Below, piece after piece: positions 1 through 34,103 of a stretch of DNA of 34,103 bases. Made by a program: the position numbers and the translations under genes. Source of the DNA: Lentisphaeria bacterium (GTDB lineage: Bacteria; Verrucomicrobiota; Lentisphaeria; Victivallales; Victivallaceae); NCBI GenBank assembly GCA_017454215.1, contig JAFTDL010000050.1:1-34103 (forward strand), given 5' to 3'. The notes beneath the pieces were generated by a model. It was given only the letters and a program-made list of their open reading frames with translations, ran no database searches and was not told where the DNA came from. How positions within the stretch are numbered: position 1 is the stretch's first letter; the number at the start of each line of letters is the position of its first letter.

Positions 1-1107
1 CGTGCAGGGGAACATGTTGAAAAGCCGCGTGGAAACGACTTGCAGACCGCACGCGGAAAGATTTTTCAGATCGCGCTGAAGCGTATCGGGCGCACAGGAG
101 ACGTAGATCATCACTTCGGGCGGACGGCGGACGATCTCCCTCGTCAGAACGCGGTCCAGTCCGGAACGGGGCGGATCGACAAGAAGAAGAGAAGTGTTTT
201 TCCGTTCCCGGTAAAACGCCGCGGCATCGCGGTGGAAGAAGCGGCACCGGGAAGAAACTTCGAAACTCCCCGCCGCCCGCCGGGCACAGGCGATGGAAGC
301 GGAAGTGATCTCCGCGCCCGCGGTGCGCAGTCCGGGGATCCGCATGGCCGCGCAGAGCGAAAATATGCCCGCACCGCAGTGAAGCTCCGTCAGAAAATCA
401 CGACCGGACTTGCGGATGAGTTCGACCGCGTCTTCCGTCAGACTTGCGGCGACCGCGGGATTGGTCTGAAAAAACGCTCCCGCGGGAACGGGAAAGTCAC
501 CGAATCCCGGCAGCGTGTCCCGAAGGATCCGGTCCCGGTCGTTTCCGTCGAGCCGGACGACCCCGTCGCGGGGCGTGTAACGCAGTTCGACGTGATCCCT
601 TCCGCGGAGGTCGATCTCCCGCAATGCGGCGTTGATCGCGGGCACGGCCAGCAGACAGCCGGAAACGGGGACGAGAGAGACATTGTCCTCCCCGCGGTAG
701 CCCGCAGCGCCGTTTTCGACCGCAAGATGGATCTTGTTGCGCCAGCCGAAGCGTTCCGGCGCGGGAACGGAGGGCAGGATCCGCTCTTTCTCCACGCCGC
801 AGCCCGTCATGAACCGCGCGAAGATATCCTGTTTCCAGCGCAGTTCGTCCGCAGAGGAAACGTGCTGGAAGGCACACCCGGGACACCGGTCGGCATAGGG
901 ACACTCCGGCGCGATGCGGCAGGGATCGGGGGTATCCACGGACAGCAGTTTCGCCCGAACGAACCGGGCATGCTCGGAAACGATCTCCACCGTGACGCGC
1001 TCTCCCGGAACCGCTCCCCGCACGAAACAGCCCTTGCCGGAGGGGAGGACGCCGTAGGACTCCCCGCCGAAAGCGAAATTGCGGATCGTGATCTGGATTC
1101 CGGCCAT
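1..1107 (-). CDS. 23S rRNA/tRNA (uracil-5-)-methyltransferase, TrmA/RlmD family, 3' end cut by the window
   Basis: SAM-dependent enzyme expected to form 5-methyluridine in RNA. The frame is open from an ATG at 1107 to the first base (369 codons, no stop), so it is partial. Visible in order: an N-terminal TRAM-like segment (about residues 3-58); cysteines C69, C75, C78 and C151 spaced like the RlmD/RumA 4Fe-4S ligands; a SAM-binding motif LHCGAGIFSL; DPPRSGLD; and YVSCAPDTLQRDL, which holds the catalytic cysteine. The last residues read FNMFPCT, so only the short FPxTxHVE end with the general-base glutamate is missing. It starts 3 bp after the kinase stop, so it is probably the last gene of the tig-clpP-clpX-kinase unit. 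TrmA, RlmC and RlmD cannot be separated by eye; the iron-sulphur cysteines favour RlmD or RlmCD. Confidence 0.9.
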   Translation of the reverse strand, partial: MAGIQITIRNFAFGGESYGVLPSGKGCFVRGAVPGERVTVEIVSEHARFVRAKLLSVDTPDPCRIAPECPYADRCPGCAFQHVSSADELRWKQDIFARFMTGCGVEKERILPSVPAPERFGWRNKIHLAVENGAAGYRGEDNVSLVPVSGCLLAVPAINAALREIDLRGRDHVELRYTPRDGVVRLDGNDRDRILRDTLPGFGDFPVPAGAFFQTNPAVAASLTEDAVELIRKSGRDFLTELHCGAGIFSLCAAMRIPGLRTAGAEITSASIACARRAAGSFEVSSRCRFFHRDAAAFYRERKNTSLLLVDPPRSGLDRVLTREIVRRPPEVMIYVSCAPDTLQRDLKNLSACGLQVVSTRLFNMFPCT

Positions 1108-1110
1108 GGA

Positions 1111-2202
1111 TCAGATGAAAATATCGGCTATCTGCCACGCCAGCACGGCCAGCAGGATCAGTATGACGATCAGCAGAGAGTGCCGGTTGATGAAAAGCCG
1201 CGACTTCTTGATGGTCGACGCCCGTTCGGCCTTGGTGGCGTAACCGCCGGAAAAGGCGATGATGTCGTCGCGGATGGCCTTGACGCTGGGATAGCGGTCG
1301 AGGGGATGGGGAGACATGGCCTTGAGAGCCACGGCCTCCAGCGAGGCGGGCACGTCCCAGAACTCGGGCGCCTTCTCGGAAGGCTTGGGGATCCGTCCCG
1401 AAACGGTCTGGCGGGCGATCTCCTCGACGGACCCCTTTTCGAAAGGAGACGCGAGGGCGAGGATGGAGTAGAGGATCACCCCCAGAGAAAAAATGTCGCT
1501 GCGGATGCCGGGAGAAAATCCGCTGCGCAGATCGAACTGCTCCGGCGCCATGAAGCCGGGTGTGCCGCGCATACCGTCGAGTTCCTGAGTGATGGATCCG
1601 TTTTCGTCCAGCCGGCAGGCCAGTCCCCAGTCGAGGACGAAGGTCTCGCCGTAGTCGCCGATCCTGACATTGGAGGGTTTGAGGTCCAAATGGCAGACGC
1701 CCCTGGAGTGGGCGAATCCCACGGCGTTGCAGATGCGCGTGAAAATGAGCAGCAGCCGCGCCAGCGGGAACTCCCGGTTTTCGGGCGTATCGCCCTTTTT
1801 CAGCCGCTGGAGAAGCGTCTCCAGCGACATTCCCCGCAGGTACTTCATAGTGAAGAAGGGCGACCCCGATTTGTCGATGCCGATGTCGTAGACGGGAACG
1901 ATGTTGGGATGTTCCAGCCCGGCGGTGAGATAGGCTTCGCGGGCGAAACGCTCAAGCTCCGATGCGCTGCGTTCGCGGAAATCCGGCATGATGGCCATGG
2001 CCATTTCGCGGTCGGTATCCCGGTCGCGGACGAGGAGCACCCCCTTCATGCCGCCGAACCCGATGCTGCGGATGAACTTGTAGCGGTCCTGAGGCTTCAG
2101 GGCCAGACTGGAAAAATAACTTGTTCCTCCGCCCTTTCCCGAAGATGAGGCCGATTCGATGATCAGCGTGTTCCCGGAGGCGGTTTCAGACGGCCCTTTC
2201 AC
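1111..2202 (-). CDS. Hanks-type Ser/Thr protein kinase without the beta-3 lysine, C-terminal membrane anchor
   Basis: Cytoplasmic kinase domain (about residues 40-320 of 363) ending in one transmembrane helix (about 341-359) at the extreme C terminus. The GTG start at 2202 overlaps the clpX stop as GTGA; a longer in-frame start at 2265 lies inside clpX and is less likely. Intact motifs are E89 (alpha-C), HLDLKPSN with D173, K175 and N178, DWG at 191-193 and APE at 219-221. Two positions are unusual. The P-loop reads GFGGMKGV, so the third glycine is K53. The VAxK position reads M-A-M-A, so the usual ATP-orienting lysine is A70. This is the rearrangement known from eukaryotic WNK kinases, where the lysine comes from the glycine loop. 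The protein may therefore be active rather than a pseudokinase. No extracellular sensor domain follows the anchor. Substrates are unknown; coupling to clpX suggests a link with proteolysis. Confidence 0.88.
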
Positions 2203-3494
2203 TTGGAGGACCGCCTGACGACAGCGGGTTTGAGTCCGTTCACGGTATCGGCGTCGATGCGGCACACGCCGCCGGGACCGCCGGGAGCGCTGTACATGAC
2301 ATCGAGCATGAGACTCTCCATGATCGAGCGCAGTCCCCGGGCTCCGGTGCCGCGGTCGATGGCCTTGTCGGCCAGCGCCGTCAGGGCGTCGGGCGTGAAG
2401 GACAGTTCCACGTTTTCCATGGCCAGCAGACGCTGATACTGCCTGACGAGGGCGTTTTTGGGCTCGGTCAGCACCCGGGCCAGATCGTCCCGGTCAAGAG
2501 GCGTCAGCGAGGCCAGGACCGGCATGCGGCCCACCAGTTCGGGGATCAGCCCGAAGCGGACAAGGTCGCCGGGTTCGCAGCGTTCGAGGGGGTTCTTTTC
2601 GATCTCCACGCTCTCTTCGGCGGCCGAAGCGGCCTCTTCGTCCACGAGGCGCTTGAATCCCAGCACCTGTTTGCCGCAGCGGCGGCGGATGATCTTGTCA
2701 AGCCCCACGAAAGCGCCGCCGCAGATGAAAAGGATATTGGTGGTGTCGATGTGCAGACACTCCTGCTGCGGATGCTTGCGCCCCCCCTGAGGCGGCACAT
2801 TGGCCACGGTCCCTTCGATGATCTTGAGCAGAGCCTGCTGCACGCCCTCGCCGGAGACGTCGCGGGTGATGGAGGCGTTTTCACTCTTGCGCGAGATCTT
2901 GTCGATCTCGTCGATGTAGATGATGCCGATGCGGGTGCGCTCCATGTTGCCGTCGGCGGCCTGATAGAGCCGCAGAAGGATGTTCTCGACATCCTCGCCC
3001 ACGTATCCGGCTTCGGTGATCGTGGTGGCGTCGCTGATGGCGAAGGGCACGTCGAGCATTTTGGCCAGCGTGCGGGCCAGAAGCGTTTTTCCGCTGCCGG
3101 TGGGTCCCAGCAGCAGCACATTGCTCTTGTCGAGTTCCACATCGGCAAAGGGATCCCGCCCCTTTTCGCCCTCCGCCCCCGACTCCATAATGGTCTTGAT
3201 GCGCTTGTAGTGGTTGTGGACGGCGACGGCAAGGGTCTTTTTGGCGGCGTCCTGACCGATGACGTACCTGTCAAGCTCCTCCTTTATCGCGACGGGAGAG
3301 GGAACGTTCAGCTTGATCGGAGCCGGTTTGCCGGCCCGGGCGGCCTCGGCGTCACGCACAAGTTCGGAGGCCTTGCGGGAACACTCGGAGCAGATCGCCA
3401 ATCCCTCGTACATGCTCGGAATGAACAACTCCTTGCATTGACGCGAGTTGCGTCCGCAGAAGGCACAGACGAACTGGTTTTTCTTATCGGCCAT
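2199..3494 (-). CDS. clpX: ATP-dependent Clp protease ATP-binding subunit ClpX
   Basis: AAA+ unfoldase that feeds substrates to ClpP in the cytoplasm. At 431 aa it has the normal length. Visible: an N-terminal C4 zinc finger (C10, C13, C35, C38); Walker A GPTGSGKT (130-137); pore-1 loop GYVG (163-166); Walker B IIYIDE (191-196); the RKH pore motif (239-241); an LGF tripeptide (278-280) where ClpX carries its ClpP-docking IGF loop; and sensor-2 GARGLR (384-389). The ATG start gives a canonical N terminus and lies 12 bp after the clpP stop, as in the common tig-clpP-clpX order. Its stop overlaps the GTG start of the downstream kinase. Confidence 0.98.
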
Positions 3495-3506
3495 GGCGCA
3501 CCGCCG

Positions 3507-4118
<612 letters not shown>

Positions 4119-4148
4119 GCAACTCTCTCCTTCCGCGTTTCCGGAAAA

Positions 4149-5453
4149 TTACTTCAGAGCCGTTTCCACGAGTTTGTCAAGCACTTTGGCATTGGCGATG
4201 TCGGCGCGGAATTCGTCGATGGCGCCGTTTTTCTCCATCATGCTCTTAAGGTCGCGGGCCTTGTAGCCGTACTGGTAGCTCATCATGGCCAGCTGGGCTT
4301 CCAGTTCGGAATCGCCGACGGTGATGTTCTCGAGTTTGGCGATCTTGCGCAGGATCAGCGAACGGCGCAGAGCGGCGCGGGCGGCGGGTTCGGCCTCGGC
4401 GCGTTTGGCGTCGATCTCCTTCTTGAACTTCTCGGCGTCCTCTTCGCTCTTCACCTGAGTCCGGGCGGCCTTCTGCAGTTCCTTGCTGATCTCCTCGGAA
4501 AGCAGCGCGGGGGGCAGTTCGAACTCGCCGGCCATCTCGTCGAGACGCTTGTAAACGGCGTCGGCGGCCTTGGCGCGGCGGGCCTGTTCGTTGTCGCGCT
4601 CCATGGCCTTGCGCAGATTTTCACGGAGTTCGTCAATGGACTTGACCTTGAGTTTCTCGATCAGAGCGGCATCGTCGAGTTTCGAGCGGCGCTGAACGTC
4701 CTTGACCTTGACCTTGTAGCTGACGGTCTTGCCGGCAAGGGCGGCCTCGCGGTAGTCGGCGGGATATTCGGCCTTGAAGTCGCATTCACTGTCCTTTTTC
4801 GCGCCGGTGAGCGCGGCGATGACGCCGGGGATGCTCTCGGGCTCATTGAGCCAGACGAAGGTGTCGGAGGCGGCAGCCTGACGTTTGACCGAAGCGGAGG
4901 CGTCCTCGGCGGGAACGAAATCGCTGGTGTAGTCGACCTTGAGCATGTCCTCGGCCCTGGCGGGCTCGTCCACGCTCCCGTAGGAACCGTACATGGAACG
5001 GTAGAAGTCGATGCGCTCTTCGACGGCGCTGTCTTCGACGGCGTCAAGCGGGATCTCGACCTTGACGGACTTGTAGTCGCCGGGATCGATCTCGGGGGAA
5101 ACGTTGGCTTCGAAGGTGAAGGTCAGATCCTTTTGGGGATCGATCTCGCCGACGGGCTCCTTGAAGACCAGAGTCAGGATGTCGAGATCCTTGTTCCCGG
5201 TGACTTTTTCGAAAGCGGCAGAGAGGACCCGGCTGCGGAGCTCGCCGGCGATCTCGGAAGCATACTTGCTCCGGACCATGCCCAGAGGGGCCTTGCCCGC
5301 GCGGAAGCCGGGGATCTGGACCATTCCGGCAAACGCGGAAGCGACGCGGTCGTATTCGGACTGAAGCTGCTGTGCGCTCACCTTGAATTCCAGGTCGCGC
5401 ACACAGGCCTGCGGAGCCTTGATCTCGAGATCGATTGAAATTTTCTTCGCCAT
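4149..5453 (-). CDS. tig: Trigger factor, ribosome-associated chaperone and peptidyl-prolyl isomerase
   Basis: Binds the ribosomal exit tunnel and helps nascent chains fold. The 434-aa protein carries the ribosome-docking signature GFRAGK at residues 49-54, then a divergent FKBP-like segment (about 145-240) and a long helical C-terminal domain. The ATG at 5453 begins MAKKISIDLE, a typical trigger factor start; the open frame continues upstream to 5546 but that part lies in the leader and promoter. It is the first gene of tig-clpP-clpX, with gaps of 30 and 12 bp after it. A TTGAAA-N17-TATATT promoter lies about 85 bp upstream. The FKBP part has few hallmark residues, so isomerase activity is uncertain. 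Confidence 0.96.
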   Translation of the reverse strand: MAKKISIDLEIKAPQACVRDLEFKVSAQQLQSEYDRVASAFAGMVQIPGFRAGKAPLGMVRSKYASEIAGELRSRVLSAAFEKVTGNKDLDILTLVFKEPVGEIDPQKDLTFTFEANVSPEIDPGDYKSVKVEIPLDAVEDSAVEERIDFYRSMYGSYGSVDEPARAEDMLKVDYTSDFVPAEDASASVKRQAAASDTFVWLNEPESIPGVIAALTGAKKDSECDFKAEYPADYREAALAGKTVSYKVKVKDVQRRSKLDDAALIEKLKVKSIDELRENLRKAMERDNEQARRAKAADAVYKRLDEMAGEFELPPALLSEEISKELQKAARTQVKSEEDAEKFKKEIDAKRAEAEPAARAALRRSLILRKIAKLENITVGDSELEAQLAMMSYQYGYKARDLKSMMEKNGAIDEFRADIANAKVLDKLVETALK

Positions 5454-5536
5454 TTTGATACTGATGCCTTTCTCTATGTTTCCCGAAATGCTTTCCGTTG
5501 ACTGACAAAAATCTCCGCACCGTACTGCGGACTGAC

Positions 5537-5565
5537 AATATAGCACGCAAAACCCTTTTTTTCAA
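5537..5565 (-). promoter_or_regulatory. Probable sigma-70-type promoter of tig-clpP-clpX
   Basis: On the minus strand TTGAAA (5565-5560), a 17-bp spacer and TATATT (5542-5537) fit the other promoters proposed in this window. TGC directly precedes the -10, giving an extended -10. The -35 overlaps the 3' hairpin region of the upstream amidohydrolase gene. The resulting leader would be about 75 nt. Confidence 0.7.
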
Positions 5566-5585
5566 GGGCCGGACGCCCCGTCCGG
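5551..5585 (-). terminator. Candidate Rho-independent terminator after the amidohydrolase gene
   Basis: Ten bases after the amidohydrolase stop, the minus strand forms a 7-bp stem CCGGACG/CGTCCGG with a 3-nt loop (5585-5569). A second short stem CCCTT/AAGGG follows, ending in TTTT. The second hairpin shares bases with the tig promoter -35. The T tract is short, so termination may be partial. Confidence 0.5.
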
Positions 5586-5594
5586 ACGGCTTTT

Positions 5595-6515
5595 TCACGC
5601 TTTCTGCAAAGGCAGATCGAAGAAGTCGATGGCGTTGTTGCGGCAGATCTTCTTCCATGCCGTCTCGGGCAGCAGACCGCTGTCGTGAAGGCGGTCGAAC
5701 CAGAGTTTGATCTCGTAATTCGCCTCGCAGGTGCTGTTGCAGCTGTCGGTGCCGAAGAAGAGACGGTCCTGAAATTCGATCAGGAATCTCACCGCGAATT
5801 CCTCGCTGCCGCGCAGGACCCAGTAGGCGTCCGAGAGTTCGCCGTAGAGGTTGGGGAATTCGCGGAAGAGCTCCACCGCCACGCCTTCGCTCTCGAGCTT
5901 CATATTGCATTTGCCCGGGGAACCGTGCTGAAGTCCGTCGCTGCCGATGACGGGCTTGCACAGCGCCGGACGCCGCCGTGCGGAGATCTCGCCCCAGAAC
6001 ACCGGTCCGTGAGCGATGAATTTGAGGTCCGGGAAGCGCTGAAGCGTGTGTTCGAGTCCGGGCAGACCGGGAGCGTCGCAGAGACCGAAGTCGGCGCAGG
6101 GCCGGTCCGAACCGTCGGTGGTCACGGGCAGACCGACTTTTTCGGCGCAGCGGAACAGGTTCTGCACCCGGTCGTCCATGAACTCCATGTTGGGCATGAT
6201 CTCCCCTACCCCCTTGCAGCCCAAGTCCTTGTAATACTGCAGAACGAGGTCCAAAGGAGCGTCCGAACGGTTGACGAGCGCCCGGGGGTCCACGTTGCAG
6301 AAGGCGAAGAAACGGTCGGGATGCGCTTCGACCATGTCGAGGATGTCCTCGTTGGCCTGAGGCAGATAGATCTCGGCGTTGACCACCGGCAGAAGCGCCC
6401 CCATTTCGATGCCGTAGCGGTCGTAGCGCTCCAGCAGTTCGTCCGGCGTGCAGAAGCGGGTCACGAAGGGATAGGGCTTGCGGAAGCTGTGGGCGTGGAT
6501 ATCCACGTACTTCAT
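5595..6515 (-). CDS. Amidohydrolase family 2 (PF04909-type) TIM-barrel metal-dependent hydrolase
   Basis: A 306-aa cytoplasmic protein with the layout of amidohydrolase-2/ACMSD-like enzymes: an N-terminal metal-binding DIHAH (residues 5-9), a central barrel with KFIAHGPVFWGE supplying a further histidine, and a C-terminal FFGTDS supplying the conserved aspartate. The ATG start has GGAG about 9 nt upstream and lies 16 bp after the panB stop. It is the last gene of the envelope/pantothenate unit, with a candidate terminator after it. The substrate cannot be read from the sequence; the family includes decarboxylases and lactonases. No signal peptide or membrane segment is seen. Confidence 0.85.
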   Translation of the reverse strand: MKYVDIHAHSFRKPYPFVTRFCTPDELLERYDRYGIEMGALLPVVNAEIYLPQANEDILDMVEAHPDRFFAFCNVDPRALVNRSDAPLDLVLQYYKDLGCKGVGEIMPNMEFMDDRVQNLFRCAEKVGLPVTTDGSDRPCADFGLCDAPGLPGLEHTLQRFPDLKFIAHGPVFWGEISARRRPALCKPVIGSDGLQHGSPGKCNMKLESEGVAVELFREFPNLYGELSDAYWVLRGSEEFAVRFLIEFQDRLFFGTDSCNSTCEANYEIKLWFDRLHDSGLLPETAWKKICRNNAIDFFDLPLQKA

Positions 6516-6531
6516 GGTGTCTTCTCCTTTT

Positions 6532-7329
6532 TCAGAAACTGTTTTCGGGACCGGGGAAACGGCCGTTTTTCACGTCGTCGGCGTAAGAGGCCAGCGCCGA
6601 AGTGATGATCTTTCCGGCCTCGGCGTAACGGCGGCTGTGCTTCGGCGTGAAACCTTCGAACATGCCCACCACGTCGTGGAACACCTGCACCTGTCCGCCG
6701 CACTCGGGACCGGAACCGATGCCGATGGTCGGAATGGAAAGGGCGCCGGTGATCTCGGCGGCGACCTCGCGGGTGACGCATTCGAGCACGATGCAGAAGG
6801 CTCCCGCCTCCTCGAAGGCTTTGGCGTCGCGCATGAGCCGCGCCGCGTCGTCGCCCCGGCCCGTGACCTTGTACCCGCCGACGGCCTGGACCCGCTGCGG
6901 CAGAAGGCCGATGTGGGGCATGACGGGGATCCCCGCGCTCACCAGACGGCGGACGAATTCGGCGTACTCGGCCCCGCCCTCGAATTTGACGGCGTCGGCG
7001 CCGGATTCCTTCATGGCCCGTCCGGCGTTTTCAAGCGCCTTTTCCATGCCGGTCTGGTAACTCATGAAGGGCATGTCGAAGACGATGAACGCCTCGGGAG
7101 CGCCGCGGCGGACGGCGCGGGTGTGGTGGATCATGTCGTCCATGGTGGCGGGCAGCGTGTTGTCGTATCCGAGAACCGTCATGGCGAGTGAATCCCCCAC
7201 CAGCAGGATATCGATCCCGGCCCGGACCGCCGCAGCGGCGCCGGGAGCATCGTAAGCGGTGACCATCACCAGTTTTTCTCCCGCCGCACGACGCTTGGCG
7301 AACGCGGAGACTGTTGTTTTTTTACCCAT
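6532..7329 (-). CDS. panB: 3-methyl-2-oxobutanoate hydroxymethyltransferase (pantothenate and CoA synthesis)
   Basis: Transfers a hydroxymethyl group from 5,10-methylene-THF to 2-oxoisovalerate to give ketopantoate. The 265-aa protein has normal length and family landmarks: VTAYDAPGA near the N terminus, LLVGDSLAMTVLGYDNTLP with the metal-binding aspartate, VKFEGG, and GIGSGPECGGQVQV followed by HD. The ATG at 7329 is chosen over the longer frame to 7482 because AGGAGG lies 8 nt upstream and MGKKTTVS is a typical start. No panC or panD is adjacent. It sits 67 bp downstream of the PmtA-like gene, with a perfect 7-bp hairpin just upstream of its ribosome binding site. Confidence 0.96.
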   Translation of the reverse strand: MGKKTTVSAFAKRRAAGEKLVMVTAYDAPGAAAAVRAGIDILLVGDSLAMTVLGYDNTLPATMDDMIHHTRAVRRGAPEAFIVFDMPFMSYQTGMEKALENAGRAMKESGADAVKFEGGAEYAEFVRRLVSAGIPVMPHIGLLPQRVQAVGGYKVTGRGDDAARLMRDAKAFEEAGAFCIVLECVTREVAAEITGALSIPTIGIGSGPECGGQVQVFHDVVGMFEGFTPKHSRRYAEAGKIITSALASYADDVKNGRFPGPENSF

Positions 7330-7350
7330 TGTCGAAACCTCCTGTGATCC

Positions 7351-7368
7351 GGACGGGCTCTCCCGTCC
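7351..7368 (-). promoter_or_regulatory. Leader hairpin upstream of the panB ribosome binding site
   Basis: GGACGGG and CCCGTCC form a perfect 7-bp stem with a 4-nt loop, ending 7 nt before the AGGAGG of panB. No T tract follows, so it is not an intrinsic terminator. It could stabilise or process the polycistronic message or modulate panB translation. The function is inferred only from position. Confidence 0.4.
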
Positions 7369-7396
7369 ACGTAAAAGCAAATTATCAGATCCGCAG

Positions 7397-7966
7397 TCAC
7401 TTGCGGCAGCGGTAAACGAACGCGGGAGGCAGGTTGCGCCAGACGATCGGACTGCACGACACCTCGCGGAACAGACTTTCAAGTCTGCGCCGGAAACGGA
7501 TCCCCCCCGGCAGAATGACCCCCTGAATGTAGGCGAACGTGGCGAAAGCCCCGCCGGACGCCAGCCCCGCGAAAACGCCGTCGAGTATCTCGTCCTGAAG
7601 CTGCGTCGGGAACACCGCCCAGGGCAGTCCCGAGAGAATGACGTCGGCGCAGGGCGTGTCCGAAGCCTTCAGAATATCCGGCAGATCGGAGGCGCTGCCG
7701 CAGACCACCCGCGCACGGGGGAAACGGCCGCGCAGAGATTCGGCCATGCCAGGATCGAGCTCGACGGTGAGAAAGCCCGCGTTTTCCCGAAGCCGGGGAA
7801 TGATCTCGCTGGTGATGGCTCCCGTTCCGGGGCCAAGTTCGACCACCGTCCGCGCGGTCTCCATGCCGATGCCGCGGGTCATTTCGATGGCGAGACTGCG
7901 GCTGGACGGACAAAGCGCCCCCACCTGTCCGGGATGACGCAGGAATCTGGTGAACAAAGAATTCAT
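7397..7966 (-). CDS. PmtA-like SAM-dependent methyltransferase, probably acting on phospholipid
   Basis: A 189-aa methyltransferase of the KsgA-related fold. SAM motif I is VVELGPGTGAIT (41-52). The motif IV position, NPPY in rRNA dimethylases, reads SGLPWAVF (112-119), and the C terminus reads WRNLPPAFVYRC. These last two features are typical of the phospholipid N-methyltransferase branch (PmtA-like), which methylates phosphatidylethanolamine, rather than of 16S rRNA dimethylase. The ATG overlaps the stop of the upstream glycosyltransferase as ATGA, so the two are translationally coupled and probably serve the same envelope process. There is no membrane segment; it would work at the inner face of the cytoplasmic membrane. 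The substrate is inferred. Confidence 0.75.
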   Translation of the reverse strand: MNSLFTRFLRHPGQVGALCPSSRSLAIEMTRGIGMETARTVVELGPGTGAITSEIIPRLRENAGFLTVELDPGMAESLRGRFPRARVVCGSASDLPDILKASDTPCADVILSGLPWAVFPTQLQDEILDGVFAGLASGGAFATFAYIQGVILPGGIRFRRRLESLFREVSCSPIVWRNLPPAFVYRCRK

Positions 7967-9678
7967 TTCAATTTCGCTCCGCTTCTTTTCCTCTCCGCGG
8001 GATAATATTTCGCCGTGATCTCGGACGTCGTGAATACCGATGCGGGACGGACGTCGCGGATATCGGCGGAAGGCCGGTCGCTCCAGTGGATGTACAGCAC
8101 GTCTTCACGCTCCTTCCGCCGCAGGAAACGCGCGAATTCCGCCCGGGTCATGAGGGGGGAAACGCGGTTTTCCTTTTTCGCCCGCAGATGGGCGTACTCC
8201 ATCTCGCCCACGGCGTCCAGCAGACGGATGCCGGAAGTCGAGAACTCCCACGCGGCGGCGTGCATGAGCGCCGGCGTCGTCACCACGACGAGCCTTTCGG
8301 GATCGGTGTCCAACGCCCGCCGCACCTTGCCGAAAACGCCGGAGGGCATCTTGCTTTCATTGAGCGCATCCGAAATGAAGAAGGGCACCACGGCACAGGG
8401 GATCATGAAGAACGCCGCGAAAAACCACAAACGGACGCGGACGGCTCTTTTCCGGCTCAGAAGCAGAAGAGCGCCCCCCGCCGCCCCGCAGGCGCCGGAG
8501 GCGGCGGCCAGTCCGCAGACAGCCGCGAAACCGGCCGGTCCGGAAACGAGGTCCGACTGCACGGCGATGCAGAAAAAGACGGTGAGCACGCCCGCTGCGG
8601 CCGCAACACAGCCGCAGACGTCGAAAAGCAGCCGGAGGATCTTTTCGCTTTTCTGATGCTCACGCAGGGCGCAGGCGACGAATCCCGCCATCAGCACCGC
8701 CGCCGGAGGAAAGCACGGCAGTATGTACGTCGGCAGTTTGCCGCTGGAGCAGGAAAACAGGATCAGCGGCAGCACCGCCGCGAACAGGGAAAACCGGTAG
8801 AGCGGCACGGAAGCCATCCGCCGGACGACGGCGCGGAAACTGCCCGCCCCCGCGCTCAGCAGCAGCGCGGAGGGGAATACCCCGCCGAAGAAGAAGGGCA
8901 GCAGGAACCACCACGGCTGGGGATGCTGACTGCCGCCGCCGCTGGAAAACCGCTGCAGATGTTCGACTTCGATGAAGTAACGCCAGAAATCCCCGTCGGC
9001 CCGGTGAACGGCGATCCCCCACGGCAGAACGACGAGAACGGCGAAAAGAAGAGGAAGCCACGGCATGAGGAAAAGCTCCTTCCAGCGCTTTTCGATGAGA
9101 ACATATCCCAGAGAGCCCAGCACCGGTCCCGCCAGCGCCGGAAGGCCCTTGGTCATGAATCCGAGTCCGCAGAAAACGCCGCACAGGGCCAGCAGGATCG
9201 CCCGCACGCTCGCCGGACGCTCGCGCTGAAGATAGCCGAAGGCGCACACCATGGCCGCCGTGCCGCACATCGTCATGGGGGAGTCCAGCACGGCGAACAC
9301 GCCCAGCGCATAGACCATGCCGCACCCCAGATACATCAGGCCCGCCAGCAGAGCCTGACGCCGGTCGTGCATCGCCGAAAAGACCCAAAGCATGACGAAA
9401 AGAGCCGTCAGTCCCGTACCCAGCGCCGCGGGCAGACGCACGGCAAAGGGATTGACCCCGAAAACGGAGAAGGCCGCCGCCGTCATCCAGTACCCGAGGA
9501 CGGGCTTTTCGAAATAGGGTTCGCCGAAAAGGCGGGGCACGACAAAATCGCCGGAAGCCAGCATCTCGCGGGGGATCTCGGCGTACCTGAACTCGTCGGG
9601 CGTCACCAGCGGACGCCCCCCCAGCGGGATGAGATACACCGCGGCGAAAAACAGCAGGAAAAGCAGGGCGTTTTTCAT
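7963..9678 (-). CDS. ArnT-like glycosyltransferase (GT39/GT83, PMT_2 type), multi-spanning membrane protein
   Basis: A 571-aa polytopic inner-membrane protein (roughly 11-12 hydrophobic segments) of the ArnT/PMT type, which transfers sugars from polyprenyl phosphate to lipid A or other acceptors on the periplasmic side. The first periplasmic loop has the family signature TPDEFRYAEIPREML followed by YFEKPVLGYW. The ATG at 9678 is preferred over an in-frame start 9 bp upstream because it overlaps the previous stop as ATGA and has GGAGG in range. It is the second of two tandem paralogues with clear similarity in the loop motifs. Its own stop overlaps the methyltransferase start. The donor sugar and acceptor are unknown. 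Confidence 0.88.
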   Translation of the reverse strand: MKNALLFLLFFAAVYLIPLGGRPLVTPDEFRYAEIPREMLASGDFVVPRLFGEPYFEKPVLGYWMTAAAFSVFGVNPFAVRLPAALGTGLTALFVMLWVFSAMHDRRQALLAGLMYLGCGMVYALGVFAVLDSPMTMCGTAAMVCAFGYLQRERPASVRAILLALCGVFCGLGFMTKGLPALAGPVLGSLGYVLIEKRWKELFLMPWLPLLFAVLVVLPWGIAVHRADGDFWRYFIEVEHLQRFSSGGGSQHPQPWWFLLPFFFGGVFPSALLLSAGAGSFRAVVRRMASVPLYRFSLFAAVLPLILFSCSSGKLPTYILPCFPPAAVLMAGFVACALREHQKSEKILRLLFDVCGCVAAAAGVLTVFFCIAVQSDLVSGPAGFAAVCGLAAASGACGAAGGALLLLSRKRAVRVRLWFFAAFFMIPCAVVPFFISDALNESKMPSGVFGKVRRALDTDPERLVVVTTPALMHAAAWEFSTSGIRLLDAVGEMEYAHLRAKKENRVSPLMTRAEFARFLRRKEREDVLYIHWSDRPSADIRDVRPASVFTTSEITAKYYPAERKRSGAKLK

Positions 9679-11351
9679 AAATCGCATCCTCCTCCGTAGA
9701 AAACGGCCGCCAGACGCCCCCGGCGGATGATCGTCATTCCCTTCTGGGGCATCTCCCGGAGCCGGTTCTTCGACCGGGTCAGAACGACGACCTGATGTCC
9801 GCCCTTCAGGAGCCGGGGGAGCATTTTTTCAAGTTCCCGCGGCGTCGCGGGAGCGGTGCCCGCCCGTTCGAGACCGCGCTTGAACTCCCCCGGTTTGATG
9901 TATACGGAAACGGGGTGCCCGAGGGTCCACGCCGCCGCGGCGGCCATACCGCCGTCGGCCAGGATGAAATCGCCCGGCCTCAGCCGCGGCACGACGACCC
10001 GCCGGATGAACGACTCCGGATCGGAATCGCGGAGGAACCTCGCGGGGATGAGCTGATTGACCGACAGCATGACCACGCCGGTCCCGATGCAGAAGTAGAG
10101 CAGTTTGCGGGCGGGATCGGCCGTCTTTTCCCTGGCCGCCATGTTGTACCAGAGAAGCATCAGCAGCATGGCCATGAAGGCCGGCACGGCGGCCGCGCCC
10201 GGATAAAGTTTCCATTTTCCGGGCACGGCGGGCACGAGATGCCAGACGAGGAAGAACACGGCTCCGCTCCCGAGAGCGATGCAGAAAACATTGAGTATGC
10301 GGTCGGCGATGCAGAGATATCCCTCCCTTTCCGCCTCGACGAGCATCCGGGCGCCGAGGACCGCCAGAAAGGGAAACAGCGGCAGGATGTAAGTGGCCAG
10401 TTTCGCCCGGGCGACGGAAAAAAAGAGAAACCACGCGACGGCGGTCACGATGCAGAAGAGGTTCAGGTCGTCCTGCAGAAAAAAGGCGCGTTTTTTCTTC
10501 CACACCGCGGCGATCCCGGCGGGAACGGCGAGAAAGGCCGGCAGAACGCCCGCGATCAGGACGGGCAGATAGAACCAGAAAGGCATGGCGCGGTCATCGC
10601 CCGCCCCCGTGCCGGAGAGGCCCCTGCGGAAGTGTTCGACGAGGATGAATTCCTGCCAGAAATCCGGCGCGCCGCGGTGCATGAAAAGCGCTCCGGGCAA
10701 AGCGGAAACGAGCATGCCCGCCGTCACCGGGAGCACGGCGAGGAACAATTTGCGGAATTCCTTCTTCACCGACAGGAATATCGTGACGGCAACTCCGGCC
10801 AGAAGCGGAGAGAGCAGACCTTTTATCAGGATGCCGCAGCCGATGAAAAATCCGGCGCAGAACAGAAAAAGAAGCCTTCTGCCGAAGTCTTTTTCCGTGT
10901 AGTAAAAGTACCCCGCCGCGGTCCCGGCGGTCACGAAAAAGGCAAAGGGGGGATCGAGAACGGCGGTGGTCCCCACGGCGAACACCAGCCCCGAGGTGAG
11001 GAAGAGCGCAACGGCAGCGGTCCCCGTCCTGCGGTCGCTCCCGCGCACGGCAAGAAACCATACGGCCAGCGCCGACAGCAGCGTGAAGAGCGCGGAGGGG
11101 AAACGCACGGCAAAACGGTTCTCGCCGAAAATTTTCATGCTTGCCGCGGTCAGCCAGTAGCCGAGGACGGGCTTTTCGTAGTAGGTAAGTCCGTTGAGGC
11201 GGGGAACGGCGAAATCGCCAGAAAAGAGCATCTCCCGGGGGATCTCCGCATACCGGATCTCATCCGGGGCAAGCAGAGGACGCTGCCACAGCCCTCCGAA
11301 ATAGACCAGCGCGCAGGCCAGCACGGCCAACACCGGCGGCTTTATCTTCAT
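9675..11351 (-). CDS. ArnT-like glycosyltransferase (GT39/GT83, PMT_2 type), first of two tandem paralogues
   Basis: A 558-aa polytopic membrane protein with the same N-terminal signature as its downstream neighbour (APDEIRYAEIPREML, then YYEKPVLGYWL) and a similar alternation of hydrophobic helices. The family moves a sugar from a polyprenyl-phosphate carrier onto an envelope acceptor. The ATG at 11351 has AAGGGG about 9 nt upstream; a GTG 18 bp further up is less likely. A TTGCAG-N17-TATATT promoter lies about 50 bp upstream, so this gene opens an operon running through the second transferase, the PmtA-like enzyme, panB and the amidohydrolase. Lipid A modification is plausible but not shown. 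Confidence 0.88.
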   Translation of the reverse strand: MKIKPPVLAVLACALVYFGGLWQRPLLAPDEIRYAEIPREMLFSGDFAVPRLNGLTYYEKPVLGYWLTAASMKIFGENRFAVRFPSALFTLLSALAVWFLAVRGSDRRTGTAAVALFLTSGLVFAVGTTAVLDPPFAFFVTAGTAAGYFYYTEKDFGRRLLFLFCAGFFIGCGILIKGLLSPLLAGVAVTIFLSVKKEFRKLFLAVLPVTAGMLVSALPGALFMHRGAPDFWQEFILVEHFRRGLSGTGAGDDRAMPFWFYLPVLIAGVLPAFLAVPAGIAAVWKKKRAFFLQDDLNLFCIVTAVAWFLFFSVARAKLATYILPLFPFLAVLGARMLVEAEREGYLCIADRILNVFCIALGSGAVFFLVWHLVPAVPGKWKLYPGAAAVPAFMAMLLMLLWYNMAAREKTADPARKLLYFCIGTGVVMLSVNQLIPARFLRDSDPESFIRRVVVPRLRPGDFILADGGMAAAAAWTLGHPVSVYIKPGEFKRGLERAGTAPATPRELEKMLPRLLKGGHQVVVLTRSKNRLREMPQKGMTIIRRGRLAAVFYGGGCDL

Positions 11352-11398
11352 ATTCCGTTCCCCTTGCACTCTTTACCGAAAAAGATATATTCGCAATT

Positions 11399-11427
11399 AA
11401 TATAGCACAAGTTTGCGCAGACTGCAA
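11399..11427 (-). promoter_or_regulatory. Probable promoter of the glycosyltransferase-panB operon
   Basis: On the minus strand TTGCAG (11427-11422), a 17-bp spacer and TATATT (11404-11399), with TGC directly before the -10. The predicted start of transcription is about 40 nt upstream of the first ATG of the operon. It sits in the only gap between the deaminase and glycosyltransferase genes. Confidence 0.7.
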
Positions 11428-11454
11428 CAAAACGGCACAAAAACAGGGAGCCGT
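11425..11454 (-). terminator. Weak candidate terminator after the deaminase gene
   Basis: Immediately after the deaminase stop, ACGGC and GCCGT (5-bp stem, 13-nt loop with T5 in it) are followed by TTTTGTT on the minus strand. The stem is short and overlaps the -35 of the next operon, so read-through is likely. Confidence 0.3.
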
Positions 11455-12713
11455 CAGCGGGCGATCCTGCGGCACACGCGGCGGGCGCGGTCAATGATCT
11501 CCTCTTCGCCCGGCACGCGGCGGTGGCGCATGAGGACTTTTCCCGCACAGATGACGGTGTCTATCACGCTGCTGTCGGCGGAGTACACCATGTTGGCGGC
11601 GAGATCGTAGTCGCCGACCATGAAGGGACTGTTCAGGTCCACCAGCAGGGCGTCGGCGGCCCTGCCCTCGGCGATCACGCCCCCGTCGATGCCGAAAGCT
11701 TCGGCGCCGCAGCGGGTGGCCAGATCGAAGACGAGCCGGGCCTTGCCGGCTTCGGGGTCGCCCGTCACCAGCTTGGCGACGAGGGCGGCGAATTTCATCT
11801 CTTCGAGCATCGAGAGATTGTTGTTGCTGGAACAGCCGTCGGTGCCGATGGTGACGCGGCATCCGCCCGCGAGGGCGGCGGCCAGACCGAAGGAGCCGCT
11901 GCACAGTTTCATGTTCGAGACCGGCATGTGGGCAATGACGCTCTTTCTTTCGGAAATGAGGGCGATGTCCTCGGGCGAGAGATGGGTGCAGTGAGCCAGA
12001 AGCGTGCGGGGGGTGAGCAACCCCAGACTGTCCAGATAGGCGACGGGAGTCCTGCCGTGCCGGGCGACGCACTCCTCCACCTCGCGGGCGGTCTCCGACA
12101 CGTGGATATGGATCCCGAGGTGACGGGCCTCGGCAGTCTCGGCAGTCTGGCGCAGGACTTTTTCGCTGACGGTGTAGACCGCGTGGGGAGCGCACGCGAG
12201 CGTGATCTCTTCGGGCCACGACGGGGCTTCTTCGAGAAGTTCGGCGTTATCCCGCCGGATGTTCGGCAGCGGTTCGCCGTCGTTCCCGCAGATGAAGAGC
12301 ATGCCGATGGAGGCGCGTATGCCCATTTCACGGGCGGCCCGCAGGGTGTGGCGGGGATGCCAGTACATGTCGGCGAAAAACACGGTCCCGCTTTTTATCA
12401 TTTCGAGGATGGCCAGACGGGTCCCGTCGTAGATGTCCTCGCCCGTGAGTTTCGCTTCGGCAGGCCAGATGTGATCGTTGAGCCAGGTGAAAAGCTCCAT
12501 GTCGTCGGCGTAGCCGCGCAGCAGAGTCATGGCCGCGTGGACGTGGGTGTTGTAAAAGGGCGGCAGCAGGGCCAGACGGCCGCCGCCGTCGATGACGTCG
12601 TCGTCGGGTCCGCAGGGCAGACCCGGGGAGATCTTTTCGAATCTTTTACCGGAAATGGCAGCGTCGGTGACGGAGCCGTCGAGGATCACGTTTTTAAGGA
12701 CAAGTCTTTTCAT
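11454..12713 (-). CDS. Amidohydrolase: S-adenosylhomocysteine/5-methylthioadenosine-type deaminase
   Basis: A 419-aa cytoplasmic metallo-deaminase of the Atz/Trz-MtaD group. Metal and catalytic residues are visible: NTHVH (H57, H59), CAPHAVYT (H177), HIHVSET (H204, E207), LAHCTH (H241, H244) and IGTDGCSSNNNLSM (D292). The segment LLRGYADDMELFTWLNDHIWP matches the MtaD/SAH deaminase subgroup best. These enzymes deaminate SAH, methylthioadenosine or 5'-deoxyadenosine to the inosine compounds. The ATG at 12713 has GGAG 8 nt upstream and overlaps the murE 3' end by 20 bp; the longer frame would extend further into murE. The substrate could also be another adenosine-like compound. Confidence 0.85.
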   Translation of the reverse strand: MKRLVLKNVILDGSVTDAAISGKRFEKISPGLPCGPDDDVIDGGGRLALLPPFYNTHVHAAMTLLRGYADDMELFTWLNDHIWPAEAKLTGEDIYDGTRLAILEMIKSGTVFFADMYWHPRHTLRAAREMGIRASIGMLFICGNDGEPLPNIRRDNAELLEEAPSWPEEITLACAPHAVYTVSEKVLRQTAETAEARHLGIHIHVSETAREVEECVARHGRTPVAYLDSLGLLTPRTLLAHCTHLSPEDIALISERKSVIAHMPVSNMKLCSGSFGLAAALAGGCRVTIGTDGCSSNNNLSMLEEMKFAALVAKLVTGDPEAGKARLVFDLATRCGAEAFGIDGGVIAEGRAADALLVDLNSPFMVGDYDLAANMVYSADSSVIDTVICAGKVLMRHRRVPGEEEIIDRARRVCRRIAR

Positions 12714-14181
12714 TTTTTCTCTCCATCTCTCTGAAACAGCGGGCAAGTTCCTCCGCATCGGAAAAGGGGAACTTCACGCCTTCGATCTCCTGATAATTCT
12801 CATGCCCCTTGCCGGCGATCAGGACCATGTCTTTCGGTCCGGCGAGGAAGCAGGCTCTCTCTATGGCCGTGCGGCGGTCGGGAACGGTCTCGAACACCGT
12901 GCCCGCCGGGATCCCCGCAACGATGTCCGCGATGATCTTTCCGGGATCCTCGGAACGGGGATTGTCGCTGGTGACAAGCAAATGATCGGCCGCAGCAGCG
13001 GCGCGTCCCATGCGGGGACGCTTGGTTTTATCCCGGTTTCCGCCCGCGCCGAAGACGCAGAAGAGCCGTCCTGCCGTCAGCGGACGCAAGGCGGCAATGA
13101 CGTTGGCGAGCGCATCGTCGGTGTGGGCGAAGTCGACGACGAACCCCGCCCCGGAGGGCGCGGTGAAAAACTGCATCCGTCCGGGAACGGAAACGGGCCG
13201 CCGCAGCGCAAGCGATATTTCCTCCCGGGAAACCCCGCACGCCATGACGGCGAGGATCGCCCCGGCGAGGTTGTCTGCATTGTAGGCGCCGACGAGGTTC
13301 GAGGTCACGGGCAGACTTCCGGCGCCCGAGACGAGACAGAAGGCCAGTCCGCTGCGGCTGCCGTGCAGATCTTCGATCTTCCACGCGGCGTCGGGAGAAC
13401 CGAAAGTCACCACGCGCCGGAGTCCGGCCAGTTCTCCGGCCAGCCGGGCTCCGTAAGGATCGCCGGTATTGATGACCGCCGTTCCGCCGGGAGCGAGCAG
13501 TTCGGTGAAAAAAAGTTTCTTGGCCTGATAATAGTGCTCCATGTCGCCGTGATAATCCAGATGGTCGCCGGTGAGGTTGGTAAAAACCGCCGCGGCGAAA
13601 CGCGCCCCCGCCGCCCGGTGCTGGGCCAGAGCGTGGCTCGACAGCTCCAGCGCGCAGAAGCCGAGCCCGTTTGCGGCCATTTCGCCCAGCAGACGGAAAA
13701 AGGTTTCGGAGTCCGGCGTGGTATGGGTGGCGGGCAGAGTTCTTTTGCCCGTGCAGAAGGTCACGGTGGAGAGCAGTCCGCAGCGGGACTCGCCCAGCAG
13801 GCGGCGCATGAGAAAGGCGGTGGTGGTCTTGCCGTTGGTGCCGGTGACGCCGAGAAGCTTCACGCGCTCGTCGGGCGCGCCGTACTTCCGTCTGAAAAGC
13901 AGTGCCGCGGCCAGAGCGGGATCGCCGACGCGGTAGTAGCTTATCCGCGGCAGATAGCGTTCGAGCTCCCGGCTGTGGACGACGGCGGAAACGCGGTCCT
14001 CGACGTCGGGGATGAAATCGTGCCCGTCGGCCCGGCTCCCGGGAACGGCGATGAAAACGCCGCCTTTCCCGACCTTGCGGGAGTCCGTCGCAATATTTTC
14101 GGGCAAAGGGATATCCGGACCGCGCAGAGAGAGCAGCACCTCCTTCATCACCTCACCGCACGCGGGCTTCACGAGATCCAC
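12694..14181 (-). CDS. murE: UDP-N-acetylmuramoyl-L-alanyl-D-glutamate ligase MurE, probably meso-DAP adding
   Basis: Adds the third amino acid to the peptidoglycan stem peptide in the cytoplasm. The 495-aa protein shows the ATP loop VTGTNGKTTT (112-121), the carbamylated-lysine context YYQAKK (K221), and DNPRSEDP (406-413), the motif that binds meso-diaminopimelate. The GTG at 14181 has a purine-rich GGGGGAG just upstream and is 21 bp after the murF stop. An ATG at 14148 would remove 11 residues and is also possible. The order is murF then murE, the reverse of the usual dcw cluster, and no mraY or murD is adjacent. Confidence 0.95.
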   Translation of the reverse strand: MDLVKPACGEVMKEVLLSLRGPDIPLPENIATDSRKVGKGGVFIAVPGSRADGHDFIPDVEDRVSAVVHSRELERYLPRISYYRVGDPALAAALLFRRKYGAPDERVKLLGVTGTNGKTTTAFLMRRLLGESRCGLLSTVTFCTGKRTLPATHTTPDSETFFRLLGEMAANGLGFCALELSSHALAQHRAAGARFAAAVFTNLTGDHLDYHGDMEHYYQAKKLFFTELLAPGGTAVINTGDPYGARLAGELAGLRRVVTFGSPDAAWKIEDLHGSRSGLAFCLVSGAGSLPVTSNLVGAYNADNLAGAILAVMACGVSREEISLALRRPVSVPGRMQFFTAPSGAGFVVDFAHTDDALANVIAALRPLTAGRLFCVFGAGGNRDKTKRPRMGRAAAAADHLLVTSDNPRSEDPGKIIADIVAGIPAGTVFETVPDRRTAIERACFLAGPKDMVLIAGKGHENYQEIEGVKFPFSDAEELARCFREMERKNEKTCP

Positions 14182-14202
14182 GGGCTCCCCCTTTCCACGG
14201 AC

Positions 14203-15564
14203 TCACCTTGCTTCGGGCGGCAGGATTTTCTCCATGCCGATCCCCCGGGAGCCCTTTGCGAAGACCACTTTGCCCGGAACGGCGAGGGAAGCGAGCATTT
14301 CCGCGGCGGAAGCGGGATCCTCGTAAAACGGCACGCCGAGACGGGAAGCGGCTCCGGCGAAAGGCGGGCCGAAGGCGAAAATTTTCGCGCCGGGAAAGCG
14401 TTTCAGGGCGGCAGCAAGAAGTTTCCCGTGCTCATGATCGGAGCGGCTTCCCAGTTCGAGCATGCCCCCGAGGAGCAGGATCAGCTGTTCGGACGAAACC
14501 GCTTCGGCCAGATAATCCAGCGCCGCCGCCATGCTGGCGGGATTGGCGTTGTAGGCGTCGTTGATGTAGACCGCGCCGCCGGAGCGGGTGATCTTCGACC
14601 TCATGCCGGGCAGGACGGTATCCGGCAGGGCCGCGCAGATGTCTTCGGGCGAAATGCCCAGACTCCACGCGGCCGCGGCCGCGGCGGAAGCGTTCAGCGT
14701 CTGATGCTTTCCCGGCAGTCTCCAGTCGATGCGGAAGGTCCTGCCGCCCTTGAAGGAGAGCTCGAAACTGCCGCCGTCGATCCGGCCGCCCAGATAGCGG
14801 GCGCGCACGTCGCAGTCCTCATCCGTGCCGAAGGTCAGCACCCGGTGGGGAGAGGCCGCCCGCCGGAGGATCTCCGTCTGGGGAATGCCCGCCGGAATGA
14901 CCGCGGTCCCCCCGGGCGTCAGGCCCTTGAAAATATCGCCTTTTTCGCGGGCGATGCCTTCGAGGGAGCCCAGATGTTCGATGTGACAGGGGGCGATGGA
15001 GTTCACCACGGCGACGTCCGGCCGGACCAGCGATACGAGCGGCAGGATCTCTCCCGGGTGGCTCATGCCGATCTCGAGCACGGCGAAACGGTGGCGGGGA
15101 GAGAGGGCCAGCAGATTTTTCGGCACGCCCACGTGATTGTTGGTGTTGCCCGCGGTGGCGAGGACCCCTTCAGCGCCGCCGGTCCGGGCAAAGACCGCCC
15201 GCAGCATCTCCTTGACGCTGGTCTTGCCGACGCTTCCCGTGACGGAAGCGCACTTCAGGTCCGCGAGACGCGAGCGGTTGTACGCGCCGAGGGCCTGATA
15301 GGATTTGAGAGTATCCTCCACTTCGAGCACGGGGATCCCCTCCGGGACCGCCGCGCCGCGCCGGACGCACAGCGCCGCCGCGCCGGATGACACGGCCCTG
15401 TCGAGAAAATCGTGGGCGTCGAAACGCTCCCCGGCGAGGGCGACGAAGAGTTTGCCCTCGCCGTCGGTCCGGGTGTCGGTGTAAACGCCGGCGACCGCCG
15501 TGCTCCTGCCGCCGCGCCAGACGCCGCCGGTCGCGTGCCGGAGTTCCTCCGCAGAAAAAGCCAT
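14203..15564 (-). CDS. murF: UDP-N-acetylmuramoyl-tripeptide--D-alanyl-D-alanine ligase
   Basis: Completes the UDP-MurNAc-pentapeptide by adding D-Ala-D-Ala. The 453-aa protein has normal length. The N-terminal substrate domain contains YTDTRTDGEGKLFVALAGERFDAHDF (28-53), followed by the ATP loop VTGSVGKTSVK (108-118), a conserved EIGMSHPGEI segment, and NDAYNANPASM in the C-terminal part. The ATG start has GGGAGG about 13 nt upstream. It follows the BamE-like lipoprotein by 21 bp and precedes murE by 21 bp, so the three are probably co-transcribed. Confidence 0.96.
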   Translation of the reverse strand: MAFSAEELRHATGGVWRGGRSTAVAGVYTDTRTDGEGKLFVALAGERFDAHDFLDRAVSSGAAALCVRRGAAVPEGIPVLEVEDTLKSYQALGAYNRSRLADLKCASVTGSVGKTSVKEMLRAVFARTGGAEGVLATAGNTNNHVGVPKNLLALSPRHRFAVLEIGMSHPGEILPLVSLVRPDVAVVNSIAPCHIEHLGSLEGIAREKGDIFKGLTPGGTAVIPAGIPQTEILRRAASPHRVLTFGTDEDCDVRARYLGGRIDGGSFELSFKGGRTFRIDWRLPGKHQTLNASAAAAAAWSLGISPEDICAALPDTVLPGMRSKITRSGGAVYINDAYNANPASMAAALDYLAEAVSSEQLILLLGGMLELGSRSDHEHGKLLAAALKRFPGAKIFAFGPPFAGAASRLGVPFYEDPASAAEMLASLAVPGKVVFAKGSRGIGMEKILPPEAR

Positions 15565-15585
15565 GACCGCGCGCCCTCCCGTGAT

Positions 15586-16161
15586 TCAGAGATCGACGTC
15601 CATGACCTTGCGCACGATGTCGCCGCGGAAGATCAGGCGGATGGTTTTGGCGTCGGAGACCCAGTAGATCCACGTCTCGTTCTTTTTGTCCGGAGTCCGG
15701 ATGGGAGGCGGCGGACCGAAAGCCAGCAGCACCTGACGGCGGTCCATGCCGGGCACGACTTCGCCGCGGGAGATGCGCAGTCTGGCCTTGTCGGGGATGT
15801 CCCTGAAAAGTTCGTCACGGGTCTCGGTGGTGAAGGTGTACGCGATGTAGTCGCGCATGGAGCAGAGCCTGATGCCGTTGTCGAAGCGGATCGAGAACGT
15901 TCTGCCCGCGGCCTTGAAGGTGATCTTTTCGTTCCAGTCGTCGGTGCTGACCGGTTCGATCTCGGTGCCCAGCGGGATGAAACTGCCCATCTGGACATTG
16001 CGGCAGTCGATGTTGTCGGGATCGGTGTACCAGATGTTGTACGCCGTGTAGAGTTTCTGCCCTTTTCTCAGCTGAAAAACCTCGGCGAACACCACCGGTT
16101 CCACACAGCCGCTTCCGGCCAGAAGCACGGCCGCCGCCAACACGATCAGTATTTTTTTCAT
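15586..16161 (-). CDS. Lipoprotein with a BamE/SmpA-like segment
   Basis: A 191-aa predicted lipoprotein. The start MKKILIVLAAAVLLAGSGC gives a lysine-rich n-region, a hydrophobic core and cysteine 19; the lipobox (GSGC) is near but not at consensus. The ATG at 16161 has GAGG 7 nt upstream; the longer frame to 16206 crosses the promoter. The C-terminal third, GEVVPGMDRRQVLLAFGPP followed by a W-I-Y-W strand, resembles the short repeat of BamE/OmlA proteins (GMtxxqVxxxlGxP). BamE itself is shorter, and the N-terminal half is not recognised. It may be an outer-membrane or periplasmic-face lipoprotein. It has its own promoter and is followed by murF. Confidence 0.75.
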   Translation of the reverse strand: MKKILIVLAAAVLLAGSGCVEPVVFAEVFQLRKGQKLYTAYNIWYTDPDNIDCRNVQMGSFIPLGTEIEPVSTDDWNEKITFKAAGRTFSIRFDNGIRLCSMRDYIAYTFTTETRDELFRDIPDKARLRISRGEVVPGMDRRQVLLAFGPPPPIRTPDKKNETWIYWVSDAKTIRLIFRGDIVRKVMDVDL

Positions 16162-16206
16162 CGTTATCCTCAAAACTTGAAACGGTATCGAAAACGCCTC
16201 CGGCAT

Positions 16207-16235
16207 ACTATAACTTCAGGCGGGCGATCCTTCAA
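16207..16235 (-). promoter_or_regulatory. Probable promoter of lipoprotein-murF-murE
   Basis: On the minus strand TTGAAG (16235-16230), a 17-bp spacer and TATAGT (16212-16207), about 45 bp before the lipoprotein ATG. It overlaps the last codons of the upstream hypothetical gene, so the murF operon can be transcribed without lpxL. Confidence 0.6.
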
Positions 16236-16761
16236 ATGCAAAATCCTGTTTTTTGGCGATAAAAGTCAATTTCACGCGGCAGATCCCCGGTCCGGCGGGA
16301 AAACCGTCCGCGGAAAACGTCATGACGGGGCCCGCGGCTTCGACGGACGCGCCGTCGGCGCAAACGTCGAAAAGGGGACAGGCCCCGGCGGACTCCAGAG
16401 CGACGCCCAGTTTCTCCAGCCGTCCCCACGCGGGCGGAACGATGAATTCGAAACAGCCGACGAGGGGACCCGCCCCCCCGAAGGACCACCTCTGGGTCAG
16501 TTCCATCTCTTCGGTGCGGCAGTTTTTTGCCAGCGCCACGGCGTGGGTCTCGGCGGAACCGTCCACGACGCCGAGACGGTCGGGCACGACCCGCAGCCGT
16601 CCGAGGGCCGGAGCTTCCGCAAACAGCCGGGGACCGGAAAGAAGCAATTCCCCCGCGCCGGGAATACGCCACGAGCGCAGTCCCTCGGCCACAATGGCGG
16701 CGGTTTGACCGTTTTCCGCAAGTTCGATACACTCGGCTCTGACGGAGACGTCCACGATCAC
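16216..16761 (-). CDS. Protein of unknown function, translationally coupled to the LpxL-like gene
   Basis: A 181-aa acidic, probably beta-rich cytoplasmic protein with no signal peptide or membrane helix. I do not recognise a family. The GTG start at 16761 overlaps the acyltransferase stop as GTGA, strong evidence that the frame is real and expressed with it. The competing open frame on the same strand is arginine-rich and lacks such coupling. The protein has a balanced composition, with aromatic-containing segments such as TQRWSFGGAG and FEFIVPPAWGRL. A role linked to lipid A or acyl transfer is suggested only by context. Confidence 0.7.
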   Translation of the reverse strand: MIVDVSVRAECIELAENGQTAAIVAEGLRSWRIPGAGELLLSGPRLFAEAPALGRLRVVPDRLGVVDGSAETHAVALAKNCRTEEMELTQRWSFGGAGPLVGCFEFIVPPAWGRLEKLGVALESAGACPLFDVCADGASVEAAGPVMTFSADGFPAGPGICRVKLTFIAKKQDFAFEGSPA

Positions 16762-17792
16762 TCACTCCCCTCTTCGGCGGAAACAGACTGTGCCCGGCCG
16801 CGCTCCTTGCGGAAGAACGAAGGTCTGGGCTCGGCGGCGTAATCGGGATAGCGGCTCCGGACGTCGGCCGGGCAGTCGGGCGGAATGTACTGGAAGCGCT
16901 TGTAGAACCACAGATACTGCTCCGGGTGCATGCGGATGAACTTTTCGGAGATCTTCATGAGTTCCTGCAGCACCTCCCGGTCGTCGGCGTATTCCGCAAA
17001 GGGTTTCGGCAGGTAGGCGGAATGGGCGGTGTTCCGGCCGTCGGCCAGCCGCAGACTGGTGCCGTAGACGATGACCGCGGGCAGTTTGTGCATGTCGCAG
17101 TAGCGTTTGAGGGCGGCGGGAGCGGCGCTGCTGGGTACGGGGAGTCCGAAAAAGTCCACGAAGACGCCGCCGTCGCGGACGCGGGTGTTCTGGTCGATGA
17201 GGGTGCCCACTCCCCGGCCCTGACGCAGAGCTTTCAGCGAGGCGCGCATGGCTCCCCGCGAAAAGATGATCTCCAGTCCCGCGGTGCGTTCGCGGCGGCC
17301 GGAGTTCAGCAGTCTGTTCAGGTAGGGGTTGCGCATGGGTTTGGCGATGGCCACCATGTCCACTCCGGCATAGAAGGGGGCCATGACGCCCGAAGCCTCC
17401 CAGCTCCCCAGATGGGGATTGACGAAAATGATCCGTTCCCCGGCGGCCACGTGGCCTTTGAGCCGCTCCGTGATGTCGGCGGGCAGATAGTAGCATTTTC
17501 TTATCCGCGCGGGATCGCCGCCGATCCAGAAGAACTCCAGCAGATTCCAGATCATGTGCAGAAAACTTGCGCGCATGATGCGGACCCTCTCCTTTTCGTC
17601 CATTTCGGGAAAGGCCGCCTTGAGGTTCTCCAGCACGAGGTGCCGGGCCGAGGGGATGCAGCGGATGAAGAACGCCGCCGGGCGCGCCAATCCCTTAAGG
17701 GAACAGCGCGGCAGAATGCGGATGACGCCGCAGAGACAGACGACGGCCAGATATTCCATCCGGTAACGCACATCCAGCAGAAAATGCTTCAC
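16758..17792 (-). CDS. LpxL/HtrB-like lysophospholipid acyltransferase (lipid A late acyltransferase family)
   Basis: A 344-aa inner-membrane-associated acyltransferase. The catalytic HxxxxE motif is in NPHLGSWE (H127, E132), as in LpxL, whose usual form is HFGNWE. Other family features are the N-terminal hydrophobic segment (about 13-30), LVLENLKAAFPE (52-63), and a downstream VGTLIDQNTRVRDGGVFVDFFG region typical of LpxL-type enzymes. The GTG start at 17792 has GAGGAG 6 nt upstream. The enzyme would add a secondary acyl chain to lipid A. The C-terminal extension after about residue 300 is charged and not recognised. It is the first gene of its unit. Confidence 0.88.
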   Translation of the reverse strand: MKHFLLDVRYRMEYLAVVCLCGVIRILPRCSLKGLARPAAFFIRCIPSARHLVLENLKAAFPEMDEKERVRIMRASFLHMIWNLLEFFWIGGDPARIRKCYYLPADITERLKGHVAAGERIIFVNPHLGSWEASGVMAPFYAGVDMVAIAKPMRNPYLNRLLNSGRRERTAGLEIIFSRGAMRASLKALRQGRGVGTLIDQNTRVRDGGVFVDFFGLPVPSSAAPAALKRYCDMHKLPAVIVYGTSLRLADGRNTAHSAYLPKPFAEYADDREVLQELMKISEKFIRMHPEQYLWFYKRFQYIPPDCPADVRSRYPDYAAEPRPSFFRKERGRAQSVSAEEGSE

Positions 17793-17841
17793 TCTTCACT
17801 CCTCTTTTCGGAACGCCGCCGTTTCACGGTGCACTCGGCCT

Positions 17842-17870
17842 AATATAATGGCGGCGGGGACAAAATGCAA
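17842..17870 (-). promoter_or_regulatory. Probable promoter of the lpxL-like gene
   Basis: On the minus strand TTGCAT (17870-17865), a 17-bp spacer and TATATT (17847-17842), about 50 bp before the GTG start. Confidence 0.65.
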
Positions 17871-18051
17871 GCATGTCTTCGGGCGCGGGACTTTCCGGAG
17901 CACCGGTGTGCGCCCCCGGCGCCGGACACATTTCACCGCCGCAGGATCCCGAAGGGAAACTCCCGGACGTCGTGCGGGGCGGGAACAGCGGCCCCGTCCG
18001 CAGAGCGGCATCATGCGTCACGGGGAACCGCGTCTGCAGAAAAAAACAGGC
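17871..18051. other. Intergenic stretch with no gene supported
   Basis: About 180 bp between the aldo/keto reductase stop and the lpxL promoter. Short open frames exist on both strands but lack ribosome binding sites, family features and coupling. A run of T7 lies 10 nt after the reductase stop on the minus strand without a convincing stem in front of it. Nothing else was seen. Confidence 0.5.
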
Positions 18052-19329
18052 TCAGGCGAAGTGTTCGTCTTCGCAGAGACCGAGGGAAGCGCGGCGGCGC
18101 CGGACGAGGCGCTCGTAGGCGTCGCCGATCTTCCTGAGTTCCGCGGGGATCTGAATTTTCTGGGGGCAGGCTTTGAGGCATTTGCCGCAGCCCACGCAGG
18201 CGGAGGCGCGGGAATCCTCGTCGATGGCGCCGTAGTTGTTGACGAAGAGAAAGCGGTTGCCGCTGATCTTGTACTGGTTGTAAAGTCCGAAGATCCTGGA
18301 GATCTCCACGCCGGCGGGACAGGGCATGCAGTAGCGGCAATCGGTGCAGGGCACGGCGAGGCTCTTGCGGTAGGCGGCGAGGGCCTTGTCCAGAACTTTG
18401 CGGTCGGCGTCGGAGAGGGGACGGAAACTGCTGAAGGTTTTGAGGTTGTCCTCGAGGTGTTCCATTTTCGACATGCCCGAAAGGATCACCAGCACGTTGG
18501 GCAGCGAGCCGATGTAGCGGAAGGCCCACGACGCGGCGGAAGCGCCGGGATCGGCGGTCTTGAGGATCTTCGCCGCTTCGGGGTTGAGAGAGGCCAGAGC
18601 GCCGCCGCGCAGGGGTTCCATGACGATGACGGGGATGTTGTTTTTTGTCAAAATCTCGTACTGCTCCCGGGAGCGGTAGAGGCTCCAGTCCAGATAGTTG
18701 AGCTGGATCTGGGCGAAGTCCCACTTGCGGGCGGCGACGACCTTCTGCAGAAGTTCCGGCGTGTCGTGGAACGAAAAGCCCAGACGGCGGATCTTGCCTT
18801 CGGCCTTCTTTTTGCTGAGAAATTCATACACCTTGAGCTTCTCCGCCCGTTTCCACGTATTTTCGCTGACGTTGTGGAACATGTAGAAGTCGAAGTAGGA
18901 CGTCTTGCATTTCCTGAGCTGGTCGTTGAAGATCCGTTCGAGGTCTTCGGGGCGTCTGAGCATGCCCAGCGGCATCTTGCTGGTGAGGAAATAGGAGTCC
19001 CGGGGATATTTCGAGAGCAGATCGCCGGCGCATTTTTCGCTGCGGCCGCCGATGTACATGTAGGCGGTGTCGAAGTAGTTGCATCCGGCCTTCATGGCGC
19101 GGTCGAACATGGCGGCGGCGGCGGCGTAATCGATCTCGGGACCGTCGCCCTTCCGGGGCAGACGCATCATTCCGAAGCCGAGAAGGGGAACGGTCAGCTC
19201 CGTATCCCTGTATTTTCTGCGCACGACCTTGCCGGAGGGGGCGTTTTTTTCGGCGGCGGCGGCAAGACGGCTCACGGGAGCCAGCGCGGCGACGGTCATC
19301 ATGCCTCTGAGAAAATCGCGTCTTTTCAT
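18052..19329 (-). CDS. Aldo/keto reductase with twin-arginine signal and C-terminal 2x[4Fe-4S] ferredoxin domain
   Basis: A 425-aa oxidoreductase. The N terminus KRRDFLRG plus a hydrophobic stretch (about 9-25) looks like a Tat signal, so export of the folded, cofactor-loaded protein is inferred. The AKR barrel (about 38-320) keeps the catalytic tetrad: D87 in NYFDTAY, Y90 or Y92, K118 in LTSKM and H152 in MFHNV. The tail has two ferredoxin motifs, CTDCRYCMPCP and CVGCGKCLKACP. This is a known AKR-ferredoxin family of unclear substrate. It starts 25 bp after the membrane polyferredoxin, which could be its electron partner. It is the last gene of a three-gene operon. Confidence 0.88.
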   Translation of the reverse strand: MKRRDFLRGMMTVAALAPVSRLAAAAEKNAPSGKVVRRKYRDTELTVPLLGFGMMRLPRKGDGPEIDYAAAAAMFDRAMKAGCNYFDTAYMYIGGRSEKCAGDLLSKYPRDSYFLTSKMPLGMLRRPEDLERIFNDQLRKCKTSYFDFYMFHNVSENTWKRAEKLKVYEFLSKKKAEGKIRRLGFSFHDTPELLQKVVAARKWDFAQIQLNYLDWSLYRSREQYEILTKNNIPVIVMEPLRGGALASLNPEAAKILKTADPGASAASWAFRYIGSLPNVLVILSGMSKMEHLEDNLKTFSSFRPLSDADRKVLDKALAAYRKSLAVPCTDCRYCMPCPAGVEISRIFGLYNQYKISGNRFLFVNNYGAIDEDSRASACVGCGKCLKACPQKIQIPAELRKIGDAYERLVRRRRASLGLCEDEHFA

Positions 19330-19354
19330 GGGGCGGGTCTCCTTCTTCTGTTGT

Positions 19355-20665
19355 TTATTCTATCCGGGACTGTTTTTCGACGGGTGAAACCGTCATGGCT
19401 TTGCGGGGGGCGGGACAGACCTTCCGACAGGCGCCGCATCCGACGCACAAAGCGGTCTTGACCGGCCGCGGCGTGCCGTTTTTGCGCAGGGTTATCGCGC
19501 CCGCCGGACAGGCGGAAGCGCACAGGCCGCATTTCGCTCCCTCCTGAAAGGCGAGGCAGTTGCGCGGATCGAACTTCGCCTCGGCGATCCTGATCCTGCG
19601 TTTTTCGGCCAATGCGAGGAAGGGGAGCGCACCCGTGGGGCAAACCTGAGCGCAGCGGGCGCAGTCCCAGCGGCAGGGGGCCTTGTTCAGATCGAGCTCC
19701 ACGGGGCCCGCGCCGCCGGGAGCCGGACGGATGATCTTCTGCGGACAGTTGACTGCGCACAGCATGCACGCGGTGCATTTCCGCGCGAAACGCTCCGCAC
19801 TGCCTGCTCCGGGAGGCAGGACGCGCAGTCTCCGCCCGACCCGCAAAAGTCCCGTGCGGGCGGCGAGGACACCCGCCGCGACCCCCGCCAGCAGGACGCT
19901 TCCCGAAACGAGGAATCTTCTCCGCGAAATATCAGGCGGGGCGGTTTTGTAACCGACGGCGAACGAAACGGCGCCGACGGGACAGGCGGCGAGACAGTTC
20001 ATGCACCGCACGCAGCGGCCGTTGTCGATGACGCCGCTTTTTGCGTCGATGCATCCTGCGGGACAGACTTTTTCACACTTGCCGCACTTGAGGCAGTTTC
20101 CGCCGAGGAAGAGGCGGACGGCTCCGGCTTTGGAAAAGAGGCCCAGCACCGTACCCACGGGACACAGAGTCGTGCAGAAAATGCGTTTTTTCCAGACGGC
20201 GAGAGCGGAGATCACGATCAGGACGGCGAGGCCGCCCAGAGTGAAAGAGCCGGTGATGCGTCCGAAATTGGAATAGGGGTCGAGGGCGAGAAATCCCGCG
20301 TTGACGCCGCAGAAAAGCATGCCCAGCACACAGCCCGAAACCGCGTTGCGGAGGATGTTGAAATCATTCGTCCGCGCGGCCTTGCGTCGGGAGATGAAGG
20401 AGACGAGATCCTGAAGCAGTCCGAAGGGGCAGAACACGGCGCAGTAGATCCGTCCGAAAAGGAAGGCCGAAAGCAGGATGACGGCGCAGACAACCGCTGC
20501 GCCCCAGGTGAAGGCGCCGAAACAGCGCATCAGGACCGGACCCGCCTGAGCCTTGAAGAGCCGCGAAAGAAACACCGCGCCGCCCGCAAAAGTCAGCACG
20601 GAGCCGGTGAGGAACAAAGTTCCCGCGATGATCCTGAATGCTCTGAAGAGTTTCCCGTTCGTCAT
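19355..20665 (-). CDS. Membrane polyferredoxin: NapH-like half fused to a NapG/MauM-like half
   Basis: A 436-aa iron-sulphur membrane protein. Residues 1-235 look like NapH: about four or five transmembrane helices, two membrane-side CxxxCP motifs (CAVFCP 75-80, CTTLCP 164-169), then two 4Fe-4S motifs (CLKCGKCEKVCP 191-202, CVRCMNCLAACP 218-229). Residues 245-436 look like NapG/MauM: SRRRFL (247-252), a hydrophobic segment (253-269), and further motifs at 297-308, 331-343, 379-386 and 407-418. The twin-arginine and hydrophobic stretch of a free NapG signal has thus become internal, presumably a membrane helix. A role in moving quinol electrons across the membrane, possibly to the Tat-type reductase next door, is inferred. 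Confidence 0.85.
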   Translation of the reverse strand: MTNGKLFRAFRIIAGTLFLTGSVLTFAGGAVFLSRLFKAQAGPVLMRCFGAFTWGAAVVCAVILLSAFLFGRIYCAVFCPFGLLQDLVSFISRRKAARTNDFNILRNAVSGCVLGMLFCGVNAGFLALDPYSNFGRITGSFTLGGLAVLIVISALAVWKKRIFCTTLCPVGTVLGLFSKAGAVRLFLGGNCLKCGKCEKVCPAGCIDAKSGVIDNGRCVRCMNCLAACPVGAVSFAVGYKTAPPDISRRRFLVSGSVLLAGVAAGVLAARTGLLRVGRRLRVLPPGAGSAERFARKCTACMLCAVNCPQKIIRPAPGGAGPVELDLNKAPCRWDCARCAQVCPTGALPFLALAEKRRIRIAEAKFDPRNCLAFQEGAKCGLCASACPAGAITLRKNGTPRPVKTALCVGCGACRKVCPAPRKAMTVSPVEKQSRIE

Positions 20666-20685
20666 GACCGTTTTCCTTTCCGGCG

Positions 20686-22347
20686 TCAGAAGAATCCGTC
20701 GTTGTCGCGGACCTCCGCGGTCCCGACGTGTTTGAAGATGATGCTTTTCGAATCCGGCCCGGCGAAGCTGAAGATGCCCGGATCGTGAGGAGACACCGGA
20801 TACCGGTCGTTGATCTCAAGGGTGTTGCCTGAAATTTCGGCCCGCTCCGCCGACAGAACGGCGATCTGCGGCCGCTTCTGCGAAACGAAACGGTTGTTCT
20901 TCACTTCGATGAGGCCGTGGTAATGAAAGTCCGGTTCCAGTTCCTCCATGTCGGGATAGACGGAAACCGTTTCGGCGGTGGAACTGTGGCGCAGATAACA
21001 GCAGTTGTCGAAGAGATTGTCCCTGATGACGGCATGGCGGACGGGCCCGGTCTCGTACCAGCGGCGGCAGCCGCCCGCGATGAAGACCGCCGCGCCCGAG
21101 GTGTGAAAACGGCAGTGCGAAACGTCGACGCTTTCAAGTCCCGAAGCGAGGACGCCCCGGCCGCGGAGAGGCGCGAAATCGCATCCCGAAACTTCGAGAC
21201 GGGCGGTCCCCGCTTCGAGAACTCTTGCCCCGTCGCCGCTGCGCACGTCCGGCGGCAGGGGACCGGAAAAGAAGACCCGGGTCCTTTCGGGCGTGACCGC
21301 CTTCACGCCCGAAACTTCGACCGTGCCGAGGGGACGGCCCGAGGCGGGTCTGACGAATTCGAGCGTGTCTCCCGGCCGGGCGCCCGGCAGTCCCGCCTGC
21401 TGAAAGTGGCCGGTCTCGAGGTAAAGAGAATTCCCGTCCGCTTCGGGGATCGTCACCGGACGGTAGATGCCGTGGACGTTGAGGGCGTCGTCGAGCATCC
21501 CCGAGGCCCGGCAGTTCCGGATGGAAATGCGTCCGCGGCACTCGACGAAGTGCAGCGCGTCGTCGGAGGACGAGACCGCCCGGTCCGCGGCGGGCACGAC
21601 ACGGACCCTTTCGAGGGTCACGTCGCGGCAGAACTGTGCGAGCAGTCCCATGCCCGCGGCGCGGCGGACGGTGACGTTTTCGACCGTGACGCCGGAGCAG
21701 TCCGAAAGGACGATCCCCGGGCAGAGGCGGTCCTCATGCCTGATGGTGAGCGCGGGAGCATCGAAGACAGCGGGCAGAAGGACAAGCCCGTTCTCCTCCC
21801 TTATGCCGCGGTTGGGGATGTTCGTGCAGTCGGCTTCGTGGGGCATCTCGCCCGTCGCGGGATCGAAGGGTCGGATCTGCAGCACGCCCGAACGGTTGTC
21901 GTACTCGTCCCCGATGAAACGCAGCCGTCCTCCGTCGAGGCGGTATCCGCCGTTGAGCTTCACGTGCGAAAAACCGTTTTCCGTACGGACGATCCGGGCG
22001 TCGGAGACGAAGGACTCCTCGAAATCGACGGTTATTCCGCTGATGCGCAGACGGGAACAGTTCTCGGCGAGGAGGGGCGAAATGCGGCCGTGAAAGAAGA
22101 GCAGGGTATCCTCGCCCGCGATCTCGACGTCGTCTTTGTCCGCCAGATGGAGCGCGACCGTCTTCATGCCGCAGTCGTTGTTCGAGAAATACCTGAAGAG
22201 CCGCGCACAGCGCCCCGGGTAGAAGTCATAGCGGCCAGGCAGAAAACGGATGCGCGGACTCTTCCGGGCGGCGGCGAGGGCCAGCGCCCGGACCAGCGCC
22301 GGGACGGCATCTTCGCCCGGAACGGTCTTTTCGACAGTGACAGTCAT
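20686..22347 (-). CDS. Right-handed parallel beta-helix protein, GH110-like (alpha-1,3-galactosidase family)
   Basis: A 553-aa protein made of short beta-helix turns (pattern such as V-T-V-E-N-V-T-V repeated). Segments that match my recollection of GH110 enzymes are RYFSNNDCG (52-60), FFHGRISP (84-91), SSDDALHF (260-267) and LDDALNVHGIY (285-295), the last two rich in candidate catalytic aspartates. GH110 enzymes remove terminal alpha-1,3-galactose from glycans such as the blood group B antigen. No signal peptide is visible, so a cytoplasmic location is expected, which is unusual for a host-glycan enzyme. It opens the operon with the polyferredoxin (20-bp gap) and the aldo/keto reductase. Other beta-helix hydrolases or lyases remain possible. 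Confidence 0.72.
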   Translation of the reverse strand: MTVTVEKTVPGEDAVPALVRALALAAARKSPRIRFLPGRYDFYPGRCARLFRYFSNNDCGMKTVALHLADKDDVEIAGEDTLLFFHGRISPLLAENCSRLRISGITVDFEESFVSDARIVRTENGFSHVKLNGGYRLDGGRLRFIGDEYDNRSGVLQIRPFDPATGEMPHEADCTNIPNRGIREENGLVLLPAVFDAPALTIRHEDRLCPGIVLSDCSGVTVENVTVRRAAGMGLLAQFCRDVTLERVRVVPAADRAVSSSDDALHFVECRGRISIRNCRASGMLDDALNVHGIYRPVTIPEADGNSLYLETGHFQQAGLPGARPGDTLEFVRPASGRPLGTVEVSGVKAVTPERTRVFFSGPLPPDVRSGDGARVLEAGTARLEVSGCDFAPLRGRGVLASGLESVDVSHCRFHTSGAAVFIAGGCRRWYETGPVRHAVIRDNLFDNCCYLRHSSTAETVSVYPDMEELEPDFHYHGLIEVKNNRFVSQKRPQIAVLSAERAEISGNTLEINDRYPVSPHDPGIFSFAGPDSKSIIFKHVGTAEVRDNDGFF

Positions 22348-22382
22348 GGTCTTTTCGTACTTTCCCTGACGGATACGAAGTG

Positions 22383-22411
22383 AATGTATATCTTTTCACC
22401 TTTTTTTTCAA
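22383..22411 (-). promoter_or_regulatory. Probable promoter of the GH110-polyferredoxin-reductase operon
   Basis: On the minus strand TTGAAA (22411-22406), a 17-bp spacer and TACATT (22388-22383), about 36 bp before the ATG at 22347. It is divergent from the plus-strand promoter 62 bp away. Confidence 0.65.
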
Positions 22412-22473
22412 GGGGCTTTTTTCCAATGAGGACGAAGTTCGGCAAAAATTTTTCTCTTCGGGGCTCCGGCGGG

Positions 22474-22502
22474 TTGACAAATGAAAAGGCTGTGTGTATA
22501 TT
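22474..22502 (+). promoter_or_regulatory. Strong sigma-70-type promoter of the PqiC-like lipoprotein gene
   Basis: TTGACA (22474-22479), a 17-bp spacer and TATATT (22497-22502), the closest match to consensus in the window. The leader would be about 45 nt and includes GGAGGAG upstream of the ATG at 22554. Confidence 0.75.
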
Positions 22503-22553
22503 GATTTGATGCCGCGCCGTTGCCGGCATCTGTTGGAGGAGACGAAAAAACGT

Positions 22554-23111
22554 ATGAGAAAACTGTTGTTCAGTCTGTCCGCGTGCGGGGTCCTGCTGTC
22601 GCTCACGGGGTGTTTTTTCGGCGGGACGACGCGCGAGACCCAGGTATTCGATCTCGCGGAAAAGGCGAAGGGGGCAAAACCTCTTCCGTATGACGTCCAT
22701 TTTCTGTTTTTCCGCAATCTGTCGGGTTCGGACCGGCGTTTTCTGCTGCGTCAGCCCGGCGACAGGATGGTTTCCGACGAGTTCAGCCGCTGGCTTCTCG
22801 ATCCCGAGCTCATGCTGGAGCGTTATCTGCGGGACGAGGTCCGGGGCGGGGGCAGTGCTTCCGTGCGCATCCGGGGCGTCATCACCCGCTTCGAGGTGGA
22901 TGTGGAACGGCGCGCCGCGGTTCTGGCCGTGGATTTCGTTCTGCGCATCGACGATCGCTCCGCGGGGGTCTCCTGCCGGGCGCAGAAGGCGCTGCCCGCA
23001 GGCGGGATCACCCCTGCCGGCGCGGCGCAGGCCATGAGCGAGTGCGCTTCGGCCGTCGCGGAGGAGTTGAGAAAGCACATTCTGGCTTTCGCAAAGGGGA
23101 AGCTGAAGTAA
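22554..23111 (+). CDS. PqiC/YmbA-like ABC transport auxiliary lipoprotein
   Basis: A 185-aa lipoprotein. MRKLLFSLSACGVLLSLTGC provides a signal with a perfect LTGC lipobox (C20). The body VHFLFFRNLSGSDRRFLLR ... DEFSRWLLDPELMLERYLRDE fits the PqiC/YmbA auxiliary lipoprotein family, which partners MlaD/Mce-type lipid transporters. The ATG at 22554 is chosen because it begins the signal peptide; the longer frame to 22494 crosses the -10. No permease, ATPase or Mce gene is next to it in this window. A second lipoprotein gene follows 29 bp downstream. Confidence 0.75.
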   Translation: MRKLLFSLSACGVLLSLTGCFFGGTTRETQVFDLAEKAKGAKPLPYDVHFLFFRNLSGSDRRFLLRQPGDRMVSDEFSRWLLDPELMLERYLRDEVRGGGSASVRIRGVITRFEVDVERRAAVLAVDFVLRIDDRSAGVSCRAQKALPAGGITPAGAAQAMSECASAVAEELRKHILAFAKGKLK

Positions 23112-23140
23112 TATAAAACTTCATGTTTCGGAGAATACCG

Positions 23141-23584
23141 ATGAAAAAATATGTTCTGCTGTCGTTTTTCGCGGTGCTGCTGACGGGGGCGGGCTGCACC
23201 ACGTCGGTGTGCCGCCACTATGACGCGCCGGAGAGCACAGGCAGTTCCGGACGTCCCGCCGTGGCCGTCATCAAGGGCATGAACTGCGGCGTCTTTCTCT
23301 TTTACGGCATCCCCCTGTGGAGCGGCACGCCTCACCGTCCCAACGAAAGCGAATGGGACCTCTGGCTCAATCAGGTCAGGGAACGGGACATCGTAAGAAT
23401 GCTGCATCTGCGCGCCGGACAGCTCGGTGCGGATGATATCGACGATGTGAAGATCCGCGAGACCGGCAGCGGCTGGTGGTCGCTGTGGATCTTCTGGAGA
23501 CGCACGATCACCGGGTCCTGCGTCGCCGTCAAAAATCTGCCCGCGAAAGGGGAAAAAGCGGAAAAAAAAGGCAGACAGAGATAA
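23141..23584 (+). CDS. Small lipoprotein of unknown function
   Basis: A 147-aa predicted lipoprotein. MKKYVLLSFFAVLLTGAGC is a signal ending in cysteine 19. The mature part contains a central hydrophobic aromatic stretch (GMNCGVFLFYGIPLWSG), a Trp-rich segment (SGWWSLWIFWRR) and a lysine-rich tail. I do not recognise the family. The ATG at 23141 has GGAG 8 nt upstream. It follows the PqiC-like gene by 29 bp and is probably co-transcribed. It could partner that lipoprotein at the outer membrane, but only proximity supports this. Confidence 0.75.
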   Translation: MKKYVLLSFFAVLLTGAGCTTSVCRHYDAPESTGSSGRPAVAVIKGMNCGVFLFYGIPLWSGTPHRPNESEWDLWLNQVRERDIVRMLHLRAGQLGADDIDDVKIRETGSGWWSLWIFWRRTITGSCVAVKNLPAKGEKAEKKGRQR

Positions 23585-23610
23585 AAAAAGCCCTTTTTTA
23601 CGGGATTGTT

Positions 23611-23642
23611 CGCGCCGGAGACTTGCAAAACGCTCCGGCGCG
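23611..23642. repeat. Perfect 10-bp inverted repeat around the tpiA -35
   Basis: CGCGCCGGAG (23611-23620) and CTCCGGCGCG (23633-23642) are exact reverse complements, separated by 12 nt that contain the tpiA -35 TTGCAA. No T run follows, so it is a better operator or structural candidate than a terminator. Confidence 0.7.
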
Positions 23643-23651
23643 TGCTATCTT
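23623..23651 (+). promoter_or_regulatory. Probable promoter of tpiA-secG and the pilus genes
   Basis: TTGCAA (23623-23628), a 17-bp spacer and TATCTT (23646-23651), with TGC directly before the -10 (extended -10). The 5' leader would be about 80 nt. Short gaps from tpiA to the PilM-PilN gene and on to the second membrane protein suggest that transcripts from here also serve the pilus genes. Confidence 0.65.
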
Positions 23652-23661
23652 GTAGCCGGGC

Positions 23662-23679
23662 ATTTGTGCCGTCACAAAT
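23662..23679. repeat. Palindrome just downstream of the tpiA transcription start
   Basis: ATTTGTG CCGT CACAAAT is a perfect 7-bp inverted repeat with a 4-nt centre, at about +4 to +21. It could be an operator or a 5'-end hairpin. It resembles Rex or Crp/Fnr half-sites (TTGTG, TGTG) but the spacing fits neither exactly. Confidence 0.55.
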
Positions 23680-23737
23680 CGACAGGTGTGCAAGAGTTCG
23701 TTTTTTTGAATATAAAATATAAGGACAAGGGGGAAAA

Positions 23738-24499
23738 ATGGCTCGCAGAGTGATTGTCGCCGGTAACTGGAAAATGAACAAGACCGCTTCCGAAGGACGG
23801 GACCTGGTCGAAAAACTCAAGAAGGAGATCGCCGGACTCGAGGATGCCGAGATCGTCGTCTGTCCTCCGTTCACCACCATCGGCGCCGTAGTCGAAGCCG
23901 CCGCGGGCAGTCCCGTCGGCGTCGGCGCGCAGAACATCCACTGGGCAGCCAGCGGCGCGTTCACGGGCGAGATCTCCGCGGACATGCTCAAGAGTTCCGG
24001 CATCAGATATGTCATCATCGGTCACAGCGAGCGCCGTCAGTATTTCGGCGAGACCAACGCCACGGTCAACAGCCGCCTCAAAGCCGCTCTGGCGGCGGGG
24101 CTGATCCCCATCGTCTGCGTCGGAGAGTCTCTGGCCGAGCGTGAATCCGGCCGGACCGAAGCGGTCCTCTCCTCTCAGGTGAGAGAGGGCTTTGCCGGGA
24201 TCGACGCCAAGGACGCCTCCGGCATCGTCGTCGCCTACGAGCCCGTCTGGGCCATCGGCACCGGCAAGACCGCCACGCCCGAAACGGCGCAGGCGGCCCA
24301 CGCGTTCATCAGAAGCGAACTGCGCGCCCTCTTCGGGAACGCCGCCGATGAAATGCGTATCCAGTACGGCGGCAGCATGAAGCCGGCCAACGCCCGCGAG
24401 CTGGTCGCCCAGCCCGATATCGACGGCGGTCTCATCGGCGGCGCCGCTCTCGACGCTTCGACCTTCGCCTCTCTGATCCGCGAGGCACTGGGACGCTGA
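23738..24499 (+). CDS. tpiA: Triosephosphate isomerase
   Basis: Glycolytic enzyme interconverting dihydroxyacetone phosphate and glyceraldehyde 3-phosphate. The 253-aa protein has normal length with all active-site residues: N10 and K12 in GNWKMN, H96 in IIGHSERR, E168 in AYEPVWAIGTG, and the phosphate loop IQYGGSMKPAN followed by GGLIGGAALD. The ATG has a GGGGGA ribosome binding site. secG follows 35 bp downstream, a common pairing (tpiA-secG) in many bacteria. The upstream leader holds two inverted repeats described separately. Confidence 0.98.
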   Translation: MARRVIVAGNWKMNKTASEGRDLVEKLKKEIAGLEDAEIVVCPPFTTIGAVVEAAAGSPVGVGAQNIHWAASGAFTGEISADMLKSSGIRYVIIGHSERRQYFGETNATVNSRLKAALAAGLIPIVCVGESLAERESGRTEAVLSSQVREGFAGIDAKDASGIVVAYEPVWAIGTGKTATPETAQAAHAFIRSELRALFGNAADEMRIQYGGSMKPANARELVAQPDIDGGLIGGAALDASTFASLIREALGR

Positions 24500-24534
24500 A
24501 GTCGCGTCCGCCCCAAAAATTACAGGAGTGAAAA

Positions 24535-24909
24535 ATGTCGGTATTGATCGTTTTTCTTTACGCGCTGGTGGTCGTCGTATCACTGCTTCTGATCGGACTG
24601 ATCCTCATTCAGCCTTCCAAGTCCGGAGGCATGGGCGCGGCCTTCGGCGGCATCGGCGAATCCATGTTCGGCGGCAAAGCCGGCAGCCACCTGACCAAGG
24701 CCACGGTCTGGCTCACCGCCGTATTCATGGTGCTTTCTCTGGCGCTGGCGGTGCTCATCGGTCACGGTTACCGCATGGAGACTTCCGGCTCCGGCGTCTC
24801 CCGCGAGCTTGATTCCGTCAAGGATCCGTCCGCGGCGGTGCAGAAAAAAGCGCCCGTGTCCGCGCAGAAAAAGGCGCCCGCGGCTCCTGCGGCAAAAGCC
24901 AAGAAATAA
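24535..24909 (+). CDS. secG: Preprotein translocase subunit SecG
   Basis: Small inner-membrane subunit of the SecYEG channel. The 124-aa protein has two transmembrane helices (about 3-22 and 55-75) flanking the conserved loop LILIQPSKSGGMGAAFGG and FGGKAGSHLTKAT. The C-terminal tail (about 95-124) is rich in lysine, alanine and proline and looks disordered, as in other long SecG proteins. GGAG precedes the ATG. The next gene starts 12 bp downstream with its own GGAG, so secG is likely in one transcript with the pilus genes. Confidence 0.95.
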   Translation: MSVLIVFLYALVVVVSLLLIGLILIQPSKSGGMGAAFGGIGESMFGGKAGSHLTKATVWLTAVFMVLSLALAVLIGHGYRMETSGSGVSRELDSVKDPSAAVQKKAPVSAQKKAPAAPAAKAKK

Positions 24910-24921
24910 CGGAGTGTTTCG

Positions 24922-25680
24922 ATGGGTCCGATCACAAGAACAGCCGCCTTTGCCCTTGCGGTGCTGTGTCCGCTGCTTGCGGGCGCCGCATCCGCGGGCA
25001 TCCAGTTCGGCGCGATCAGGATCCGTACGACTTTCGAACAGACGCCCGTCATCACCCGTTCGGGCGGATCGGCCGGAGGATACGCCTCCGGCAACGTGAG
25101 TTTCGTCAACAAACGCTGGCTCGCCGTCAGCGTGTCGTTCCTTCCCGGAGTCGCTTCAAAAGGCGGTTCATCCCCGAAAAACGCCGACAATGCCAAGACG
25201 ATACAGGCCGTCCCCGGACGCTGGCTCGACGACGTCACCATGCGCGTGTGCGTCGCTTTTCCCATGGAACACCAGCGCCGGACGGGCGGAGCTTACGGGC
25301 TTTTCGAGGGCAGGACCGTTTTCTGGTCGGTGCGTCTGGACGGCAAACGCCACCTCGCCCAGATGTTCATTCCGCCCCAGCTGCTGGACCGTTATGCCGC
25401 GCCCTCCGGCGGAGCGGGGGGCCGGGATCTGGCTCTTCCCCTGACCGATTACCGGGTGATGGTCGAATTCACCGACAGCGAGGGGAATCTTCTGGGGCGC
25501 AGTTTTTCGGCTTCGGGAAAGACGCCTCTTACAGCCTCCTTCTTCAACAGTATAAAAAGTGCGCCGGGAGCGGTCGTCGTCACCGGCGGACTTCTGCCCA
25601 GAAACAGGACTCCGTGGGCGACTCACGTGCCGTCGACTTTCGATTATATCAGGGATGACCGCACGGAAGACCGGAAATAA
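24922..25680 (+). CDS. Exported protein at the Amuc_1102 position of the pilus cluster
   Basis: A 252-aa protein with an N-terminal Sec signal (residues 1-25, cleavage after ASA). The mature part is beta-rich with conserved-looking segments SVSFLPGVA, WLDDVTMRVCVAFP and FWSVRLDGKRHLAQMFIPPQLLDRY. I assign it by gene order and size: it precedes the pilM homologue as Amuc_1102 does in Akkermansia, where that protein is pilus-associated. Sequence identity was not tested. It is probably periplasmic, possibly on the inner or outer membrane surface. GGAG precedes the ATG, and the PilM-PilN fusion starts 35 bp later. Confidence 0.72.
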   Translation: MGPITRTAAFALAVLCPLLAGAASAGIQFGAIRIRTTFEQTPVITRSGGSAGGYASGNVSFVNKRWLAVSVSFLPGVASKGGSSPKNADNAKTIQAVPGRWLDDVTMRVCVAFPMEHQRRTGGAYGLFEGRTVFWSVRLDGKRHLAQMFIPPQLLDRYAAPSGGAGGRDLALPLTDYRVMVEFTDSEGNLLGRSFSASGKTPLTASFFNSIKSAPGAVVVTGGLLPRNRTPWATHVPSTFDYIRDDRTEDRK

Positions 25681-25715
25681 GGATAGAAGACTTTTTAGCG
25701 CAGGAAGTTTTAGCA

Positions 25716-27503
25716 ATGGCAAAGGACAACCGATTGCTGGCGGTCGACGTCGGCGGTGACAGTTTGAAGATGGCCGAGTTCAGTTTTTCCGCTGACGGCG
25801 CCATAACTCTTGACAAGTTCGCGTTCCGCAAGATCGACGTTCCGCAGGAGGCGGGAGAATCTCCGGACTTTGCCGGTCTCTACCACGAGATGCTGGCGGC
25901 CCACGGCTTCACGGCGCGTCAGGTGCGCCTGTCGCTGCCGGCCCAGTCTTCGTTCCTGAAGCTGAGCAAACTGCCGCCGACGCTGGGTTCCCAGAAGGCC
26001 ATCGGCAGGATCGTCGAGTTCGAAGCCCGTCAGAGCGTGCCGTACTCCATGGACGAGGTGGAGTGGGGCTACCAGCTCATGCGCCACGCATGGGAGGAAA
26101 AGCACGTCGAGACTCAGGAGGACGGCAGTTCTCTTGAGGTCAACGAATCCCACGAGGAGTTCGAGGCTCTTTTCATCGCGGTGAAGACCGAAAACATCAC
26201 CGAATACACCGATGTCATCGGCGACTCCGGCAAGGAAGTTCTGTCGGTGAACATCGCCCCCGTTCCGCTTTTCAACGCGGCCAAGGCCACGCAGATCAAG
26301 GACGATGAATGCGTGCTTCTGCTCAATATCGGGCATCGCAGTTCCAGTCTCATCATCAGCGATCACAGCCGGGTGTTCATCCGCAGCATCCCCATCGCCG
26401 GATACGCCATCACGCTCCAGATCGCCAAGGAGTTCGGCATCAAGCCCGAGGAGGCGGAGGCGCTCAAGAAACGTCACGGTTTCGTCGCCCTCGGCGGCGC
26501 GTACGAGGAGCCCGAATCGGAACTGGCCGCGACCATCTCGAAGATCGCCCGCAACGTCATGACCCGTCTGCACGGAGAAGTCAGCCGTTCCATCAACGTC
26601 TGGCGCAGTCAGCACGGCGGCAACCAGCCCACCCGCGTGCTGCTGGCCGGCGGCGGATCCACCATGATGTACATGCCCGATTTCTTCCACGAAAAACTCC
26701 GCGTTCCGGTGGATTACCTCAATACCTTCTCGGCCATCACCATCGGTCCCGAGGTGGACCGTACCGAACTTCAGGCGGTGGCGCCCATGTTCCAGGAACT
26801 GATCGGCATGAGTATCCGGCATGTGGTCAACTGTTCGCTCGAGATCACGCTGCTGCCGCGTTCGATCCGCAAGCAGCGGGAACTCAACCGCCGCAAACCC
26901 TACTTCTATGCGTCGGCGGCGGTCCTGGTCGTCTGTCTTTCGATATTCGCATCCGGCGTGAGCATGATGCTTTCGTTCAACCGTCAGCGCGTCGATCGGG
27001 TGAAACAGGCCGTCGGCCAGACGGATGCCAAGCGGCAGGAGATCTCGCAGCTCACCGGCAATCTGGGCGGCGCAAAGGGAGCCTTCGACGAGACCATGCG
27101 TCTTTTCGCCGAGCGCAACATCTGGACCGAGGTCATCGCCGAACTCCAGAGCATGATGCCCGACACGATGTGGCTTCTGACGCTCGAGGGCGTGGGCGAC
27201 CCGCAGGAGTCCAACCGGGAAAATCCCGAGGGCGGTGCCCGGCCGGCAGGAAACGAAGCCAATATGAGCGATCTGCAGCGCTTTATCGCCGCGGCCGACC
27301 TCACCGAGATCAAACGGCTCCACGTCCGGGGATGCACACTGGTCCTCAAGGACCGCACGCTTCAGGAAGAAGAGCTGAGATCGAAGATCGCCAAGTCGAA
27401 ATATTTCGCTTCGGCGGAGATTTCCTCTCTATGGCAGCCGAGTGAAGTGAATCTGACCGGATTCGATATGTTTCTCGTTCTGAAAACACCGATCAAAAAA
27501 TAA
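25716..27503 (+). CDS. PilM-PilN fusion protein of a type IV pilus-like inner-membrane complex
   Basis: A 595-aa protein. Residues 1-375 are an actin-like PilM/FtsA fold: phosphate-1 motif LLAVDVGGDSLKMAEF (7-22), LPAQSSFLKLSKLPP, a second nucleotide loop LLLNIGHRSSSLII (201-214) and the adenosine motif RVLLAGGGSTM (307-317). Directly after comes ITLLPRSIRKQRE (377-389), which resembles the INLLP segment at the PilN N terminus that docks into PilM. Then follow one transmembrane helix (396-418) and a periplasmic coiled-coil and alpha/beta part (419-595) like PilN. In most bacteria these are two proteins. It lies at the Amuc_1101 position. The gene 3' of it starts 15 bp later. Confidence 0.85.
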   Translation: MAKDNRLLAVDVGGDSLKMAEFSFSADGAITLDKFAFRKIDVPQEAGESPDFAGLYHEMLAAHGFTARQVRLSLPAQSSFLKLSKLPPTLGSQKAIGRIVEFEARQSVPYSMDEVEWGYQLMRHAWEEKHVETQEDGSSLEVNESHEEFEALFIAVKTENITEYTDVIGDSGKEVLSVNIAPVPLFNAAKATQIKDDECVLLLNIGHRSSSLIISDHSRVFIRSIPIAGYAITLQIAKEFGIKPEEAEALKKRHGFVALGGAYEEPESELAATISKIARNVMTRLHGEVSRSINVWRSQHGGNQPTRVLLAGGGSTMMYMPDFFHEKLRVPVDYLNTFSAITIGPEVDRTELQAVAPMFQELIGMSIRHVVNCSLEITLLPRSIRKQRELNRRKPYFYASAAVLVVCLSIFASGVSMMLSFNRQRVDRVKQAVGQTDAKRQEISQLTGNLGGAKGAFDETMRLFAERNIWTEVIAELQSMMPDTMWLLTLEGVGDPQESNRENPEGGARPAGNEANMSDLQRFIAAADLTEIKRLHVRGCTLVLKDRTLQEEELRSKIAKSKYFASAEISSLWQPSEVNLTGFDMFLVLKTPIKK

Positions 27504-27518
27504 CGGAGTCCTGAAGCC

Positions 27519-28895
27519 GTGAATCGATTTGTCAAACAGAATATGTTGCTCATCATAGTGATGGGTGTTTCGACGGTGATCATTCTTTCTCTGATCGTCT
27601 ACTCCGTGATCGTGTACTTTCAGATGAGTCAGTGCATTTCCGAAACGGAAGATCTGCGCAAGAAGATTTCGACCCTGATCAACGCCTCCCCCGCACCGGT
27701 CGAAGGCAACAAGCCCCTCATCGATCAGGATATCCAGCTTTATACGAATCTGAACAAGACGATCAGTTCTCCCATCGGCCGCCCCTATCAGAAAGCCGCC
27801 GACCGCTTCGTCGAGGTGCTCATGGGCGTAAAGAAAGGCGAGAGCGTCGAGGAAGCCCGCAAAAAATTCGTCGAGGAATACAACAACTCCGTGGGGAAAT
27901 TCGACAACCGGCAGGCAGAGCAGGCTATCGAGCTGAGGAAGCTGGAGCGCAAATACGCTCGGACACTCGACCCCGCCCTCCGGGCTTTCAAGAAGATCGT
28001 CGAGCCCCTGACTCTGGAGCCGGATCTGGACAGCGACACGATCGAGTTCGCCTTTTTCACCATCGGCATTCCCCGGAAAATGCAGGGAGAACGCGAACCG
28101 GGCAAACAATTCATGGTCTACTGCCGCAAGTATCAGGACAAAATCCGCCAGATGCTGGGGCCCAAAATGCGTCCCGAGGCAGATGCGCTGGGTTTCTCGT
28201 TTCTCGGCGATGCCTCCGCCTCGACCTCCGTCTCGACACCTTCCCCCGAGGGAGGCGAGAATCAGACTGCCGTGGCCGGCCCCTTCCGCAGGGATGATAT
28301 TCCCCGCATCGCCCGGCTTTGGGACATCGTCGGCGACATCTGCCGCCGGATCAACTCCGTCGACGGCCTGAAATCGCTGAATTTCTTCCGTATCCGCGGC
28401 ATTGCCAACGGGGCGTATGAGAACGTGTTCTCATCTCAGGGCAATTACATCACGTCGCATTATTCCTTCGAGGTCATCGCGCCCCTCAAGGACATCCGGG
28501 CTCTTGCGGAGGCGTTCGCCTACGATCCCGCCGTCGGGCGTTTCTACATCGTCCGGAGCGTCTTCATTTACGCGCCAGAGACGGAGATCGCCGCCGCCAG
28601 ACAGCTCCTGACGCCCGCCGTCACCACCGAGGCGGAGAGCGACAAGAAAGATCAGCCGACGCCCGTCCGGCGCAGGGGCCGCAGAGGTGCGGTGGTCGAG
28701 GAGGAACCCCAGAACAACGCCGAAAAGGACAAGCAGAAGGAACTTCAGGCCAAGTGGCGCGAGGAGTTCGAAAAACGGGAAAAGAGTCTGCCGTTCTACC
28801 AGCGCAGCGGTTACGGCGACGTCAAACTGGGCGGCGTCACTGACTTCCGTGCCGTGTTCGATGTGGAATATGTCGAGCGCACCGGACTGTACTAA
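27519..28895 (+). CDS. Single-pass membrane protein at the Amuc_1100 position (PilO/GspM-like alignment protein)
   Basis: A 458-aa protein with a short cytoplasmic N terminus, one transmembrane helix (about 9-33) and a large periplasmic domain. A helical, coiled-coil-prone region (about 40-150) is followed by mixed alpha/beta parts, a low-complexity Ser/Pro linker near 228-248 and a charged segment near 370-410. Amuc_1100, the TLR2-active Akkermansia protein, has the same placement in its cluster and a fold related to PilO/GspM; I infer homology from order and architecture. The start is GTG with GGAG upstream. The gene ends 22 bp before the next one. Confidence 0.75.
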   Translation: MNRFVKQNMLLIIVMGVSTVIILSLIVYSVIVYFQMSQCISETEDLRKKISTLINASPAPVEGNKPLIDQDIQLYTNLNKTISSPIGRPYQKAADRFVEVLMGVKKGESVEEARKKFVEEYNNSVGKFDNRQAEQAIELRKLERKYARTLDPALRAFKKIVEPLTLEPDLDSDTIEFAFFTIGIPRKMQGEREPGKQFMVYCRKYQDKIRQMLGPKMRPEADALGFSFLGDASASTSVSTPSPEGGENQTAVAGPFRRDDIPRIARLWDIVGDICRRINSVDGLKSLNFFRIRGIANGAYENVFSSQGNYITSHYSFEVIAPLKDIRALAEAFAYDPAVGRFYIVRSVFIYAPETEIAAARQLLTPAVTTEAESDKKDQPTPVRRRGRRGAVVEEEPQNNAEKDKQKELQAKWREEFEKREKSLPFYQRSGYGDVKLGGVTDFRAVFDVEYVERTGLY

Positions 28896-28917
28896 GTACT
28901 CCATGGAGGAATGAATC

Positions 28918-30321
28918 GTGGATTTTTTAAGTAAACATTACGAAAAACTGATCCTGCTGGGGATGCTGCTGTTCTTCATTTTCGCCATGGTCGACGTGCT
29001 GAGCATCGCCCGCCAGACGGGCGAGGTCAAGGAGAGCGACCTGAACATTCCCCGCCGCGATCCGGACTACAAACCGCAGAATGCCAAAGACGCCTCCTTC
29101 CAGCCCGAGAATCTCTGGAACAAAGGCAAGCTCGTCTGGGCCGCCGGAACCAGCCGCGATCAGGCCAAGGGCGCGGCGTTCTACAGCGATTTCACCGAGT
29201 TTCCCGGACTGGCCGTCTGCATGGTCGGCAAGAACGACAAGGGCCAGGAAGAGGGCTGCGGTGCTTTTGTCCCCCGGTTCTATTTCGCCGGCAAACCCTG
29301 TCCCAACTGCGGGCGTATCCTTAAGGTCCCGCCCGACAGGCCAAAAATGCGCCGCAACGTCATCACCGCCGATGACTCCGACGGCGACGGTATGCCCAAT
29401 GATTATGAAAAGAAGTACAATCTGGACGTCAACAACCCCTACGACGCGCTGTATGATGCCGACGGCGACGGTTTTTCGAATATCTACGAAATGGAGCATA
29501 ACACCGACCCCACCAACGCCCGAAATCATCCGCCGCTTTGGTATCGTCTGCGTTTCATCGCCGTGCGGCGCGTCGTACTGCCTGTAAGTTTCAGGGCTCT
29601 CAACACCAACAAGCAGACGGATCCCCAGCGCTGGGATATCCAGCTGAACCTCAAGCAGAAGAATTCCCGCACCGGCAAGGAGACCGAACGCACGCAGATG
29701 TCGCGTCTCAACAGCACGATCCAGATAGAGGGCCGGCGCTACCGCATCAAGAAGGTCGAGCGCATCCTCAGCGATTCCTCCGGCGGCGGCCGCAAGAAGG
29801 AGGCCCTCGTTGCCGGCGGCACGCAGAAAGAGAGCGAAGACAAGGCGCAGGATCTGTCGAAGATCTATCTTGAGGAGGACCTCAATCCCAGCCAGAGAAA
29901 CAAGGGGCTCACCCCCGACAAACTTGAAATGCAGATCGGCAAGCCCGCCTATTCGTCCGACCGGCGTCCCATCTTCGAGGATGTGGGGCAGCCCGAGGGC
30001 AAGCGCGCCGAGCATATCGTTCGCGTCGGCGAGCGTTTCCGCCTCGGCAATTACCAGACCGGGACCACCGACTATATTCTCGATTCTTTCGATGAAAAGA
30101 AGATGATCGCCGTCCTGCGGCTGGCCCGTGCGAGCGGCAAGCAGGATCCCATGAAGGATGAACTGGGCAAGGCCATGATCGTCACCCGCGAGGGCGAGAT
30201 ACCCGAAGACAGCCGGGTCATCGCGCCCATTGCCGGGACCACCGACCCCAAGGAGGAGGTCAGCGAGGAACGCGAGAATGTCCGGCGCAGCGGACAGCCC
30301 GGCAGACGCGGCAGAAGATGA
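28918..30321 (+). CDS. Membrane protein with zinc-ribbon-like cysteines and thrombospondin type 3-like Ca-binding repeats, Amuc_1099 position
   Basis: A 467-aa protein: one N-terminal transmembrane helix (about 10-28), then a periplasmic part. Four cysteines (C101, C114, C128, C131; CPNCG at the last pair) could bind zinc or form disulphides. Two acidic repeats, DSDGDGMPNDYE (153-164) and DADGDGFSNIYE (180-191), match thrombospondin type 3 / DxDxDG calcium loops. The rest (about 205-440) is beta-rich and charged. It lies between the Amuc_1100-like gene and the secretin, as Amuc_1099 does, so it may couple the inner-membrane complex to the secretin like PilP. The GTG start follows GGAGG. Confidence 0.75.
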   Translation: MDFLSKHYEKLILLGMLLFFIFAMVDVLSIARQTGEVKESDLNIPRRDPDYKPQNAKDASFQPENLWNKGKLVWAAGTSRDQAKGAAFYSDFTEFPGLAVCMVGKNDKGQEEGCGAFVPRFYFAGKPCPNCGRILKVPPDRPKMRRNVITADDSDGDGMPNDYEKKYNLDVNNPYDALYDADGDGFSNIYEMEHNTDPTNARNHPPLWYRLRFIAVRRVVLPVSFRALNTNKQTDPQRWDIQLNLKQKNSRTGKETERTQMSRLNSTIQIEGRRYRIKKVERILSDSSGGGRKKEALVAGGTQKESEDKAQDLSKIYLEEDLNPSQRNKGLTPDKLEMQIGKPAYSSDRRPIFEDVGQPEGKRAEHIVRVGERFRLGNYQTGTTDYILDSFDEKKMIAVLRLARASGKQDPMKDELGKAMIVTREGEIPEDSRVIAPIAGTTDPKEEVSEERENVRRSGQPGRRGRR

Positions 30322-30362
30322 GGTGCTGCGGCGAGTATATGACGTTTTTTTTCGCCGACAGT

Positions 30363-30391
30363 TTGATATATGGCAAAAAGGTATGTAAATT
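30363..30391 (+). promoter_or_regulatory. Possible promoter of the tandem secretin genes
   Basis: TTGATA (30363-30368), a 17-bp spacer and TAAATT (30386-30391) lie in the 115-bp gap before the secretin, the only sizeable gap in the pilus block. The surroundings are strikingly AT-rich for this window, and a run of T8 sits just upstream. Confidence 0.5.
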
Positions 30392-30436
30392 AAAGATATG
30401 TACGGTATTTGAAAAACGGGGAAGGTGGTGTTTCCA

Positions 30437-32971
30437 ATGAGGCGGATAAAATTCTTTCCGGGAATGGCCGGGGTTCTGCCGCTGCTGCTTCTGGTGCAGA
30501 CGGCGGGCGCCGCAGACAGTTCCGGCTCCATGCGCAGCCTGAAAGCGGTGCGGCCTTATCGTGAACCGGAGGAGGTCGTCAGGCACAGAGAGCGGATCCT
30601 CAAGGTCTATGCATCTCAGGATGAACGGCTCAAAAAAGCCGACGAACTGCTCAAAAAGCAGAAGTACAAGGAGGCCGTCGAGATCTGCGAGAACGTCATC
30701 GCCGAGTTGGAACTGGAACTTGCCTCAGTCAAGACCTACGCGGGCGAGTCCCGTCTTGAGTCGGTCAGGAAGAAGGTCGCCGACATCCGTTTCCAGTGGG
30801 GCGCCGATCTGCTCCGCAAGGCCCGGCTGGCCGCGGCCGACAAGCGTTACGACGACTGCATCTTCATCGCCGTTCAGGCCGGGGAAGTCAGTCCCGATCA
30901 CCGGACGGAGGCCGGCGAGGTGACCGATTACGCCCGGGGCATGAAGAAGGCCGACAAAAAGCGGGAAGACGTTTCCCTCAAGAAAGCCGCTCCCGGTCAC
31001 GAGGCCCAGCTCAAGGCTTTCAAGCGCCTGATCGCCGAGGCCCGGACCTATCTGCGCAACGGCAAACTCACCACGGCCCGTGAGACGGTCGAGAACGCTT
31101 TCGTCATCGATCCCTACGACACCGAGGCCATCGAGCTTGCCAGCGAGATCTACCGTCAGCTTTTCATCGCCGGCTCCCAGCGCCGCAAGAGCAGTTTTGC
31201 GGCGGTGATCGCCTTCGCCGCCTGGCAGTGGAACGAACCCACGTTCAATCTGGTGGCGGCCCGCAAGATCCCCAGCGGCGAAAAGAGAAGCGTGGGCGCC
31301 GACAGCGAAAAACTCAAGAACATCCGCTTCGCCGGATTCCATTTCGACGACGCCGATCTGCCGGCGGTGCTGACCTACATTCAGGACCGCAGCAAGGAGG
31401 GCGATCCCGAGAAGGACGAGCGTTACAAAGGCGTCTCCGTGGGCCACATGCTCACGCCCGAACTGGCCGACAAGATCAGGGTCACGCTTTCGCTCGACAA
31501 TGTTTCGCTGGCTTCAGTGCTGGAGTGCCTGAGTCTGGTGACCGGTCTCAAATACGAAGTCAGCACCCGCAACAACTACACCAGCATCAACTTCGCGCCT
31601 CTTGCCAATGAGATGATCCGTCACGCGTGGGATACGCCCAGCAACTTCCGTCAGGTGGTCACCGGCAAGGAACCGGCGTCCGTGGCCGAGCGCATCGGCT
31701 CCGAGGGCGGCGAGACGGCCGGTCCCGTGGTCGTGCCCAAGGTCGGCGATGACGCCTCCGGCAGCGATGATAACGACGATGCGGCCAAGGGCCTCGAGGC
31801 CAGACAGGATACCAACATCACCAAAGAGGAGCTTCAGAATTACTTTTCGGAACGCGGCGTGGATTTCCCGCCCGGAAGCTCCATCTATTACAGCTCCCGC
31901 ACCAACAAGGTGGTGGCGACCAATACGCGGGAAAACATCTTCAAACTTGACGAACGCATCGACCAGATCGCCGCGGCGGTGAAGCCTCTGGTGATGATCG
32001 AGCTCAAAGCCATCGAGATCTCCGAGACCGACTATCAGGATCTGGGATTCGACTGGACCATGGACACCATCGGCAAGAACATAGAGGGCAAGGAGGGGGT
32101 GATCAAGGGCAACGGCTGGCTGCTGGGGCCCGGCGTCAACTCCCTGCCCGGCGAGGCACTGAGTCTGCTGCGCGGCGGCACCAGCAAGAGCGACGCCACC
32201 AGCGCCGTCATCAACAACTGGAACATCTTCCCCTCGCTTTTCGGCTCGAACAACCCCTTCGGTTCGGACATCCCGCTCAACATCAGTCTGACGGTCAACG
32301 CCCTGTCCCGCAGCGACCGGACCGAGGTGCTGACCGCGCCCAAAGTGGTCACGCAGGACGGCAAGGCCGGCACGGTCTCCATGACGACCACCTACTATTT
32401 CCCCGAATCGTGGGACGAGATCGAGATCGAAGTCAACTCCAGCACCAATCAGATAAGCTACAGCATCACGCCGCCGCAGCCTGAATTCAGCGACGACGGC
32501 GAGTCCCTCGGCATCAAGTTCACCGTGGTGCCCAAGGTCTACAAAAACCGCAACATCGAACTGAAGATCAATCTGAGCCTCTCGAGTTATGTCGGGCCCG
32601 ACAATTACGAAGTGACCGCGACGATCTCTCAGAATGTGGGAAGCATCCTCGAACCCAAGACCCGGACGACGACCCAGACCTACACCATCTGGCGTCCCAT
32701 CGAGAGCCAGCGTGCGCTCGACACCGTGGTCGAGGTCACCGACGGCGAAACGCTGGTGCTGGGCGGCATGGTCGAGAACCATGCCATCACCCGCGTGGAC
32801 AAGGTGCCTATTCTGGGCGAACTCCCGCTTATCGGGCGTTTCTTCCAGTCTCAGGCAGAGAACCTGGAGCGGTTGAATATGCTGATATTCGTCACGGCCC
32901 GTCTGATCGACGATCACGGCGTGCCGATCAAGCGCAACTTCAACAACGCTCTGCCGGAGTTCAACCGCTAA
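30437..32971 (+). CDS. Secretin (type II/IV pilus outer-membrane channel, PilQ/GspD family), Amuc_1098 position
   Basis: An 844-aa outer-membrane pore. A signal peptide (about 1-25, AGA before ADSS) is followed by a TPR-like helical region (about 50-245), an STN-like segment (about 296-390), an acidic linker (about 425-455), an N-domain (about 460-515) and the secretin core to the C terminus. Core hallmarks are SDRTEVLTAPKVVTQDGKAG, GIKFTVVPKV, VTDGETLVLGGM, KVPILGELPLIGRFF and LNMLIFVTARLI. The ATG at 30437 is chosen for its AAGGTGG site and clean signal peptide over a GTG at 30425. The long helical N terminus is not typical of PilQ and fits the PVC-type secretin. A paralogue follows 23 bp later. 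Confidence 0.92.
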   Translation: MRRIKFFPGMAGVLPLLLLVQTAGAADSSGSMRSLKAVRPYREPEEVVRHRERILKVYASQDERLKKADELLKKQKYKEAVEICENVIAELELELASVKTYAGESRLESVRKKVADIRFQWGADLLRKARLAAADKRYDDCIFIAVQAGEVSPDHRTEAGEVTDYARGMKKADKKREDVSLKKAAPGHEAQLKAFKRLIAEARTYLRNGKLTTARETVENAFVIDPYDTEAIELASEIYRQLFIAGSQRRKSSFAAVIAFAAWQWNEPTFNLVAARKIPSGEKRSVGADSEKLKNIRFAGFHFDDADLPAVLTYIQDRSKEGDPEKDERYKGVSVGHMLTPELADKIRVTLSLDNVSLASVLECLSLVTGLKYEVSTRNNYTSINFAPLANEMIRHAWDTPSNFRQVVTGKEPASVAERIGSEGGETAGPVVVPKVGDDASGSDDNDDAAKGLEARQDTNITKEELQNYFSERGVDFPPGSSIYYSSRTNKVVATNTRENIFKLDERIDQIAAAVKPLVMIELKAIEISETDYQDLGFDWTMDTIGKNIEGKEGVIKGNGWLLGPGVNSLPGEALSLLRGGTSKSDATSAVINNWNIFPSLFGSNNPFGSDIPLNISLTVNALSRSDRTEVLTAPKVVTQDGKAGTVSMTTTYYFPESWDEIEIEVNSSTNQISYSITPPQPEFSDDGESLGIKFTVVPKVYKNRNIELKINLSLSSYVGPDNYEVTATISQNVGSILEPKTRTTTQTYTIWRPIESQRALDTVVEVTDGETLVLGGMVENHAITRVDKVPILGELPLIGRFFQSQAENLERLNMLIFVTARLIDDHGVPIKRNFNNALPEFNR

Positions 32972-32994
32972 GCATGACGATGGAGTCTGTAAAT

Positions 32995-34103
32995 ATGAGT
33001 CAAAAAACTGGATGGGTTTTTTCTGGAGTGCTTGTTCTTGCCGTTTCCGCGGGAACGGTCCTCCGTGCCGCCGATGACGCCGCTTCTTCGAACATGACCG
33101 CGGCGGAACGGGAACAGCGCATGATCGTCAACCGCGTCGATCACGGCCGTCAGGAGGTCGAACGCAAGGGTGACGACCTCGTCCGCGACGCCAATCTGAA
33201 ACTGGCCGCGGGAGACTACATGAAGGCGCGGGACCTTTACCGCGCGGCCAAGGTGGCGTTCAAGAAATTCAATTCTCCCTACTTCAGCCGCAAGATCACC
33301 TTCTGCGACAGTCAGATCGCCCGGTGCTACTACCTTCAGGCCGAGGACGCCATGCGCGAAGCCGACGCCAGTTCCCAGCGCGGCGATTTCGAGAAGGCGA
33401 TCAATCTCTGCCGCGAAGCCCTGAAATACTGTCCCGAACAGGCCGACCGGCTCGAAGCCCTGATCGTCCAGTACGAAAAACGCAAGAATTACGCCGCCGA
33501 ACGCGACAGCGTCAGCTCCGATCATCTGCTGCCCAACCGCAAGAATCAGGATTATCAGATCGAAGTCCTCCTCGAGCAGGGACGCAAGCTCGTTTCCGCG
33601 GGCGAACTGGGCGCGGCCGTCCGCAAGTATCAGGAGATCATGCTCATCGATCCCTACAACACCGCCGCGGTCAAGAGCCTTGAGGGCGTCTACCGCAGGA
33701 TCGGCGACATCGGCATCAAGAGATCGCGCGCGGCTCATCGCCGGGCCATCGCCGAGACCGAATGGAAGTTCGCCATCCCCGTGCTGCCCGAGGATGACGG
33801 CAAAGGCAATACCGTCAATTTCCTCGAGGACGGCAGCAAGAAGAAGGAAGACACGCCGTCCAACGCGCTGGCCCAGAAGCTCAATTCGATCATCATCAAG
33901 GAGTTTTCGTTTGACGATATCCCCGTGTCGGTCGTCATCAACCACCTGCGGGAACTGACCAAACAGAACGATCCGGCTCACGTGGGCGTCAATTTCGTTT
34001 ATCTGGCCAAGAACGTCGTCCGCCTCAATGCCAAGTCCGCCGAGGGCGGCACCGCCACGCCCGCGGGCGAGGGCGGTGAAGGGGCCGCGCCCGCCGCCGC
34101 CCC
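32995..34103 (+). CDS. Second secretin-like protein, paralogue of the preceding gene, 3' part outside the window
   Basis: An open frame of 369 codons to the window edge. MSQKTGWVFSGVLVLAVSAGTVLRA is a probable signal peptide. A TPR-like helical region follows (about 50-230), including EIMLIDPYNTAAVKSLEGVYRRI, which aligns with FVIDPYDTEAIELASEIYRQL in the upstream secretin. FSFDDIPVSVVINHLREL then corresponds to its FHFDDADLPAVLTYIQD. The end of the visible part is an Ala/Gly/Pro-rich linker. The secretin core would lie beyond the edge and is not seen. The ATG at 32995 has GGAG 8 nt upstream; an in-frame ATG at 32974 has none. Confidence 0.82.
   Translation, partial: MSQKTGWVFSGVLVLAVSAGTVLRAADDAASSNMTAAEREQRMIVNRVDHGRQEVERKGDDLVRDANLKLAAGDYMKARDLYRAAKVAFKKFNSPYFSRKITFCDSQIARCYYLQAEDAMREADASSQRGDFEKAINLCREALKYCPEQADRLEALIVQYEKRKNYAAERDSVSSDHLLPNRKNQDYQIEVLLEQGRKLVSAGELGAAVRKYQEIMLIDPYNTAAVKSLEGVYRRIGDIGIKRSRAAHRRAIAETEWKFAIPVLPEDDGKGNTVNFLEDGSKKKEDTPSNALAQKLNSIIIKEFSFDDIPVSVVINHLRELTKQNDPAHVGVNFVYLAKNVVRLNAKSAEGGTATPAGEGGEGAAPAAA

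Follow-up and report, generated by a model that had tools for sequence, protein, structure and literature searches.

A polyferredoxin and an exported aldo/keto reductase as a probable periplasmic redox module beside a GH110-type gene in Lentisphaeria

The window, the whole 34,103 nt stretch of Lentisphaeria DNA that was analysed, carries adjoining genes for a GH110-type beta-helix enzyme, a membrane polyferredoxin and an exported aldo/keto reductase (AKR), which raises the question of whether they serve one pathway. The preliminary description of the locus proposed that a sugar or sugar-derived compound, released or isomerised by the GH110 enzyme, is reduced by the AKR, with electrons supplied by the membrane protein.

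Gene Layout and Promoter

The three open reading frames were found at exactly the positions first described, all on the minus strand, with gaps of 20 bp between the GH110 and polyferredoxin genes and 25 bp between the polyferredoxin and AKR genes. Their assignment as a GH110-like protein, a membrane polyferredoxin and a Tat-type AKR with a ferredoxin tail is supported by Pfam domains (Table 1). Close relatives of all three proteins occur in other genomes, indicating that these are real genes. Tight same-strand spacing is also seen in G032 (10 and 22 bp), the nearest relative of the window's own genome (G000), and in G019 (16 and −4 bp); G032 is 97% complete.

Table 1. Features of the three-gene locus (positions in the window).
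Feature	Positions	Strand	Basis
GH110-type beta-helix enzyme, 553 aa	20686..22347	-	PF23764 + PF13229; PDB GH110 match
Polytopic polyferredoxin, NapH-NapG fusion, 436 aa	19355..20665	-	NapH, NapF, NapG models
Predicted Tat-exported AKR, two-cluster [4Fe-4S] C-terminal domain, 425 aa	18052..19329	-	Aldo_ket_red + Fer4_9
Promoter-like site, 36 bp 5′ of GH110 start (weak)	22383..22411	-	Sigma-70-like match 9/12

A single promoter had been proposed for all three genes. The sigma-70-like site upstream of the GH110 gene does exist, but it is a weak call because three such sites are present in 7 kb compared with 1.1 ± 1.1 expected from shuffled sequences, a number not clearly above chance. The GH110 gene is probably co-transcribed with the redox pair in one small clade. 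A strong sigma-70-like site (11/12) is found on the plus strand at 22474–22502, serving divergent lipoprotein-like genes from 22494 onwards, and a lipid A acyltransferase-type gene (16758–17792, minus strand), which looks unrelated, lies about 260–290 bp downstream of the AKR gene.

Distribution of the Genes in Related Genomes

A set of 148 related genomes, including G000, was compared. Relatives named in the genome scan belong to Lentisphaeria/Victivallales, many of them from rumen or herbivore gut. The three-gene order recurs outside G000 in two genomes of one clade, G032 and G019 (3/148), but the genes were not seen as a trio in the other 145. The preliminary description had named absence of the set elsewhere as a refutation of its pathway, and this is only half borne out. 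The three genomes group together, with identical branching, in each of three protein trees (support 100/98 or better), which fits joint inheritance of the trio from one event.

The pairing of an exported reductase with a membrane electron carrier, also part of the preliminary description, is conserved far beyond the window. At thresholds of E ≤ 1.6e-122 for the AKR and E ≤ 5.9e-78 for the close polyferredoxin, the AKR is present in 43 of the 148 genomes, the close polyferredoxin in 28 and both in 26. The AKR was thus detected in 26/28 genomes with a close polyferredoxin and in 17/120 of the others, and within the genus in 13/13 and 1/21, respectively. Of the genomes that have both genes, 19 carry them side by side or within one gene run, whereas the remaining seven have them separated or on different contigs. 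A named scan of 70 loci, from which two very weak ones were dropped, found a polyferredoxin adjoining the AKR in 16/26 exported-AKR loci compared with 0/42 cytoplasmic-AKR loci; some of the loci are short, so these adjacency counts are minima. With the pair this widespread but the trio confined to 3/148 genomes, the core appears to be a two-protein module to which the GH110 gene is an accessory.

Beyond the order, the pair occurs in Puniceicoccaceae (L260) and in Bacteroidales (L256), where tatA and tatC are directly upstream (TatA-TatC-polyferredoxin-AKR). The polyferredoxins of G072 and G094, which represent different families of the order, are near-sisters (support 100/99), suggesting horizontal transfer of the module.

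Neighbouring genes vary between loci. At L096 (G102:C34:18000-37900), three tandem AKR genes are found in one run with tatA, larE, larC and a polyferredoxin. L097, L113, L123 and L105 carry near the polyferredoxin, partly or fully, Tat-exported FMN-reductase-like and Tat-exported DUF6282 proteins, a flavodoxin-like protein and a second Tat AKR. Genus AKRs without an adjacent polyferredoxin (L103, L109 and L114) adjoin a DUF4838/carbohydrate-binding protein and a prepilin-like gene.

The Polyferredoxin and the Exported Reductase

Besides the Nap models listed in Table 1, the polyferredoxin matches many Fer4 domains and Fer4_5 in Pfam. Its layout, read from hydropathy and cysteine conservation, consists of four N-terminal membrane helices, two cytoplasmic clusters, an internal RR, a fifth helix and four periplasmic clusters. 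The RR before the fifth helix is present in 21/21 relatives, and the [4Fe-4S] cysteine ligands are likewise kept in all 21 at nearly all positions, with Cys370 in 19/21.

The AKR has a strong Aldo_ket_red match (E 5.5e-45) followed by the Fer4_9 match, and carries no flavin domain. Its RR motif, the tetrad D87-Y92-K118-H152 and eight cluster cysteines are conserved in all 33 close relatives, while SGM (284–286) and N295, a pattern of the cofactor sites in the NAD(P)H-using AKR superfamily, are kept in 25/25 rows. The AF2 model aligns with AKR structures at Z scores of up to 28.9, and with AKR11C1 the rmsd is 2.7 over 270 aligned residues.

Export is mirrored in the first cluster motif, which is CX2CX2CX2CP in 29/29 RR-bearing AKR ORFs (27 from the script, and two remaining ORFs then shown to have RR) and CX2CX2CX3CP in 40/40 without RR. 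Three Victivallales AKRs (G080, G127 and G122) have no RR yet carry the shorter, exported-type motif. No TatC match was found in G080 or G127, as expected if export has been lost in these genomes. When all polyferredoxins of this sort are counted (E ≤ 1e-40), TatC is present in 76/79 genomes that have one compared with 33/69 that do not, and within the genus in 17/19 compared with 2/15. No TatC was found in G000, which is 84% complete; G032 has one.

Electron Source, Direction and Proposed Mechanism

The NapH and NapG matches raise the alternative that the polyferredoxin is a quinol dehydrogenase feeding the AKR, as NapGH, which the accessible text of PMC5449189 names a quinol dehydrogenase complex, feeds periplasmic nitrate reductase. 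Gene content makes this improbable: MqnA/D was found in 0/34 genus genomes, which are incomplete, and UbiA-type prenyltransferase in 5/34, none of them among the 14 that bear the AKR, which include G032 (97% complete) and G015 (98%). The absence of quinone genes is read from incomplete genomes, and scavenging of quinones is a further possibility. An NQR2/RnfD-family protein is encoded in all 34. Given that no quinone route is seen in the 14 AKR-bearing genus genomes, a ferredoxin of the cytosol is the most likely donor, ahead of quinol.

The main reading, to which we assign a probability of roughly 0.55, is a two-protein periplasmic redox module in which a ferredoxin-fed polyferredoxin wire serves an exported AKR acting on an external carbonyl or alcohol, with GH110 as an accessory. 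Electrons would enter the polyferredoxin at the two cytoplasmic [4Fe-4S] clusters and cross the membrane, and the four periplasmic clusters would pass them to the [4Fe-4S] tail of the AKR, which would reduce (or, running backwards, oxidise) its substrate outside the cytoplasm. Candidates for coupling hydride to one-electron cluster chemistry are the exported FMN-reductase and flavodoxin-like proteins of some sister operons. With ferredoxin as the likeliest donor, a fermenting anaerobe would be able to use the module to dispose of electrons by reducing an external carbonyl.

AKR reactions are reversible and Fe-S wires have no built-in direction, so that the AKR might instead oxidise an external alcohol or sugar and send the electrons inward. 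This direction is unlikely, as a fermenter without visible quinone synthesis would need a sink more than a further donor. The operon-like set of the preliminary description is real and its redox pair was rightly recognised; the pair is best read as a periplasmic redox module with a variable exported enzyme, probably independent of quinones.

The GH110-Type Enzyme

The Pfam matches of the GH110-type protein (Beta_helix and GLAA-B barrel II) are above cut-off, its best PDB matches by sequence search are GH110 structures (E 8.9e-60), and a parallel beta-helix with a GLAA-B barrel is assigned to it from these similarities. The catalytic aspartates of PdGH110B (321, 344 and 345, according to the accessible text of PMC7939477) correspond to D263, D286 and D287, which are kept in 24/24 rows spanning the site; one further fragment row stops short of it. 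The protein is predicted to be an alpha-1,3-galactosidase. Hydropathy and N-terminal alignment reveal no signal peptide, either in this protein or among its homologues. Since the AKR is predicted to be exported, the GH110 enzyme probably acts in a different compartment, likely the cytoplasm, where it would cleave imported alpha-1,3-galactosides.

This separation bears directly on the sugar pathway proposed earlier. In favour of that pathway, the genes stay closely spaced in G000, G032 and G019, the trio has a single history in the three trees, and L-galactose dehydrogenases are among the structural neighbours of the AKR, but these are tied with many other AKRs. Against it, three of the 19 genomes whose redox genes are adjacent have GH110 next to them, its other homologues sit among unrelated genes, and an exported AKR would not share a compartment with a GH110 enzyme that shows no signal peptide. 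The three-enzyme pathway is therefore very doubtful. GH110 was rejected as a core part on the same adjacency count, and the best reading is that it is a co-inherited local accessory outside the electron path.

Sister Modules with Nickel-Pincer Genes and DUF362

Nickel-pincer (NPN) genes, larB and/or larC, were found in or beside an AKR or polyferredoxin operon in nine genomes. In six of these (G116, G102, G125, G045, G072 and, as a larC fragment, G087) larB, larC and/or larE accompany the window-type module, and in three (G051, G057 and G034) lar genes accompany a second polyferredoxin type. LarB, LarC and LarE identities are above curated cut-offs where tested. The six operons invite the explanation that the module serves NPN chemistry, the exported AKR using the cofactor or working with an NPN-dependent partner. 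Co-occurrence of the AKR with LarC is not above chance, however (26/43 AKR genomes and 69/105 others), and no LarC match was found in the window genome, G032 or G019, making this explanation highly unlikely. A nickel-pincer cofactor for the AKR as a general rule was rejected from the same counts.

The gene for the second polyferredoxin type usually lies 3′ of one for a Tat-exported DUF362 protein, and tatA and tatC are often present as well. In this DUF362 protein, H186 and K196 are invariant in 21/21 rows, with the same H-x9-K spacing as H174/K184 of LarA. An AF2 model (pLDDT 88) predicts that it folds like lactate racemase LarA (Z 18.8); the 12 best structure entries all belong to the LarA family (Z 15.9–18.8), and the next, unrelated entry scores 6.0. 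The accessible text of PMC11770544 places DUF362 and the LarA family together in Pfam clan CL0471. An hhalign comparison of DUF362 with LarA, made with shallow alignments, was not significant (probability 0.2%), and no enzyme was matched when the PDB was searched with the DUF362 sequence.

LarC is present in 43/48 genomes with this DUF362 compared with 52/100 others, and within the genus in 5/7 compared with 1/27. Three DUF362 genomes have neither LarB nor LarC (G021, G022 and the 99% complete G077), so lar genes do not necessarily go with DUF362. LarC is present in 31 genomes that lack both this DUF362 and LarA (at E ≤ 1e-29); weaker Lar_N matches occur in many of them. G000 carries, at C101:15717-16322 and C315:25402-25986, a LarA-type gene and a diverged LarB that scores under the curated cut-off, with no LarC match. 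In 20/148 genomes, including G015 (98% complete), LarA is accompanied neither by LarC nor by a LarB that exceeds the cut-off.

Taken further, a general periplasmic platform of quinone-free gut anaerobes can be put forward tentatively, as a possibility that we hold at well below even odds: TatA-TatC, a ferredoxin-fed polyferredoxin wire and an interchangeable Tat-exported hydride enzyme, which would be the Fe-S AKR in the window's branch and an NPN-carrying LarA-fold DUF362 in the other, its cofactor being inserted in the cytosol by the products of lar genes, in some genomes of the same operon. If true, this would represent electron export free of quinones and cytochromes, together with an exported redox enzyme that uses the nickel-pincer cofactor; we know of no such enzyme elsewhere. 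From the sister operons, DUF362, a family whose function is unknown, also emerges as a candidate for an exported enzyme that uses this cofactor. Literature searched by title or abstract, with subscription journals mostly outside the search, contained nothing on an exported AKR paired with a polyferredoxin or on nickel-pincer use by DUF362. Kiritimatiella glycovorans is described in the accessible text of PMC7356697 as having no quinones or cytochromes, yet it reduces AQDS and metals, by means that the text calls unclear. In principle, exported enzymes wired through a polyferredoxin would offer a testable answer to how related anaerobes without quinones or cytochromes could carry out external reduction.

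Comparison with Known Systems

The GH110-type protein shares its sequence family and the three catalytic aspartates with PdGH110B-type alpha-1,3-galactosidases (PMC7939477, as far as its accessible text describes them), but shows no signal peptide and has redox genes as neighbours. Cytoplasmic Fe-S AKRs of Clostridia (e.g., L219, L226 and L230) have the same barrel, tetrad and two-cluster tail at 40–45% identity. They differ from the window AKR in having no Tat signal, no adjacent polyferredoxin (0/42) and a first cluster motif one residue longer; flavodoxin or FMN-reductase-like neighbours occur in 9/42 of the cytoplasmic loci. The sister modules have in common with the LarA superfamily the lar genes, a Tat-exported DUF362 with a predicted LarA fold and the H-x9-K spacing, but these modules are not present in the window genome and NPN use by DUF362 is putative.

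The window polyferredoxin has its membrane and periplasmic Fe-S domains in the same order as NapGH and, like it, would deliver electrons to a Tat-exported enzyme. Unlike NapGH of periplasmic nitrate reductase, it is a single fused protein, the enzyme is an AKR rather than a molybdoenzyme, and a quinol source is not visible. The closest parallel in architecture is the polytopic polyferredoxin (PFD), a dual Sec-Tat protein (Tooke et al. 2017, PMC5449189); in the accessible text, it is likewise a NapH-NapG fusion with five helices, a twin arginine before helix 5 and clusters on both sides of the membrane. A difference from that system is that the host of the window module shows no quinone route. 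The same portion of that paper names no partner enzyme, and the words 'aldo' and 'operon' do not occur in it, whereas here the partner is an exported AKR.
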